64,000 bases of DNA, taken from the NCBI GenBank assembly GCA_025357755.1, contig JANXOP010000121.1:1-64000 (forward strand), read 5' to 3'. The first letter of the stretch is position 1, and each line of letters opens with the position of its first letter. The notes beneath the pieces were generated by a model. It was not told where the DNA came from and made no database searches. It saw nothing but the letters and a program-made list of their open reading frames with translations. The position numbers were made by a program, and so were the translations under genes. This document shows, one piece after another, positions 1 to 64,000 of the stretch. This DNA is from Kofleriaceae bacterium. Its GTDB lineage: Bacteria > Myxococcota_A > Polyangia > Haliangiales > Haliangiaceae.

Positions 1-241
1 CCTTCGGCGTGTAGCCGAAGACCTCCTCGAGATACTCCGACAGCGAACCGCGACCGAAGTGGCTCCAGATCCGCAGTCGCACGGCCTGGGTCAGCAGGTG
101 CGCCTTGTCGTGCTCGAGCCGGCGCTCCGCGTTCGCGATCCTGCGCAACTCTCGATCGACGGCCTCGGGCCCCATCACCAGGTTCGCGATGACTCCGTCG
201 ATATGCTTCGACTCCGCAGACGCTTGACCCACTTCGATCAT
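1..241 (-). CDS. HNH-endonuclease-like protein, N-terminal part (runs off the left edge)
   Basis: Only the first 80 codons are inside the window; the frame is open to base 1. The ATG at 241 is preceded by GAGGAG about 7 nt upstream, a good ribosome binding site. The visible peptide is an amphipathic, charged N-terminal region (RELRRIANAERRLEHD) followed by IWSHFGRGSLSEYLEEVFGY. The pattern of a W, a short Gly/Ser loop and then EYLE-x-FGY-x-P is what I recall from the DUF222-like N-terminal region of HNH endonuclease proteins that occur in many copies in Myxococcota. The HNH catalytic part would lie outside the window, so catalytic residues cannot be checked. It could be another helical DNA-associated protein with the same N-terminal module. 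Confidence 0.5.
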   Translation of the reverse strand, partial: MIEVGQASAESKHIDGVIANLVMGPEAVDRELRRIANAERRLEHDKAHLLTQAVRLRIWSHFGRGSLSEYLEEVFGYTPK

Positions 242-540
242 CACCCACTCCTCGTTGCGTTGAGGAGGTCACCGTAGCACTGGCCTTTTCGGCTCGAGGG
301 GTGCGTTCTCGACGACGATTCGATGGCGCAGCACTTCGTTTCGAGGTGCTTGGCGAAGGCGCAGCGAGACGTCAAGCCAGCGCATCTCGTGAGCGAAGAG
401 ATCGAGGCCACGGAGACGCGTGTTGCGACCCGACAAATCACGTCAATAACAAAGCGCATGCAGCGAAGAAACTCGTCTGGTGGAGATCTTCCCGAGTCAC
501 ACACTGTCCGTGTGCCGGACATCCTCTCTGCTCGATCGCC
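242..540. other. Intergenic region upstream of the HNH-like gene; no gene seen
   Basis: About 300 bp lie between the HNH-like start and the repeat block. Open frames exist on both strands, but none has convincing codon structure, a ribosome binding site or a recognisable product. The leader of the leftward HNH-like gene is presumably here; I could not identify a promoter with confidence. Confidence 0.5.
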
Positions 541-1296
541 TTCGCTAGCTAGAGCGCCCCACGTGGGGCACGCCCGTGTCGCTGCGTCGATGGCGCTCTT
601 TCGATCTGGTATGGCGGGTCGCCGACGAAATGATCTACAAGACGAGGACCTGGCCCTGGCACCTCGCACGAACCATCGCCAAGCGACGGTCCGAGTGATG
701 CCGCGCCGCAGATGCGAGCGAAGCACGTCAATGGCCCCCGTGGGACATCGAGCGCCGTGGTCGGACTGCGGCCGATGAGGATCGCGAGGGAGCTCGCACG
801 CAAACGTCCTGCACGTCGCGTCGCCGACGAACGTATCAAATGCCATGCGCATCGATGACCCGCCGCTTGTTGCGAGGCCGTGCTGCGGTCGATCGACGGT
901 CCGAGTGATGCCGCGCCGCGCCGCACGTGCGATCGACGAACATCGACGGCCCCGTGGGCATCGAGCGCCGTGGTCGTGCGGCCGATGATGTTCGCGGGGG
1001 AGCCCGCACGCAGACGTCCTGCGACGGTCCGAGTGCTGCGCAGCACATACCATCGACGAACATCAACGGCCCCCGTGGGACATCGAGGGCCGCGGTCGCG
1101 CTGCGCCCGATGCACATCACGCCGCCGACGAACGGATCAAAGACCCCACGCGAGACACGACGAACCGAGACCGCGAACACGAGCCCAGCCCATCGACGTG
1201 ACGCCATCCTCGGCCGCGAGGGCCGTGACCTTGCGGCCGTCGATGACCCTACGGTGATCGGTCGTCAAGCGTGGATCGCAATCCGCGCGATCGTGT
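541..1296. repeat. Imperfect tandem/dispersed repeat block, left copy
   Basis: This stretch contains degenerate units of roughly 120-210 bp starting near 685, 894 and 1021. Each opens with CGACGGTCCGAGTG, then (with gaps) CGACGAACATC, CCCCGTGGG and GACGTCCTGC. The part from about 1060 to 1232 matches 59790-59975 with only about ten differences by eye. The block ends at the TAA stop codon of the leftward gene at 1297, exactly as the other copy ends at the stop codon of atpC. A 14-bp perfect palindrome (GCCCCACGTGGGGC) lies at 556-569. Frames are open on both strands, but they are not conserved between the copies, so I treat the block as non-coding or as a decayed element. Confidence 0.8.
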
Positions 1297-2412
1297 TTAG
1301 ATCGGGCGTGGCGAGAACCGCAGGAGATCCGTGGCCGACGGCATCGCCGCCGTAAAGATCTCGATCACGCCGAACCCACCACCACCGCCACCCTGACCCG
1401 CGTTGGTGCTGGCGTCATCGCCGCGCTCGGCATCGACCGGATCGCGATTCGTATCGCTCAGCGTTGCGCCCGCGCCGCCATCACCGCCGGTGGTGCCACC
1501 GCCTTTGCCGCCCTGTCCACCGGTGTTCGTCTTCGTCGGATCCTTGCCATCTCCACCGTGGACCGTCGTCGAGCTCGCACCACCGCCACCGCCGCCACCG
1601 TTCGCGAAGATCTCGCTCATCGCACCGACCGTGATCGAGGTGCCATCGAGGACGATCATGCCTCCCGTCCCACCACCGTTGCCGCCGCTGTGATCGACGA
1701 TCGCTCCACCGCCGAAAGTTCCGGAGGCGTTGATCGTGCCGAGCACGCTGATGCTGCCCACCGCGATCAGCGCGACCGCGCCACCCCCGAGGCCGACGAA
1801 GGCGTTCGTGTCCTTGCCTGGCCCACCCGGGCAACCGCCCCGCAGCGCGGTCGGCACGATCGCGTTGCCAGCGATGCCACCCGGCGGGACCGTCGCACCG
1901 CCGTTACCACCCTTGGTCCCGAACGATCCGCCATAGCCACCGCCGCCCGTGGCGGTTGGCGGCGTCCCGGTGCAGCCCGCACCGGTGAAGCCCGCACCCG
2001 GCGCGTTCTTCAAGCTGTTGACGTCGATCTCGCCAGGTACATCGAGCGTACCGAGCGAGAGCACGACCAGCGGTCGCTGCCCGTGTGCGGAGAGAAAGCT
2101 CGAGATGTTCACGGTCGAGCCCGCGATCACGCACACCGCCTCGTTCGGTGGCGACAACAAGGCACACGCGCTCGAGCCCGGGTCCGTCAGGATCGAGGTC
2201 GTCGCGGTGATGTTCAACGGCGTGGTCGGTAGCACGGCCGGACACACGACCGTGAAGCCGGTCCCGAAACAGTTCGGCGGTAGCGTACCATCGTGCGTGG
2301 CATCGGCCGCGCCGTCGAACAGCGCGGCATCGCGAGGACCGCCATCGTCCGGGGTCGACGCAGGCCTGAAGCCACACGCTGCGAGCAGCGTCGTTGCGAG
2401 GAGCGCGCGCAC
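1297..2412 (-). CDS. Glycine-rich predicted lipoprotein/secreted protein
   Basis: A 371-aa protein with a short signal peptide ending in the lipobox-like LLAACG, so it is probably lipid-anchored or exported. After an acidic linker (DDGGPRDAALFDGAAD) it has a beta-rich region (TATTSILTD, LSLGTLDVPGEIDV) and then long runs of Gly interrupted by short hydrophobic strands such as VALIAVGSISV and GMIVLDGTSITV. This resembles a repetitive parallel-beta surface protein. The start is GTG, and it overlaps the stop of the ATPase gene as TAGTG, so it is probably translated by coupling and belongs to the exopolysaccharide operon. Gly-rich proteins of this kind are common and poorly characterised in Myxococcota. 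A surface or matrix role is inference from context. Confidence 0.75.
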   Translation of the reverse strand: MRALLATTLLAACGFRPASTPDDGGPRDAALFDGAADATHDGTLPPNCFGTGFTVVCPAVLPTTPLNITATTSILTDPGSSACALLSPPNEAVCVIAGSTVNISSFLSAHGQRPLVVLSLGTLDVPGEIDVNSLKNAPGAGFTGAGCTGTPPTATGGGGYGGSFGTKGGNGGATVPPGGIAGNAIVPTALRGGCPGGPGKDTNAFVGLGGGAVALIAVGSISVLGTINASGTFGGGAIVDHSGGNGGGTGGMIVLDGTSITVGAMSEIFANGGGGGGGASSTTVHGGDGKDPTKTNTGGQGGKGGGTTGGDGGAGATLSDTNRDPVDAERGDDASTNAGQGGGGGGFGVIEIFTAAMPSATDLLRFSPRPI

Positions 2413-3335
2413 TACTGCACGAGGACCGCGCCAACGACCTTCGACGCACCCACCTGCTCGATCGATTTACGCAGCTCGCGCGCGGTCGACCGCCGCGCAC
2501 GCACGGCCAAGAGTACGGCATCGGCCGCATCCGCCATCAAGTTGACATCGGCCGAGCCGAGGACCGGCGGTGCATCGATCACGATGTGCTCGTACGCCAA
2601 GCGCAACCGCTCCATCGCGATCGCGAAGGCCGGCGCATCGAGTAACTGGGTCTTCTCGATCCGCGGGTTCACGGCCGCGACGTGTAACCACAGCTGGGGA
2701 ATCTCGACGATGCTCCACGGCAACATCGGTTGATTGCGATGGGCGGCGAGCTGTTCGGCAAAGCACCACGGCGGTACGAGCTTGAGTGCATTCGCGATCT
2801 GCGGGCGACGCAGATGGCCATCGCACAGCAACACCTTCGCGCGACCACACTCGGCGAGCGCGAGCGCGAGGTTGAGCGCGGTGGTGGTCTTGCCATCGCC
2901 GTGCAGTGGACTCGACACCACGATCACCTGCGGGCGCCCGAGCTCGAGCAGGTGATGGCGCAACACGCGGAACGAAGCGCTGCGCTCGGAATCCGGATCC
3001 GTGACCATCGCGAGCCGCGCATCGAGCGGTTCTTCGGGCGGCAGGTGATGCTGCTGGAGCCCGATCTCCGGCGGCGGGCCGGCCGGCGTCGACGCTCTCG
3101 CCAGAGGCGGAGACATCGCGGTCTGGCGCGTGAACGAGACCAGGTGCGGGTTCGCGACGGTCGCCGCTTCGATCATCCGCGCACCGCTGATCGGCTCGGT
3201 GCCCTGCATCGGGTTGTCGACGCGCGTGACGCCTGCCGTATCCTCGGTGAGCGCGACCATCGGCTGGGTGACCAGCGGCAGGGGTCGACCAGAGAGTGGC
3301 TCGCCGAAGCGCCCCGTGCGTTTCGGATCGCTCAC
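2412..3335 (-). CDS. CpsD/BY-kinase-like P-loop ATPase of the polysaccharide operon
   Basis: A 307-aa cytoplasmic P-loop protein of the bacterial tyrosine kinase/ParA-like type that pairs with Wzz-family chain-length proteins. About 110 poorly conserved N-terminal residues precede the domain. The Walker A motif is [17 protein letters not shown], the Walker A' position reads [10 protein letters not shown] (the family usually has D-x-D-x-R-x-P), and Walker B is [12 protein letters not shown]. The protein stops right after the last strand (VGAVLVQ) and has no Tyr-rich tail, so autophosphorylation on a tyrosine cluster is unlikely. It may be a regulatory ATPase rather than a true kinase. Its ATG overlaps the stop of the upstream Wzz-like gene by 4 bp, and its TAG overlaps the GTG of the next gene. 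Confidence 0.85.
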
Positions 3336-4840
3336 GAGGACCGCTTCTCGTGCGAATGAATGTGAGCGGGAGGAATCACGGCGAGCACAGCAATACCGAG
3401 CTGATCGATATCGTCTCGACGGTACAACCGGTCGTCGAGGATTGCGAGGCTGATCGCGATCACGAGTCCGAGCCCGAAGAACAACACGGTACCGGCCATC
3501 AAGAACACGGTCTTGCCGGGGCCGCTCGGTTGCGCCGGGCGGTAGGCGGGGTCGGTGATCGTGAGCCGACCACCAGCCTCGGCCGACTTCTGGCTCGCGT
3601 CCATCTGCGCGCGGAACACCGAGTCCGCAAGCGACCCGACGCGCTCGCGTTGCTCGTTGAGCTGGCGAAACAGGTCGGCGTACTGCGTCTCGAGCTGGAC
3701 GACCCAGTTCGTTCCATCGGTACCAGCGGGCGTGACCGGCGCGGTGCCGGCAGTTTTCGGATCGGCGCGTTGTTCCTCGGCGATCTGGCCATCGATCTGC
3801 TGGAGCTCCTTGGCGAGCTTCGTTCGATCGGCAGGAGTCGCCGGTGGTAGCGGCGTGAGGTCGTCGGGCGGCACCGCTGCCTGGGCGTGGCGCAGCTTGG
3901 CCTGCGCGCTCGAGACATCCTTCTGCGCCTTGATCACGGTCGGGTGCAGATCGGTGTACTTCGCGAGCGCATCCTCGAGCGCGCGGTTCGCTGCCGTGAG
4001 CTCGCGCTGCGCGTCGCTGACCGCCGCTTCGGCCGCGAGCTTCTCGGGCGTTGGCGGCGAGGGGACCCGGACCTGCGGGGCATCGGGTGGTGCATCGAGC
4101 CGCGCCTGGATGCGCTGGCGCTGGCGCTCGAGCGCATAGAGCCGCGAGTTACCGGTGTTCACGACCGGCGCCTTCTTGCTATCGCGGATCGCGCGGATGC
4201 CCGCGCCCTCGCCATTCGCCTGATTCGCATCCTGTGCGAACTCGGGATGCTTCGCGAGGAACTCGGCGAGCGCTTGCTCGCGCTTGCGGAGCTCTAGCGA
4301 CGCGTCTTCCTTTTGCTTGGTCACGAACGTCACGGTCTCGGCCGCTTGCTCGTTGCGCAGCCCTTCGTCTTTGTCCTTGAGCAAGGCGGTCAGCTTCTCG
4401 GTCACCGCCTTCGCGCGATCCGGGTCGCTATCGGTGTACGAGATCCGGAAGTTGCTGCCGCCGCGGCTCTCGAACTTGACCGTGTTGCGCAGCTTGTCGA
4501 CCGCGAGCTCGGGATCCATCGTGCCGTACGGCGACAGTTTCGGATCGTTGACGATCTGCCGGAGCTGCGCGCGCGCGAGCAGCAGCTCGCGAAACCGGTC
4601 ACCGAGGTTGCGCTGGACCTCTTCCTGGCGGCCCGAGAGCACGCTCGATTGGATTCGCTCCTGGTAGTAGAGGACGGCCGAAGATTCGTACTTCCGACCG
4701 CGGGTCAGCGCGAAGCCGAGCGAGAGCACCACCCCACCCACGCCGAGGATCGCCACGATCCACCAGTAGCGCGTCGCCTTGCGCCCGAGATCGACGAGCC
4801 GCTGGAGCCGGTCGCGAGGAGTTATCGTTGCGAGCGCCAT
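3332..4840 (-). CDS. Wzz/GumC-type polysaccharide chain-length and export protein
   Basis: A 502-aa inner-membrane protein. One transmembrane helix near residues 25-46 is followed by the Wzz-like segment ([14 protein letters not shown]). A long Ala/Glu/Gln-rich coiled coil covers roughly residues 130-430. A Pro-rich [13 protein letters not shown] motif precedes a second transmembrane helix at about 445-470. This is the GumC/Wzc periplasmic layout, in which the coiled coil contacts the outer-membrane exporter and the cytoplasmic tails contact the CpsD-like ATPase. That ATPase is the next gene, with a 4-bp overlap. The start ATG at 4840 overlaps the end of the previous Wzz-like gene by 19 bp. 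Together these genes control length and secretion of the polysaccharide. Confidence 0.88.
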
Positions 4841-5919
4841 CTCGAGAACGATGGTACACGAGCCCGCACGGCGCCACGGGCTTCCAGGGACCCGACGTGG
4901 TCGCCAGGGAATCCGGGCAGATGGCCCAGGACAGGCAGGTTCAGGCGCTCGATATCCTCGGTGTCGTGGACGCGTGAATCGAAGGCACCGAAGATCATGG
5001 CCACGCCCAGAAACACCGCGAACGTGACGACCACGGCGATCAGCACCATGAGGAATCCTCGGTGCTCAGGAAGCTGGCCGTGGCGCTCGTCGACGACCGA
5101 GATCGTGAGGTCGAGGCCGGCCGCGCTGATCTGATCGGCGAGGCTGTCCTTACTGGTCGCGATCTCGCTGATCGTGTGGGCCGCGGAGCGCTGCTCTCGC
5201 GTGATCTGCGCGAGCTCGAGCTGGAGCGCCTTGGCGAGCGCCAGCTTGCCTCCCTGCTTGGCTCGATCGAGCGCGATGCTCTTCTGAAAGGCGTCGAGCT
5301 GGAGCTTGTCGAGCCGGGTACGCGCCGACTTGCCGACCAGGCCGACGCGCCGCGCGAGCTCGCTGGTCATTGCCTTGCGCTGCTCCGCCGCCGCCGCGAT
5401 CACGATGTTCGAGAGCTCGCGCGCGAGATCGAACGCGACATCGGGATCGGTATCGGTGACGGTGATGCCGATGCGCGCCGAGCGCTCGACCTCCTCGTCG
5501 CCATCGGCAAACGTGTTCTTCCACACCGCGACCTCGAACTTGTCGCGCAAGGCATCGACGGCGTACTCCATGCCGCGCTTCTTGCGCGACGGGAACAGGT
5601 CCTTTTTCTCGATCAGCGCGCTCAGGTTGCTATCCGAGAGCAGATTCGTCGTGACGACGTCGTGCAATTGTTCGCCAGGAATTCCGCTATCACGCTGCAC
5701 GAAGGAGCCCTCGGTCAACGCCATCACGATCTCCGCCTCGACCCGGGTCGGTCGCGACACGATCTTGTACGTGATGAACGCCGAGGCCAGCAGCGCGGCG
5801 ATGATCACCGGCCACGGTCGCGCGCGGAAGCGGCGACGAATGCGCTGGATCTCGGCGATCATGCCGAGCCGGGTCGATTCTTCCGAGGCGAACCACGCGT
5901 CGTCCGGATCCGGCACCAT
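4822..5919 (-). CDS. Second Wzz-like chain-length determinant domain protein
   Basis: A 365-aa membrane protein. I place the start at the ATG at 5919 (MVPDPDDAW), 4 nt after the stop of the glycosyltransferase. The frame is open further upstream to 5982, but that would overlap the glycosyltransferase by about 60 bp. Visible features are a transmembrane helix near residues 35-55, a Wzz-type region (EAEIVMALTEGSF, VTDTDPDVAFDLAREL), a helical section rich in Lys/Glu/Ala, and a second hydrophobic segment (FLMVLIAVVVTFAVFLG). It is followed at once by the GumC-type gene. Two Wzz-like proteins in tandem suggest a hetero-oligomeric co-polymerase, or one for synthesis and one for export; which is which cannot be told from sequence. 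Confidence 0.8.
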   Translation of the reverse strand: MVPDPDDAWFASEESTRLGMIAEIQRIRRRFRARPWPVIIAALLASAFITYKIVSRPTRVEAEIVMALTEGSFVQRDSGIPGEQLHDVVTTNLLSDSNLSALIEKKDLFPSRKKRGMEYAVDALRDKFEVAVWKNTFADGDEEVERSARIGITVTDTDPDVAFDLARELSNIVIAAAAEQRKAMTSELARRVGLVGKSARTRLDKLQLDAFQKSIALDRAKQGGKLALAKALQLELAQITREQRSAAHTISEIATSKDSLADQISAAGLDLTISVVDERHGQLPEHRGFLMVLIAVVVTFAVFLGVAMIFGAFDSRVHDTEDIERLNLPVLGHLPGFPGDHVGSLEARGAVRARVPSFSRWRSQR

Positions 5920-5923
5920 GTGA

Positions 5924-7102
5924 TCAGACCGTAGCACGCAGCACCTCGTACAATGCCTCGGCGCTCGCGGCCCAACCGCCACGCGTTCCGAGCTGCGCGA
6001 CGACCGCGGGGTCGTACGCCGCGGGCAACGAGGCGACCAGCGCCTCGGCGAGGGCCTCGCTGTTCCTCGCCGGCACGAGGGTGCCGAGCGCCGCGCTCGT
6101 GATCAGATCAGGAATGCCGCCGACCGCCGACGCGACGATCTTGCGCCCACTCGCGAGCGCTTCGAGCACGACGTTCGGCGTGCCTTCACTGTGGCTCGGC
6201 AGCACGAGCACGTCGCAGGCCGCCATCCACTGCGCGACCTGATCGGGCGCCTGCGGGCCGAGCATACGTACCCGCTCGCCCGCATGCGCGACGATGTCAT
6301 CGTGCAGCGTGCCCCCGCCGATCACCGCGAGCTCGGCAAGCGGCAGCTGCGTGGTGACCCGCGGCCACGCGCGCGCGAGCTCGCCCACACCTTTCTCGGG
6401 CTTGAGATTGCCGACATAGAGCGCGAGCTGCGCGGTCGCGGGCACGCCGAGCGCCGCTCGTGCCGCGCGGCGATCTCGTGGATAGAAGCGCGCGGTGTCG
6501 ACGCCGTTCATCACCACGCTCACGCGGTCCGGCTCGACGCCGAGCGCGATGACCTCCGTCGCGAGGGCCTTCGAGACCGCGACGACATGTGCCGCGCGCG
6601 GCAGAGCCCACGTCAACATCGCGCGCGGACCGGGCAGCTTCGCGAGCTGATTGATATCCGAGCCGTGCAGCTTCACGACCGCGGGCACGCCGAGCAGCTT
6701 CGCGGCGAGGATCGCGGCGAAGCCATCGGGATACGCCCACGAGCCGAGGACCACGTCGATCGGATGGCTGCCGCCGGGCCGGTACTTCGCGAGCGCCGGC
6801 GCGATCGACGCGGCGTAGAGCGGCCCCCACGCGACGTGCGCGAGGCGCGGAAAGAATAGCGTGCGCGGGTGCGTGACCTCGAGCCCGTCGATCTGTTCGC
6901 GGCGCGGGACCGCCGAGAGCTTGCCGGCGCTCGACCACTTCGCGAGCAGGCTTGCCCCGGGAAACCACGGGATCGTGGCCATCACGTCGAGCTCGCAATG
7001 CGCTGCGAGCGCCGCGAACTGCTGGCGATTGAACGGCGCCGAGAGCGGCTCGAGCGTGTTCGGGAAGATTTTCGTGATCGCTAAGACGCGAAGCTTAGAG
7101 AT
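5924..7102 (-). CDS. GT4-family glycosyltransferase (probable ATC start; first standard start GTG at 6985)
   Basis: A GT-B fold glycosyltransferase of family GT4. The C-terminal half has ALYVGNLKPEKG, then SHSEGTPNVVLEALASG with the E-x7-E motif, then VGGIPDLI, all typical of nucleotide-sugar binding. The first ATG/GTG is at 6985, but that start would drop the first strand of the N-terminal Rossmann domain. The frame is open upstream and reads KLRVLAITKIFPN then PLSAPFNRQQF, the expected N-terminus. It can only begin at ATC (7102-7100), which overlaps the STAS stop codon; upstream of it no ATG, GTG, TTG or CTG occurs before an in-frame TGA. So either ATC is used or a G-to-C change destroyed an ATG. 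It probably adds a sugar to the lipid-linked repeat unit. Confidence 0.8.
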   Translation of the reverse strand: MSKLRVLAITKIFPNTLEPLSAPFNRQQFAALAAHCELDVMATIPWFPGASLLAKWSSAGKLSAVPRREQIDGLEVTHPRTLFFPRLAHVAWGPLYAASIAPALAKYRPGGSHPIDVVLGSWAYPDGFAAILAAKLLGVPAVVKLHGSDINQLAKLPGPRAMLTWALPRAAHVVAVSKALATEVIALGVEPDRVSVVMNGVDTARFYPRDRRAARAALGVPATAQLALYVGNLKPEKGVGELARAWPRVTTQLPLAELAVIGGGTLHDDIVAHAGERVRMLGPQAPDQVAQWMAACDVLVLPSHSEGTPNVVLEALASGRKIVASAVGGIPDLITSAALGTLVPARNSEALAEALVASLPAAYDPAVVAQLGTRGGWAASAEALYEVLRATV

Positions 7103-7400
7103 TGAACACCTTGTCCATGCGCAGGAGCTTGAAGATGGCGAGCGGTTGATCGCGCGCCCCGTTCATCGTGACGGTGCCACCGGTACCGCGGATGCCCTTG
7201 TACAGCTTCATGAGCGCGGCAACGCCCGAGCTATCGATCAGGTCTAGGCCCGAGAGATCGACGACGACCTTCTTCGGTTTGGACGCGACGATCTTGTCGA
7301 TCTCTTCCGCGAGCTGAGGCGCAGTGTTGATGTCGAGCGAGCCGCGTACAGCCATGCTCGTCTCACTTTCACTGCGCTGAATATCGAACGGATTAGGCAC
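7095..7400 (-). CDS. STAS-domain anti-sigma factor antagonist
   Basis: A 101-aa single-domain STAS protein. The phosphoacceptor region reads DLSGLDLIDSSGVAALM, with the Ser pair expected in SpoIIAA/RsbV proteins. Strands and helices (VRGSLDINTAPQLAEEID, GGTVTMNGARD) fit the fold over its whole length, which is normal for the family. The start is GTG at 7400, directly after the TGA of the RsbW-like gene. In the known partner switch the unphosphorylated STAS protein captures the kinase and frees its target. Here the neighbour kinase and the downstream polysaccharide genes suggest the switch acts on polysaccharide production, either through a sigma factor elsewhere or directly on a pathway protein. 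That link is inference. Confidence 0.88.
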   Translation of the reverse strand: MPNPFDIQRSESETSMAVRGSLDINTAPQLAEEIDKIVASKPKKVVVDLSGLDLIDSSGVAALMKLYKGIRGTGGTVTMNGARDQPLAIFKLLRMDKVFNL

Positions 7401-7874
7401 TCAGCTCTCCGGCATTCTTTTGACGAGACGCCACAAATTCGGTGGCCCCGGCTCGTACGTGACTTCGTCGAGCATGGTCTTGGCGATGTGAATTCCCATC
7501 CCACCCTCGGGCAGGGACGCTTCGTCGAGCTCGTTGGGCAAGGGGGTCACACCATCGATATCGAAGGTCTTGCCGTGGTCCTTGAGCTCGATCAGCAGCT
7601 CCCCCTCCCCCGGCGTGATCGCCAGCTCGATGACCCCACCACCGCGCCGCTGGTACGCATGAATCGCGACGTTGTTGAAGATCTCGGAAAACGCCGAAAC
7701 GACGGCCGTGTCGAACGGATCGCGCACGTCGTTGCTCAGCATGTCATTGGGATCGCGGCGATCCGAGCGAGAAACCAGACGAGCGGCCTCGGCCACCACG
7801 CGTACCGCGATACCGCGGTAGAGCAGCGTGCCGGGCACGGTCAACCTGATCGGCGCGACCATCTCGTGAACCAT
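7401..7874 (-). CDS. RsbW/SpoIIAB-type serine protein kinase (anti-sigma factor)
   Basis: A 157-aa HATPase_c protein. The N-box is FSEIFNNVAIHAY, followed by LIELKDHGKTF (D-x-G, ATP binding) and GGMGIHIAKTMLDE (second glycine box). The frame stays open far upstream, but the region beyond 7874 is the divergent sugar transferase gene. I therefore use the ATG at 7874 (MVHEMV); an ATG at 7862 is also possible. The product would phosphorylate the STAS protein encoded immediately downstream. Only about 24 bp separate this start from the divergent sugar transferase start, so the two promoters must overlap each other or the neighbouring genes. Confidence 0.85.
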   Translation of the reverse strand: MVHEMVAPIRLTVPGTLLYRGIAVRVVAEAARLVSRSDRRDPNDMLSNDVRDPFDTAVVSAFSEIFNNVAIHAYQRRGGGVIELAITPGEGELLIELKDHGKTFDIDGVTPLPNELDEASLPEGGMGIHIAKTMLDEVTYEPGPPNLWRLVKRMPES

Positions 7875-7898
7875 ACCAGCGCCATGGTAGGGTCGGCC

Positions 7899-8633
7899 AT
7901 GCTGCGAAGCGTTCGAATCGCCAAGCGGGCGATCGACGTGATGGGAGCAGCCGTTGGGCTCGCCATGACGGCGCCCCTCATGCCCTTTATCGCGGCCGCG
8001 ATCTATTACGATTCGCCGGGTCCGATCCTGTTTCGCCAGCGCCGCGCCGGCAGCCTCAAGTCGGCCACCACGGAGAATGGCCACAAGAAGCTGACGTTCG
8101 ACGAGTTCGACATGCACAAGTTCCGGACCATGGTCACGGACGCCGAGCGCACGACCGGGGTCGTCGTCGCCGGAGCCGATGATCCCCGGATCACGCGGGT
8201 CGGCAAATTCCTGCGCAAGTCCCGACTCGACGAGCTGCCGCAGTTCTGGGACGTGCTGCGCGGCAAGATGAGCTTGGTCGGTCCGCGCCCCGAGCGTCCC
8301 GAGTTGCTCGAGAATCTGAGCTACGCGATTCCACTCTTCGAGGAGCGCATGCGCGACGTCAAGCCCGGGATCACCGGCCTCGCGCAGATCTCGCTGGGCT
8401 ACACCGGTTCGATTCCGGAGGGCTCCGAGATCGAGAAGCTCGCTTCGACGCTGCAGAACCCGTGGCAGCTCGAGGAGACCAAGGGCTCGCTCGCCGATGA
8501 CATGCGGATCAAGCTGTTGTTCGACCTCGCCTATACGGCGTCGCTCGAGCGGTTCGATACGTTCCTGCGCACCGAGCTCGGCATCATCTTCAAGACGCCG
8601 CTCGTAATGCTGCGGATGACCCAGGGCCGATAG
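7899..8633 (+). CDS. Initiating sugar-phosphate transferase (polyprenyl-P, pfam02397 type)
   Basis: A 244-aa monotopic membrane enzyme that moves a sugar-1-phosphate from a nucleotide sugar to undecaprenyl phosphate, the first step in making polysaccharide repeat units. The signature is complete: KRAIDVMGAAVGLAMTAP (membrane re-entrant helix), SPGPILFRQ, HKFRTM, then RKSRLDELPQFWDVLRGKMS with the catalytic Asp-Glu pair, then VGPRPERPE and KPGITGLAQIS. It lacks the extra N-terminal transmembrane bundle of WcaJ/WbaP and so is a PglC-like minimal enzyme. The ATG at 7899 has AGGG about 8 nt upstream; an in-frame ATG at 7884 is an alternative. It is divergent from the rest of the exopolysaccharide operon. 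Its last 44 bp overlap the 3' end of the HDOD gene on the other strand. Confidence 0.92.
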   Translation: MLRSVRIAKRAIDVMGAAVGLAMTAPLMPFIAAAIYYDSPGPILFRQRRAGSLKSATTENGHKKLTFDEFDMHKFRTMVTDAERTTGVVVAGADDPRITRVGKFLRKSRLDELPQFWDVLRGKMSLVGPRPERPELLENLSYAIPLFEERMRDVKPGITGLAQISLGYTGSIPEGSEIEKLASTLQNPWQLEETKGSLADDMRIKLLFDLAYTASLERFDTFLRTELGIIFKTPLVMLRMTQGR

Positions 8634-9693
8634 CCTCCGCTGCGACCTGCGCGGCGGTGACGAGGATCGTGCTCGCGGCAGGGAGCAAGCGTGGATCGTG
8701 GTGGCGCTCGCACGCCTCGACGAGCTCCGGCGGTAGGGCCCACATGGCCATGAGGTGCGCACCGACTTCTTGATGCGTGAGCCCGAGCAACTCGCGCTCG
8801 CATTCCCATAGTTGCGCGCCGGTCTCGGCGCAGCGCTCGAGCACGGGCAGGTAATCGGCGCCGAGCTCGTGTGCGAGCACGAGCCGACCGATGTCGTGGA
8901 GCAAGCCCGCGGTGTACGCGTCGTCCGCGCGGCCCGGATCTCCGACCGAGCGCCGCGCGTGCTGCGCCGCATCGACCGCGTGTTGTTGCAGCGTGCCGAT
9001 CAACTTCGCGCAGACGTCGTTCGTCGGTAGCGCGACCATCTGCGAATGCGCGAGCTCGTGCATGACCTCGGTGCCGAGCATCGCGACCGCGACCTTGATC
9101 GAGCTCGTCGGCGCATCGTCACCGCGGAAGTGCGCGGTGTTCGCGATCTGGAGCACCTTGGCCGCGAGCGCGGGATCCCGTTCGCAGATCGTGATCAAGC
9201 GATCGATCGTGATCTCGGGCTCGTTCGTCGCCGCGCGCAGCTCGTCGACGATCGCGGGCACCGAGGGCAGGCATGGCAGCGACGCGATCGTGCCGGTCAA
9301 CGTGCGATCGTTCGAGAGCCGGGTCTCGTTGCCGCAACGCTCGATCACGCCACGCAACGTCTTGGCATCGCAGGGTTTGGAGAGGAACTGGTGCACGAGC
9401 GGGAGCGCCTGGAGCACGAGCGAGGCCTCGGCGTAGCCCGAGAGCATGATCCGGACCGTGCGCGGCGATTTCTCTTTCACCGCTGCGAGGACCCCGAGCC
9501 CGTCGAGCGCCGGCATCCGCATGTCGGTGATCACGATGTCGAAGGTGCCGAGCTCGAGCTGACGCAGAGCCTCGATCCCGCCATTCGCGAAGACGAGGTC
9601 CCAGCGATGACGATCGCGACGGAGGATGTTCGAGAGTGCGGCGAGTACTGCCGGTTCGTCGTCGACGAACATGATCCGCTTGCGTTCGCTCAT
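8590..9693 (-). CDS. Response regulator with receiver and HDOD domains
   Basis: A 367-aa protein. The receiver domain covers residues 5-120, with the acidic pair DD at 11-12, phosphoacceptor D57 (DIVITDMRMP) and the conserved Lys in FLSKPCD. An HDOD domain follows at about 135-335: GTIASLPCLPSVPAIV, ITICERDPALAAKVLQIAN, IKVAVAMLGTEVM and GLLHDIGRLVLAHE. HDOD response regulators are output proteins without DNA-binding domains and often link signalling to second messengers or motility; the exact output here is unknown. The ATG overlaps the upstream histidine kinase stop as ATGA, so the two form a cognate pair. The 3' end overlaps the convergent sugar transferase by 44 bp. Confidence 0.9.
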   Translation of the reverse strand: MSERKRIMFVDDEPAVLAALSNILRRDRHRWDLVFANGGIEALRQLELGTFDIVITDMRMPALDGLGVLAAVKEKSPRTVRIMLSGYAEASLVLQALPLVHQFLSKPCDAKTLRGVIERCGNETRLSNDRTLTGTIASLPCLPSVPAIVDELRAATNEPEITIDRLITICERDPALAAKVLQIANTAHFRGDDAPTSSIKVAVAMLGTEVMHELAHSQMVALPTNDVCAKLIGTLQQHAVDAAQHARRSVGDPGRADDAYTAGLLHDIGRLVLAHELGADYLPVLERCAETGAQLWECERELLGLTHQEVGAHLMAMWALPPELVEACERHHDPRLLPAASTILVTAAQVAAEAIGPGSSAALRAAS

Positions 9694-10715
9694 GCTGCTA
9701 CCTGCCCCGTCCCCGCTGTCGTTTTCGTCGCTGCGATCGGCAAGCGGACGGCAAATGTCGTGCCCTTGCCAAGCTCGGTCTCGAACGTGAGTGTGCCGCC
9801 GTGCTTCGAGATCACCGCGCGCGACACCGCGAGGCCCTGCCCTCGCGCCTTGCCGACATCGCCGGTCGTGAAGAACGGCTCGAAGACGAGGTGCCGGACT
9901 TCGAGCGGGATGCCGATGCCGGTATCCGCGATCTCGATCGTGACGAACCTACCCTCGCGCTTGCCGGTCACCGCGATCGTACCGCGGCGGTTCGAGCCCG
10001 CCGTGGCATCGCCGATCGAGCGCGCCGCGTTGCCGAACAGATGGAGGAACACGGAGCGGAGCTCGTTGCGATTGCCCGCGACGCGAGGAAGGTTCGCGTA
10101 GTTCGTCGTGATCTCGCAGATCGCTTCGTACTCCGCGCGCGCCGAGACGAGCGTGTCACCCAGCGCGTCGTCGAGATCGATGGTCGTGCGTTCGACGCGC
10201 TCGGGACCCGCGAGCTCGCGCAGCGAGCGCACGATCGTGGAGATCCGATCGAGACCATCGTTGGCACGCTCGAGCGCGCGAGGCACGTTGTCGAGCAAGT
10301 ACTCGAGATCCGCGGTGGCGTCGGCGGCGACCGCGGCACGAGCCGCCGCGAGCGTTGCTGGCAGCGAGGCTTCACCCGCGAGCAAGCTGCACGAGATGTG
10401 GCGATGACGAGCGATCGCTTCGGCGAGCTCGCTGATCGATTCGCGGACGAACTGCATGCTGTCCTGCGTGAACTGGACCGGCGTGTTGATCTCGTGCGCG
10501 ACACCGGCGGCGAGCCGACCGACCGATTCGAGCTCGCGGCGCTCGGCCTCGAGGCGCGGCTGATCGGTCGCACCGATCACGACCTCGCCGCGCGCCTGAA
10601 CGTGACCAGCCGGGTCCGTGGCGGCCGACTCGGCCGCGCGGCGCTGGACCGACCGCAAGGCCATCACGAGCGCCGCGTTGGCGGCGATCAGACAGGCGAC
10701 GAACACGATCAGCAC
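9690..10715 (-). CDS. Sensor histidine kinase
   Basis: A 341-aa histidine kinase with one N-terminal transmembrane segment (VFVACLIAANAALVMAL) and no visible periplasmic sensor domain. The HisKA region is RLAAGVAHEINTPV, with phosphoacceptor H74. The HATPase_c domain holds NELRSVFLHLFGNAARSI (N-box), IEIADTGIGIP (G1), FEPFFTTGDVGKARGQGLAVSRAVI (F and G2) and GKGTTFAVRLP. This is the NtrB/HWE-like type seen in many myxobacterial two-component systems. The start is GTG at 10715, just after an in-frame TAG. The gene overlaps the receiver-HDOD gene by 4 bp, which is strong evidence that the two are partners. Confidence 0.9.
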   Translation of the reverse strand: MLIVFVACLIAANAALVMALRSVQRRAAESAATDPAGHVQARGEVVIGATDQPRLEAERRELESVGRLAAGVAHEINTPVQFTQDSMQFVRESISELAEAIARHRHISCSLLAGEASLPATLAAARAAVAADATADLEYLLDNVPRALERANDGLDRISTIVRSLRELAGPERVERTTIDLDDALGDTLVSARAEYEAICEITTNYANLPRVAGNRNELRSVFLHLFGNAARSIGDATAGSNRRGTIAVTGKREGRFVTIEIADTGIGIPLEVRHLVFEPFFTTGDVGKARGQGLAVSRAVISKHGGTLTFETELGKGTTFAVRLPIAATKTTAGTGQVAA

Positions 10716-10807
10716 CTACGTCGGGTCGACCGCATCCGAGATCTTTGAGGCCGTCTAGCTGAGGTCTAGCGGGGAAATGCGACGACCAGGCGGCTGCCTA
10801 CACCTAC

Positions 10808-11695
10808 CTACTCCATGCGGTCGCCAGGCGGCCGAACGTAGTGGTGTCGCACCGGCACGAACGCGGGTTCTTTGAGGGTTGACGGATCGACCAGGACCTC
10901 CCGGGCATCGATCCGCACCGGCTCCGGCGGGGCGAGGACCCCCTGCTTCGTGATCCGGTTGAGCCGGGCGGCCAACGCCGTGAACGGTTCGCGCGACGGC
11001 TTGGTCCAGCCAGCGATCGCCGTGCTGGTCACGCCCGTCACCGCGGCGGCGACCTTGTCGGTCAACGCGGCCGGGAGCTTGCCGAGTGCGACGAACGCCG
11101 GGTTCGGGACCGCGCCGGTCTCGAACAACTTCGTGAGCCCTCGGGGCTCGCCGACCGGCGCGAACACCGCTTGCGCGGTCTTGTACGACGAGACGTCGGC
11201 GATCGCGCCGGTGAGATCCTTCTCCCCAACCCGGGCGCCGAAGAACTGCGCGTCGACCTCGGACTCGAGCATCGCGTTGTCCACGAAGCCAGCGTCGTTG
11301 CAGCCGGTCGCGACGTACGCGAGCTTCTTGCCCTTGAGCGCCTGCATCGAATCGCCCGCGCTCGAGTACAGCGCCCAGGTCCGCGCGACCGCGCCGCCGA
11401 TGTTCGCATTCGCGAGCAGCTTCCAGCCGAGGTTCACCGCGTAACAAGGACCATCGATCACCGCGAAGTCGGTGTTGTCGGCCTTGAGAGCGGCGATGCT
11501 CGCATACGACTGCGCCTCGGTCTTGATCCCGGTCGCGCTCTCGATCGCCTTCGCGAGGCTCTGCGCGTAGGTCAGGCGCGCTTGCGCGGTGCCGAAACCG
11601 ACGGAGGGCGCGTAGATGCCGACCCGCAACTTCGCGGGCTGGGCCAAAGAGACCGCAGTCATCACGAGGAGTGCGCTGAAGATCTTAGTAACCAT
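10808..11695 (-). CDS. PhnD/SBP_bac-type periplasmic substrate-binding protein
   Basis: A 295-aa exported protein with a signal peptide (IFSALLVMTAVSLAQ, cleavage near AQPA). The mature part begins LRVGIYAPSVGFGTAQ, and further on has FAVIDGPCYAV, ALKGKKLAYVATGCNDAGFVD and VFAPVGEP, the pattern of two-lobed PhnD/TAXI-like binding proteins. No ABC permease or ATPase gene is near it, so it is probably a sensor input or scavenging protein rather than part of a transporter. Its start overlaps the 3' end of the TPR gene by 11 bp, so it shares the operon of the SpoIIE-type phosphatase. A ligand cannot be assigned. Confidence 0.75.
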   Translation of the reverse strand: MVTKIFSALLVMTAVSLAQPAKLRVGIYAPSVGFGTAQARLTYAQSLAKAIESATGIKTEAQSYASIAALKADNTDFAVIDGPCYAVNLGWKLLANANIGGAVARTWALYSSAGDSMQALKGKKLAYVATGCNDAGFVDNAMLESEVDAQFFGARVGEKDLTGAIADVSSYKTAQAVFAPVGEPRGLTKLFETGAVPNPAFVALGKLPAALTDKVAAAVTGVTSTAIAGWTKPSREPFTALAARLNRITKQGVLAPPEPVRIDAREVLVDPSTLKEPAFVPVRHHYVRPPGDRME

Positions 11696-14204
11696 AGATC
11701 CTCTTCTTCGCGTCGATCCAGCGCTGCAGGCCAGGCACGGCGACGCCGCGTGTCTTCGCGCGTTGCCACGCCTCGAACGCGTCCTTCGGCTTGCCGATCA
11801 TGTCGTAGACGATGCCGAGATTGACGAGCGACTCTGGAGGATTGCCGGCGAGCGCCTCGAGATCTGCGAGCTTGTCCTTGCCGAGCGCCATCGCGGCGCG
11901 GTCCATGGTCAGCCGGCGCTTCTGATCCGCGGTCGCGGTCTTCTCGGCCGTCGCGAGCGCGCGGAGCGCATTGACCCGGTTGCCGTTGCGCCACTCGTCA
12001 CCCGCGACGTTCTCCCAGCAGCTCGCGACGAGCTCTCGGACCTTGCCGCCGAGCTCGCCCTCGAGCTTCGCGAGATCGCCGCACGCGGTCGCGCGGGCCG
12101 GGCCGGTCGCCGTGCGGTAGCCCGCATACGCGGCGAAGAATTGCGAACCGACCTTCGCGTAGGCGCCCTTGAGATACGCGCCCTGATTGCCACGAGTCGC
12201 GAGCGTCTTGAAGATCCGCACCGCATCGGAGGCGCGTCCCGCATCGAGGAGCGCGACGGCGTACGAAAAATCGAAGGCGAGCGCCTCGGACCCCTTCAAC
12301 ACCGAAGGATCCCGCGTCGCGCGCTCGAAGTCCGCGGCCGCCTCGCCCGGGTGGGCTTCGCGCAGCGACTTCCAACCGCGGCGATACAACGCGAGCGCGA
12401 GGTTGCGCTTCGTCGCCGGCGCGACCTCGGGATCCTGCGACGAGATCTGGACGGCGAGCTCGAGCTTGTCGATCGCGCCTTGCAGATCGGTGTCCCACAG
12501 GAGCGGCGCCCACTCGGTCTCGATCTCGGCGAGCGAGGCCTGGGCGTTCGCCTTCTTCGCTTCGCGCTCGGCGGCGGCGTAGGTCTCCGAGGCGCGCTTG
12601 GGATCCGGCTTGGTCGCGCACAGGTACGACCGGGCGAGCAGGCGCTGGGTGAGCACCGCGTCGCTTCCGCGCACGTCGCGCAGCCGGACGAGCTGCTTCT
12701 GCGCAGCATCACAATCGCCGCGATCGATCGCGAGCACGGCGACGTTCGTCAGCGTGGTTGGCGAATTCGGATCGAGCGCGAGCGCCTGATCGAGGACGGC
12801 CTGCGCGCCCTTCGGATCTTTCGGTGCGAGCTCGAAGGCTTGCTCGTTGATCGTGAGGATCAGGGCGCGCTGGATCGAGATATCGGTCTTCTTGAGCTCG
12901 GCGGCTGCCTCGAATCGCGTGCGCGCGTCGCGCAGCTTGTGCTGGTTGAACAGCGCCTTGCCCGCGATCAGGTTCAACGTCGCGCGCTGCTCGTTCGTGG
13001 CCTTCACGGTGTCCGGGGTCGAAAGGATCTTGTCGGTCAGCGTGGTCGCCTTGGCATCCTGCTTCGCTTCGAGGTAGGCGCCGCCGAGCTCGATCGCGAG
13101 CTCGCTACTGCTCGGATTCGCGGCCCACGCGCTCGAGAGCTTGTCGACCGCGAGGCCGACGTTCGCGGGCCCCGGCAACCGACGATAGGTCTTGCCGAGC
13201 CGGATCGAGAGCTGGACTTGATCGTGCGCCTGGTTCGGCCGGAGCAGCTTCTCGGCGCGCGTGTACTGATCGAGCGAATTCGGCCAGTCGCCCTCGGCGT
13301 AGTAGGTGTCGCCGATCAGCATGAAGCCGCGCGCTTCGCCCTTGCGCACCTTCGCGAACTCGAGGGCCGCCGAGCGCGCCTTCTTCGCCTGCTTGTTCGC
13401 GAGGTACGAGGTCGCGAGGTTGAACCACACCGAGCCGGTCGTGTCGACCGCGGCGGGGTTCGCGACGATCCGCTCGCACACGGTCACCGCTTGATCCCAC
13501 TTGCGCAGGCCGGTGTAGGCGGCACACAGCCCGTTCTCCGCGTTGACCTGCGCATTCGGCTTCTTGCCGAGCTTGCGCGAGACGTACTCGAACTGATCGG
13601 TGGCCTTGGCGTAGAGCTGTTCCGCGTGGACCTCGTCGCCATCGCCAAGCACGGCGCGCGCATTCGAGAGATATGCGAAGCCGAGCTGGACCCGTGGCAA
13701 CACGTCGCCGTTCTCCAGCTCGACCGGGCGATGCGCGAGGTACGCCTCGAACGCGGTGGAGGTCTTGAGCGGATCGCGCGACGCATAGTACTCGCCGATG
13801 ATCTTCTGATTCGCGAAGGACTGCGGCCGGGTCCGGACGACGGCCTCCGCGATCTCGATCGCGTGATCGCGCGCACCGCTCTCCCACAGCATCAGCGCTT
13901 CTTGCTCTTCGATCTCGGGCGACTGCGGATAGCGCTGCTTCGCGCGCGCGATGAACTCGAGCCCCGCCTTGGTATCCTTCTGGATGATAAAGATCGCGCC
14001 GCGCTTGCCGTACGCCTCGGCCGAGACCTGGCTCGGCGCCTTCGCGATCGCACGATCGTAGGCGGACGCGGCCTTCTTCCAATCGCCGTCCTCGAAGTAC
14101 TTGTCGCCATCGCGCAGATCATCTTCCGCACCCGCGGCAGCGCGCGGGGCGTGGATCACGAACGGCGTGGTCGCGAGCGCCACCAAGACGAGCAACCTGC
14201 TCAC
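11685..14204 (-). CDS. Large exported TPR-repeat protein
   Basis: An 839-aa protein with an N-terminal signal peptide (LLVLVALATTPFVIHAPRAAA). About a dozen degenerate tetratricopeptide repeats follow, for example DGDKYFEDGDWKKAASAYDR, GLCAAYTGLRKWDQAVTV and NLGIVYDMIGKPKDAFEAW near the C-terminus. It is likely a periplasmic or outer-surface scaffold. The start is GTG at 14204, overlapping the phosphatase stop as GTGA, and the end overlaps the binding-protein start, so all three are co-translated. A natural guess is a periplasmic complex in which the binding protein and this scaffold feed a signal to the phosphatase sensor domain; nothing in the sequence proves it. Confidence 0.82.
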   Translation of the reverse strand: MSRLLVLVALATTPFVIHAPRAAAGAEDDLRDGDKYFEDGDWKKAASAYDRAIAKAPSQVSAEAYGKRGAIFIIQKDTKAGLEFIARAKQRYPQSPEIEEQEALMLWESGARDHAIEIAEAVVRTRPQSFANQKIIGEYYASRDPLKTSTAFEAYLAHRPVELENGDVLPRVQLGFAYLSNARAVLGDGDEVHAEQLYAKATDQFEYVSRKLGKKPNAQVNAENGLCAAYTGLRKWDQAVTVCERIVANPAAVDTTGSVWFNLATSYLANKQAKKARSAALEFAKVRKGEARGFMLIGDTYYAEGDWPNSLDQYTRAEKLLRPNQAHDQVQLSIRLGKTYRRLPGPANVGLAVDKLSSAWAANPSSSELAIELGGAYLEAKQDAKATTLTDKILSTPDTVKATNEQRATLNLIAGKALFNQHKLRDARTRFEAAAELKKTDISIQRALILTINEQAFELAPKDPKGAQAVLDQALALDPNSPTTLTNVAVLAIDRGDCDAAQKQLVRLRDVRGSDAVLTQRLLARSYLCATKPDPKRASETYAAAEREAKKANAQASLAEIETEWAPLLWDTDLQGAIDKLELAVQISSQDPEVAPATKRNLALALYRRGWKSLREAHPGEAAADFERATRDPSVLKGSEALAFDFSYAVALLDAGRASDAVRIFKTLATRGNQGAYLKGAYAKVGSQFFAAYAGYRTATGPARATACGDLAKLEGELGGKVRELVASCWENVAGDEWRNGNRVNALRALATAEKTATADQKRRLTMDRAAMALGKDKLADLEALAGNPPESLVNLGIVYDMIGKPKDAFEAWQRAKTRGVAVPGLQRWIDAKKRIYGY

Positions 14205-15910
14205 GTGATTCTCCCGACCACCATCGTGATGTCATCCTTGCGGCTCGTGTCGCCGAAGTAGTTGCTCGCATCGGCGATGATCGAATCGCGCATCTCGCTC
14301 GCATCGAGGGCCGCGGCCTTCTTGACCGAGGCGCGGAAGCGCTTCTCGCCGTACTCCTCGCCGGTCGTGTTCTCGCACTCGACGATGCCGTCGGTGTACC
14401 AGACCAGGACATCTCCGATCGCGAGGTCGGTGGTCTTCGCCTCGTACTTCGAGCTCGGATCATCACCGAGCCGATTGCCGCGGATCATCAACGAGCCGAA
14501 CTCGCCTTTGCCTTCGCTCTGGCGATACAGGTACGGGAAGTTGTGGCCGGCGTTCGCGTACGTGATCGTGCGCGCCTTGGTATCGACGATCGAGGCGAAG
14601 CAAGTCATCACGAACCGCCGCTTCGCGCTCTCGAAGATCGCGTGGTTCATGATCTCGAGCAGCCGCGTGACCGTGATCTCCTCGTGGATGTAGCGCGCCA
14701 CGTCGCACGCCGATTTCGCAGCTGCGGTGATCATCGCCGAGGGGATGCCGTGACCCGTGACATCGCCGATGACGAGGAGGATCCGGCCGCCCGGCAGATC
14801 CGCCCACGTCCACCAATCGCCACCGGTCTGCGCGGCGGGCTGATAGAACCCCGCGAACGTCAGGTTCGGCTTTTTTACCGGCGCGTCGCTCGGCACCAGC
14901 GTCTCCTGGATCGTCTTGGCGACCTCGAGCTCCTGCTCGAGCTTCGCCTTCTCGGCGGTCTGCTGGAGCAGGATCGAGATCTGATCCGCCATGAAGTTGA
15001 AGTTCTCGCCGAGCAGACCGATCTCGTCGCTCGACGTGATCTCGACGCGCGCATCGAGATCGCCGCGCGCGATCTGATCGGCTTTCCAGGCGAGCTGGCG
15101 AATCGGGCGAGAGATCGAGAGCCCTTGAAAGATCGCGAGTACGGTCCCGATCAGCGCGAACAAGAGGCCCACGACGCCGGTGTAGAGCGCCGCCTTGCGC
15201 ACGGCCGCGGCCTTGTCGACAGCGGCGTCTGCCGCGAAGTTCGCGATCGGCGATAGGTCATAGCCGAGGACGACGTAGCCGACGCGACTGCCGCTGACCG
15301 GTTCCGCCGGCCATGCCGCGGCGGCCGTGGGTGGCTCGCCGCTGAAGAGCGGATACGCGAGCACGCTATACGGGACGCCAGCATCCTCGAGATCGAGGCT
15401 GACGCGCACCGGCGGATCTTTCGGAGCCTTCCATGCCGCGAGCGTCTGCTGCCAGGCGTTCAGCGCGAGCGCGCCGAACTTCGCGCTCATCGCGACGTGT
15501 TCTTGCGCCGGGCTGACGATGCACTCGAGCTTCGCCTTCTCGATGCAGTACACGATCACCTGCTGGTTCTGATCGAGCACGTACGCCATGCGCAGGCCGT
15601 AATCGAGCCGGCCCTTGTCGTCGGTGCGGTTGTCCGCCGGGACAGCGCCCTTCACGAACAGCTCGATCTCCGGATCGTGGTGATCGATCAAGAACGGCGT
15701 GAGGCCGCGCGCGATCGCATCGATGCCGGCGATCCCCAGCTGGCTGCGGCCTTCGCGAAAGGTCTCGATCCGCTTCTCGACAGATGCATCGAACGCGCGG
15801 CGCACGTTCACGACGTTCAGAAAACCTGAACCGACCACCGTGACCACGATCAACAAGGTCGTGGTCAAGATCATCTTGACCGAGATACTCGGCCCACCCC
15901 TCTTGGCCAT
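14201..15910 (-). CDS. Membrane HAMP-SpoIIE (PP2C-like) protein phosphatase
   Basis: A 569-aa signalling protein. Transmembrane helix 1 ([18 protein letters not shown]) is followed by a periplasmic sensor region of about 210 residues, then helix 2 ([21 protein letters not shown]) and a HAMP domain ([20 protein letters not shown]). A short coiled coil ([20 protein letters not shown]) leads into the SpoIIE/PP2C domain. Metal-binding motifs are [34 protein letters not shown] and KDDITMVV, so it should be active. Such enzymes dephosphorylate STAS antagonists; the STAS/RsbW pair at 7095-7874 is a possible target, but this is inference. I use the ATG at 15910 because a longer frame would run into the divergent PAS gene. 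It heads the operon with the TPR and binding proteins. Confidence 0.9.
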
Positions 15911-15962
15911 TACGGCGCTAAGTATGCCACCAGGTGCGTGCCCTGGTACCATTTGCGGGCCG

Positions 15963-16517
15963 ATGGAGGACCAGCGTCCCGCGCTCACGCAGTTTCTGAC
16001 CGAGTTCAAACGGGTCTCGACCGCGATCGTGGACAGCTACTTCATCGTCGATACGGAGCGGCGAATCGTCGATTTCAACCGGGCCTTCTTCGCGCTTTTG
16101 CCGCGCAGCGTCGCACGCGGCCTCAAGGGCAAGCACTGCTTCGAGGTCCTCGAGCTCAACATCTGCGCGAACGAGTGCATCGCCCAGCAGTGCTGGGCGG
16201 ACAACCGCCACGTTCGCCTCGACGAGATTTCGGGCAACATCACCGGCGAGGCCCAGAAGCTCCGCTTCATCCTCTCGGCGGTCCCGATCACCGACGAGGC
16301 TGGCACCCCGGTCGGGGCGCTCGAGATCCAGCGCAACGTCACCGACGAGGCGGTCGTCCAGGTCAAGTACCAGGAGATGCTCGAGACCGAGGCCCGCGAG
16401 CGCGAGCGCCTGGCCAACCAGGTCCGGATGCGGACCAAGGAGCTGCTCGAGACCAACCAGCTCTTATTGAAGACCCAGAAAGAGCTGCTGGCCTACAAGA
16501 AGGGCCTGACGGTCTAG
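15963..16517 (+). CDS. PAS-domain protein with four clustered cysteines and a coiled-coil tail
   Basis: A 184-aa soluble protein. The PAS domain covers about residues 15-125: [18 protein letters not shown], then [11 protein letters not shown], then [20 protein letters not shown]. It contains Cys59, Cys68, Cys72 and Cys77, a spacing that recalls Cys-containing PAS domains of sigma-54 regulators and could bind metal or sense redox state. Residues 130-184 form a Glu/Leu-rich coiled coil with no output domain. It may be an adaptor that dimerises with another protein. It is divergent from the phosphatase gene, about 50 bp apart, and may belong to the same pathway. The ATG at 15963 is chosen; an in-frame ATG at 15924 is possible. 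Confidence 0.8.
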
Positions 16518-16528
16518 CCAGCGAAGGC

Positions 16529-18079
16529 CTACGCACCTGCGATCTTGCGAGCGACGCGAATGCCGTCGAGCGCCGCCGAGACGATGCCGCCCGCGTAGCC
16601 CGCACCCTCGGCGCAGGGGTACAGCGCGACGAGGTCCGGCGACTGGAGGGATTCGGCGTCGCGCGGGACGCGCACCGGCGACGAGGTTCGCGACTCGACA
16701 CCGACGAGGACCGCGTCCTCGGTGACGTAGCCCTTCATCTGCCGATCGAACACGGTCAGGGCCTCGCGCAGGCGCTGCGCGAGGGGCAGCTTCGTCGCAT
16801 CGAGCACGGCGCCGAGATCGGTCGCCGTGAGGCCTGGCTCGTACGAGCTCGACGGGACGGTGGTCGAGGCCCGGCCCGCGACGAAATCGGTGGCGCGGGT
16901 GGCGGGTGCGCGGAGCATGCCGCCGCCGGCGGTCATCGAGGCCTGCTCGAGCAGGCGCTGGACCGCGACACCGCGCAGCGGATCTTCACCCGGGAGATCA
17001 GCGAGCGAGACGCCGACCACCAGGCCCGAGTTCGCGTACGGCGAATCGCGCTTCGAGAGGCTCATGCCGTTGACGACGAGGCCATCGATCTCCGTCGAGG
17101 CGGGGACGATCCAGCCGCCCGGGCACATACAGAACGAAAAGGCGCCGCGACCGTCGTCGGGCGTGAAGGCGAGGCGATAAGGAGCCGCCGGCAGCTTCGG
17201 GTGCCCTGCCGCCCGGCCGTACTGGATCTTGTCGATCAGCGGCTGCGGGTGCTCGATGCGGACGCCCATCGCGAACGGCTTGGCTTCGAGCCGCACGCCA
17301 GCGGCGAGCAAGAACGTGTAGACATCGCGCGCCGAGTGGCCGGTCGCGATCACGACGGCGCGGCCGATCAGCTCGTCGCCATCAGCGAGGCGCACCCCGA
17401 CGGCGCGGCCGTCCTTGACCACGAGCTCGGTGACCCGCGCGCCGAACCGGATGATCGAGCCCACCCGCGCGAGCTCTTCGCGCAAGGCAGTGATGACCTT
17501 GGGCAGCTTGTTCGAGCCGATGTGTGGGCGCGCGTCGACGAGGATCTGCTCGGGGGCACCATGGACCGCGAGGATCTCGATCACGTCGCGGATGTCGCCG
17601 CGCTTGTGCGAGCGCGTGTAGAGCTTGCCGTCGGAGTAGGTGCCCGCGCCGCCCTCACCGAAGCAGTAGTTCGAATCGCTATCGACGCGGCCGTGCTGGG
17701 TGAGGCCCTTGAGATCCTTGCGGCGATCGCGGACGTTCTTGCCTCGATCGAGCACGATGGCCCGGATGCCCGCGCGCGCGAGCTCGTACGCGCAGAACAT
17801 GCCGGCCGGGCCGGCGCCGACGATGATCACCGGCGGGCCCGAGGTCTCGCGCAGCGGCGCGCCGCCGATGGGGCCCTGCGTCCCCGAGGCGCCGACGACG
17901 ATGTGAAACCGAATGCGACCACGGCGCGCATCGATCGAGCGCTTGCGAATCTCGAGCGGCGGGAGCTGCGCGGGAGCCACACCGAGCTGCTTCGCGAGCC
18001 GACCGACGAGCTCGGCGCTGTCGTCGGGTTCGTCGAGATCGAGCTCGATCGAGTAGTCGCGATCGGGATCGAGCTTCAA
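16529..18079 (-). CDS. FAD-dependent oxidoreductase (COG2509-like)
   Basis: A 516-aa flavoprotein. I choose the TTG at 18079 because AGGAG lies 5 nt upstream and it overlaps the preceding stop codon. The family's N-terminal domain (DYSIELDLDEPDD to LEIRKRSIDARRGRIRF) starts right there. The dinucleotide-binding motif VIIVGAGPAGMFCAYELA is at about residues 85-100, followed by NYCFGEGGAGTYSDGKL, VVIATGHSARD and a C-terminal GAGYAGGIVSAALDG. These match predicted FAD-dependent dehydrogenases whose substrate is unknown. It is the last gene of a long leftward series and is translationally coupled to the HEAT protein. Confidence 0.88.
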   Translation of the reverse strand: MKLDPDRDYSIELDLDEPDDSAELVGRLAKQLGVAPAQLPPLEIRKRSIDARRGRIRFHIVVGASGTQGPIGGAPLRETSGPPVIIVGAGPAGMFCAYELARAGIRAIVLDRGKNVRDRRKDLKGLTQHGRVDSDSNYCFGEGGAGTYSDGKLYTRSHKRGDIRDVIEILAVHGAPEQILVDARPHIGSNKLPKVITALREELARVGSIIRFGARVTELVVKDGRAVGVRLADGDELIGRAVVIATGHSARDVYTFLLAAGVRLEAKPFAMGVRIEHPQPLIDKIQYGRAAGHPKLPAAPYRLAFTPDDGRGAFSFCMCPGGWIVPASTEIDGLVVNGMSLSKRDSPYANSGLVVGVSLADLPGEDPLRGVAVQRLLEQASMTAGGGMLRAPATRATDFVAGRASTTVPSSSYEPGLTATDLGAVLDATKLPLAQRLREALTVFDRQMKGYVTEDAVLVGVESRTSSPVRVPRDAESLQSPDLVALYPCAEGAGYAGGIVSAALDGIRVARKIAGA

Positions 18080-20613
18080 TTGATCTCCTGATCGTCCTGG
18101 CGGAGGTGGTGCCACTTCTTGGCCAGGCGTTGCAAGGCTTCGTTCGGATGTTCTGCCATGCGCTCGACCACCCCACCCGCCTCGGCATCGGGCGTGCGCG
18201 CGAGGATCGGTAAGGCAGCGACGAGCACGCGGCGATCGTGCTCGAACATACGCTCGCCCGGGCGCGCCGCGGCGATCGCGCTGTTGCACGCGGCGACGAT
18301 CGCCGGGCGTGCGGCGGGCAACTTGCGCCGGCCGACCTCGGTCACGAGCGCGGCCCTCCCGACGAGATGAACGACATCGAGCCGCCGTGCGAGCTCGCCA
18401 TCATCGAGACGATGCGCCGCCGTCGCGTCGAAGATCGGGGCGACGGGCGCCGGGTGACCGAGGCGCGCGAGCACGGCGTGTGCGGCCGCACGAACCTCGG
18501 GATCGAGGACGCGCGTGAGGGGCACGATGGTCTGGAGCTCGACGAGCTCGGGCATCGTCACCGCGATCTCGAGCGCGAGCTTCCAGCGCTCCGCGACGAC
18601 GCTGGAGGATCCCTCGGACGTCACCAACGTCCGTTCGAGCAACCCGCGCAGCTCGGGCGGTGGCGGCGGTGGCGGTACAGTCGGGCTCGCGAGCTGGAGC
18701 GCGACCCCGCGCGCGAGCATGCCGAGCTCGTCATCGGGCACCGCGACCTCGGCGAACCGGCGACGAGTCTCGACGCGGCGATGCGGCGGCAACTGGCGTG
18801 CGATCCGGCCGCACGCGAGCCAGGTCACCGGGTCGAGCTGGCCGTCGCCTGCTTCGACGATCGCGGCGAGCACGTCGGTGAGGTCGGCATCGTCGAGTAC
18901 GCGGGTCTCGCGCGCGCTCGCGATACACGCCGCCAGCGCAGCTGCCGCGGCGGGCTTCGCGACGAACGTCCCCGGAGCGGCCGCGACATCCGAGAGGACG
19001 GCCACGGCGCGCGCATCGCCGATCGCACCGAGAGCGCGCGCGGTCGCGGCGACGAGCGCATCATCGATGCTCTGCTCGAGGATCTCGATCAGCGCGGGCA
19101 CCGCAGCGCGATGGCGCACGGCACCGATGATCTCGACGACCGCTCGCGGCGGCGCGGGCTTGCGGAGCCGCGCGAGCAACACGTCACCGACCCGACTGTC
19201 GAGCTTGCCGGCGAGCGCCCGCGCCGCGAGCAGTGCGGCGGCCTGGCGCGCGATGTGGCGACCGCGATCTTCGTCGTCGGCGCCGTCGGGATCGACCTCG
19301 TCGCGGTCCTCGTCGTCCTCGGCTCCGAGCTCGGCGTGCGCGTCGTCGGCCTCGGGGAGCGCACCGAAGGTGGAACGCGCCGGCTGTTCATCGTCCCCCT
19401 GCTCGGTGCTGACGATCTCGACCGCGAGCTCGCGGAGCATGAGGGCGAGCTCCTCGGGCGACCAATCAGTCTGCCTGGCGAGCCACGCATCGATCGCCGC
19501 GTCGCCACCGGTGCGATAGATCTCGATCAGTGGATTCCCGCCGAGGACGAAGGGCTCCGCGAGTAGATCCTCGTCGTCGAGGCCGCGATATTTCTGCGCC
19601 ATCGTCGCCGGCGCGAACCGGGCGTGCAACACCGGGACGACTTCGTCGAGCTTCGAGACGATCCACAGCAGGTGATGGACGAGCTCGTCGGGCTTGCACG
19701 GGACGGCAAAGCGATCGACCCAGAGATGTGCCGAATGGTGAACGCTATCGATCGTCACCGCGGTGTTGCGATAGCGACCACCATACGGAGCGAGCCAAAG
19801 CGTGTGGAACGCGAGCAGCACGGTGTTCTCGCCCGGCACGCTCGGGCCGGCGAGCTTGAACGCGATGCCGAAATCTTCGCGATCGAGATCCTCGATGATG
19901 CTGGGGTACGCGTCGACGGGGAACCGCACCGCGCGTGCTCGCGGCGGCAGCCCGTGCGACCAGGTGTTGTCGTCGTCGGGCTCGCTGTCGTCGTTGTTGA
20001 AGGTTTCGTCGGCTTCGTCGTTCGCGTCGGCGTTGGCTGCGTCGGGCTCGAGCTCGATCACGCCGGTCTCTTCGTCTTCTTGCTCGGTCTCGTCGTCGAG
20101 CTTTCGGAGCTGGGTATCGGTTCGATCCCCACCGATCTCGCCCGACACCGCCGCGAGATAGGTCTCGCCCGTCGAGGTCGCTGCACGCACGATCCCGACG
20201 CGCGTGCCCTCGGCGTCGTCCTCGTCGTGCTCGTCGTCATCGTCATCGTCGTCGTCGTCATCGTCGTCGTCGTCGGCGTCATCGTTGCCGAGGATCGGCA
20301 AGCTCGTGCCAGTCTGGAAGAACCACGCGGCTTCGATCCCGACGCTGTCGGCGCCGTCGATCAACCGGCGCTGGACATCGACGGCCATGCCCGCCTCGGC
20401 GGGTGCCCACGGCACACCGATCATGCGCAACGGGCCGTCGAGCTCGTCCGGGAATTCTTCGATGAACGTCTCGGCATCGGGAATCAGCGGCGCGATGTAC
20501 CGCAACACGTCGAGCAAGCGCGCTCGAGCGGCAGGAGAGGCCATGCGCAACACCATGAACGCGAACGCGGTGTCGCCTTCGAGCGGTTCGAGCCCGTGGA
20601 TCACGACCGCCAC
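18076..20613 (-). CDS. HEAT-repeat protein with long poly-Asp segment
   Basis: An 845-aa protein with no signal peptide. The start is GTG at 20613, overlapping the upstream stop as TAGTG with AGGAGG 7 nt before it. Residues about 109-132 are almost pure Asp (an uninterrupted run of about 15), and residues 171-218 form a second acidic linker. The C-terminal half (roughly 460-820) is built of HEAT-like helical pairs, for example AAVPALIEILEQSIDDALVA and TARALGAIGDARAVAVLSDV, with a short poly-Pro stretch. The middle part (FKLAGPSVPGENTVLLAFHTLW) is not recognised. It is coupled to the giant SUFU protein and is probably its partner. The low-complexity Asp codons are repeats of GAC/GAT that may vary in length. 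Confidence 0.78.
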   Translation of the reverse strand: MAVVIHGLEPLEGDTAFAFMVLRMASPAARARLLDVLRYIAPLIPDAETFIEEFPDELDGPLRMIGVPWAPAEAGMAVDVQRRLIDGADSVGIEAAWFFQTGTSLPILGNDDADDDDDDDDDDDDDDEHDEDDAEGTRVGIVRAATSTGETYLAAVSGEIGGDRTDTQLRKLDDETEQEDEETGVIELEPDAANADANDEADETFNNDDSEPDDDNTWSHGLPPRARAVRFPVDAYPSIIEDLDREDFGIAFKLAGPSVPGENTVLLAFHTLWLAPYGGRYRNTAVTIDSVHHSAHLWVDRFAVPCKPDELVHHLLWIVSKLDEVVPVLHARFAPATMAQKYRGLDDEDLLAEPFVLGGNPLIEIYRTGGDAAIDAWLARQTDWSPEELALMLRELAVEIVSTEQGDDEQPARSTFGALPEADDAHAELGAEDDEDRDEVDPDGADDEDRGRHIARQAAALLAARALAGKLDSRVGDVLLARLRKPAPPRAVVEIIGAVRHRAAVPALIEILEQSIDDALVAATARALGAIGDARAVAVLSDVAAAPGTFVAKPAAAAALAACIASARETRVLDDADLTDVLAAIVEAGDGQLDPVTWLACGRIARQLPPHRRVETRRRFAEVAVPDDELGMLARGVALQLASPTVPPPPPPPELRGLLERTLVTSEGSSSVVAERWKLALEIAVTMPELVELQTIVPLTRVLDPEVRAAAHAVLARLGHPAPVAPIFDATAAHRLDDGELARRLDVVHLVGRAALVTEVGRRKLPAARPAIVAACNSAIAAARPGERMFEHDRRVLVAALPILARTPDAEAGGVVERMAEHPNEALQRLAKKWHHLRQDDQEIN

Positions 20614-23600
20614 TAGTTGCCCTCCTGGCGCGCATGCCAGTCGCGAAAGAGCGCCTTGAACTCGGGCCACTCGAGGAGCGCGCCGAGGTCGCGATCGGTC
20701 TCGACCTTGGCGAGGTGCTCGTAGTCGTGCTCGACGGCGAGCTTGACCTGATGGAACGCCTTGGCCATGTCGCCGACCGCGGCATAGGCACACGCAGCCG
20801 CGTGATAGATGTATGGATTCTCGGCGGCGAACGGTTGCGCCCGATCGGCGATCCGTGCGGCCGCTTCGAAGGCCTTGACCGCGTGCGCCTGGATGCACGC
20901 GTTGTTGAGCGAGCGGAGATAGTTCGTGCGCTCGTTGCCCTCGTCGGGGATGGGCAGCTCGAGCACCCGATCGTAGAGTGCGAGCGCGATATCGCGCTCG
21001 TCCGCGGCGATCGCATCGCCCGCGATCTTCGCGAGCAGCGTCACGTTCGCGGGTAGCACGGGGACGAGCTTGCCCATCCGGTCGGGCGCGTGCGCGAGGA
21101 TCGCCTCGGCGAGCTCCGCGAACAGCTCCTCCGCGACATCGCCGTACGACACCACCTCCGCACCACCGACCGAGAACGCGCGCTCTCCGACGATCCTCGC
21201 CGGCAGCACGTCGCTCAGCACCGCATCGACGACCTCGTCGAACCGCGGATGCTCCGCGCGTGCGGCCCGGGTCGCGACGTTGACCCGGACACCCGCCTCG
21301 AACGAAGGCAACACCTCGAGCAAGCGATCCATCGTGTCGAGCCCCGCAGCCTCGCCATCGAGCAAGAGCATCGCGTGCGTGAACTGGACATCGCCATCAT
21401 CGGGCGCGAAGCGCAGCGCGCGATCGGTCATCGCGAGCGCCTTCTTGACGCGCACCGGATTCGGCGGCGGCTCTTCCGCGTCGTCGTCGTCGTCGTCCGG
21501 CTCGGCGGGCGCGGCATCGTCCGCCTCCGCGAGGCGCTCGTTCTCCGCCGCGACCACGCGCTTGGCTTCGTCCGGATCGTCGATGCCCCGGACCTCGATG
21601 GCGCTGCCCGAGGCATCGCGGATGAAGCTGGGAGTCACGACGATCCGCAGCGCGGGCCAGTGCGCGAACCGATAGTCGCCGACGAGCCCCGCGCGCAGCT
21701 GCGCCTCGAGCTCGGTCGCGATCTCCGGCGTCAGGGCGACCGTGGTCTCGTGGCCTTCGGTGGTGAACGTCGGCTGGTCCGCCGGCTTCAACTGGAGCAG
21801 CGTCTCGGTGCCGCGCAACGTGTAGGGCCGGCCGTGCCGCAAGCGCCCGCGCATCGCGCGCGGCAGGGCGCTCGCGTACAAGGCACCGAGCTCGATCCGC
21901 AGGCCATCGCTCGTGTCGATCTTCATGTCGCCGGCGGAGGTCAGCTCCTCGCTCGAACCCTCGAGCTCGACGCGCTTCTTCACCACGATCGAGGTCGCGG
22001 CATCCGCGAGGGTCGAGCTGCGCGCCAGATCCGTCGCGAGCAGGGGCAAGCGGCGCTTGAGGATCTCGAGCAGCCCCGTCGTCGACCACTCCTGGATCAG
22101 CTTGTACTCGTCCTCGGTGAGGCCGACGATCTGGAGGAATCGCGCCTTGCCAAACTCCGACGTGATCTCGCCGAGCTCGGGATCATCGGTGAACAGCACC
22201 GCGCTGATCGAGGTCGGACGGATCGCCTGGTCGGGAGGACCGATCGCGATCGGTCCATTGAGACCCATCTTGTGGCCCGCGGCGAACCGGTTGCCGGTGC
22301 CGAACACGTAGCGCCCGAGGTTCTGCAAGAAGTTCAGCGCCCAGACCGGGACCTGCTCCTCCTGCGGCGCGCGCACGAGCCGGAAGGTGAGCTCGAAGCC
22401 AAAGCCGCTCGTCTCCGGATCGTCGGTCTCCTTCTGAAACAGATCGGAGAACCCGTACGTCACGAAGTGAAAGTGCGGAGCGGGGTCGGTCCGGAGATAG
22501 ACCGAGATACCGTGGATCGGATCGTTGCCACCGAGCGAGTACGGCAACACCGTGCCGAAGTGCGCGTGCGGCTCGGCGTGCTTGTAGAGCGGCGCGAGGG
22601 CGCGATCGATCGCGGCCCACCCCGGCGCTTCATCTTCACCGCGCTCGGCGGGCGACGGTGCGAGTGCATCCGCGAGCATGTCATCGCGCACGAGGCTGCC
22701 GACCAGCACGGCCTCGAGCTCGGGCGAGAGCTCCTCGGCGATCCTCGCGATCGAGAGCTGCTTGGAGTACTCGTCGAGCCCGCGCAGGCCATCGAGCTCG
22801 ACGAGCTGCGCGGCGGTCGGAGACTTCGCATCGAGCCTCGCCAGCAACTGGCGATGCGCGATGCCGTTGTTGATCCACCGCCACGCGAGCTCGCTCCAGC
22901 GCGCCGGCTCGACCTGATCGAGCTCGTCGTTCGCGAGCGCCTTGGCTCTCGCTTCGGTCGCGGCGCGCTCGTCTGCCTCGCGCTTGCGCTCCTCGGCACG
23001 CCGCGGATCGAGATCGAGTGCGCGAAATGCGGCCAGGTGCGCACGCATGTCGGTGATCGTACCGAGCTGTTCGCGACCCGCGCGGAGCTCGTCGATCAAG
23101 CTGGTCGCATCGCGCACGATCCGCGCCTTGTGGCGCCGCCCGATCTCGAGGTAGCGCGCGAGCTCGGGCTCGTCGAACAGATAGGCCCGCCACACGGAGT
23201 ACAGCGCGGTCGGAATGAACTTCTCGCACGCGTCGTAGCGCGCGGCGAGCTGATCCTTCGGCACGATCTGGTTGAAATCGACGTTGAACAGCTGCGCGAC
23301 CTCGCTCAGCCGATTCTCGAGCAGCGCGCAGATCCAGCGCGAGCGGAAGAACATGAACTCGGTGTCGCGACGTTTCGGCTCGAGCCGCGAGAACTGCGGA
23401 TCGTACGGCAGGATCAGCGCGGCGAGCTCGGGTGTGGGCGAGACCTTGCCGCGCAGCTTGCGGACGCCGATCTTGAGCGCGTCGTCCGAGATCTTGTCGC
23501 GGCGATGCGCACCGCACAGCGCGGTCAGGTACACGAGCGAATCGAGTGAATCCGCGACCACCGTGAACGCGCGCGCCTGTGCGCTGTAGTGCACGACCTG

Positions 23601-24908
23601 GCGCGGCCCATCCCACTCGTAGAGCTCGACGTGGAAGCTGTCGCCATTCTCGGCGTGACCGACGCGGAACGCACCGCAGAACGCCTCGACCAACCAGTTG
23701 CCACCGCGATCGACGATCGCCTCGAACAGGTTGCGTCCGACGGCCGGCCGAACCTGCGCGCCGTGCGCGCCCGCGGGGGGGCCGAGCCCTTCGGGATTGT
23801 GATCGAGGTGGAGGCCGACGAACGCGACATCATCGGCCGCGGCGTAGTACGCGGCGACATCCGGCGGCGCCGCCATGCCGTACGCGCGCGCGAACGCGTC
23901 GGCGTGGGTCGCATCCGGCGCTTCGCGACCGGTCACCGTGGCGAGGTACTTCGTGACGAACTGGAGCGGCCCCGCGGCGAACTGGAGATCGAGCGCCTTC
24001 GCACCACCGAACACGTTGACGCGGTCTTCCCACGTCCGATCGCCAGGCGGTGCGAGCTTCGCGATCAAGCCATCATCGCCGCCGATCAACAGCCCGTCAC
24101 CGAATGGCGCGACCGCCCACAAGTGCGCGGCGAGCTCGTTCGCCTGAGCCTGCCAGTTGCGCCCATCGTCGGTCGAGATCAGGATCTGACCGCGATCGCC
24201 GACGATGCCGATCGGACGATCGGGCCCGATCGCTTCACCGAACAACGTCATCGCTTCGAGATCCGCATCGACCTCGGTCTTCACGCGCGTCCACCACGCG
24301 CCATCTGGCGAGCGCGCGACGAAGCCGCCATCGCCGATCAAGATCCACGTGCCGCGCTTCGTGAGCTCGAGCGCGTTGAGCGGCTTGGTCGTGCCGGTCG
24401 CCGCCATCGTGATCGTGCCGGCCTTCCAGCGCCGGAGCGATCCGTCGAAGCCGAGCACGACCATCTCGTCGCGCACCGGCCGTGCGGCATTGAGGCGCAC
24501 CGTGGTCTCGAGATCGATCTTCTGCAGCTGCTCGTGGACGATCCGCGCCGCGAAACCTTCGCTGCCGACGACCCACACCACGCCATCGGCGGCGACGGCG
24601 AGCCCGTGCAAGCACGCCTCGGTCTCGGTCTCGAGCAACTTCCAGGTCGCGCCACGATCGCGCGAGACCGCGAGCTGGCCGTACTCGCCGCACACCCAGA
24701 TCGCATCGCCGATCACGAGCAAGTCGCGCAGCCCGAGCTCGCGCGGAGCCCGCTGGCGCTCGAAATGGCGCGCGTTCGAAGAGGCGAGCAGCGTCGGCGT
24801 CTTGCCCGAGGTCCCGCCCGCGATATGGATCATCTGATCGGTGATCGCGAACGCGGCGATGTATCCGAGGTCGGTCGGCGGTTGCACCACCGTGAGCTCC
24901 AGATCCAC
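20613..24908 (-). CDS. 1431-aa multidomain protein: beta-propeller, SUKH-like, SUFU, TPR
   Basis: The start is GTG at 24908. Residues 1-290 form WD/BNR-like blades (ISRDRGATWKLLE-type motifs such as LAVSRDRGATWKLLETETEA and LISTDDGRNWQA). Residues about 335-455 look like a SMI1/KNR4 (SUKH) domain (FHVELYEWDG, VVADSLDSLVYL); this assignment is tentative. A charged helical linker follows. Residues about 775-970 are a clear Suppressor-of-fused (SUFU) domain: HFGTVLPYSLGGNDPIHGIS, PHFHFVTYGFSDLF, SGFGFELTFRLV, PVWALNFLQNLGRYVF. The C-terminus has TPR-like helices. Bacterial SUFU and SUKH domains are known as immunity modules of polymorphic toxin systems. Here they are fused into one huge protein with no toxin gene next to it. 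It is coupled to the HEAT protein. Confidence 0.8.
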   Translation of the reverse strand: MDLELTVVQPPTDLGYIAAFAITDQMIHIAGGTSGKTPTLLASSNARHFERQRAPRELGLRDLLVIGDAIWVCGEYGQLAVSRDRGATWKLLETETEACLHGLAVAADGVVWVVGSEGFAARIVHEQLQKIDLETTVRLNAARPVRDEMVVLGFDGSLRRWKAGTITMAATGTTKPLNALELTKRGTWILIGDGGFVARSPDGAWWTRVKTEVDADLEAMTLFGEAIGPDRPIGIVGDRGQILISTDDGRNWQAQANELAAHLWAVAPFGDGLLIGGDDGLIAKLAPPGDRTWEDRVNVFGGAKALDLQFAAGPLQFVTKYLATVTGREAPDATHADAFARAYGMAAPPDVAAYYAAADDVAFVGLHLDHNPEGLGPPAGAHGAQVRPAVGRNLFEAIVDRGGNWLVEAFCGAFRVGHAENGDSFHVELYEWDGPRQVVHYSAQARAFTVVADSLDSLVYLTALCGAHRRDKISDDALKIGVRKLRGKVSPTPELAALILPYDPQFSRLEPKRRDTEFMFFRSRWICALLENRLSEVAQLFNVDFNQIVPKDQLAARYDACEKFIPTALYSVWRAYLFDEPELARYLEIGRRHKARIVRDATSLIDELRAGREQLGTITDMRAHLAAFRALDLDPRRAEERKREADERAATEARAKALANDELDQVEPARWSELAWRWINNGIAHRQLLARLDAKSPTAAQLVELDGLRGLDEYSKQLSIARIAEELSPELEAVLVGSLVRDDMLADALAPSPAERGEDEAPGWAAIDRALAPLYKHAEPHAHFGTVLPYSLGGNDPIHGISVYLRTDPAPHFHFVTYGFSDLFQKETDDPETSGFGFELTFRLVRAPQEEQVPVWALNFLQNLGRYVFGTGNRFAAGHKMGLNGPIAIGPPDQAIRPTSISAVLFTDDPELGEITSEFGKARFLQIVGLTEDEYKLIQEWSTTGLLEILKRRLPLLATDLARSSTLADAATSIVVKKRVELEGSSEELTSAGDMKIDTSDGLRIELGALYASALPRAMRGRLRHGRPYTLRGTETLLQLKPADQPTFTTEGHETTVALTPEIATELEAQLRAGLVGDYRFAHWPALRIVVTPSFIRDASGSAIEVRGIDDPDEAKRVVAAENERLAEADDAAPAEPDDDDDDAEEPPPNPVRVKKALAMTDRALRFAPDDGDVQFTHAMLLLDGEAAGLDTMDRLLEVLPSFEAGVRVNVATRAARAEHPRFDEVVDAVLSDVLPARIVGERAFSVGGAEVVSYGDVAEELFAELAEAILAHAPDRMGKLVPVLPANVTLLAKIAGDAIAADERDIALALYDRVLELPIPDEGNERTNYLRSLNNACIQAHAVKAFEAAARIADRAQPFAAENPYIYHAAACAYAAVGDMAKAFHQVKLAVEHDYEHLAKVETDRDLGALLEWPEFKALFRDWHARQEGN

Positions 24909-24939
24909 CTGACCAGTCTGCTCAGCGGTCCCGATTTTC

Positions 24940-25098
24940 CTAGTGGTCGCGCGCAGTTTCGCTGGTTCGTGCCCGAGCCATTCCGTTCACCTTGACAACC
25001 CATCCGCTATCACGGATATTGATCTGGCTCGCGAACGGACCCTTTGTCCGCTTCATCATCTCCTCCTCTTCTCTGCGGAGGGCCCGTTCGCGAGCCAT
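24940..25098 (-). CDS. Small 52-aa basic protein or leader peptide inside a hairpin
   Basis: A short frame starting at the ATG at 25098 with an excellent Shine-Dalgarno (AAGGAG, 4 nt upstream) and ending at TAG 24940-24942, 31 bp before the giant SUFU gene. The peptide begins MARERALRREEEEMMKRTKG, then ASQINIRDSGWVVKVNGMAR, ending near RTSETARDH. It has a charged N-terminus and a short strand-like segment (SGWVVKVNG). A second ATGATG (codons 14-15) is preceded by its own AGGAGG. The first 25 codons fold into a long hairpin in the RNA. I do not recognise the family. It could be a real small protein or a regulatory leader peptide for the downstream operon. Confidence 0.6.
   Translation of the reverse strand: MARERALRREEEEMMKRTKGPFASQINIRDSGWVVKVNGMARARTSETARDH
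25025..25097 (-). promoter_or_regulatory. Long RNA hairpin over the start of the 52-aa gene
   Basis: The arms at 25084-25097 and 25025-25038 are perfectly complementary over 14 bp (TGGCTCGCGAACGG). In the leftward transcript the pairing extends inward by a G-U pair, four CCCU/AGGG pairs, a 4-nt bulge and four CCGC/GCGG pairs. The loop holds GAGGAGGAGATGATG, a second ribosome binding site plus start codons. The U and G of the first AUG are in the stem. This is seen directly in the sequence. A role in controlling translation of the small gene or the downstream operon is inferred. Confidence 0.65.
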
Positions 25099-25137
25099 GT
25101 CTCCTTCGCCTAGAAGTTGAAGGTCGGGCTCTTCGGC

Positions 25138-25963
<826 letters not shown>

Positions 25964-25974
<11 letters not shown>

Positions 25975-26818
25975 AGCCAGCCTCCAACCCGGTGCTCGTA
26001 TGCGCGCTGTTCATCGCGCTCCACAACAGCTTGGCCTCGACATAGAGCACCTTGATCGCGGTGAACCGAAACCCCGCAGACCACGGCGATGCGTGCGACA
26101 GCTGATCGAAGCCTCGGGTCTGCTGGCCATCGAGCCACGTCAGCCAGTTGAGATCGCCCTCGACGAAACCTTCGAGCATCGCGACGTTGTGGTGCGCGAC
26201 CGGCAACCAGTACGTCGCGCCCGCGCGCAGGAACGTGCCGAAGAAATTGTAGCTCGCATCGCCTGCTTTCGTCGTGACGTCCGCGTCGGGCGTGTACGAG
26301 CTCAACGTGCGGTCGTGGAGCCCCATCGAACCGAACGCGAACTTGCCGCTCGCGCGCACGCCCCAGTGGCTCGTCGTCGACGTGCTCGCCGTCGCATAAC
26401 CGAAATCGAACATCCACCCAGAGGTGTCACCGCCGAGCGAGCGCGATGCGATCTCGAGCCCGGCGCAGAGCCCGCCGAAGTTCTGTGATGGATCCGAGGC
26501 CGCGCCCATGAGATCGACCGCGCTCTGCGCACGCTCGACGTTGACGGTGCTCGTCGTCTCCGTCGTCACGCGGTAGTAGCTACCTTCGTCCGACACCGTC
26601 CGCGTCGTCTTGGAATCGACGGCGCCGGCGGCCGCGAGTGCGCCGAGCCCGAGCAAGCTCGCGCGGGTCAGCAAGCCCCCTCGATCGCCAATGTAGATCG
26701 AGCTCGACCTGCCGCCCGAGACCCCGGTCGGTGCGGTTGCACCTCCATCTTGGGTCCGGAAGGCCGCCGTACATCCGACCGCACCGAGTGCGATCATCAC
26801 CACCCAACGTCGGTCCAT
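25964..26818 (-). CDS. Predicted lipoprotein/outer-membrane barrel protein
   Basis: A 284-aa protein beginning MDRRWVVMIALGAVGCTAAF, with a lipobox-like cysteine. A Gly/Ser linker follows, then a hydrophobic Ala/Leu segment (LLTRASLLGLGALAAAGAV). The rest is strand-rich: GWMFDFGYATASTSTTSHWG, FLRAGATYWLPVAHHNVAML, AKLLWSAMNSAHTSTGLEAG. It ends in FAF, again with the terminal aromatic residue of outer-membrane barrels. I cannot assign a family. The 11-bp overlap with the next gene suggests the two work as a pair at the outer membrane. Both lie downstream of two cytochrome-type lipoproteins on the same strand. Confidence 0.65.
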
Positions 26819-26892
26819 GAACCTCCCATCCTCGCACGAGCGAAAATCCGAGGTCAGGGCGCGATGGGGTAAATCATCCTGCCGCCGGCGCT

Positions 26893-28566
26893 CTAATGAT
26901 CGTTAGCGTCCCAGTAATCGACCTCGGCTTGGACCACCGCCGAGAGATCCTCGCCGCGTCCGCCTTTGATCGCCCACGTGTAGTCGGTGAAGAAGTTGTT
27001 CCGCACGCGTGTCGAGCCGAAATGCGGCTGCTCTGCGAGGATGGCCTCGGGAAGCAGCTCGGTACCGCCGTGCTGATGGCAACCGATGCAGTTCGTTCCC
27101 GCGTTGTGATCGCCGAGCTCGATGTACGGGTTCGAGCACCAGCTCGGCGTGCCCGTGCCACCTCGCGCCGCGTTGACCGCGGCCAGAGAATCACCTAGCG
27201 ATCCTGCGAAGCCACCGCGCGGATCCGGATCGTTCTCGACGTAGCCCGCGACCGCGCACATCTTGTAGTTCTTCCAGGGACCAGGCAGCTGCGCGATCGC
27301 GGCCGGCCGATCCGCACCGAAATCGCTATCCGGATCGGGCGACCACCACAGCGTGATCCACAGCCAGTGATCGAGCTCCTTCGACATGATGTGGAGGCCC
27401 GGCATGCGGAACACCGCACCGGTCGTCGGCAGGGTCGAGGTGTAGATCGCATCGGGACCCGGATCCGAGCCGCCATCTTCGGTCCAGAACGGATCGTCGC
27501 TCGCGAGGCGCTGGGTCATCCGCGCTGCAGATGTATCGAACGTGGGCAGCGGATCGCCGAGGTCGCGATGCCAATCGGCCTTCACGATCACCGCATCGCG
27601 CGGTTGCTCGCCATCGAGGCACGTCGGCGTCGCGACATCCATCGTGGTGTAGGCGATCTGGACCTCGACCGTGCTCGCCGCCGCACCGAACACCGCGACA
27701 TAGATCGGCGCACCGCCCGGCACGTCGCAGCTCTCGTCGCTCGCGCCACCGTCGGATCGACAGTCGAACTCCGTCTCCGTCGGCGCCGAGCCAGCACGCA
27801 CGTAGAGGTCCGCATCGCCGCGACCCGTCATCGCGATCGTGACGCGCGCCGCAGCTCCCGCCAGGTACGGCCCGAACGTGCGCCACTCGCACGCATCGAG
27901 CGCGGCGGGCTCGCGGACCACGACCGGTGCGCCGAGCTTGGTCGCATCCGGTGCAAACGGGTCCGGAGCTGGCGCCGTGCGACACGCATCTTGTTCCTTG
28001 TACGAATGGATCAGCTGCCGCATCGCACCCGGGCTGTAGCCGACGCGATTCGCGCCCGCGATGCCCTGCGCTTTGTCCTGCGAAGCGATCGCCGCGAGGT
28101 AGTCCGCGTAGCGCTGAGCCGGCCAATCCTGCGGCAGCTCGTCGAGCGCGGTCGTGTTCCACACGAAGCCCGCATCGATCGTGGCGGTGTCGAGTGGAGC
28201 CCGCGCTGCCCGCGCGGTGGGCCCTAGGTCGCGATACAGCTTCTTGAATACGCGCTCGAAGTCATCGTGCGTGAACCACGTGTGCCAGGCCGGCAATGCG
28301 AACCCGGTCTCGGCGAGCGGGGTCGGGGCGAGCACCTTGCCGACCACGTTCCACGCCGCCGCGCGACGCGCCGCGATCGAGCTGGTTAGCTCGCCATCGC
28401 GCGCCGCCATCGTGAGATCCGGCGTGTACTCGGCCGCACCACCGATCACCTTGCGATCCTGGATCGTCGCTGCACCGGTGGTGGTGCCCAGGTGACATGC
28501 CGCGGTCTTGTCGTGCGGCTCGGAACACCCGAACAGCAGCGCGAAGAGGACAGCCGCGTAGCGCAT
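26893..28566 (-). CDS. Lipoprotein with PPC domain and one c-type heme motif
   Basis: A 557-aa exported lipoprotein (signal MRYAAVLFALLFGCS, lipobox LFGC). Residues about 225-290 resemble a bacterial pre-peptidase C-terminal (PPC) domain: WRTFGPYLAGAAARVTIAMT, then GDADLYVRAGSAPTETEFDC. Near the C-terminus (about residue 492) is NCIGCHQHGGT, a CxxCH heme-attachment motif. Many Trp/His/Cys residues lie around it (WLWITLWW, YVENDPDP). The ATG is 12 bp after the stop of the three-heme lipoprotein gene at 28579, and the two share PPC and heme motifs, so they likely form one complex. A role in electron transfer or in an oxidative surface reaction is inferred from the heme site only. Confidence 0.78.
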   Translation of the reverse strand: MRYAAVLFALLFGCSEPHDKTAACHLGTTTGAATIQDRKVIGGAAEYTPDLTMAARDGELTSSIAARRAAAWNVVGKVLAPTPLAETGFALPAWHTWFTHDDFERVFKKLYRDLGPTARAARAPLDTATIDAGFVWNTTALDELPQDWPAQRYADYLAAIASQDKAQGIAGANRVGYSPGAMRQLIHSYKEQDACRTAPAPDPFAPDATKLGAPVVVREPAALDACEWRTFGPYLAGAAARVTIAMTGRGDADLYVRAGSAPTETEFDCRSDGGASDESCDVPGGAPIYVAVFGAAASTVEVQIAYTTMDVATPTCLDGEQPRDAVIVKADWHRDLGDPLPTFDTSAARMTQRLASDDPFWTEDGGSDPGPDAIYTSTLPTTGAVFRMPGLHIMSKELDHWLWITLWWSPDPDSDFGADRPAAIAQLPGPWKNYKMCAVAGYVENDPDPRGGFAGSLGDSLAAVNAARGGTGTPSWCSNPYIELGDHNAGTNCIGCHQHGGTELLPEAILAEQPHFGSTRVRNNFFTDYTWAIKGGRGEDLSAVVQAEVDYWDANDH

Positions 28567-28578
28567 GGTCGTCGTAGC

Positions 28579-31500
28579 TTACAGCGCCGCGTCGCTCGCG
28601 GCGGCGTATTCCTTGTTCGAGACCTTGTCGCGGACGAGGAAGTAGATCCAGCCATCGGCGCGCCAGTGCGGGTAGAGCGCGTACTGGCCGGGGTGCATGT
28701 TCGTGATGCGGCGGCTCGCGCCGGTCGTGAGGTCGATCAAGACGAGGTTCGCGGTGCCCTTCGCGAGCATGTCCTTGAAGACCGGATCGGCCGCCGAGGC
28801 AAAGCCGAGGTCGGCGTAATCGTTGGCACCGACGTAGTGGTGGATGACCATGAAGCGCTCGTCGAACGAGATGCTCGGCTTCGCACCTTGCGTGCAGTAG
28901 CGGCCGATCTCCGGCGTCGTCACCGTGTACGAGGTCGCGGTCGGCACGGCGACGACCTTGCGCAGCACGTAGCCGAGCTGCTTCGCCTCGTTACCGAACC
29001 GGCTCACGACCATCGTCGTCGAGGGCGAGAGCACGGTGTCGCCTTCGAACGGCGAATTCATCACGACCGACGGCTTACCAGTGTAGTGCGTGCCGTTGTA
29101 GACCATCGGCGTGAGCTTCATCGTCGCGGTCGTGCCGAACGCGGCACTCGGATCCGTCGTCGTGCCCGCGCTCGGGTGATCGCTCGTGAACTGGCTGTTG
29201 ACCACGAAGTAGTCGCCACCACCGAGCCCCGCACCGAGGTGCTGGTACAGGCTCACACCCTCGACGGTGTTGCAGGCGGTCTCCGAGAAGTCGATGCGAT
29301 CCGGATCGCTCTGGAGCAGCGCCATCGAGCAGAAGCCCGCGCCGATCGGCGTGCCCTGGAACACCCAGCCGCGATTATCAGGGAAGAAGCCCGGGTCGTA
29401 CGCGGCCTTGACCGAGATGTCCTTGTCGTTCTGGAGATCCGCGATCGCGCCGCCATCGCCGCCGGTGCGACCGTTCGCGACGAATCGACCATCGGCCGAG
29501 CTGCGCATCCAGTAGTACGTGTTGTACGAGAGCTCGCGGAGCACGCGCACGGTACCGACCGTCGCCCAGCCGGTGCCGTACGATTTGGTCTGCGCATCGG
29601 GCACGCTCGTGAGGCACTGCTTCGGATTCGTCGCGGTACCGCAGCCGTACATGCGGAGGTTGTTCGCCTTGTTCACGGCCGCCCAGCCCTGCGTCGCCAT
29701 CTGCGAGGTATGGGTCGCGACCTCGCTCGTGATCGAGGCGACACACGAGGTCGGTCCCGTATCCGGCGCGATGTACGTGGTCAGGTTGGGCAAGCCGCGC
29801 GCGAACCACTCCGCGACGATATCGAAGTCCGCCTGGGCGAGCCGCGGGTGGTTGCCCTTTGGCATCGACGCGCGGTTCTTGAACTTGCCGTACTCGAGCG
29901 CCCAGGTATCGGCGGTGTTGCTGCCCTCGCCGGCCGGATACGCCTGCTTGAACGTGTCCTGGAACCAACCGAGGTGCGCGGCGCCGGCGTAGATGCCGAG
30001 CTTCGCGGGCACGAACGGCGAATCGGCCTGGCCCGGCTCGAGGCGGATGCAGTCGACGATGTCCTTCGCCGGCTTCGCGCCCGAGCCCGGCGCTTGGTAC
30101 GTCACGGTCAGATCGACCGTCGCATCGGCGTAGGCGTTGACGCCGACGTAGAACTTCGCGGGACCGGCCGCATTGAACTGGGTACCGGTGCAGTCTTCAT
30201 TCGAGCTGCTGGTGTAGGGGCGACAATCGTAGTTCGTCGTCGAGACTTCTTCGCTGCGCTTGACGTAGAGGTCGGCATCGCCCGTGCCCTCGAGATGCGC
30301 CTCGAGCTTGGTACCGGCGGCCACGTCGTACGGACCAAAGGTCTTGAAGTCACCGGCGTGCATCGCGATGCCGGTCTGGTTGTCGGTGTGCGGCGTGCCG
30401 CCCGAGGTGGTGTTCAAGCACGTCGAGGTCGCGACATCGGTCTTGTCTTGCCAGTCGCGCAGCGTCGTCTGGTTCGGTGCGTGGCACTCCGCGCACTCTT
30501 GCGACGGCGCGTTCTTGTTCATGCCGAGCAACGTGGTGGCTTGCTTCGCGAGTGCATCGTCCCCGAGCGTGACGGGGTTGCGGAGTTGACCGTTACCACC
30601 GGTGACCTCACCGACCGACTGCGGGATGTCCTGCCAGATGCACGCGGGATCGGTCGGCGTCGCGCCGCACTTACGAATGAACTGCAGCGCCTTGCCGAAC
30701 TCCGAGGTCGTCCAGTTCGCATCCGTATCGAACGCGACATCCGTCGGCATCCAGTACTTGTGACCGGGTTGATTCCACAGGTCCGTAGTGATCGCGGTCC
30801 ACGAGGTGTCGGTGCCCTGCAGCCGATCGAGCCACGAGTCGGCCCACACGCCCGCGCCCATGCGATGGCAACGCAAGCACGCGTTCGCCTCGGCCGAGAC
30901 CAGCTGCTTCTCTTGCTTCCAGCCCTGGCCCTTGAGGTTGATGATCGAGTACGGCGAATCGTTCGCGCCGATCGCGAAGTCCGGATCGAGGCCCATCTTC
31001 GGGATGATCGGGTTGCCCTGGCCATCCTTCGCCCCGTCGATCCACGGCGAGTGGACGAACGGATCGGCATCGTGGCAGCGGTTGCACTCGATGCCACTAC
31101 CCATGCCGCCGTGGACGCCGCTCCAGAGAGTTTGTGACTTCTCTTTATCGGCCGGGTGCGGCACGTGACCGCCATCGGTCTTCGAGTACAGCGCGTTCTG
31201 GAAGAAGCAGGTCTTACCGGTGAACGGGTTGTGCCCGATCATCGCGATGTCGTTGTACTGATCACCGGTCAAGCCGCCGATGCTCTTGCGACAGAGCAGG
31301 ACCCAGTGGGTGCCTTGATCGTTGGTCTTCTCGGCGACGCGCGGGCCGGCCTCGCACAGCGAGTAGATGTACTGCGGCTTGTCGCACTTCGCGAGCGTGC
31401 CGATCTGCGGATGGTTGACGGTGCCGTTGCCATCCGTCGCGGTCATCGGAATCTCCGTCGAGTCGAGACAGCTGTAGGTCTCGTACGAGCCGTCGCTGAT

Positions 31501-32061
31501 CTTCTTGAAGAACGGAATCTCGCCCATCTCCTGGACGCAACGCTCGCCGTAGCCGACCGGCGAGTTGATCATCACTTCGCCGCTCGGGCCATCGGCCTTG
31601 CCATCGAGGCCCGCGGCCTTGCCGTCGTCCCACGCCGCGAACAGATCGCGCTCGGTCTTGATCTCGAGCTCGCCTCCATCGAACACGCACATGTCGATGA
31701 TCGAGTCGGTGCCGGCCGCGGCTTGCGCGATCATCGCCGGCGTCGGCTGGCTCGCCCACTCGGGGCCGTAGAACGGCTTGGTCAGCGCGGGGTCGACGAA
31801 CGGGCCATCGATCGTGCCTTGGCTACCGGTCAGCGCGGTGCCGGTCGCCTTGAGCGCGCCGCAATCGATCGTGCCGAACTTGCCGCGGCGGGCCTGGGTG
31901 TAGACCTCCTTGCCGCCGAGGTCCTGGTTGGTCTGGATGACGATGCGACCGTTCGAGTGGTTGTAGAGCGGCTTGACCTCGAGGTCCTCACCGCACCCAC
32001 TGAACAGAACCAGCGCGCCTCCGAGCAGGGTGGCGAGTCGAATAGCCGTTGGCGTTCGCAT
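28579..32061 (-). CDS. Large lipoprotein with three CxxCH hemes, PPC and TolB-like regions
   Basis: An 1160-aa exported lipoprotein. I use the ATG at 32061 (MRTPTAIRLATLLGGALVLFSGCG), whose lipobox is FSGC; the longer frame upstream is not a signal peptide. Three c-type heme motifs are visible: CNRCH near residue 325, CLRCH near 395 and CAECH near 521. A PPC-like domain spans about 575-670 (FGPYDVAAGTKLEAHLEG, then GDADLYVKRSEEV). The C-terminal third has propeller-like strands (FVANGRTGGDG, PHWRADGWIYFLVRD) reminiscent of TolB repeats. It probably sits on the outer membrane and transfers electrons or acts as a multiheme oxidase/peroxidase-like enzyme; the exact activity is unknown. It heads the leftward series that continues with 26893-28566. 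Confidence 0.8.
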   Translation of the reverse strand: MRTPTAIRLATLLGGALVLFSGCGEDLEVKPLYNHSNGRIVIQTNQDLGGKEVYTQARRGKFGTIDCGALKATGTALTGSQGTIDGPFVDPALTKPFYGPEWASQPTPAMIAQAAAGTDSIIDMCVFDGGELEIKTERDLFAAWDDGKAAGLDGKADGPSGEVMINSPVGYGERCVQEMGEIPFFKKISDGSYETYSCLDSTEIPMTATDGNGTVNHPQIGTLAKCDKPQYIYSLCEAGPRVAEKTNDQGTHWVLLCRKSIGGLTGDQYNDIAMIGHNPFTGKTCFFQNALYSKTDGGHVPHPADKEKSQTLWSGVHGGMGSGIECNRCHDADPFVHSPWIDGAKDGQGNPIIPKMGLDPDFAIGANDSPYSIINLKGQGWKQEKQLVSAEANACLRCHRMGAGVWADSWLDRLQGTDTSWTAITTDLWNQPGHKYWMPTDVAFDTDANWTTSEFGKALQFIRKCGATPTDPACIWQDIPQSVGEVTGGNGQLRNPVTLGDDALAKQATTLLGMNKNAPSQECAECHAPNQTTLRDWQDKTDVATSTCLNTTSGGTPHTDNQTGIAMHAGDFKTFGPYDVAAGTKLEAHLEGTGDADLYVKRSEEVSTTNYDCRPYTSSSNEDCTGTQFNAAGPAKFYVGVNAYADATVDLTVTYQAPGSGAKPAKDIVDCIRLEPGQADSPFVPAKLGIYAGAAHLGWFQDTFKQAYPAGEGSNTADTWALEYGKFKNRASMPKGNHPRLAQADFDIVAEWFARGLPNLTTYIAPDTGPTSCVASITSEVATHTSQMATQGWAAVNKANNLRMYGCGTATNPKQCLTSVPDAQTKSYGTGWATVGTVRVLRELSYNTYYWMRSSADGRFVANGRTGGDGGAIADLQNDKDISVKAAYDPGFFPDNRGWVFQGTPIGAGFCSMALLQSDPDRIDFSETACNTVEGVSLYQHLGAGLGGGDYFVVNSQFTSDHPSAGTTTDPSAAFGTTATMKLTPMVYNGTHYTGKPSVVMNSPFEGDTVLSPSTTMVVSRFGNEAKQLGYVLRKVVAVPTATSYTVTTPEIGRYCTQGAKPSISFDERFMVIHHYVGANDYADLGFASAADPVFKDMLAKGTANLVLIDLTTGASRRITNMHPGQYALYPHWRADGWIYFLVRDKVSNKEYAAASDAAL

Positions 32062-32227
32062 GGAACGGTCTATCGCAACAAAGGCGCCACATTGTGCCCC
32101 ACTGATCTCAGCTACATGGGGCGTGTTGCCGCTGGGAGACGGCGAATGTCCCAGCCGGCAGGGCACGCCAAATGTGAGGCAGTCCGCGCTGATTGCGCCG
32201 GCTTAGACGCCGCCGGCTAGACTCCGG

Positions 32228-34054
32228 CTAGACGAACGCGTCGACCGGCATGTCGATCGCCGAACGGTCTTCGCGCGCGATCAGCTGCGCCTTCGCAGCG
32301 ACGCCCGGCAGAACGTTCTGCGCGAAGTATTGCGCCGCGTACTTCTTGCCGGCGTAGAACGCCTTGTCGGGATGATCGGCGGCGAGCTTGCCGGTCGCGG
32401 CCTCCGCGATCACGGCCTGCTCGAGCAGCAGCCAGCCGATCGTGGTCTCCGACATCATCTCGAGGAAGCGATTCGCGACCGAGGGCACGAGCTCCATCTT
32501 GCCGCCGCCGAACCACTGCAGGAACTTGCCGCCCGACGCGGTCATCGCTTCCATCGCCTGGCCGAGGATCGCGATCGAGTCCTTCAGCGACTCGTGGTCC
32601 TTGTTCTTCGCGACGAACGTCGCGACGTCCTTACCGAAGGCCTGGACGTTCGCGCCACCGCGCTGCATCAGCTTGCGCCCGACGAGGTCCATCGCCTGGA
32701 TGTGGTTCGTGCCCTCGTAGATCGAGAAGATCTTCGAGTCACGGCAGTACTGCTCGACCGGCCAATCACGCAGGAAGCCCGCGCCGCCATAGACCTGGAT
32801 CGCGGTCGCGCAGATCAGGAATGCCTGATCGCTGCCGTATGCCTTGAGGAGCGGCACGAGCAGATCGACCTGGCCCTGGTGATAGTCGATCTGCGCGTTG
32901 TCACTGCTGCCCGCCTTCTCGAGCGCATTGTGCCGATCGATGTGCATGGTCAGCTTCACGGCGAGGGCGCGAATGCCTTCGACGCGCGCCTTCATGTCGA
33001 GCAGCATCCGCTTGACGTCGGGGTGCTCGATGATCGGCACGCGCGGAGCGGTCGCATCCTTCCAGTTCTTGATCGAGCTGCCCTGCTTGCGCTCCTTGGC
33101 GTAGTCCAGCGCGTTGAGATACGCCGAGCTCGCGATCGAGAGGCCTTGCAGGCCGACGCCGATGCGCGCGGCGTTCATCAAGTGGAACATCTGGGACATG
33201 CCCTTCTGTTCGACCGAACCGACGAGCTCGCCTACGCAGGCGCCGTTGTCGCCGAAAGCGAGCTGCGCGGTCGACGAGGCCTTGATTCCCATCTTGTGCT
33301 CGATGCCCGTCGTGGTGACGTCGTTCGGCGTCCCGTCGAGCTTCAGTTTCGGCACGATGAACAGCGAGAGGCCCTTCGTACCGGCCGGCGCGTCCGGCGT
33401 GCGCGCGAGGACCATGTGCACGATGTTCGCGCTCATGTCCTGATCGCCACCACTGATGTAGATCTTGGTCCCCTTGAGGTTGTAGGTGCCGTCGGCGTTC
33501 TTCGTCGCCTGCGTCGCGGCCGAGCCGACATCGCTACCAGCTTGGGTCTCGGTGAGGCACATCGTGCCGCTCCAGGTGCCGTTCATCATGTTCGGCACCC
33601 ACTTGGCCTGCTGCTCCGGCGTGCCGAACGTGACGATCACGTCGGCCGCGCCCTGGGTGAGCGCCGGGTACATGTTGAAGCTGGTGCACGCACCGCTCAT
33701 GAACTCTTCGACCATCATCGCGAGCGTGAAGGGACCGCCCTGGCCGCCGTGCTTGGCTTCGGTGGCGAGCGTGCGCCAGCCCGCATCGAACAGCGCCTTC
33801 CAGGCCTCTTTGAAGCCGGGGGGCACTTTGACCTGGCCGTCTACGAGCTTGCAGCCGACTTCATCACCGATGGAGTTGATCGGGCCCAGGTGCTTCTGAA
33901 CCCAGCCGTAGGATTCTTCGAGCACGGCGAGGACCTCGTCCTTGCCCCAGTCCGCGTAGGGCTCCTTGCTCAACAGATCCTCGATGTGGAACTGCTCGAA
34001 AAGCAGGAACGAGAGGTCGCGAAGATTCGCTTTGTAAAAGTTCTGTTGCGCCAT
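32228..34054 (-). CDS. Acyl-CoA dehydrogenase (DmdC/FadE-like, about 600 aa class)
   Basis: A 608-aa flavoenzyme of fatty-acid or related acyl-CoA beta-oxidation. The N-terminus NFYKANLRDLSFLLFEQF is the hallmark of the longer DmdC-type dehydrogenases. FAD/substrate motifs are MCLTETQAGSDVG, IYISGGD, IYEGTNHIQAMDL (catalytic Glu region) and an extra C-terminal helical domain that runs to the end. The ATG at 34054 has GGAGC upstream; a frame from 34081 would start inside the operator. The substrate (long-chain, branched or methylmercaptopropionyl-CoA) cannot be told. The upstream region carries a FadR-like operator, so fatty-acid-responsive repression is likely. Confidence 0.92.
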   Translation of the reverse strand: MAQQNFYKANLRDLSFLLFEQFHIEDLLSKEPYADWGKDEVLAVLEESYGWVQKHLGPINSIGDEVGCKLVDGQVKVPPGFKEAWKALFDAGWRTLATEAKHGGQGGPFTLAMMVEEFMSGACTSFNMYPALTQGAADVIVTFGTPEQQAKWVPNMMNGTWSGTMCLTETQAGSDVGSAATQATKNADGTYNLKGTKIYISGGDQDMSANIVHMVLARTPDAPAGTKGLSLFIVPKLKLDGTPNDVTTTGIEHKMGIKASSTAQLAFGDNGACVGELVGSVEQKGMSQMFHLMNAARIGVGLQGLSIASSAYLNALDYAKERKQGSSIKNWKDATAPRVPIIEHPDVKRMLLDMKARVEGIRALAVKLTMHIDRHNALEKAGSSDNAQIDYHQGQVDLLVPLLKAYGSDQAFLICATAIQVYGGAGFLRDWPVEQYCRDSKIFSIYEGTNHIQAMDLVGRKLMQRGGANVQAFGKDVATFVAKNKDHESLKDSIAILGQAMEAMTASGGKFLQWFGGGKMELVPSVANRFLEMMSETTIGWLLLEQAVIAEAATGKLAADHPDKAFYAGKKYAAQYFAQNVLPGVAAKAQLIAREDRSAIDMPVDAFV

Positions 34055-34066
34055 GGGGTGCTCCGC

Positions 34067-34084
34067 TGAATGAACCGTCATTCA
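34067..34084. promoter_or_regulatory. FadR(TetR)-type operator upstream of the acyl-CoA dehydrogenase
   Basis: TGAATGAACCGTCATTCA is a perfect 7-bp inverted repeat with a 4-bp spacer, just upstream of the acyl-CoA dehydrogenase start. The arms are identical to the operator arms known for Bacillus FadR (YsiA), TGAATGA-N4-TCATTCA, which represses fatty-acid degradation genes. It overlaps the expected transcription start of the leftward promoter. No such regulator gene is adjacent, so the regulator would be encoded elsewhere. Confidence 0.7.
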
Positions 34085-34114
34085 TTTTATGGACCGGCTA
34101 ACACGTCGCGTCAA
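34084..34114 (-). promoter_or_regulatory. Predicted sigma-70-like promoter of the acyl-CoA dehydrogenase gene
   Basis: Reading leftward, TTGACG (34114-34109) is followed after 17 bp by CATAAA, or after 19 bp by TAAAAT. Transcription would start inside the palindromic operator at 34067-34084. Prediction by eye only. Confidence 0.45.
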
Positions 34115-34159
34115 GTGGGTGGCTTGCACACTCGCAGCAGGAGGCTTACTGAGGTGCCG

Positions 34160-36055
34160 ATGACCGCCGAACGTCACGAGTTTCAGGCCGAGGTGAAGCA
34201 GCTGTTGGACCTGATGGTCCATTCGCTTTACTCGGACAAAGATGTCTTCCTTCGCGAGCTGATCTCGAACGCGAGTGATGCGCTCGACAAATTGCGCTTC
34301 GAGCGGGTCGCGGGCACCGAAGGGGGCACCGAAGCGGGCACCGAAGCGGGCTCCGATGGCCAGCCCGAGCTCGGTATCACGCTCGCCGGCGATGCCGCCG
34401 CGCGGACCCTGACGATCGCCGATAGCGGCATCGGCATGACCCGCGACGAGGTCATCAAGAATATCGGCACGATCGCGAAGTCGGGCACCAAGGAGTTCCT
34501 CGCGGCGGTGAAGGCCAAGGCCAATCAGGGCGCGCTCGCGCCCGAGTTGATCGGTCAGTTCGGCGTCGGGTTCTACGCCGCGTTCATGGTCGCCGATCGC
34601 ATCGAGCTCGTCACGCGCAAGGCCGGCGAGACCACCGCGACGAAGTGGGTCTCGACAGGCGATGGTGCGTACACGATCGAGGATGCCGAACGCGATCACT
34701 CCGGCACCACCATCACGCTGCACTTGAAGGCGGTCGACGACGAGCACGGCCTGCACGATTACTCGAACGACCGCGTGGTCGACGACATCGTGAAGCGCTA
34801 CTCCGACTTCGTCGCCTATCCGATCAAGCGCGGCGAGACCACGCTGAACTCGATGAAGGCGATCTGGGATCGGCCCAAATCCGAGGTCACCGAGGAAGAA
34901 TACAAAGATTTCTACAAGCACCTCTCGCACGACTGGAACGATCCGCTGCGGACGATTCCCGTGAAGATGGAGGGCACGCTCGAGGCGTACGCGCTCCTCT
35001 ACCTGCCGACGAAGCCTTCGTTCGATCTGTTCTCGCCCGAGATGAAGCGTGGCGTGCAGCTCTACGTCAAGCGCGTGTTCGTGATGGACGAGTGCAAGGA
35101 GCTGATGCCGAGCTACCTGCGGTTCGTCAAGGGTGTCGTCGACGCGCACGATCTCTCGCTGAACGTGTCGCGCGAGATCCTCCAGAAGGATCGCCAGATC
35201 GCGATCATCAAGAAGCAGCTCGTCAAGAAGGTGCTCGGCTCGCTCGACGAGATGAAGCGCGACGCCCGCGATCAATACCTCGAGTTCTGGGCAGGCTTCG
35301 GACCCGCGATCAAAGAGGGCATGGTCACCTCCGAGGGTGATTCCGAGAAGATCCTGGATCTCGTCGTCGCCGGCACGACCCACGGAGAGCAACCGACGAC
35401 GCTCGCCGAGTACGTCTCGCGGATGAAGGAAGGCCAGGACGCGATCTACGTCCTGACCGGTACGTCCAAGGAAGCGGTCGCGCGATCGCCGTTGCTCGAA
35501 GGCTTCAAGGCCAAGGGCTACGAGGTGCTGCTGTTCTCCGATCCGATCGACGAGATCTGGCTCGAGCGCGAGCCGAAATTCGGCGACAAGCAACTCAAGT
35601 CGATCGGTCGCGGCGATGTCCAGCCGGGGTCCGAAGACGAGCGCAAGGCCGATGCGGCCGCGATCGAAGATCAGCGTCGCGAGCTCGGCGATCTGCTCGC
35701 GTGCCTCAAGGCCGCGATCGAGACCGACGTCAAGGACGTACGGCTGTCGAGCCGGTTGACCTCGTCGCCGTCGTGCCTCGTCGCCGACGAGCATGATCTC
35801 ACGCCGCGCATGCAGAAGCTGCTCGAGCAGATGGGTCAGGCGCCGCCCAAGGTCTTGCCGGTGCTCGAGCTCAACCCGAAGCACCCGCTGATGCCGAAGC
35901 TCAAGGCGGCGTTCGGCGTCAACTCGACCGATCCGCGGCTCGCCGCGTACGCGCGGCTGCTCCTCGGCCAGGCCTATCTCGCGGATACCGGCTCGGTGCC
36001 GAATCCCGAGGCCTTCTCGAAGGCGCTCGACGACGTGATGCTCGGCGCGATCTGA
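34160..36055 (+). CDS. htpG: HtpG, Hsp90-family molecular chaperone
   Basis: A 631-aa protein matching HtpG end to end. The N-terminal ATPase has LRELISNASDALDKLRF, DSGIGMTRDEVIKNIGTIA, GQFGVGFYAAFMVADR and GTTITLHLK. The middle domain has DFYKHLSHDW and LYVKRVFVMD, with the catalytic Arg region LNVSREILQ. The C-terminal dimerisation domain ends at FSKALDDVMLGAI. The start is the ATG at 34160 with GAGGTG upstream. An unusual 15-residue insert, GTEGGTEAGTEAGSDG, encoded by 12-bp repeats at 34313-34360, sits in the loop after the first ATP-binding helix. The gene is divergent from the acyl-CoA dehydrogenase. Confidence 0.97.
   Translation: MTAERHEFQAEVKQLLDLMVHSLYSDKDVFLRELISNASDALDKLRFERVAGTEGGTEAGTEAGSDGQPELGITLAGDAAARTLTIADSGIGMTRDEVIKNIGTIAKSGTKEFLAAVKAKANQGALAPELIGQFGVGFYAAFMVADRIELVTRKAGETTATKWVSTGDGAYTIEDAERDHSGTTITLHLKAVDDEHGLHDYSNDRVVDDIVKRYSDFVAYPIKRGETTLNSMKAIWDRPKSEVTEEEYKDFYKHLSHDWNDPLRTIPVKMEGTLEAYALLYLPTKPSFDLFSPEMKRGVQLYVKRVFVMDECKELMPSYLRFVKGVVDAHDLSLNVSREILQKDRQIAIIKKQLVKKVLGSLDEMKRDARDQYLEFWAGFGPAIKEGMVTSEGDSEKILDLVVAGTTHGEQPTTLAEYVSRMKEGQDAIYVLTGTSKEAVARSPLLEGFKAKGYEVLLFSDPIDEIWLEREPKFGDKQLKSIGRGDVQPGSEDERKADAAAIEDQRRELGDLLACLKAAIETDVKDVRLSSRLTSSPSCLVADEHDLTPRMQKLLEQMGQAPPKVLPVLELNPKHPLMPKLKAAFGVNSTDPRLAAYARLLLGQAYLADTGSVPNPEAFSKALDDVMLGAI
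34313..34360. repeat. 12-bp tandem repeat inside htpG
   Basis: Four copies of GGCACCGAAGSG-like units, the last one degenerate, encode the Gly-Thr-Glu-rich loop in the HtpG ATPase domain. The unit length keeps the frame. Confidence 0.8.
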
Positions 36056-36165
36056 GCGAGAGAAGCTGCGACCGCGTGGCAGATCGCCTCTGGGCTGTTC
36101 GCCACGATCTCGGACGAGGCACACCCCCGAGCTAAACCTAGCGGCGGCGCTACACTCACGCCACC

Positions 36166-36603
36166 ATGCGCAGCTTCGCGGTCTTCTTCTTGGTCGCGTG
36201 CCATCAGGATCCAGTCGCGCCCGACGCGTTCTCCGGACTGTGCTCGGACCAGGTCGCTGCGGCTCCGACGTACACGAACATGCAGGAGCTGTTTCGGACG
36301 AACTGCATCGTGTGTCACGCGTCCGGCGTCGAGCTCGATCTGGCGCCGACCGTGAGCTACGCGAACCTCGTCGGGCGCAAGCCTCCGAACTATGCGAACC
36401 CGATGACCGATGAAGCGTGTGGAACGACCCTGGTCGTGCCAGGCGATCCCGACGCCAGCTACCTGTATCGCAAGCTGACGCTCGCGGCACCGTGTGCCGG
36501 ATCGCAGATGCCACTCGGCGAGCTCGGTGCGTCGTACATGTTGCAGCCGTGCGAGCTCCAGCTCGTACACGATTGGATCGCCGGCGGAGCGCTCGATAAC
36601 TGA
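36166..36603 (+). CDS. Small c-type cytochrome-like lipoprotein
   Basis: A 145-aa exported protein. The signal MRSFAVFFLVAC ends in a lipobox with Cys12. The motif CIVCHASG (C47, C50, H51) is a c-type heme-binding site, followed by SYANLVGR, the spacing usual in the planctomycete-type cytochrome c and DUF1587-like lipoproteins. Downstream PGDPDASYLYRKL and QMPLGELGA with a late Met fit the sixth-ligand region (SQMP), then a C-terminal helix with DWIAGGALDN. The same architecture recurs in the gene at 41733, so the two are probably paralogues. It stands alone between htpG and the photolyase. Confidence 0.8.
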   Translation: MRSFAVFFLVACHQDPVAPDAFSGLCSDQVAAAPTYTNMQELFRTNCIVCHASGVELDLAPTVSYANLVGRKPPNYANPMTDEACGTTLVVPGDPDASYLYRKLTLAAPCAGSQMPLGELGASYMLQPCELQLVHDWIAGGALDN

Positions 36604-36626
36604 GACAGAGGAACCGAGTTAGAACC

Positions 36627-36666
36627 GACTCGCCGACGCACGGACTCACGGACTCACCGACTCAGA
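36627..36666. repeat. 8-bp tandem repeat (GACTCACG-like), five copies
   Basis: Between the heme lipoprotein and the photolyase the sequence runs gactcgcc, gacgcacg, gactcacg, gactcacc, gactcaga, overlapping the photolyase stop codon. Function unknown. Confidence 0.7.
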
Positions 36667-38119
36667 GGAGCGACAGCTGTCGGCCGCTCCAGCGCGCGAG
36701 GTAGTTCTTGATGTCGAGCTTCTTCACGGTCGCGGTCGAGGACATGTAGCGGATCGTGCCGAAGATCGGGCGGATCGGCCCCCACGGCCGATCGAACAAG
36801 CCGAGCGTCCACGAGATTCCGCTGTTCGAGTTCGGATCGCGGCCGTCGACGGAGTACTTGTTGTTGAGCTCGACGAGCGTGTCGAATGCGATCCGCGGCG
36901 ACGGCGACCACTCGAGGATCTTCTTGCCCCACAACATGCGCAGATAGTTGTGGATCCGGCCCTCGGTGAGGAGCTGGCGCTGCGCTGCATTCCACACGTG
37001 GTCGTTGGTCTCGGCGCGCTCGAGTTGTTCGCGCGTGTACCGCTCGGGGCGCGGATCGGTCGCGTGGTCGGTGAGCGTCTTCTGCGCCCACGCCGGGAGC
37101 GAAGCGAACGTGCCGGCGCTCGGTTCGTGATGACAGAACACGTGACCCAGACCCCGCCACGTGACGAGCTCGTCGAGAAATCCTTCGCTCGCCGCCGACA
37201 TGCCCCACCACCCCTCGCGCCGGCCCGTGACCTTCGCGCCGGCGAGGTTCGCGGGCGACCACGTCTCGCGATCGAACACCCGCTGCACCATCTCGTGCTC
37301 GGAGATGTGACCGAAATGGAGATACGGCGACAGCCCACTCGAGGGGTCGTTGTCAGGGTTGCTGCGATCTTCGGCGTAGCGCTCGAGCTTGTGCTCGAGG
37401 AACTCGTCGAGCGTGGCTCCGGCGGTCGCGGACCCGCCGCGATACGAAACCGGCGCGACCTGGTGATCGATCGGAAGCTTCGAGATGTCGGTCGCTGACT
37501 TCCACGCCAGCTTCGGCAGCGCCGCGTCCTTCAAACCTTTCGGGAGGCGCGCGAGCGGATCGGCGGAGGGAAAATCCAGCAAGTGCGGCGCGAGCGAACG
37601 CTGGAGCTCGCGGCGATACGACATCGCGGTCAGATACGGCTTGTCGACGGCGCGCAGCGGCAAGAGATTGTTGCCGTCGACCTGCTCGACGCGGACCGGT
37701 AGCGTCTTTGCGGCGGCCGCCACCATCCGAGGTAAGAAGAAGCCGGGCTGCTCGTCGGTGACCACGCAACACGCGCGCTTCGCGAGCGCCGCGAGCAGGC
37801 CTTTGTCGGCATCGGGCTCGGGCTCGACATACGGAACGTACGTGATGCCTTTCGCCGCGAACCGCTTCGCGTTGTCCTCCATGCCTTGCATGACGAACGT
37901 ATGGAATCGATCGCTCGCCCACTTGTAGCCGACACGTAGCGGCTCGAACACGACGAGGGGGCGGTCGAGCTGCTTCGCGATCGCGACGGCGTGATCGAGC
38001 GCGAAGCTCCACGTGGTGCGCCGCGCCCCGATCATCCAGTACAGGACGTAGTCACCCTTCGGAGCGACGGGCGCGTGGTTGACCGCGGTGACGCGCAAGG
38101 CGCGAGTCGCGTCGTTCAT
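36662..38119 (-). CDS. Class II deoxyribodipyrimidine photolyase
   Basis: A 485-aa FAD enzyme that splits cyclobutane pyrimidine dimers in UV-damaged DNA using light. The N-terminal antenna domain starts YVLYWMIGARRTTWSFALDH. The catalytic domain holds NPDNDPSSGLSPYLHFGHIS, EGFLDELVTWRGLGHVFCHH, HNYLRMLWGKKILEW and NKYSVDGRDPNSNSGISW then GLFDRPWGPIRPIFGTIRYM. These are the class II signatures, including the Trp/Tyr-rich electron-transfer region. The start is the ATG at 38119. It is divergent from the SDR gene with about 100 bp between them. Confidence 0.93.
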   Translation of the reverse strand: MNDATRALRVTAVNHAPVAPKGDYVLYWMIGARRTTWSFALDHAVAIAKQLDRPLVVFEPLRVGYKWASDRFHTFVMQGMEDNAKRFAAKGITYVPYVEPEPDADKGLLAALAKRACCVVTDEQPGFFLPRMVAAAAKTLPVRVEQVDGNNLLPLRAVDKPYLTAMSYRRELQRSLAPHLLDFPSADPLARLPKGLKDAALPKLAWKSATDISKLPIDHQVAPVSYRGGSATAGATLDEFLEHKLERYAEDRSNPDNDPSSGLSPYLHFGHISEHEMVQRVFDRETWSPANLAGAKVTGRREGWWGMSAASEGFLDELVTWRGLGHVFCHHEPSAGTFASLPAWAQKTLTDHATDPRPERYTREQLERAETNDHVWNAAQRQLLTEGRIHNYLRMLWGKKILEWSPSPRIAFDTLVELNNKYSVDGRDPNSNSGISWTLGLFDRPWGPIRPIFGTIRYMSSTATVKKLDIKNYLARWSGRQLSLL

Positions 38120-38221
38120 CGCGCTACCGTAACGAACGTCGGCGCGATCAGCGAGGCATCACCGTCGCGTTGTTGTCTGTAACCACCTGCGTACGGCGAG
38201 CATCGCTGATAGGTTCGGCGG

Positions 38222-38974
38222 ATGCTGAAGGACAAGGTCATCGTCATCACCGGCGCCAGCCGCGGTATCGGTGAGGCGATCGCACGCATGGCGGTCGCCC
38301 AAGGCGCGAAGGTCGTGCTCGCGTCGCGCAAGCAAGCTGACCTCGACAAGGTCGCCGCGGATCTCGGTCCGTCCGCGATCGCGGTGGCCTGCCACACCGG
38401 CAAGCCCGACGACGTCGATGCGATGTACGCGAAGGCGATCGAGAGGTTCGGCCGCGTCGACGGCTGCGTGAACAACGCGGCGACGAACCCCTATTTCGGT
38501 CCACTCATCGACACGCCGGATGCCGCGATCGACAAGACCTTCGAGGTCAACGTGCGCGGCTACCTGTACGTCGCGCGCGGGCTCGTGCGGCACGCGCGGT
38601 CGCGCGCGAAGGGTGATCAAGGTGGCTCGATCGTCAATATCGCGAGTGTCGCGGGGATTCGTGCAGCGCCGATGCAGGGCATCTATGGCGCGACGAAGGC
38701 GGCCGTGATCAGCATCACCCAGACCCTCGCGTTCGAGCTCGGCAGCTCGAACATCCGGGTCAACGCGATCGCACCGGGCTTGATCGAGACCAAGTTCGCC
38801 TCGGCCCTGATCAACAACCCGGCGATCCGCGATCAGGTGGTGAATCGCACTCCGCTCGGTCGCCACGGCCAGCCCGTCGAGATCGCGGGAGCGGTGACGT
38901 ACCTGCTGTCGGATGCGGCCTCGTTCACGACCGGTACGGTGATCGTCGTCGACGGTGGCATGACGAGCGCGTAG
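38222..38974 (+). CDS. Short-chain dehydrogenase/reductase (3-oxoacyl-ACP-reductase-like)
   Basis: A 250-aa classical SDR. TGASRGIGEAIA (NAD(P) binding) is at residues 10-21, followed by CVNNAATN, IVNIASVAG (catalytic Ser), YGATKAA (catalytic Tyr-Lys) and the C-terminal FTTGTVIVVDGGMTSA. Length and motifs are complete. An Arg-rich start of the second strand (SRKQAD) suggests NADP preference. The substrate is unknown; FabG-like proteins of this type also occur in lipid or secondary-metabolite degradation, and the acyl-CoA dehydrogenase nearby gives a weak link to lipid metabolism. Confidence 0.93.
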   Translation: MLKDKVIVITGASRGIGEAIARMAVAQGAKVVLASRKQADLDKVAADLGPSAIAVACHTGKPDDVDAMYAKAIERFGRVDGCVNNAATNPYFGPLIDTPDAAIDKTFEVNVRGYLYVARGLVRHARSRAKGDQGGSIVNIASVAGIRAAPMQGIYGATKAAVISITQTLAFELGSSNIRVNAIAPGLIETKFASALINNPAIRDQVVNRTPLGRHGQPVEIAGAVTYLLSDAASFTTGTVIVVDGGMTSA

Positions 38975-39026
38975 CGCTGGACGTGTGCGCATGTGCGCAT
39001 CAAAAAACAGGTAACCGATCGGCCAT

Positions 39027-39045
39027 CTCGCTCGTAACGAGCGAG
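39027..39045. promoter_or_regulatory. Perfect palindrome at the Ser/Thr kinase start
   Basis: CTCGCTCG-TAA-CGAGCGAG ends one base before the kinase GTG at 39047. The only purine-rich stretch that could serve as a ribosome binding site (GAGCGAG) is the right arm, so a hairpin could mask it. It could equally be a protein operator. Confidence 0.5.
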
Positions 39046-39046
39046 C

Positions 39047-40777
39047 GTGTCTGAAGCTTCCCTCCGCTGTTGTTCGCGGTGTCATGCGGTCTACAGGGCG
39101 GACTTCGCGCGCTGTCCCACCGATGGGGAGCCGCTCGAGCTTCGCGATGAAGATCCGCTGATCGGCACTACGATCGGCGAGCACTACGAGATCGTCGGAT
39201 TCGTCGGAGAGGGTGGCATGGGCCGCGTCTACAGCGCGCACCACACCCGCCTCCAGCGCCGTCAATTCGCGATCAAGGTGCTGATCGGAGACCTGGCCGC
39301 GACGATGTCGACGCGAATTCGGTTCGCACAGGAGGCAGATGCGGCGAGTCGCCTCGATCATCCGAACGTCGTTCCGGTCGTCGATTTCGGCAAGACCCCG
39401 ACCGGCCTGATGTTCCTCGCGATGGAGCTCGTGACAGGGCCCACGCTCGCGGAACTGATCGCGACCGATGCGCCCCTTCCGGTCGAGCGCGTGATCGGCC
39501 TGACCCGTCAGCTCTGCCTGGGCCTCGCTCACGCCCACGCTCGTGGCTTGGTCCACCGCGACTTCAAGCCCGACAACGTGGTCGTGGTTTCGGGGACGGG
39601 GCTCGAAGTGCCACGGATCTTGGATTTCGGTCTCGCGATCACGCACGACGAACCGAGTGCGCGCCTGACCACCGCGGGGATGGCCCTCGGCACGCCGTCG
39701 TATGCGTCGCCCGAGCAGACGCATCACGAACCGGTTGACGAGCGCGCAGACCTCTTCGCGCTCGGCGTGACGATGTTCGAGATGCTTTCGGGCAAGTTGC
39801 CCTTCGACGGCAACGCGATGGAGATGATCGAGCGGAACGCGAACAACACGCCACCGCCGATCGCGAGCCGCGCGATGGTCACGATCCCGCCCGCGCTCGA
39901 AGCGATCGTCACGCGCTTGATGGCGCGCCAACCCGATCATCGCTTCAACTCCGCTGTCGACGTGATCGCGGCGCTCGATACCGTGAAGCTGACCGAGCTC
40001 ATCGCCACCCCGCCGCCGCCGGTCGTCGAGAAGCGACGCCGCTGGCCGATCGTGGCGGCGATCGTCGGTTCACTCGTCGCGATCTCGGTCGTGTACGCGG
40101 CGCTGCTTCGCCATCCACCACCGCCACAGGTCGCGACCGCGACACCGATCTCGCAACCTAGCGCCCCTCCGCCACGGCCCACACGACCCATCGTCACACC
40201 CGTCACGCCTCCGGATCCGACGGTTTCGATCCCGACCCCGCCACCGACCCTCACGCCGACATCGCGACCCACGCCGCGCCCCCGTCCGCTGCCACGCGCC
40301 GTTCCCTCGGTTTCGGTCGCACCTGTGGCCGAACCGCCGCCGGTGATCGCGGAGGTGCCAAAGCCCGTCGAGGTTCTGCCGGAGCCGTCGAAGCCTGTCG
40401 AGGCCAAACCCCTGGTTCCAACCCCAGCGCCCGAGCCGCTGCCTCGCGTCAAGCTCACCGCGGCCTCGCTCGAATCGTTGACCGCTCGCGGTTCGCTGTC
40501 CACTTCGATCGTCCGTCGCTCGGTCGAACGCGCGATGTCCGAGGTCACGACCTGTGTGCGCGCATCGGCCGTCACGTCGAGCAATGCCGCCGAGGTCATC
40601 ACCGCGACGTTCATCATCGATGATCAGCGCCGCGCGACCTCGATCGCCACGACGGGATCGAACGTACTCGCCACGTGCGTGAAGAATGCGCTCGCGACCG
40701 TTCGCACCTCGGATGCTCCGGATGTTGGAACCGTCGCGGTCTCTTTGGAAATTCGGTTTACTGGAGGGTCGTCATGA
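39047..40777 (+). CDS. Membrane Ser/Thr protein kinase with zinc-ribbon and AgmX/PglI-like tail
   Basis: A 576-aa eukaryotic-type kinase. An N-terminal zinc ribbon (CCSRCHAVYRADFARCPTDG) precedes the kinase domain at residues 45-305: GEGGMGRVY, FAIKVL (ATP Lys), HRDFKPDN (catalytic loop), DFGLA and GTPSYASPEQ. A transmembrane helix (WPIVAAIVGSLVAISVVYAAL) at about 330-352 is followed by a long Pro-rich periplasmic linker. The C-terminal domain (SIVRRSVERAMSEVTTCV, ATSIATTGSNVLATCVKNAL) is like the AgmX/PglI C-terminal domain, related to TonB tails. Start GTG at 39047. It overlaps the next gene by 4 bp, so it heads the heme-barrel operon and may control it. Confidence 0.92.
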   Translation: MSEASLRCCSRCHAVYRADFARCPTDGEPLELRDEDPLIGTTIGEHYEIVGFVGEGGMGRVYSAHHTRLQRRQFAIKVLIGDLAATMSTRIRFAQEADAASRLDHPNVVPVVDFGKTPTGLMFLAMELVTGPTLAELIATDAPLPVERVIGLTRQLCLGLAHAHARGLVHRDFKPDNVVVVSGTGLEVPRILDFGLAITHDEPSARLTTAGMALGTPSYASPEQTHHEPVDERADLFALGVTMFEMLSGKLPFDGNAMEMIERNANNTPPPIASRAMVTIPPALEAIVTRLMARQPDHRFNSAVDVIAALDTVKLTELIATPPPPVVEKRRRWPIVAAIVGSLVAISVVYAALLRHPPPPQVATATPISQPSAPPPRPTRPIVTPVTPPDPTVSIPTPPPTLTPTSRPTPRPRPLPRAVPSVSVAPVAEPPPVIAEVPKPVEVLPEPSKPVEAKPLVPTPAPEPLPRVKLTAASLESLTARGSLSTSIVRRSVERAMSEVTTCVRASAVTSSNAAEVITATFIIDDQRRATSIATTGSNVLATCVKNALATVRTSDAPDVGTVAVSLEIRFTGGSS

Positions 40778-41736
40778 AGTTGCTGCTCGCGCTCGCATGC
40801 GCCGGTTGTCTCGGTCCGCTCGTGAGCGATGACCCGGCTCCGGTGACCTCGACGTCGATCCTCCCGGCCGGCACCCCGGTGCCCGTCCTCACCGACGATC
40901 CAACCGCCGCCGCGAAGATCGCCGCCGCGGATGGCGTGACCGGCACGATCGTGCGCCAGACCGCGTTCGCGCGCGGCACGCTCGTCCACGTGTGGAACTT
41001 CGGTCCCGCACCGAACCTCGCGGCGCCGCTATTCATGCTCGTCCAGAAGGACGCGGATGGGAACCTCGTGCGGATTCCACATCCAACGGTGATCGAGGCC
41101 ATACCTGGCGATCCTGGGTACAGCCCGTTCTGGGCGGTGTTCACCGTCGAGGTCACGACTGCCTATCACGGCGAGCTCCTCACCTCGTTCGCCGCGATCC
41201 AGGAAGCGCTCACGAGCGGCCTGATCAAGCCGCCGATGGCTCAGCCCTACGCCGTCAACTGTCCGATCGCCGGACCCGAGATCCGCGTCGATGTCGGCAA
41301 CGGCGCTACCGTCGGCCCGAACGCGCAATTCTACTACCTCGGCTCGCGCGTCCCGTACTTCGATTTCGGTCACATGCCGCTCGCCGGCGCCGACGTCCCC
41401 GCCGCGACGCGTGTCGTGCTTCGGCGCGAAGGCGAAGAGCCGCTGAGCGAGGTCGTGCGCCACGTCGACATCGATGGCGACGGCGACATCACCGACACGA
41501 ATGACGTCCTCGAGGACGCGGCGGCGCTCTCGCCGGTGTCACCGCGCATGCGCGAGGTCGATGTCGCGGTGGTCAAGTCGACGAGCTCGATCGACACGTC
41601 GCACAACGAGGCGAGCTCGAGCGTGACCTCACTCGATCAGCTGCTCGCACCACAACCCACGAGCATCGTCGTCGCGTACGAGATGACCGACATCTACGAG
41701 AACTGGGTCGCACAACAGACGGTCGGTGGCCTGTGA
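40774..41736 (+). CDS. Predicted lipoprotein of the heme-barrel operon
   Basis: A 320-aa exported protein whose start ATG overlaps the kinase stop (ATGA) and has GGAGG upstream. The signal MKLLLALACAGC ends in a lipobox (ACAGC). The mature protein is beta-rich and has no recognised domain. It contains a Asp-rich EF-hand-like run, DIDGDGDITDTNDVLED, which could bind calcium, and GVTGTIVRQTAFARGTLVHV. Its 3' end overlaps the next gene by 4 bp. It may be a periplasmic or surface partner of the cytochrome lipoproteins. Confidence 0.78.
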   Translation: MKLLLALACAGCLGPLVSDDPAPVTSTSILPAGTPVPVLTDDPTAAAKIAAADGVTGTIVRQTAFARGTLVHVWNFGPAPNLAAPLFMLVQKDADGNLVRIPHPTVIEAIPGDPGYSPFWAVFTVEVTTAYHGELLTSFAAIQEALTSGLIKPPMAQPYAVNCPIAGPEIRVDVGNGATVGPNAQFYYLGSRVPYFDFGHMPLAGADVPAATRVVLRREGEEPLSEVVRHVDIDGDGDITDTNDVLEDAAALSPVSPRMREVDVAVVKSTSSIDTSHNEASSSVTSLDQLLAPQPTSIVVAYEMTDIYENWVAQQTVGGL

Positions 41737-42158
41737 GAGCCCTGTTGCTCGTGTTGCTGGTGGGGTGCGTGGAGCCCGACGTCGGCGCGCCGAGTCGTGT
41801 CGCCTGCGTCGGCAGCGACTCCGATCCCGCCGTCGCGATCGATTTCCAGCGAGACGTCGTCACCGGGGTCTTGGTCGGCCATTGCGATCGCTGCCACACC
41901 CCGACCGGCGCGACCCCGATCGGGATCTCGATCGGCGGCCTCGATTTCTCGAGCGCCAGCTCCCTGCGACGCGGTGGAGTCCAGAGCGGCACCCAGATCG
42001 TCGTGCCGGGTGATCCGTGCGCGAGCATCCTCGTCCAGAAGATCGGCGCGGCACCGCCGTTTGGCGCGCGGATGCCCCTCGACGGTCCCCCGTTCCTGTC
42101 GGCCTCGCAGATCCAGGTCATCTCCGATTGGATTGCGGAAGGCGCCGCGAGTGAATAG
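41733..42158 (+). CDS. Small c-type cytochrome-like lipoprotein
   Basis: A 141-aa lipoprotein starting with GTG at 41733 (GTGA overlap). The signal MRALLLVLLVGC has the lipobox Cys12. The heme motif HCDRCHTPTG is C51-x2-C54-H55. The rest follows the layout of the lipoprotein at 36166: IVVPGDPCASILVQKI, ARMPLDGPPF and a C-terminal ISDWIAEGA. It should carry one covalent heme, likely on the periplasmic face of the outer membrane. It is coupled to both neighbours and is a candidate electron carrier for the barrel at 42465. Confidence 0.82.
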   Translation: MRALLLVLLVGCVEPDVGAPSRVACVGSDSDPAVAIDFQRDVVTGVLVGHCDRCHTPTGATPIGISIGGLDFSSASSLRRGGVQSGTQIVVPGDPCASILVQKIGAAPPFGARMPLDGPPFLSASQIQVISDWIAEGAASE

Positions 42159-42468
42159 GATCCTGGTCGCATGTGCGATGCTCTTCGGCTGTGGTGACGG
42201 TCCGCGACCTGTCGCACTCGAGAGCGGAGCGCCCACCGAGCTCACGGCCTCTTGTGCTCTCGCGGGTCGACGCTGTTCGCGCTGTCACACCATCGATCGT
42301 GTCGAGCGCGCGCATATCTCGCAGCCGGAGGCGTGGCGGGAATACGTTCATCGTATGCGGTTGATGCCGAGCAGCGGCATCCCGCCGGAAGAGGAGCTCT
42401 CGATCGTGCAGTGCCTAGTCTTTCGTAGCTCGGGCCAAGCCGGGCTCGCCCAGCTCGGAGCGCCATGA
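42151..42468 (+). CDS. Second small heme-binding lipoprotein
   Basis: A 105-aa protein. The GTG at 42151 overlaps the end of the upstream gene by 8 bp. The signal MNRILVACAMLFGC has its lipobox Cys at 14. The heme motif RRCSRCHTIDRVER (C42, C45, H46) is followed by a Met-rich YVHRMRLMPSSGIPPEEE that could offer the axial Met, and an SIVQCLVF helix. The size and fold suggest a short cytochrome c. It ends 4 bp into the start of the barrel gene. Confidence 0.8.
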   Translation: MNRILVACAMLFGCGDGPRPVALESGAPTELTASCALAGRRCSRCHTIDRVERAHISQPEAWREYVHRMRLMPSSGIPPEEELSIVQCLVFRSSGQAGLAQLGAP

Positions 42469-43628
42469 TTCGCTGGTTGTTCGCGCTCGCCCTCGTGATC
42501 ATGTTCGCGAGGATCACGCTCGCCGATGACACCGCGGCAAAGGTGGCCGATGCAGCCGAGCGCCACCTCGCGGGTTCGGTCCAGCTCGATTACCTCTACA
42601 CGCGCAACGCTGCTCAGACGATCGATCAAGGCCTCAACGGCGCGACCGCCGAGCTCTCGATGAAGCTGTCGATGGACTTCGGTGACCACGTGTCCTCGAA
42701 CGTGAAGGTCTGTTACGCGTGCCACGGCTTCGAGGTCAGCATGGCGTACTTCGATCTGCGCGCCGCCGACGAGCTCAACGTTCGGGTCGGCCGCTTCACC
42801 CCCGCGTTCGGCTCGTTCCCTCTGCGCCACGATCCGGCGAACCACGACACCAGCGACAAGCCGCTCGCCTACGACATGGGCCGCATGGTCCGGATCCGCG
42901 AGTGGAACGAAGGCGTCTTACCCGCGCCGTGGGTCGACAACGGGGTCGAGGTCAACGGCAGCCACTTCTTCGGCAAGGTCGCGCAGCTCGACTACGCCGC
43001 GTACGCGATCAACGGGCCGAAGGGCGATGCGAGCGGCGACGATTTTGATTTCAAGGAGTCGCGCTCGCCCGAGCGGTACTATGGCGACAACAACAACGAG
43101 CCGACCGTCGGCGGGCGGGTCTCCGGCACGATCGATTTCGCCGAAGGTGCGATCCTCACGGTCGGCGGCTCGATGATGGTCGGGCACTACGATCCGAAGG
43201 CGCAGCTCGGCTTCTCGATCTATGGCGCCGATGCCTCGCTCCAGCTGGGACGGCTCGTCCTGCGCTCCGAGTATCTACGCCGCCGTACCGAGGTCGCGCT
43301 CGGCGAAGATCCGGCGGCCCGCTTCAAGTACGGGCCCGGTGCGAACGGGCGCTACTCCGATTTCGTGATCAAGGACGGCTTCGATGCCGAGGCCGAGCTC
43401 AAGCTCGCGAAGTTCTCGCTCATCGGTCGATGGGATGGCTTGCGCCGGGTCGGCAATGTCCTCGCGAACAGCGATCTGCGATCGCGCAGCGCGATCCTGC
43501 GCTACACCGCCGGCATCGCGTACAAGCTCTCCGGTGCGCTGCGCTTGAAGACGAGCGTCGAGTGGTACGACTTCAGTGACTTCGAGGACGAGCTCGCGAT
43601 CCACGTCGGCGTCGCCGGGCCGTTCTAG
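42465..43628 (+). CDS. Outer-membrane beta-barrel with an internal c-type heme motif
   Basis: A 387-aa protein with a signal peptide (LFALALVIMFARITLA). A porin-like barrel follows: strands such as AGSVQLDYLYTRNA, DELNVRVGRFTPAFGSFPL, VNGSHFFGKVAQLDYAAYAI and LKTSVEWYDFSDF, ending HVGVAGPF with a terminal Phe. A CYACH motif lies at residues 83-87 inside the barrel sequence, so the mature protein may bind heme. The combination of a barrel and small cytochromes in one coupled operon resembles the logic of porin-cytochrome electron conduits, though it is not the MtrB family. The ATG overlaps the previous gene by 4 bp. Confidence 0.82.
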   Translation: MIRWLFALALVIMFARITLADDTAAKVADAAERHLAGSVQLDYLYTRNAAQTIDQGLNGATAELSMKLSMDFGDHVSSNVKVCYACHGFEVSMAYFDLRAADELNVRVGRFTPAFGSFPLRHDPANHDTSDKPLAYDMGRMVRIREWNEGVLPAPWVDNGVEVNGSHFFGKVAQLDYAAYAINGPKGDASGDDFDFKESRSPERYYGDNNNEPTVGGRVSGTIDFAEGAILTVGGSMMVGHYDPKAQLGFSIYGADASLQLGRLVLRSEYLRRRTEVALGEDPAARFKYGPGANGRYSDFVIKDGFDAEAELKLAKFSLIGRWDGLRRVGNVLANSDLRSRSAILRYTAGIAYKLSGALRLKTSVEWYDFSDFEDELAIHVGVAGPF

Positions 43629-46600
43629 TCAGCGCTTCGCAAGACCGGCTGCGATGGTGCGAGCGATCGTCGGATCAGCTTCCATCGCGGCCGCCCAGGC
43701 GCGCGCGACCTCCATGTAGCCCGCATCGTCGAGATCGAACTGGGCGAGGGCTTCTTTCGGGGCGAGGGCCGCGAGATCGCGAAGCAGTGCGACGTAGTCA
43801 CTCGTGCGCGAGACCTTGCCGCCCGGCATCACCGTGCGATCGACAAACGTCGGCGGTGGCGGAGCGGCTTCGCCCAAGACGACGCCGCCGCGCGCGCGGA
43901 ACTCCTGGTAGAACGCCTCGCGGGTCATGCGATCACCGAGCCGCGGCACCGGATCGCGGGGGAAGTAGGCCTCTTCGCGAATCTGCAGCGCGAGGCAACG
44001 CGCGAGCAGTGCCTCCTTGTCCATCGTGCCAGCGGAATCCGCGAGCACCGCGATCGCGGCCGCCCGCGCACGCGCGGTGACCTCGATCTGATTCTCCGAG
44101 CTGTACCGAAATCGCGTCGCACGCAGTGCGCCGCGGCGCACGCGCCAGCTCTTGTCGCCGAGCTTTGCCGCCGCCGCCGCGTGATCTCCCGCCTCGAGCA
44201 ACGCGTAGATCGGATCGCGCACCTTGGTGGTGGGGGGCGCCGCGACCGGTGCCGGGACGTGCCGCGTGCGCGCACGCTCGAGGGTCGCGGCAAACCCGGC
44301 AGCGTTGGCGGGCAAGGGATTCTTCGCGACCGCGCGTTCGGCGAGCTCGGCTGCCTCGGCGAACTTGCCCTGGCCGATGTACGCGCACGCGAGGTGGTTC
44401 CAGCTGTTCGTCTGCCAGGTGAGGTCATCCCCCGCGAGCGTCGAGAGCTGCTTCGCGATCACTTCGCAGGTCGCATACTCGCCGACCTCGTCGAGCACGC
44501 CCGCGTAGGCGTCAAGCTGGCTCGGATCGAAGGCTTCCGGATCGAGCTGATACGCGAGCCGATACGCGCGCTCCGTGCGTGGATTATCCATCGCACCGTA
44601 GGCGATGCCACCGTAGGTCAGCCACTGATCGGCGCGGTTGTACCAGCGGCTCGCGAAGTCGAGCACCGCCATCGCCTCGGCGACATGACCCGCTCGATAC
44701 AGCGTGCCCGAGAGGATCTGGCTCGCCTCCTCGCGCGTCGCACGCACGAGGTGGTGCATCGCATCGAACACCTTGCCCTGTTGCGCGAGCGCGAGCCCGA
44801 GGTTGCGATGGGCCTCCGCATTGTCGGGCTCCACCGCCACGCCCCAGCGCCCGAGCTTCTCGGCGCGCGCGGCATCACCGTGCTGGAGCGCATCGAAGCA
44901 CTGGGCCGAGACCTGCTCGAACTGCATCGGCACGTCGAGGCCCGAGGTCCGCCAGCGCTCGCGCAGGGTCTCGAGTTGGGTGTCGCGCCAGCTCGCACCG
45001 CGCGGGGCAGCGGCACGCAGATGATTCGACAGCACGACGAGCGCCGCCGGTGCGCGCCCCGCATCGAAGAGCACCCGCGCGAGATGCAGGCAGGGCACCG
45101 CCGTGATGCCGTCGCCGAGATAACAGGCGGTGTGCAGGGCATCGATCGCCTCTTCGGTCTCGATCTCGCGCGCCGCGAGCTGCGCCACGATCGCATCGGC
45201 CCACTCGTCGACGCCCGCGCTGCCGGTGTGGCTCGCGAGTCGAGAAGCCTGCGCGACGACCTTGCTCGCCCAGTTCGCTTGGCGTTCGCGATGTTCGCGG
45301 GCGACCGACCACGACAACACGGTGGTCTCCTCGGGCCCGAGGATCCGCGCCGCGACGGTCGGGAAATCGCGCACGAAGCCCGCGACGTCACCCGCGCTGC
45401 GTTCGTCGATCCCGAGCGCGCGCTCGACCGTGCCGAGCCACATCGCGCCGAGCCAGCGATCGACACGGCGAAGCAGGGGCTCGATCGCGGCGCACACCGC
45501 ACGCGCATCGCGATCGGGTAGCGCATGGCGATAGCGAGCCACGAGTGCGAGCGCCTCACCCGCGACCGTGCGCAACGCACCCGCGATCGTCGTCGGCGCG
45601 AACGTGGTCGAGCTGAGGTAGCGAGCCAGCGCTTGGGCTGCCGCGTACGCGGCCGCCTGCGCGAGCGCGGTATGGTCATTCTCGGCCGCCTCGCTGAACA
45701 CCACCTCGAGCCAGCGCGCGACGAGCGCGTCACCGCGCGCTAGCTCGTCGGCGATATCGAAGCCTGACGGTTGGGTCTTGCGCAGGTTGCCGAGCTCGTT
45801 GAAGAGCGCATCGAGCTGGCGCCGGCCGCGGGTCTCCGGCGCGAAGCCGTTCATCCAGACCGGCTCGTAGGGAAGCGGCGTGGCCTTCTCGCCCTTGGCG
45901 CCCGCGAGCGCGCGCTCGACGATGCCGCTGCGCGCCGCCTGCGGTACGAAGTCCGCCGCGATCCGCGCCATCCTTCGCGCGAGCGTGGGCGCTCCGATCG
46001 CGACGCGCTCGGCGAGCGCGGCCTCGATCACGTCGATCGGGGTGCCCGCCATCGCGAGGCCGCACCGCGCGATCGCGGTGTGGGCGTCGCGTCCCGGCGA
46101 GGTGAGCTGTGCGCGCCACAGCTCCTCGATGCCGCGTCGATGTTCACCCGCCGAGATCAGCGAGCGCGCCGCGGCGAGCCGCGCCACGGGAGCGCACGAA
46201 TCGCGACCGAGGCCGAACTGCGCCCACGCGAGTGCGACTTCACCTTCGCGGCCGAGCGCGACGAGCGCCTCGAGAAAGATCGCGACATCGACCGAATTTC
46301 CGGGCTCGATCCGTCCGAAGCCTTCGACCGCGCGCGCTTCGTCGCCACGGAAGTAGCCTTCCCGCGCGTAGCACCACGCGACGTACCGCGGATCGCGCTT
46401 CCAGGTCTGCAAGATCTTGGTGTGGAATGGCCAGCTCGCTTCGCGCCCCTCGAGCCGATTCGCGCGCAACGCGATCGCTTCGTCTAGCCGGCCCGCATTC
46501 ATCAGCGCGTTCGAGCTGCGCAGATCGATGTGGATCTGGTCCGGGTACCATGGCAGCCCCGGGTCCATCGGACAGCCATGCGCCGAGGACGACCTCGTCG

Positions 46601-47861
46601 CTTGCTCGAGCCACGCGCCTTCACGATCGGTGCGCTCGTGCAGATCGAGCAGCGCCAGGTGCGCGCGTGGATCCTCGCCGTGGAGGGCGACGCCGCGCTC
46701 GACGAGCCGCAGCCCCTCTTCGACGCGACCGCCCTCGCACAGCCGATCGGCGGCCACTTCGAGTGCATCCAAGACCGCGGGCCGGCAGAGCGACGCCATG
46801 CCAGCCGCGGCCACCGCTTCGAGCTCGGTCGGTGCGGTGAGCGCGCCGATCGGATCGTCGCTATCGGTCTCGCCGACGAGCTCTTCGTACGGCCGGGCCC
46901 ACCCCGGCGCCGCCGCGATGACCTGGCGGAGCAGCGCGAAGTCGCGCCCCTGCGGAGCCGTGCGCTCGAACCGCGAGAACAAGGCCTGCGGATGATCCGG
47001 ATCGACCGCGAGCAGATCGTCGGCCAGATCTTCCCGCAGCGCGAGCTCGAGCAAGCGCAGCGTCGGCGCACGGAACGCGACCGGCAAGCGGTTGATCAAG
47101 GGCCGCGCGATCGAACGGCGGCGTTCGATCTCTGGCAGCGGACCATCCATCGTCGAATCGATCGTCGATTCGACCGGCGGGGGCTCCGCGAGCTCGGTGG
47201 CGAGCGCCTCGCCGGTGATCGCGAGCGTGTCACCCGACTCGTCATCCTCGTCTGGGCGATCGATGTTCTCGCCCACGAAGGTCGGTTCGTCCGCGACGAT
47301 CGCCAAGCTGAACAGCGGCTGGTGCGCTACCGGTAGGGCCCACGCGCGTGCCTGCTCGACGAGCGTGGGCCCGATCACGCGGACCACCGCGACGAGCTCG
47401 TCGGCAGTGACCGCCTCGAACTTCCGCGCGGGCACGCCGAGCCCGCGCGCGGTCCACCAGGCCGCGAGTGCTTGCTGGATCTGTTCGCCCGTACTGCGAC
47501 CGAGCGCATCGAAGGTCTCTTGCTTGCCGTCGCGGCCGAGCGCGTGCAGGCGCACCACGCCGGCCTTCGCGCCGAGGCCGAGCTCGAGCCAGATCACCTC
47601 GTCGCGACGCGTCGGTGCGTAGAACGGATCGCTCGGCTTGCCGCCGCGGCCCGCATGCTGTGGCGCGAAGTGCCCGTCAGACGGAAACAGCGGCGTCGCA
47701 TCGGCGTCGAGCACCGCGAGGCGCGGATGGCGCTGCAGGAGCTCGATGCACGCGGTCCACAGCAACACCGCGGCTTCGCGCTCGTACGCTTGATCGGGCC
47801 CTTCGATCTTGACCTCGGGCAGGAGCACCGCGACGCGATGCGGTTTGGGGAGAGCGGCCAC
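43629..47861 (-). CDS. Very large TPR-repeat protein
   Basis: A 1410-aa cytoplasmic-looking protein without a signal peptide. The start is GTG at 47861, overlapping the upstream stop as TAGTG with GGAGG upstream. Residues 1-170 form an alpha/beta domain (VAVLLPEVKIEGPDQAYERE) of unknown type. An acidic linker with DEDDESGDTLA follows. The remainder is mostly helical TPR-like repeats, clearest near the C-terminus: NAEAHRNLGLALAQQGKVFD, HLACAYIGQGKFAEAAELAE. No catalytic motif is seen. It is coupled to the HEAT/BRCT protein, and the pair resembles, in size and layout, the SUFU/HEAT pair at 18076-24908. Confidence 0.78.
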   Translation of the reverse strand: MAALPKPHRVAVLLPEVKIEGPDQAYEREAAVLLWTACIELLQRHPRLAVLDADATPLFPSDGHFAPQHAGRGGKPSDPFYAPTRRDEVIWLELGLGAKAGVVRLHALGRDGKQETFDALGRSTGEQIQQALAAWWTARGLGVPARKFEAVTADELVAVVRVIGPTLVEQARAWALPVAHQPLFSLAIVADEPTFVGENIDRPDEDDESGDTLAITGEALATELAEPPPVESTIDSTMDGPLPEIERRRSIARPLINRLPVAFRAPTLRLLELALREDLADDLLAVDPDHPQALFSRFERTAPQGRDFALLRQVIAAAPGWARPYEELVGETDSDDPIGALTAPTELEAVAAAGMASLCRPAVLDALEVAADRLCEGGRVEEGLRLVERGVALHGEDPRAHLALLDLHERTDREGAWLEQATRSSSAHGCPMDPGLPWYPDQIHIDLRSSNALMNAGRLDEAIALRANRLEGREASWPFHTKILQTWKRDPRYVAWCYAREGYFRGDEARAVEGFGRIEPGNSVDVAIFLEALVALGREGEVALAWAQFGLGRDSCAPVARLAAARSLISAGEHRRGIEELWRAQLTSPGRDAHTAIARCGLAMAGTPIDVIEAALAERVAIGAPTLARRMARIAADFVPQAARSGIVERALAGAKGEKATPLPYEPVWMNGFAPETRGRRQLDALFNELGNLRKTQPSGFDIADELARGDALVARWLEVVFSEAAENDHTALAQAAAYAAAQALARYLSSTTFAPTTIAGALRTVAGEALALVARYRHALPDRDARAVCAAIEPLLRRVDRWLGAMWLGTVERALGIDERSAGDVAGFVRDFPTVAARILGPEETTVLSWSVAREHRERQANWASKVVAQASRLASHTGSAGVDEWADAIVAQLAAREIETEEAIDALHTACYLGDGITAVPCLHLARVLFDAGRAPAALVVLSNHLRAAAPRGASWRDTQLETLRERWRTSGLDVPMQFEQVSAQCFDALQHGDAARAEKLGRWGVAVEPDNAEAHRNLGLALAQQGKVFDAMHHLVRATREEASQILSGTLYRAGHVAEAMAVLDFASRWYNRADQWLTYGGIAYGAMDNPRTERAYRLAYQLDPEAFDPSQLDAYAGVLDEVGEYATCEVIAKQLSTLAGDDLTWQTNSWNHLACAYIGQGKFAEAAELAERAVAKNPLPANAAGFAATLERARTRHVPAPVAAPPTTKVRDPIYALLEAGDHAAAAAKLGDKSWRVRRGALRATRFRYSSENQIEVTARARAAAIAVLADSAGTMDKEALLARCLALQIREEAYFPRDPVPRLGDRMTREAFYQEFRARGGVVLGEAAPPPPTFVDRTVMPGGKVSRTSDYVALLRDLAALAPKEALAQFDLDDAGYMEVARAWAAAMEADPTIARTIAAGLAKR

Positions 47862-49654
47862 TAGATGCCCTCCAGCTCGCCGCTGCGCAAGCGCCGCGCA
47901 CCTTGGCGCTCGAGCTGCGCGATCAATTGAACCGGGCAGACATCGCCATGAACGTAGTAGTCGGTGCCCGGGAACGGGCCCGCGACGAGGCGCGCGCCGG
48001 CCTTCTCGACCGCCGCCGCGATCTTGGCCTTGTCGAGCTCGCGAAACTCACCCGCGAGATACACCGTCGAACCGGGTAAGCCGCGGCCGAGCCGGCGGGT
48101 GACAGCCTCGATCGGATCGATCGAGGCAGTATCGGGCTCGCTCTGAAAGGGCGCGGGGCGTGCACCCGCGATCACACCGTTCATGCCACCGACCAGCGCC
48201 GCTAGTGCGGTCGCTTGCTCCGGCGCGTTCAACAACAGCCAGCGCTCGTGCGGACCCGGGAACGCAGGCAGCGCCGTATCGTCGACGATCTCGGTCGGTG
48301 GCAGATCTTCCGCGAGCACGCGCTCGGTCAGATCCGGACGACCCGCGCGATAACACGCGAGCGCACGCGCGAAGACGAGCTCGGGCGTCTGCGCGCGCGC
48401 GGTCGCGGCGAGCTCGAGCGCGGCGAGCGGCCTGCCCCACATCGCGAGGTGCATCGCGCCGAGCTCGGCGCCTTGCAGGGTCTGAGCGGCGGCGGTGAGT
48501 TGCTTCACGCGCCCGCGTCGCGCGAGATCGGTCATGTACAGATCGCGCACGAGCCGCTGCGATTCGGGATGGGCGGCGACGAGCTCGCGCGCCTTCACCG
48601 GATCGTTGGAGCCGCGCACCATCCACCCCCACAGCCGATAGAGATAGGCCTCGGGGTGGCGCGCGAACTTGGTCAGCGCACCCAGATCGTCGGCGGCGGC
48701 GGTGCACTTCGCGACGCGCTCCTCGGGAGGTAACGCAGCGGTCGAACGCGCGACGCGTAACCCGCGCACCGTCGGAATCACTCCACGATGCTGGAGGTGC
48801 CATTTCGCGCGCTGGCGCAAGAGATCCGCGAACTGCAGACCTTGCAGCGTCGCCTCGAGCACGCCGAGCTTGCCCTCGCCAGCGAGCGCGATCACGAGGA
48901 ATAACATCTCGAGCTTCTCGTCGATCGGAGCTTGCGGTACGCGCGCGAGTAGCATCGGCACCGCTTCTTCGCCGAGCACTGCCGCGACCAGGCGCAGCGC
49001 GCGGACCCGATGCTGCGGTGGAAGATCGTCGAGCAACACGAGCAGCACGCGCGCGAGTGCTGGCGAAGCGAAGCACTCGAGCGCCTGACCCCACAACCCG
49101 GGCGCGCGCGCATAGATCGCGGACGCGCCTTCCCATTGCACGTGGCGCAACGCGATCGGTAACTGCTCGCTCGAGATCTTGCCCGCGCTCGCAGCCGTGT
49201 CCGCGATCTTCACGAGCGCCTCGTCCGCGATCTGGATCGCCTCGACCGACCACCGCGTCGAGGGGTGCATCGCGCGCGCCTGACGAAACCCGAGGGCCCA
49301 GATCGCTTGCTCGCGCACCGGCACCGGCGTCGTCGCATCGAGCGCGAGCGCCGCGAGCCGCTTCGCGGTCTCGACCGAGGGAAACATCGCCAACCACATG
49401 CAGCCGCGGCGACGGAGCTCGGCTGCTTGGTTCGCCCCGATCATCCAGAAGCCGAGCTCGGCCAGCCCCGGTTCCGCACCGAGCCACGGCTCGCCCTCGT
49501 CGAGCAAGCGCGCTAGCCGCTCGGCCGGGACGCCCTCGAGCGCGCCGCCGGTCTGGGGCAGCATCCCGAAAACGTCGCGCACGCGGTAGCGAATGCCAGG
49601 TGGCACTCCCTCCAACGCGCCCGATGACGCCAACGGCACGGGCAGATCAGCCAC
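47861..49654 (-). CDS. HEAT-like protein with C-terminal BRCT-like domain
   Basis: A 597-aa protein. The start is taken as the GTG at 49654; a longer frame exists but runs through the divergent cupredoxin gene. Residues 20-450 are helical repeats (LAALALDATTPVPVREQAIW, QHRVRALRLVAAVLGEEAVP) of HEAT type. Residues about 525-593 look like a BRCT domain: STVYLAGEFRELDKAKIAAAVEKAGARLVAGPF, then a final helix with LIAQLERQG. BRCT domains usually bind DNA ends or phosphoproteins. It is coupled to the TPR protein. Its function is unknown. Confidence 0.72.
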   Translation of the reverse strand: MADLPVPLASSGALEGVPPGIRYRVRDVFGMLPQTGGALEGVPAERLARLLDEGEPWLGAEPGLAELGFWMIGANQAAELRRRGCMWLAMFPSVETAKRLAALALDATTPVPVREQAIWALGFRQARAMHPSTRWSVEAIQIADEALVKIADTAASAGKISSEQLPIALRHVQWEGASAIYARAPGLWGQALECFASPALARVLLVLLDDLPPQHRVRALRLVAAVLGEEAVPMLLARVPQAPIDEKLEMLFLVIALAGEGKLGVLEATLQGLQFADLLRQRAKWHLQHRGVIPTVRGLRVARSTAALPPEERVAKCTAAADDLGALTKFARHPEAYLYRLWGWMVRGSNDPVKARELVAAHPESQRLVRDLYMTDLARRGRVKQLTAAAQTLQGAELGAMHLAMWGRPLAALELAATARAQTPELVFARALACYRAGRPDLTERVLAEDLPPTEIVDDTALPAFPGPHERWLLLNAPEQATALAALVGGMNGVIAGARPAPFQSEPDTASIDPIEAVTRRLGRGLPGSTVYLAGEFRELDKAKIAAAVEKAGARLVAGPFPGTDYYVHGDVCPVQLIAQLERQGARRLRSGELEGI

Positions 49655-49662
49655 ACCCCGAG

Positions 49663-49669
49663 CATAATA
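49663..49669. promoter_or_regulatory. Shared symmetrical -10 element between divergent genes
   Basis: CATAATA reads CATAAT rightward and TATTAT leftward. It sits 7 bp before the rightward ATG and about 9 bp before the leftward GTG, so both transcripts could start at or near the start codon. No clear -35 is seen. Confidence 0.4.
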
Positions 49670-49675
49670 CAGCTC

Positions 49676-50371
49676 ATGACTCGACTGGCCGTGCCGCTCG
49701 CCCTCGTCGCAACTTGGTCCTCGGTTTCGGTAGCCGGCTCCGTCAAAGGCACCGTCCTGTTCGAGGGCGAAGCACCTACCCAGGTCAAGCTCGAGCGAAA
49801 GTCCGATCCCAAGTGCGCCAAGGGTCGTGCCGACGAAGCGATCGTCGTCACCAAGGGCAAGCTGCGCGACGTGATGGTGCGGGTCAAGAACGGCTCGACT
49901 GGCAGCCACGCGCCACCCACCGCCCCTGCGACGCTCGACCAGCAGGACTGCATGTACACGCCCCGCGTGATCGGCCTCGTCGCGGGCCAGAAGCTCGCGC
50001 TCCAGAACAGCGACAACACGTTCCACAACGTGCACGGCACGGTGACCGGCAAGGATGTCTTCAACAAACCGATGCCTGCAAAGACGAGCGAGCTCACGGT
50101 CGATCCGGCGGCGGCGCATCCCGGCGATGTCGTCGCGCTGCAGTGCGATGTTCATCCGTGGATGAAGGCGTATGCCGTCGTCAACGATTCGCCATTCTTC
50201 GCGGTCACCGGCGCTGACGGCGCGTTCGAGATCAAGGACCTGCCGATCGGCGAGTACACGCTCGAAGCGTGGCACCCCACGCTCGGCACCAAGACGATCA
50301 AGATCTCGATCGGCCGGGCCAAGCGCGGCGATGTCACCGCGCGGTTCTCGTACAAAGCGAGCGAGATGTGA
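49676..50371 (+). CDS. Exported cupredoxin-like protein with regulatory-like beta domain
   Basis: A 231-aa periplasmic protein with a signal peptide (AVPLALVATWSSVSVAG). It has plastocyanin-like copper ligands: NTFHNVHG (His), ALQCDVHPWMKAY (Cys, His, Met), the type 1 copper pattern. The C-terminal part (GADGAFEIKDLPIGEYTLEAW) is a carboxypeptidase-regulatory-like fold. Such proteins may carry electrons or bind copper. It is divergent from the HEAT/BRCT gene, only 21 bp away. It may serve as an electron carrier near the heme operon, but the link is only proximity. Confidence 0.82.
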   Translation: MTRLAVPLALVATWSSVSVAGSVKGTVLFEGEAPTQVKLERKSDPKCAKGRADEAIVVTKGKLRDVMVRVKNGSTGSHAPPTAPATLDQQDCMYTPRVIGLVAGQKLALQNSDNTFHNVHGTVTGKDVFNKPMPAKTSELTVDPAAAHPGDVVALQCDVHPWMKAYAVVNDSPFFAVTGADGAFEIKDLPIGEYTLEAWHPTLGTKTIKISIGRAKRGDVTARFSYKASEM

Positions 50372-51484
50372 CTACTTGCTCGGATCGATCAGGAACTTCT
50401 CGCCGGTCGCCTTCTTCGCGTAGCGCGCGATCACCTCGGGCTGGAGCACCTCGCGCAGCGAGATGGTCTCGGTGTAGCTGCTCGCGAACGTCGTCGTGAG
50501 CCCTCCGAGGATGCGCGCGCGGATCGGCGCCATCGCGGCCGCGCCCATCTTCATCATCCACGGCATCACCAACCAGCCCGCGACGCCCCACGAGAGGCCG
50601 TAGCTGCGATCGAGCTCGGTCGGTCGCAGATCGAGGCCGCCGTAGATGTAGACCTGCTTGTGCGTGCTCGAGCCGTAGCGGCTGTAGCCCTTCGCGGTGC
50701 GGTTGATCGCCGCTTCCATCGCGCGCAGGATCTGGTTCGCGAGCGGCCCACCGCCCGTCGCGTCGAACGCGATCGTCGCGCCGGTCTCGGCGATCGCGTC
50801 GGTGAGGTCGTGCGTGAACGACTCGGTCGTACTGTCGACGACGTGCTTCGCGCCGAGGTCGCGCAGGATCTTCGCTTGCGCCGCGCTGCGCACGATGTTG
50901 ACCAGGCCGATGCCATCCGCGATGCAGATCTTGTTCAGCATCTGGCCGAGGTTCGAGGCGGCGGCGGTGTGGACGATCGCCGTGTGGCCCTCGTTCTTCA
51001 TCGTGGTGACGAAGCCCATCGCGGTCAGCGGGTTGACGAAGATCGAGGCGCCCTGTGCCGCGGTGATGCCGTCCGGTAGGACGACCGCATCGCTCGCCTT
51101 GACGGTGCGGTACTGCGCGTACATCGCACCCGAGAGGATCGCGACGATCTTGCCGAGCAAGTGCTGCGCATTCGCGCCGGCTTCGACCACGGTACCCGCA
51201 CCTTCGTTGCCGACCTTCATCGGCTGATCGAGCCGCGCCTTCATGCCGCCCATCCGGTCGGCCGGAATCTTCGCGGTCGTGACGAGGCCGATCGCCTTCG
51301 CGGTCGTCATGTCGGCAGGCCCGAGCAAGAGGCCTTGATCCGAGGGATTGAGCGGCGTCGCTTCAATGCGCACGACCACTTCATCGGGACCGGGCGCAGC
51401 GATCGGCACTTCGACGAGAGAGAGCTGGAGCTCTCCTGCCGACGTCACGCGAGAGTTCAGCTCGAGGCCTTTGGTAACCGTCAT
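50372..51484 (-). CDS. Medium-chain (zinc-less) alcohol dehydrogenase/quinone reductase family protein
   Basis: A 370-aa MDR protein. The N-terminal GroES-like domain has PDEVVVRIEATPLNPSD and KVGNEGAGTVVEAG. The Rossmann domain has AIVHTAAASNLGQM then LRDLGAKHVVDS and IAFDATGGGPLANQ. The structural and catalytic zinc ligands of alcohol dehydrogenases are not present, so it is likely an NADPH-dependent quinone or enone reductase. The length is slightly above the 330-aa average. It is convergent with the cupredoxin gene without any gap. The substrate is unknown. Confidence 0.88.
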   Translation of the reverse strand: MTVTKGLELNSRVTSAGELQLSLVEVPIAAPGPDEVVVRIEATPLNPSDQGLLLGPADMTTAKAIGLVTTAKIPADRMGGMKARLDQPMKVGNEGAGTVVEAGANAQHLLGKIVAILSGAMYAQYRTVKASDAVVLPDGITAAQGASIFVNPLTAMGFVTTMKNEGHTAIVHTAAASNLGQMLNKICIADGIGLVNIVRSAAQAKILRDLGAKHVVDSTTESFTHDLTDAIAETGATIAFDATGGGPLANQILRAMEAAINRTAKGYSRYGSSTHKQVYIYGGLDLRPTELDRSYGLSWGVAGWLVMPWMMKMGAAAMAPIRARILGGLTTTFASSYTETISLREVLQPEVIARYAKKATGEKFLIDPSK

Positions 51485-51521
51485 GCTCGATTGCTACGCC
51501 CGTTACATGGCACGCGCAATC

Positions 51522-52406
51522 TCACGCGAAGTAGTTCGCCGCGAGGTCTTCGAGCAGCCCCGGTTGGCCAGGTACCCATCCGGTTAGCTCGCGCGTGAGG
51601 GTGTTCGAGACCGGCGAATCGATCCCGAGGAACATCGCGAGAAACCCGAAGTGAGCTGGCGCTTCTTCGGGTGTGATCGCCTTGACCGGCACGCCGAGAC
51701 CCTTGCCGATCACCTCGGCGACCTCGCGCAGCGGCACACCTTCCTCGGCGACCGCGTGGAGGTTGGTCTTTCCCGCTGGCGCCCGCTCGAGCCCGAGGCG
51801 CACGACCTTCGCGGCATCGAGGCGATGAACCGCGGGCCACCGTTGCGAGCCATCGCCGATGTACGCGGAGCATCCTTTCTCGCGTGCGGTGTTGACGAGG
51901 ATGCCCATGAAGCCGTGATCGCCACGCCCGTGGGTCGTCGGCGCGAACCGCGAGAACACGACGCGCACGCCCTGCTGCGCGAGCCCGGTCGCGATCGCCA
52001 TGCTGGCCATGCGCGGCGATTTAAAGGTGGATTCGTCGTGCTCCGTGCCGGCCCGGCCCGATGCCAGGCCGAGCACGCCCGAGGCGAGGACCAGGGGCTT
52101 GTGGCTGCCCTCGAGCGCAGCGCCGAGCGTCTCGAGCGCCTTCGCTTCGGCTGCCACCGAGGCCCCGAAGTTCGCCCAGTCGTGCGTGAAGGCGAGATGA
52201 ATCACGCCGTCGGCCTGCATCGCACCGGCGCGCAAGCTCTCGAGATCCGCGAGCTCGCCGCGATGGACCTCGGCGCCTGCTGCGGTCAGCGCCGCTGCCG
52301 AGGCATCGCTCCGCGCGAGCCCGAGGACCTGGTGGCCCGCCGAGACGAGCTCGGGAACCACAGCCGAACCGATGAAGCCGGATCCACCTGTGATGAAGAC
52401 GCGCAT
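51522..52406 (-). CDS. NAD(P)-dependent extended SDR (epimerase/dehydratase-like)
   Basis: A 294-aa protein with the nucleotide-binding motif MRVFITGGSGFIGSAVVPEL at the very N-terminus. FSRFAPTTHGRG, GDGSQRWPAVHRLDAAKVVRL and LTRELTGWVPGQPG are typical of atypical extended SDRs such as the YlbE/NmrA-like or putative oxidoreductase group. The Tyr-x3-Lys catalytic pair is not obvious, so its activity is uncertain. The ATG at 52406 has AGGAG 7 nt upstream. It is divergent from a TetR regulator and has TetR-like operators in front, so the regulator most likely represses it. Confidence 0.87.
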   Translation of the reverse strand: MRVFITGGSGFIGSAVVPELVSAGHQVLGLARSDASAAALTAAGAEVHRGELADLESLRAGAMQADGVIHLAFTHDWANFGASVAAEAKALETLGAALEGSHKPLVLASGVLGLASGRAGTEHDESTFKSPRMASMAIATGLAQQGVRVVFSRFAPTTHGRGDHGFMGILVNTAREKGCSAYIGDGSQRWPAVHRLDAAKVVRLGLERAPAGKTNLHAVAEEGVPLREVAEVIGKGLGVPVKAITPEEAPAHFGFLAMFLGIDSPVSNTLTRELTGWVPGQPGLLEDLAANYFA

Positions 52407-52420
52407 GAGTTTCTCCTGAG

Positions 52421-52469
52421 TGATGTCAGTTACTGACTTCATACGTACCACCTGATGTCAGTCACTGCA
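52421..52469. promoter_or_regulatory. Two repeated operator sites between the epimerase and TetR genes
   Basis: TGATGTCAGTTACTGAC (52421-52437) and TGATGTCAGTCACTGCA (52453-52469) are near-identical direct repeats, 32 bp apart, each with an internal inverted repeat (GTCAG-N3-CTGAC, less perfect in the second). They overlap the predicted leftward promoter (TTGCAG, 17 bp, TACGTA). The adjacent TetR protein is the likely binder. Confidence 0.7.
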
Positions 52470-52487
52470 ATGACTTTACGGATCGCG

Positions 52488-52493
52488 TACAAT
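52488..52493 (+). promoter_or_regulatory. -10 element of the tetR-type gene, leaderless start
   Basis: TACAAT lies 7 bp before the GTG at 52501, so the transcript would begin at or one base from the start codon. The -35 region is weak (TGCAAT, 16 bp upstream) and overlaps the second operator. Confidence 0.5.
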
Positions 52494-52500
52494 CGTCGGC

Positions 52501-53100
52501 GTGACGCGATGGAAGCCCGATGCACGCGGCCGGCTCGTGAAAGCCGCGCTCGAGCTGTTTCGCGAGCAAGGCTTCGATGCGACCACCGTGGCGCAGATCG
52601 CCGAGCGCGCAGGGCTGACCGAGCGAACGTTCTTTCGCTACTACGCCGACAAGCGCGAGGTGCTGTTCTGGGGCGGTCACCTCCTCCAGGCGATGATGAC
52701 CGACGCGGTCGCGAAGGCGCCGCCGGCGTTCGGTCCGATGGCGGCGATCGGCCACGCGCTCACGACCGCCGCCCTTGCCGCGCCCTGGCAGGTCGAGGCC
52801 TCGCGCGAGCGCCACGCGGTGATCGACGCGCATCCCGAGCTGCGCGAGCGCGAGCTGCTCAAGCTCGCCGCGCTCGGCGCCGCGCTCGCGCGAACGCTAC
52901 ACGCCCGCGGTGTGAAGGAACCCGCCGCGAGCCTCGCCGCCGAAGCGGGCATCGCGGTGTTCAAGATCGGCTTCGAGCGCTGGATCAGCGCCGCGAAGCC
53001 CAAGCCGATCGTCCACTACATGCACGAGGGCCTCGCCGAATTGCAGGCGGTCGTGGGCGGAATCAGCAAACCCAAAGCGCGGAGCAAGGCCGCGCGCTAG
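52501..53100 (+). CDS. TetR-family transcriptional regulator
   Basis: A 199-aa protein. The N-terminal helix-turn-helix (ALELFREQGFDATTVAQIAE, then RAGLTERTFFRYYADKREVL) is the TetR_N signature. The C-terminal 140 residues form a helical ligand-binding domain of variable sequence, so no ligand can be guessed. The GTG at 52501 directly follows a strong -10, suggesting a leaderless mRNA. It probably represses the divergent SDR gene and itself through the two operators between them. Confidence 0.93.
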   Translation: MTRWKPDARGRLVKAALELFREQGFDATTVAQIAERAGLTERTFFRYYADKREVLFWGGHLLQAMMTDAVAKAPPAFGPMAAIGHALTTAALAAPWQVEASRERHAVIDAHPELRERELLKLAALGAALARTLHARGVKEPAASLAAEAGIAVFKIGFERWISAAKPKPIVHYMHEGLAELQAVVGGISKPKARSKAAR

Positions 53101-53124
53101 CTCCTGCGCTATCTTCACCGCTCG

Positions 53125-53379
53125 ATGGCGAAGCGCTACCCGTGCCGATGTTGTGGCTTTCTCACGCTCGATGACGAACCGAAAGGCACGTACGAGGTCT
53201 GCCTCGTCTGCTTCTGGGAAGACGACCCGAGCCAGAGCGCGGATCCCAACTCCGCCGGCGGCGCGAACACCGTGTCGTTGAACACCGCGAAGAAGAACTA
53301 CGCCGAGTTCGGCGCGTCCGAGAAGGGCTTCATCGCGGATGTTCGCAAGCCGCTGCCCGAAGAAATCCCGGCGCCGTGA
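53125..53379 (+). CDS. Cysteine-rich CPCC-type small protein
   Basis: An 84-aa protein that matches the Cys_rich_CPCC family: RYPCRCCGFLTLDDEPKGTY, EVCLVCFWEDDP and GGANTVSLNTAKKNYAEFGA. Four cysteines in CxCC and CxxC positions would bind one zinc. The first pair reads CRCC instead of the usual CPCC. Small proteins of this family often occur near toxin-immunity or defence genes, but function is unknown. It follows the TetR gene by 24 bp and may be co-transcribed. Confidence 0.9.
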   Translation: MAKRYPCRCCGFLTLDDEPKGTYEVCLVCFWEDDPSQSADPNSAGGANTVSLNTAKKNYAEFGASEKGFIADVRKPLPEEIPAP

Positions 53380-53399
53380 CAATGGCCGCCGCAGCGACG

Positions 53400-54602
53400 T
53401 CAGCGGTCTTCGAGCTCCGTACCGGCGCGTAGCCGATCGAGATACTTCTTGTACGCGAAGGTTCGATCGCGACGCTTGCCGCTGGTCTCGACGAGCACGC
53501 CAACGCTCTCCAGGTGCAGCACGGCCTTGCCAGCCGTGGGCTTGGTCGTCTCCAAGAGCTTCACGACGCCGGTGATCGTGATCACCGGATGGACAGGGAG
53601 TTGCTCGAGGAGTCGAGCAGCGATCACCGACGCTCCTGAAGCCGCAAGGACACGTTCGCGATCGTTGCTTACCAGTGTGAACACGTCGCGCGCAGTCGTG
53701 ACGGCCTCGTCGGCGATCGTGGCAACGCCTTCGAGGAAGAAGTCTGTCCATGCCTCCCAGTCGCCGTTGTCGCGAACCTGGCCGAGCAGCCGGTAGTACT
53801 CGGCCCGATGCCGCTTGAAGTAGAGGCTCAAGTACAGGAGCGGCGCCGATAGTTGCTTCCAGTGCTCGAGTAAGAGCGTGATCAGGAGGCGTCCGATGCG
53901 GCCGTTGCCATCGAGGTACGGGTGAATCGTCTCGAACTGCACGTGGGCCAAGCCGATCCGTACGAGCGGAGGCAACGTGTCGTCGGCATGCAGATACCTC
54001 TCGAGCTCGCCGAGCAGTGCTGGCACTACTTCTGGAGGTGGAGGGACGAACGCAGCGTTACCGGGTCGAGTTCCGCCGATCCAGTTCTGGCTTCGCCTCA
54101 CCTCGCCCGGTTGCCTGTTGGCGCCCCGCGCGCCACGCAGTAGCCGGCGATGCGCCTCGTGGAACAGACGCATCGACAACGGCAGGCCCTTCGGGCTCCC
54201 GAGTTGTCTGCGGGTGTACTTCAGAGCGTCGAGATAGTTGCAGACCTCACGAACGTCTTCGTCCGGTTTGCGATCCTGTGTCTCCGCTTCGTACTCGAGA
54301 AGATCGACCAGCGTCGCTTGCGTGCCCTCGATCTGCGACGAGATGACCGCCTCTTTGCGGACGAACGCGTAGATGAACCAATCGAGCGAGGGAACCATCT
54401 CTCCGGCAACCTCGAGTCGCGCCAAGCCGCGTTCGGCGCGCGCCAACAGAGCTACACGTCTCTCATCGAGTTCGAGCGGCGGTATGCGAGGTGGAAGAGG
54501 GAACGGGACGAATGCCGAAACTTGTTCGCCGCCGATGGTCCGAACGTCACGCCGTCCGGTCACGCGGGCTGCTGCTGTTGCTCGTAAAGGTTGCTTGACC
54601 AT
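53400..54602 (-). CDS. Fic-domain protein (AMPylase) with N-terminal inhibitory motif
   Basis: A 400-aa class II Fic protein. The inhibitory helix motif S/T-x3-E-G/N is SSQIEG at 88-93. The active site HPYLDGNGRIGR at residues 227-238 has the catalytic His, Asp, Asn and Arg, so the enzyme should be able to transfer AMP from ATP. A C-terminal winged-helix domain (about 310-390, LLETTKPTAGKAVLHLESVG) could bind DNA or the target, as in stand-alone Fic regulators. The ATG at 54602 is the clear start. It may act as a self-controlled enzyme or as a toxin; no antitoxin gene is adjacent. A palindrome lies just upstream. Confidence 0.93.
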   Translation of the reverse strand: MVKQPLRATAAARVTGRRDVRTIGGEQVSAFVPFPLPPRIPPLELDERRVALLARAERGLARLEVAGEMVPSLDWFIYAFVRKEAVISSQIEGTQATLVDLLEYEAETQDRKPDEDVREVCNYLDALKYTRRQLGSPKGLPLSMRLFHEAHRRLLRGARGANRQPGEVRRSQNWIGGTRPGNAAFVPPPPEVVPALLGELERYLHADDTLPPLVRIGLAHVQFETIHPYLDGNGRIGRLLITLLLEHWKQLSAPLLYLSLYFKRHRAEYYRLLGQVRDNGDWEAWTDFFLEGVATIADEAVTTARDVFTLVSNDRERVLAASGASVIAARLLEQLPVHPVITITGVVKLLETTKPTAGKAVLHLESVGVLVETSGKRRDRTFAYKKYLDRLRAGTELEDR

Positions 54603-54624
54603 CCCTGGCTACTAGTAAAGCATC

Positions 54625-54651
54625 CTTTCCTAAGAACGACGCGTAGGAAAG
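54625..54651. promoter_or_regulatory. Inverted repeat upstream of the Fic gene
   Basis: CTTTCCTA and TAGGAAAG (8-bp arms, 11-bp loop) lie 23 bp before the Fic ATG. It may be an operator, for example for autoregulation by the winged-helix domain of the Fic protein, or part of a hairpin that ends transcription of the gene at 54706. There is no clear U-run on the leftward strand. Confidence 0.45.
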
Positions 54652-54705
54652 CTAGCTTTTCTAGTCCCGCGATCGCGGCTTCGGCTCGACTCGGGCGCAG
54701 GAGAC

Positions 54706-55110
54706 TTATTGCGGGATCGCCCGAGCCGAAACGCCGATCCGACGTTTGAGCTCCTCGACGATGAAGCTCGATTCGTCCTCGTCGATTTCAGACCAACGGG
54801 GATATGCGAGAAGGGTGAGGTCGGTGCCGTTGCGGAGCACCGCCCGGACTCGCCCGAAATCCATTCCAATCTCTCCGATCTCCTCGATCGGCACGCGGCA
54901 GGAGCGCAACCACGGTAGGGGACCATGCTCGATCGACAAGGTGCGATCGCGGACCGAGATCGTCGTGCGATCCACGACGTTCAGCAGTGGGATGTAGAAT
55001 ATGAGCACCAGCCAGATCAAGAACGGCCAGGCCCCGGCGACCTTGCCACTCGAGACGAGCACGAGCACCACGAGCACGATTACCGTGACCGACAACGCAA
55101 GTATAGACAC
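54706..55110 (-). CDS. Small membrane protein with PH-like C-terminal domain (5' end interrupted)
   Basis: A 134-aa protein with two membrane helices at residues about 3-20 and 28-47 (ILALSVTVIVLVVLVLV, WPFLIWLVLIFYIPLL). A C-terminal PH-like beta domain (TTISVRDRTLSIEHGPLPWL, GRVRAVLRNGTDLTLLAYP) follows. The GTG at 55110 has no good ribosome binding site. The reading frame continues upstream through a TAG at 55147-55149 to an ATG at 55221, whose 24 codons (MTSDPPASITVTENGATDFT) look like a plausible N-terminus. So this may be a broken gene, or the 3' part may still be translated. Function unknown. Confidence 0.6.
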   Translation of the reverse strand: MSILALSVTVIVLVVLVLVSSGKVAGAWPFLIWLVLIFYIPLLNVVDRTTISVRDRTLSIEHGPLPWLRSCRVPIEEIGEIGMDFGRVRAVLRNGTDLTLLAYPRWSEIDEDESSFIVEELKRRIGVSARAIPQ

Positions 55111-55146
55111 GGACTGATTCAGGCCAAAGACGCGCCTCTGCCCGCC

Positions 55147-55221
55147 CTAGCGCCGCACGATCGTGAAATCAGTCGCGCCATTTTCGGTCACGGTGATCGA
55201 GGCGGGAGGATCGCTCGTCAT
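55147..55221 (-). pseudogene. Upstream fragment separated from the membrane protein by an in-frame TAG
   Basis: ATG at 55221, 24 codons, then TAG. The following codons (GGC GGG CAG AGG CGC GTC TTT) keep the same frame into the membrane protein at 54706. There is no frameshift, only the amber codon. Confidence 0.55.
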
Positions 55222-55312
55222 GCGTTTATTGAACCATACGCAGACAGACGCTTCCTAGCCGCATCGAGTTCTATCGTGGCACATCAAGTACGCCGCATGG
55301 ACCAGGCGGCGC

Positions 55313-56095
55313 TCAGTCCCAGTGAGTGCGGCGCACGTCGCGCAGCCACGTATCGATCGCGGCCACGGCCTCGGGCGGAGGATCTAGTGGCAGCACCGAC
55401 GCCGGCCACGCCTTCTCGACGCTCGAGATCGCCGCGCCCAGCCGCGCATGCCACGCCTCCGCGTGCGCGGGCTCGAGCTGCTGCTGCTCGCCTGCGCGCT
55501 TGATCGCGAGCAGCTCGCTGATCTCCGCGGGGAGATACTCGCCGAGCCTCGAGACATCCGTCTCCATCACTCCGCGCAACATCAAGCTGCAACCGGTCGC
55601 GGCCGTGCGCAACACGTAGAGCGCGCGCTTCGCGGTCGCCTTGGTCTCGAACGCGCGCAGCTGGCTCGTCGCGAAGCCCGCGTAGTGCTTCGCCACGCGC
55701 CGGGAGAGCGCCGCCTGGATCAGCGGGCGCAGCGTCGCGAGCAGCGGCAGATCACCACCGAGCGCGAGCTCGCCCAAGATGCGTTCGAGGTAGTTGCCGT
55801 TGCCCTTGAGGCACGCGCGCAGCACCGGCGAGAGCTCGTTCGAGCTGTAGTCGAGCTCGACGCCCTCGCGGATCTCGATGCGATCCTCGGGCTCGCTCGG
55901 CAGATCGAGCCCGACCAGCGCCCGGGTCGGCGCGATGTGGATGCACTTGAGATCGAGATCGCTATCGGGCGAAGGAAAGCCGTACGCGTGCGCACCCGAG
56001 AGATAGATCACGAGGTGATGGCGCTCGGCACAGCGCTCGTCGATGAACGTGCGCGCGACCACTTGCTGCGCGACCGTCAGGACATCCCAGCGCAT
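55313..56095 (-). CDS. Predicted nucleotidyltransferase (COG3541-like)
   Basis: A 260-aa protein with the pol-beta-type motif YLSGAHAYGFPSPDSDLDLK (family usually GS-x4-G-x4-SDxD). It has both acidic residues (DSDLD) needed for metal binding. A helical C-terminal part carries SRRVAKHYAGFATSQLRAFE. The ATG at 56095 is 5 bp after the stop of the upstream homologous gene. Stand-alone proteins of this group (YcgL-type) have no proven substrate; tRNA or protein nucleotidylation has been suggested for relatives. Its partner gene upstream carries the same motif, so the two are likely paralogues or a complex. Confidence 0.82.
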   Translation of the reverse strand: MRWDVLTVAQQVVARTFIDERCAERHHLVIYLSGAHAYGFPSPDSDLDLKCIHIAPTRALVGLDLPSEPEDRIEIREGVELDYSSNELSPVLRACLKGNGNYLERILGELALGGDLPLLATLRPLIQAALSRRVAKHYAGFATSQLRAFETKATAKRALYVLRTAATGCSLMLRGVMETDVSRLGEYLPAEISELLAIKRAGEQQQLEPAHAEAWHARLGAAISSVEKAWPASVLPLDPPPEAVAAIDTWLRDVRRTHWD

Positions 56096-56100
56096 CCCGG

Positions 56101-57333
56101 TCACTCGTCGTCGTAGCGCGCTTCGGGTGGCTCGGGAGCCTGCTCGCCCCACGGCCCTTGCTGGATCGAGCACCAGCGGCGCGCGGATTCGGCGCGCGCT
56201 TCGCGGAGCACGCGATCGGCCGTGGCGACATCCGGGCGCTTCGGCAGCGGGCTCTTCGCACGTGCGGCCTCGAGCTTGGGGGTCATCTCGTTCGCGAGCT
56301 CCATGACCTCGGTCATCGCGAGCTCACCGCCCTTGATCGCGAGCAGCATCGGCCGCAGCGCCTCGGAGCTACGCACCTCGGGGGGCTCGCCCGAGAGCCA
56401 GCGGATCGCGAGATCGAGCAGACGGATCAGGTTGTACGCATTCTTGGGGCGCAGATCGCGCGGCACCGGCAGATCGTGCTTCGCGGCAACGCGGAGCGAG
56501 ACCCAATCGGCCGCCGCGATGTGCCCTTGATCGTACATCGACCGATACAACTGCTTGAGGTAGTCGCGCGCGCGCAGCACGGCATCGCGCCGCGTGGGGG
56601 CCTCGACATGCGCCGCATCCGCGAGCCGCTCGGCGGTCTCGTCGATCCCGAGAGACGGGTTCTCTTGCAACCATCCGATCACGGTCGCGCGATGGTCCGC
56701 GAGGCGCTGGTTGTGCTCGAGACGATCGAGCTGCGAGAGCGCGTAGCGACCGAAGCTGCCGTAGATCTCCTGCGAAAGGAACCCGGCGCGCATCGCGACG
56801 AACGGCGCACCGATCGGATCGATCACGCGTGGCTGGGCGAACAACATCTCGAGCGTGTTCGGATCGGCGCGGAGCGCCTGGCGGATCGCCTTCCCGATCT
56901 CCCAGTACTGCTGCGATCCGTCGGCGGAGATCAGATCGAGCGGCGCATCGACGAGGCCCGTGACCCACGGGAGCGGGAGGACGAACACGCCGCGGTGATC
57001 CTCGTCGGAGGATTCGTTGGCGACGCCCCACGCGCGCGAGCCAACGACCGTATCGATCGCGACGCACGGATGGAGCTCGTCCCACGCCGCCGCGCGGCGC
57101 TGCGCGTAACGCACGATGCCGAGCTTGCGCGGCGCGACCTCGACGCGGAGGTAGGTCGCGCGGCTGTCATCGAGAAACGCGACCTCGACGCGTTCACCGT
57201 CGAGCTTGGTCACCCGGGCGTACGCACCTTGGGTCCGGTTGTCGCGATCGACGAGCGTGGTGACTTCCGTACCGATCGGGAGGGGCACCGTCGCGGGATC
57301 GATGTCGGCGAAGGCTCCGAGGCGAAGCGTCAT
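56101..57333 (-). CDS. Predicted nucleotidyltransferase with N-terminal extension (COG3541-like)
   Basis: A 410-aa protein. Residues 1-95 form a small beta domain (PLPIGTEVTTLVDRDNRTQG). The nucleotidyltransferase motif VVGSRAWGVANESSDEDHRG follows, with the catalytic acidic pair DED. Then come AIRQALRADPNTLEMLFA, helical regions and YLKQLYRSMYDQGH. I use the ATG at 57333, since a longer frame would run into the divergent LRR gene. The tandem arrangement with the gene at 55313 is characteristic. The 5-bp spacing shows that the two are translated together. Confidence 0.85.
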   Translation of the reverse strand: MTLRLGAFADIDPATVPLPIGTEVTTLVDRDNRTQGAYARVTKLDGERVEVAFLDDSRATYLRVEVAPRKLGIVRYAQRRAAAWDELHPCVAIDTVVGSRAWGVANESSDEDHRGVFVLPLPWVTGLVDAPLDLISADGSQQYWEIGKAIRQALRADPNTLEMLFAQPRVIDPIGAPFVAMRAGFLSQEIYGSFGRYALSQLDRLEHNQRLADHRATVIGWLQENPSLGIDETAERLADAAHVEAPTRRDAVLRARDYLKQLYRSMYDQGHIAAADWVSLRVAAKHDLPVPRDLRPKNAYNLIRLLDLAIRWLSGEPPEVRSSEALRPMLLAIKGGELAMTEVMELANEMTPKLEAARAKSPLPKRPDVATADRVLREARAESARRWCSIQQGPWGEQAPEPPEARYDDE

Positions 57334-57362
57334 GCCCGAAGCGTACGCGCTATCATCTCCGG

Positions 57363-58697
57363 GTGAGCGCGGACGGCCCTGCTTTGTTACGCGCCGTGAT
57401 CGAGCACCCCGATGACGTGCCGCGTCGGCTGGTCTATGCGGACCATCTCCAGCAACACGGCGATCCGCAGGGCGAGCTGATCGCGATCCAGTGTCGGCTC
57501 GCTGCGGATCCCGACGGTCCGGACCACTTCGCACTGCAAGACCGCAGCAAGGCCCTGATCGCGCAGCACGGCGCGGCGTGGGCAGCTAGGCTCGGCGACC
57601 ATGTCACCAAGGTGACGTACAAGCTCGGGCTCGCTGTATCTGCGGTCACGCCGATCACCATCGGCGCACTCGACATCCTGGATCGCGCCCCGATCCGCGA
57701 TCTCGGTTTCGACGATTCCACGGACGACGATCACACCGAGGTCGCACGGGCGTTCGCGCAGGATCCACGCCTCGCGCGGATCGAGCTCGTGGCGACGCGC
57801 GTCGATTGGGGCGAGGCCGGGTTCACGGCGCTGATGCGCTCGCCGTATCTAGGGAAGCTCCGCGCGCTGACCATCTCGGATCACGATGCGAAGGTCTACG
57901 CCGGTGTGGCGATCGAGCACGCGTGGCTGCCCGCACTCGAAGTGCTCTCGATCTGCGGCGATTACGAAGGAGAGCTCGGCGATGAAGGAGTCGCAGCGCT
58001 CGCTCGCGCGCAGCTGCCAGCCTTGCGCGACCTCGGCCTCTTCAATGTCAGCTGCACCCACCAGGCGATGGAAGCGCTCGCTGCCTCGGTGACGATCACC
58101 GAGCTGCGCGGCCTGGAGCTCGGCTGGGGCTCGTACACGCCGAACCAGATCGGACCGCGAGGTGCCTTCGCGATCGCGAATTCGCACAACTTCGCGCATA
58201 CCAAGCGCCTCGGCCTCGACTTCAACCACATCACCGATGCAGGCCTCGCCTCGCTCGCGCGCTCGCCACATCTCGGCGCCGTGCGCTCGCTCTCGCTACG
58301 AGTCAACGGCATCACCGATGCCGGCCTCGAAGAGCTCGCGACGAACGCCGGCATGCCGCACCTCGAGCTGCTCGAGCTGTCCTCGAATTCCGCGATCACC
58401 GCAGCGGGCGTTGCCGCGCTCGCCACCTCGCCTCGGATGGCCACGCTCGCCTCGCTCTGGCTGCGCCAGATCGCCCTCGGGCCCGAGGCCGCGATCGCGA
58501 TCGCGCGAGCACCTCACGCGGCAGCACTGCGCAGCCTGAACTTGTTAGCGTGCGCGATCGGCGATGACGGAGCGCGGGCCCTCCTCGACTCGCCTCACCT
58601 CGCCGGGCTCGCAGAGCTGCAACTGTCCGGCAACCAGATCAGCGAAAGCCTCGGAGCGGCGATCAAGCGGCGCTGGCCTGCAGCGGTCGTGCGCTGA
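57363..58697 (+). CDS. TIGR02996-type repeat-companion domain protein with LRR repeats
   Basis: A 444-aa protein. Residues 5-45 are the TIGR02996 repeat-companion domain (LLRAVIEHPDDVPRRLVYAD, then GDPQGELIAIQCRL), found mainly in planctomycetes and Myxococcota. The C-terminal 250 residues are leucine-rich repeats with about eight copies (LGLDFNHITDAGLASLARSP, RSLSLRVNGITDAGLEELA). Such proteins occur in large families that vary in repeat number; binding to partners is assumed, not shown. Start GTG at 57363. It is divergent from the nucleotidyltransferase pair with about 30 bp between. Confidence 0.88.
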   Translation: MSADGPALLRAVIEHPDDVPRRLVYADHLQQHGDPQGELIAIQCRLAADPDGPDHFALQDRSKALIAQHGAAWAARLGDHVTKVTYKLGLAVSAVTPITIGALDILDRAPIRDLGFDDSTDDDHTEVARAFAQDPRLARIELVATRVDWGEAGFTALMRSPYLGKLRALTISDHDAKVYAGVAIEHAWLPALEVLSICGDYEGELGDEGVAALARAQLPALRDLGLFNVSCTHQAMEALAASVTITELRGLELGWGSYTPNQIGPRGAFAIANSHNFAHTKRLGLDFNHITDAGLASLARSPHLGAVRSLSLRVNGITDAGLEELATNAGMPHLELLELSSNSAITAAGVAALATSPRMATLASLWLRQIALGPEAAIAIARAPHAAALRSLNLLACAIGDDGARALLDSPHLAGLAELQLSGNQISESLGAAIKRRWPAAVVR

Positions 58698-58736
58698 TTT
58701 CGTGCGACCGGAGACGGGCTCGTGGCTCGTCCACGC

Positions 58737-59357
58737 ATGAAGACGCTAGTGTTCTTGCCCGTCGTGCTCCTGGTGGCCGCGTGCGGTGGTGCCATGACCA
58801 CTGGTGACGACGCAGCGCTGACCGACGGTGGCAACGGTAGCAACACCGGCTCGGGCACGCCGTCGGGCTCGACCGCGCTGTATCCGCTCGCGCTGGGCAA
58901 CTCGTGGACGTACTCGGTGGCGGCGGTCGGCGGCGGTTCGATCTGCGCGGCGGGCACCCACGAGCAACACGTGGTTTCGGCGAACGCGGTTGGTAGTCGC
59001 GCCGCGTTTCAGATGACGAACTTCTGCTCGGGTGCGACGAGCACCTACGACTACGCGCCGGGAACCAACGACGAGATCGATTTCTACTACTCGAGCCAGT
59101 GGTTGACGCTCGTCGATGGGACCCTGACCGAAGGCCACATGTGGCCCTACTTCAACACCAGCTATCAATGGCATCGCGAGAGCGCCGTCACCGTGCCCGC
59201 AGGCACGTACGACGATTGCTGGACCGCCGTGCAAGACGTCAGCTACACGGCGTCGCTGACGTACTGCCGAGGCGTCGGCCTCGTGCGCAGCTACTCGTCG
59301 GACCTCGCTGGCTCGGGCTGGGACGCCAAGCTCGCGAGCCTATCGCTGCGCGATTGA
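58737..59357 (+). CDS. Predicted lipoprotein
   Basis: A 206-aa exported lipoprotein. The signal MKTLVFLPVVLLVAACGG ends in a lipobox (VAAC). A Gly/Ser-rich linker (DGGNGSNTGSGTPSGS) follows, then a beta-rich domain starting YPLALGNSWTYSVAAVGGG, typical of myxobacterial lipoproteins annotated as hypothetical. Four later Cys residues could form disulfides. The ATG at 58737 is preferred over the GTG at 58722 because it gives a compact signal peptide. Function unknown. Confidence 0.78.
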   Translation: MKTLVFLPVVLLVAACGGAMTTGDDAALTDGGNGSNTGSGTPSGSTALYPLALGNSWTYSVAAVGGGSICAAGTHEQHVVSANAVGSRAAFQMTNFCSGATSTYDYAPGTNDEIDFYYSSQWLTLVDGTLTEGHMWPYFNTSYQWHRESAVTVPAGTYDDCWTAVQDVSYTASLTYCRGVGLVRSYSSDLAGSGWDAKLASLSLRD

Positions 59358-60111
59358 ACTAGGTTAAACAGACCAAGAGCGCCGCGGGATCTACTTCGGA
59401 GCGCGGCGCACCACCAGGGGTGAAAATTTGTGCGGGGCGTCCGTCGACGAACATCACCGGCCCCGTGGGACATCGTGCGCCGCGGTCGGACTGCGGCCGA
59501 TGATGATCGCTGGTGAGCTCGCACGCAGACGTCCTGCACGCCGCGTCGCCGACGAACGTCTCAAATGCCGCGCGCATCGATGACCCGCCGCTTGTTGCGA
59601 GGCCGTGCTGCGGTCGATCGACGGTCCGAGTGACGCCGCGCCGCGCCGCGCCGCGCCGCACGTGCGATCGACGAACATCAGTGGGCCCCCGTGGGACATC
59701 GAGCGTGGTCGGACTGCGGCCGATGATGATCGCGGGGGAGCTCGCACGCAGACGCCTGCGACGGTCCGAGTGATGCCGCGCAGGAAATGCGATCGACGAA
59801 CATCAATGGGCCCCCGTGGGACATCGAGCGCCGCAGTCGCGCTGCGCCCGATGCACATCACGTCGCCGACGAACGGATCAAATACGCCACGCGAAACACG
59901 ACGAACCGAGACCGCGAACACGAGCCCAGCCCATCGACGTGACCCCATCCTCGGCCGCCATGGCCATGCCCTTGCGGCCGTCGATGTACGTTCGCAAGGC
60001 GCGCTCGACTGACCGGCCTTGGTTCGAGCCACGATCGAGCCACGATCGCGCGACGATGACCCTCCGGTGATCGGTCGTCAAAGCGTGGATCGCAAGCCGC
60101 GCGATTTTTGT
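59358..60111. repeat. Imperfect tandem/dispersed repeat block, right copy
   Basis: About 750 bp without a supported gene; the first 70 bp are unrelated to the repeat. Units start near 59440, 59619 and 59759 and have the same order of submotifs as the left block at 541-1296, in the same orientation. Segments such as GATGACCCGCCGCTTGTTGC and CGATGCACATCACG are shared word for word or nearly so. The right end meets the TAA stop of atpC, which lies in the same TTTAG context as the stop at 1297. The left block holds three units and this one three, but unit lengths differ. A short frame at 59878-60081 resembles one in the left copy and may be a decayed coding remnant. Confidence 0.82.
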
Positions 60112-60534
60112 TTAGTGCTGTGCAGCAGCGCTGATCTGGGCCTGGGCCCAGCCAACGCGCGCGACGAGGTTCTCGTAATCGCCGTCTTGCGGCTTGTCTC
60201 CCCACTTCGCGAGCTCGGCCTCGGCAACCTTGAGCTCGGAGCTCGCAGCTGCCGTGTCGATCTCGGTCGCGGGCTTCGCGCGCTCGACGAGGATCTCGAC
60301 CGCACCCTGCGGATCGATCCGCAGGTAGCCGGTCGAGACCGCATAGCGCGCGCGGCTCTTGGTGCCGATCGTCAGCACGCCCGCCTTGAGCGCCGCGAGC
60401 ATCGGAACGTGTCCCGGGAGCAGCTCGAAGTCGCCTTCGTCACCCGGAGCCTGGAGGCTATCGGTGTCCGCGTGCGCGATCACGCCACGAGGAGACACCA
60501 GGTTGACCGCGAGAAAGGTAGCGAGCGTCGCCAT
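60112..60534 (-). CDS. atpC: ATP synthase epsilon subunit
   Basis: A 140-aa F1 epsilon subunit. The N-terminal beta domain contains VNLVSPRGVIAHADTDSLQA, then GDFELLPGHVPMLAALKAG, the standard epsilon signature, and GYLRIDPQGAVEILVERA. The C-terminal helical hairpin (SSELKVAEAELAKWGDK, LVARVGWAQAQISAAAQ) can extend into the catalytic head to inhibit ATP hydrolysis. It is the last gene of the operon, 2 bp after atpD, in the usual F1 order. Confidence 0.97.
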   Translation of the reverse strand: MATLATFLAVNLVSPRGVIAHADTDSLQAPGDEGDFELLPGHVPMLAALKAGVLTIGTKSRARYAVSTGYLRIDPQGAVEILVERAKPATEIDTAAASSELKVAEAELAKWGDKPQDGDYENLVARVGWAQAQISAAAQH

Positions 60535-60536
60535 GG

Positions 60537-62003
<1,467 letters not shown>

Positions 62004-62894
62004 TCAGCCCTTCAGGGCCTCGGCGCCGCCGACGATCTCGGCGAGCTCCTTCGTGATCGATGCCTGACGAGCGCGGTTGTACTGGAGCGTATAGCGCTTG
62101 ATCATGTCGCCCGCGCTCTTGGTCGCGTTCTCCATCGCCATCATCTGGGCGCCGTAGAACGACGCGATCGACTCGAGCGACGAACGAAAGATCTGGTTCT
62201 GGACGTAGAGCGGAACGAGCCGCGACAGCAGCTCTTCCTTCGACGGTTCGTAGAGGTAGTCGGCGGGCGTATCGGACTGACCGTGGACGATCTCGGTCGA
62301 TTTCGACTGGTCCGGCGAAACCGGCAGAATCTGGACGACCTTGACGACCTGCGACCCGGCGTTCTTGAACTCGTTGTAGGCGAGATAGACGCGATCGACC
62401 TTGCCCTCGCGGAAGTCCGCGATCACGCGGACCGCGGTCTCGCGAGCGACAGCCAGGCTGGTCTCGCCATTCTGCGGCGCGGTATCGAAGCTCGAGATTC
62501 GCGCGTTGCGGCGCGCGAAGTGCTGGTTCGCTTTCTTGCCGATCAACCGGAGCGAGATCTCGTTCGCGGCCGACAGCTCGTTCGCCGAGAACCGCTCGAC
62601 CGCGCGGATCACGTTCGAGTTGAACGCGCCCGCGAGACCACGATCCGCGGTGACGACGACGACCGCCGCGTTCTTGAGCTCGCGCTCCTCGAACAGCGGG
62701 TGCGAATCCTTGCCCGCGACGCCCGCGAGCTCGGACACCACCGTGGCGAGCGCCGCCGAGTAGGGGCGCGCCGCGATGATCGCGTCCTGCGAGCGGCGCA
62801 GCTTGGCGGCCGCGACCAGCTTCAACGCAGACGTGATCTTGCGCGTGTTCTTCACGCTCACGATCCGGTTGCGAATTGCCTTGAGGCTGGGCAT
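62004..62894 (-). CDS. atpG: ATP synthase gamma subunit
   Basis: A 296-aa F1 gamma subunit, the central rotor shaft. The N-terminal helix (LKAIRNRIVSVKNTRKITSA), the middle VVTADRGLAGAFNSNVIRA and the C-terminal helix (MKATEN-like MAMENATKSAGDMIKRYTLQ, then YNRARQASITKELAEIVGGA) are all recognisable. The ATG at 62894 is 6 bp after atpA. Confidence 0.97.
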   Translation of the reverse strand: MPSLKAIRNRIVSVKNTRKITSALKLVAAAKLRRSQDAIIAARPYSAALATVVSELAGVAGKDSHPLFEERELKNAAVVVVTADRGLAGAFNSNVIRAVERFSANELSAANEISLRLIGKKANQHFARRNARISSFDTAPQNGETSLAVARETAVRVIADFREGKVDRVYLAYNEFKNAGSQVVKVVQILPVSPDQSKSTEIVHGQSDTPADYLYEPSKEELLSRLVPLYVQNQIFRSSLESIASFYGAQMMAMENATKSAGDMIKRYTLQYNRARQASITKELAEIVGGAEALKG

Positions 62895-62900
62895 CTGGGT

Positions 62901-64000
62901 TTACTTCTTCTCTTTGTCTTCGACCGAGAACTGCTTCGCGAACTCGGCGAGAGCATCGCGCAGCTGCTTGTCGGTGTCGCCGGCGAGCGCGCCGGTCGAC
63001 TTGATCTCGGCGAGCAGGCTCGCCTTGCGACCCTTGATGAACGACATCAGCTCCTTCTCATAACGGAGCAGCGTGTCGACCGGGTAATCATCGACGTAGC
63101 CGTTCATGCCGGCGAAGATGATGACGACCTGTTCTTCGACGGGCATCGGCTCGTACTGGCCCTGCTTGAGGAGCTCGACCATGCGAATGCCGCGAGCGAG
63201 CTGGTCGCGCGTCGACTTGTCGAGGTCCGAGCCGAACTGCGCGAAGGCAGCCTTCTCGCGGTACGACGCGAGCTGGAGGCGGAGCGTGCCGGCGATCTTC
63301 TTCATCGCCTTGGTCTGCGCCGCGCCACCGACGCGCGACACCGAGATGCCGACGTTCACGGCGGGGCGAACACCTTGGTAGAACAGATCGCCCTCGAGGA
63401 AGATCTGGCCGTCGGTGATCGAGATGACGTTCGTCGGGATGTACGCCGAGACATCGCCTGCTTGGGTCTCGATGATCGGCAGCGCCGTCAGCGAGCCGCC
63501 ACCCTTGTCGTCCGAGAGCTTGGCAGCGCGCTCGAGGAGGCGAGAGTGGATGTAGAACACGTCGCCCGGATACGCCTCGCGACCCGGCGGGCGGCGGAGG
63601 AGCAGCGAGAGCTGACGATACGCGACGGCCTGCTTGGAGAGATCATCGTAGACGATGAGCGCGTGACGACCGCTGTCACGGAAGTATTCGGCCATCGTGA
63701 CACCGGTGTACGGCGCGATGAACTGCAGCGGGGCGGGCTCGGAAGCACCAGCGACGACGACCGTCGTGTACTCCATCGCGCCGGCCTTCGTGAGGCGATC
63801 GACAACCGAGGCCACCGTCGACTGCTTCTGGCCGATGGCGACGTAGAAGCAGAACATGTTCTGCCCCTTCTGATTGATGATCGTATCGATCGCGATGGCG
63901 GTCTTGCCGGTACCGCGGTCGCCGATGATGAGCTCGCGTTGACCGCGGCCGATCGGGATCATCGCATCGACGGCCTTCATGCCGGTCTGCATCGGCTCGT
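62901..64000 (-). CDS. atpA: ATP synthase alpha subunit (5' end beyond the window)
   Basis: The C-terminal 366 codons of the F1 alpha subunit, open to the right edge; about 150 N-terminal residues lie outside. The P-loop [15 protein letters not shown] is at the visible start, followed by [49 protein letters not shown] and [20 protein letters not shown], all alpha signatures. It is a non-catalytic nucleotide-binding subunit. It is followed by atpG, atpD and atpC; atpH would be expected to the right of the window. Confidence 0.97.

Follow-up and report, generated by a model that had tools for sequence, protein, structure and literature searches.

In the stretch of DNA analysed here (the window, 64,000 nucleotides of a contig from a Kofleriaceae bacterium) a Ser/Thr kinase gene heads an operon that encodes a predicted outer-membrane barrel with a CxxCH motif in its own chain, together with two small c-type cytochromes and a lipoprotein. 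This gene set is a conserved module and, because it recurs across the phylum, it probably represents an unrecognised kind of outer-membrane electron gate or redox sensor. We regard it as fairly likely that the operon provides a one-heme conduit, or gate, for electrons through the outer membrane, probably running inward and coupled to the kinase.

The five genes lie at 39047-43628 on the + strand and, as judged from their translations, each start overlaps the preceding stop by 4-8 bases, which bears out the end-to-end overlap claimed in a preliminary description of this DNA. The CYACH which that description had noticed within the barrel sequence is likewise there, at residues 83-87. The features of the operon are the following:

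39047..40777, + strand: Ser/Thr kinase at the head of the operon (GTG start; Pfam Pkinase, E=9e-40)
40499..40759, + strand: periplasmic AgmX/PglI-like (TonB-C-like) tail of the kinase, aa 485-571 (NF033768, E=0.0077, below the curated cut-off; conserved in homologous loci)
40774..41736, + strand: LP2, a non-heme lipoprotein, DUF7482-like, optional in the module (PF24298 in relatives)
41733..42158, + strand: CYT3, a mono-heme c-type lipoprotein related to FoxE (GTG start; PSCyt1; match to FoxE 5mab)
41883..41897, + strand: heme motif CDRCH of CYT3 (CxCH in about 40% of relatives)
42151..42468, + strand: CYT4, a small mono-heme c-type lipoprotein (GTG start; match to cytochrome c 3a9f)
42274..42288, + strand: heme motif CSRCH of CYT4 (read from the sequence)
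42465..43628, + strand: predicted 16-stranded porin-like outer-membrane barrel of 387 aa with CxxCH (AlphaFold2 model, Foldseek, weak Porin_O_P match)
42711..42725, + strand: CYACH of the barrel, residues 83-87, spanning strand 3 and the hairpin to strand 4, a putative covalent heme site (conserved in 48/48)
42798..42935, + strand: barrel loop L3 (aa 112-157), in which H127 and M138 are invariant (model and alignment)

Homologues of the barrel were collected by whole-protein similarity (a species-genome scan, 193 relatives and 379 genomes of the phylum), and 48 distinct barrels from several families of the phylum, with at least 35% identity to the window's barrel or to a close relative, were aligned. 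A pattern that included CYACHGFE had helped to find six of the loci, and the remaining barrels were selected independently of the motif. Conservation of CxxCH among the homologues had been named beforehand as a test of the heme claim and it held throughout, with C83, C86 and H87 kept in 48/48 and A, G or S at residue 85 in all. C83 and C86 are the sole cysteines of the window's barrel, and in nearly every row of the alignment the mature barrel has exactly two, both in the motif. One row has three and one has zero, the latter being attributed to a start pattern that matched past the motif, since the alignment shows the motif in every row. A chance CxxCH is ruled out by this conservation and by the near-absence of other cysteine. 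In L027, a partial and apparently frame-shifted copy, the motif is absent in the frame read. The N terminus of the barrel is signal-peptide-like, and a conserved CxxCH in an exported protein is what is expected of a c-type cytochrome. Genes of the c-type heme assembly (attachment) family PF01578 are present in the window's genome. Judged by these sequences, CYACH would be a site of covalent heme attachment.

An AlphaFold2 model of the barrel, built from seven sequences (six relatives and the window's protein), is of moderate confidence (pLDDT 68, pTM 0.69) and contains no heme. It has 16 strands, with strand 3 at residues 76-86, a turn at 87-89, strand 4 at 90-100 and loop L3 at 112-157, and its Foldseek matches were OmpT, chitoporin, OprP, OprO and OmpF. 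All seven aligned barrels match Porin_O_P (PF07396) weakly, with a best E=3e-4 among the relatives and 13.9 bits for the window's barrel, under the Pfam gathering cut-off of 20.9; a sequence search of the PDB with the barrel gave no match. The predicted fold is similar to that of Porin_O_P and OprP/OprO whereas the sequence match is very weak, and as far as we know the Porin_O_P family has no characteristic heme motif. No description of the barrel was found in the libraries and papers searched, in agreement with the earlier suggestion that the operon could encode a previously undescribed outer-membrane conduit.

Normal porin topology places the strand 3-4 hairpin extracellularly. In strand 3 the polar or small residues N79, K81, C83 and A/G85 alternate with the mostly hydrophobic V80, V82 and Y84, and this alternation, independently of the model, suggests that C83 faces the lumen, with a small residue at position 85 where the heme must fit. 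Loop L3 is strongly conserved (RHDPANH..DKPLxYDMGRM), far above a usual extracellular loop, and H127 and M138 within it are each found in 48/48 barrels. These two residues are candidate sixth ligands of the heme and L3 is a candidate plug over it. On the simplest reading the heme would lie in the lumen, where the hairpin and L3 would hold it from either side and H127 or M138 would be the sixth ligand. From a heme atop the hairpin, the distance to a periplasmic cytochrome may be too great for electrons to pass quickly.

The partners of the barrel had been described as heme lipoproteins, which is correct for the third and fourth genes (CDRCH and CSRCH) and not for the second, LP2, in which no CxxCH occurs. 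Nine of the nine LP2 relatives scanned match PF24298 (DUF7482; best E=3.8e-7) and the lipobox cysteine C12 is conserved; a fold prediction from two sequences (pLDDT 30) was uninformative. CYT3 matches PSCyt1 above the curated cut-off, and the two heme domains of FoxE (PDB 5mab) are both matched by its family profile with E=3e-16, the homology extending over the heme domain. FoxE is an Fe(II)-oxidising diheme cytochrome, whereas CYT3 is a mono-heme lipoprotein and in many relatives has CxCH in place of CxxCH. Our literature search, which took in a minority of subscription papers, found no paper about a heme motif of the CxCH form. The family profile of CYT4 matches cytochrome c 3a9f (E=4.4e-10) and also 7uea, quinohemoprotein amine dehydrogenase and SorB. 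From their conservation, M114 (present in 44/45) is probably the distal heme ligand of CYT3 and M69 (34/34) that of CYT4.

The kinase consists of a zinc-ribbon-like N terminus, a Pkinase domain at aa 47-301 (137 bits against a cut-off of 31.7), a TM helix at aa 333-354 read from the sequence as a hydrophobic segment, a Pro-rich linker and the tail at aa 485-571, and it has the features of a transmembrane Ser/Thr kinase. A heme at the CSRCH of its N terminus was considered and rejected, as this part is on the cytoplasmic side and is zinc-ribbon-like (CxxC...CPxDG). The match of the tail to NF033768 spans nearly the whole profile with 16.3 bits (E=0.0077; cut-off 40), and the tails of L104, L053 and L037 reach 25-29 bits, also under this cut-off. 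The tail resembles the C-terminal domain of AgmX/GltJ and PglI/GltG, which are membrane proteins of the gliding machinery (PMC3169522), but here it is fused to a kinase, and all tested tails remain below the NCBI cut-off.

A profile of the kinase tails gave matches above 35 bits at the upstream edge of the module in 41/47 loci, a count which does not represent independent events since the loci share descent. L060 has a kinase without the tail and L061 a kinase with a weak one, and L041, L072, L074 and L110 are truncated where their contigs end. A kinase or a tail is directly upstream at every locus with enough upstream sequence. Adjacency by chance is rejected by this conservation, and the proposal that the kinase belongs with the operon is upheld, the kinase being part of the conserved module. 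Moreover, the window's genome has at least 154 kinase-domain matches but only 28 tail-model matches, which makes the pairing of kinase and tail at one locus unlikely by chance.

Contig permitting, the barrel loci carry CYT3 and/or CYT4 alongside, and often LP2 too, each of these three genes being absent from some loci. One gene order is kinase-(LP2)-CYT3-(CYT4)-barrel and another is kinase-barrel-LP2-CYT3-CYT4, while L040, L042 and L045 read CYT4-barrel-LP2-CYT3. Over the 379 genomes of the phylum the distribution of the module is patchy.

Related barrels at 23-30% identity are without CxxCH. Those of G150 and G325 keep PC[LI]TH at about the same place and adjoin CYT3/CYT4-like and other cytochromes, and these two sister barrels are homologous to the CxxCH barrels (hhalign 99%, E=1.8e-18). 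In 189 genomes searched no further barrel of the sister type was found beyond that of G325. These sequences suggest that a single lineage may have acquired the barrel heme, or lost it, and that the association with cytochromes may be older than the in-barrel heme.

The known system nearest in kind is Cyc2. Both it and Cyc572 are cytochrome-porins from iron oxidisers, fused proteins with a single heme (PMC8406198, PMC10654088). Like them, the barrel described here combines a single c-type heme motif with a 16-stranded OprO/OprP-like porin in one chain, but its motif is in strand 3, about 47-56 residues past the start of strand 1, and not in an N-terminal domain. The N-terminal cytochrome domain of Cyc2 has AXPXFAR[Q/K][T/Y] before CXXCH and PXL after it (PMC8406198); PXFAR[Q/K][T/Y] upstream and PXL downstream of CXXCH were each found in 0/48 barrels. 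With the diagnostic motifs absent and the heme position different, membership of Cyc2 is rejected. MtrCAB, MtoAB and Pcc have multiheme cytochromes with a separate porin, of 26 strands in Mtr/Mto (PMC8406198, PMC4245776). They share with the present operon an outer-membrane barrel and c-type cytochromes in one gene cluster, whereas here the motif is in the barrel itself, the partners are mono-heme and no multiheme partner is encoded in the operon. Judging from sequence, the operon would function like a cytochrome-porin yet is not a Cyc2. Single-chain heme porins are known; our literature search, with the coverage given above, found no in-barrel heme porin, and within the literature searched the barrel-wall heme and the kinase module appear to be new.

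We propose that a small external reductant or shuttle would reach the pore and exchange electrons with the barrel heme. On the periplasmic side these would be relayed by two probably Met-ligated mono-heme lipoproteins, the FoxE-like CYT3 and the SorB/c551-like CYT4, which would hand them on to the respiratory chain. The kinase would span the inner membrane and, through its Pro-rich linker and tail, could reach the outer-membrane complex and inform the cytoplasm of the state of that complex. The possibly excessive distance from the hairpin to a periplasmic cytochrome, the absence of CYT3, CYT4 or LP2 from some loci and the decay of the module in one complete genome, G162, count against this reading. 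Of the two directions inward flow is more likely, given the likeness of the partners to high-potential cytochromes, although such a guess from homology suggests the direction weakly. A bolder version, which we hold to be rather doubtful, is a redox sensor-conduit spanning the envelope: the TonB-like tail of the kinase would cross the periplasm and physically read a covalent heme of the barrel wall. Both the outer-membrane heme protein and the mode of kinase signalling would then belong to classes not yet described.

Since the kinase is so constant, heading every informative locus and nearly always bearing the periplasmic tail, a serious alternative is that the heme barrel and the cytochromes chiefly sense some oxidant, reductant or gas outside the cell (O2, NO, H2O2) and signal via the kinase, bulk electron flow not being their purpose. 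The patchy occurrence of the module would fit such a sensor, as would the presence of only one heme in the barrel beside two small cytochromes. However, two cytochromes akin to electron-transfer partners exceed the needs of a sensor, and we judge this explanation possible but unlikely. There is also some small chance that the same conduit runs outward, to external acceptors or secreted oxidative enzymes, as the anatomy would be the same and sequence cannot give the direction. The resemblance of the partners to high-potential cytochromes (FoxE, SorB, green-sulfur cytochrome c) and the lack of a multiheme partner in the operon argue against such export.

A single heme in a pore might instead be catalytic, the barrel being a peroxidase-like heme porin not concerned with transfer, and a coordination site could be open if neither H127 nor M138 binds. 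This is improbable, given two invariant residues that could serve as sixth ligand and the presence of cytochrome partners for the heme. It is very improbable that the CxxCH of the barrel binds another metal or forms a disulfide. The PC[LI]TH kept beside cytochromes by the sister barrels would be in line with a non-heme role, but the C, C and H of the motif are always retained together, and c-type partners and c-type heme maturation are encoded in the same genome.

Electrons are known to cross the outer membrane either along a multiheme wire housed in a separate barrel or, as in Cyc2, by way of a small heme domain that precedes the barrel at its N terminus. If the preferred reading of a one-heme conduit is true, a heme on the barrel wall would be a third design for outer-membrane electron transfer, and one would have to ask how a strand that bears heme goes through maturation and is afterwards inserted by the barrel-assembly machinery. 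It would also suggest a redox role in a phylum for which the papers searched report no such system. With its near-constant tailed kinase, the module is a case in which outer-membrane-to-cytoplasm signalling can be tested.

The module can also decay. In G162, a complete single-contig genome of 10.33 Mb, a deletion has brought mid-CYT3 up against the end of the barrel, so that the module is dispensable and can be lost.

The heme motif of CYT3, the mono-heme c-type lipoprotein of the operon, was found to differ in length among its relatives. It reads CxCH at loci L040, L042, L045, L046, L048, L052, L058, L059 and L062, and likewise at L104, L111-L114 and L116-L118, this form being CxxCH minus one residue with the remaining features of CYT3 retained. 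Mapped on the barrel tree, the two forms have been exchanged in at least five switches. A CxCH-type heme motif was not found described in the literature searched.

When relatives such as L002 and L054 are read against the window, CYT3 and the small mono-heme lipoprotein CYT4 each differ by two additional cysteines. These extra cysteines seem to be gained and lost jointly, which suggests a disulfide.

The other features considered are as follows.
L064, 5350-6393: sister barrel with PC[LI]TH, without CxxCH
L119, 5158-6354: sister barrel with PC[LI]TH, without CxxCH
L062 (genome G162), 8613-9290: decayed module copy, truncated CYT3 joined to the C-terminal part of the barrel
Window, 36166-36603: mono-heme lipoprotein with CIVCH, CYT3 paralogue (E=2.7e-11)
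Window, 43629-47861, minus strand: TPR protein of 1410 aa

In both sister barrels PC[LI]TH lies at roughly the CxxCH position of the heme-motif barrels, and their genes adjoin CYT3/CYT4-like lipoproteins and additional c-type cytochromes.

In the decayed copy CYT3 is broken mid-gene and immediately followed by the barrel remnant, which lacks its heme-bearing half; CYT4 is absent as well.

The CIVCH lipoprotein gene is placed 2.4 kb upstream of the kinase-headed operon. The TPR protein gene, convergent and immediately past the barrel gene, is outside the operon.
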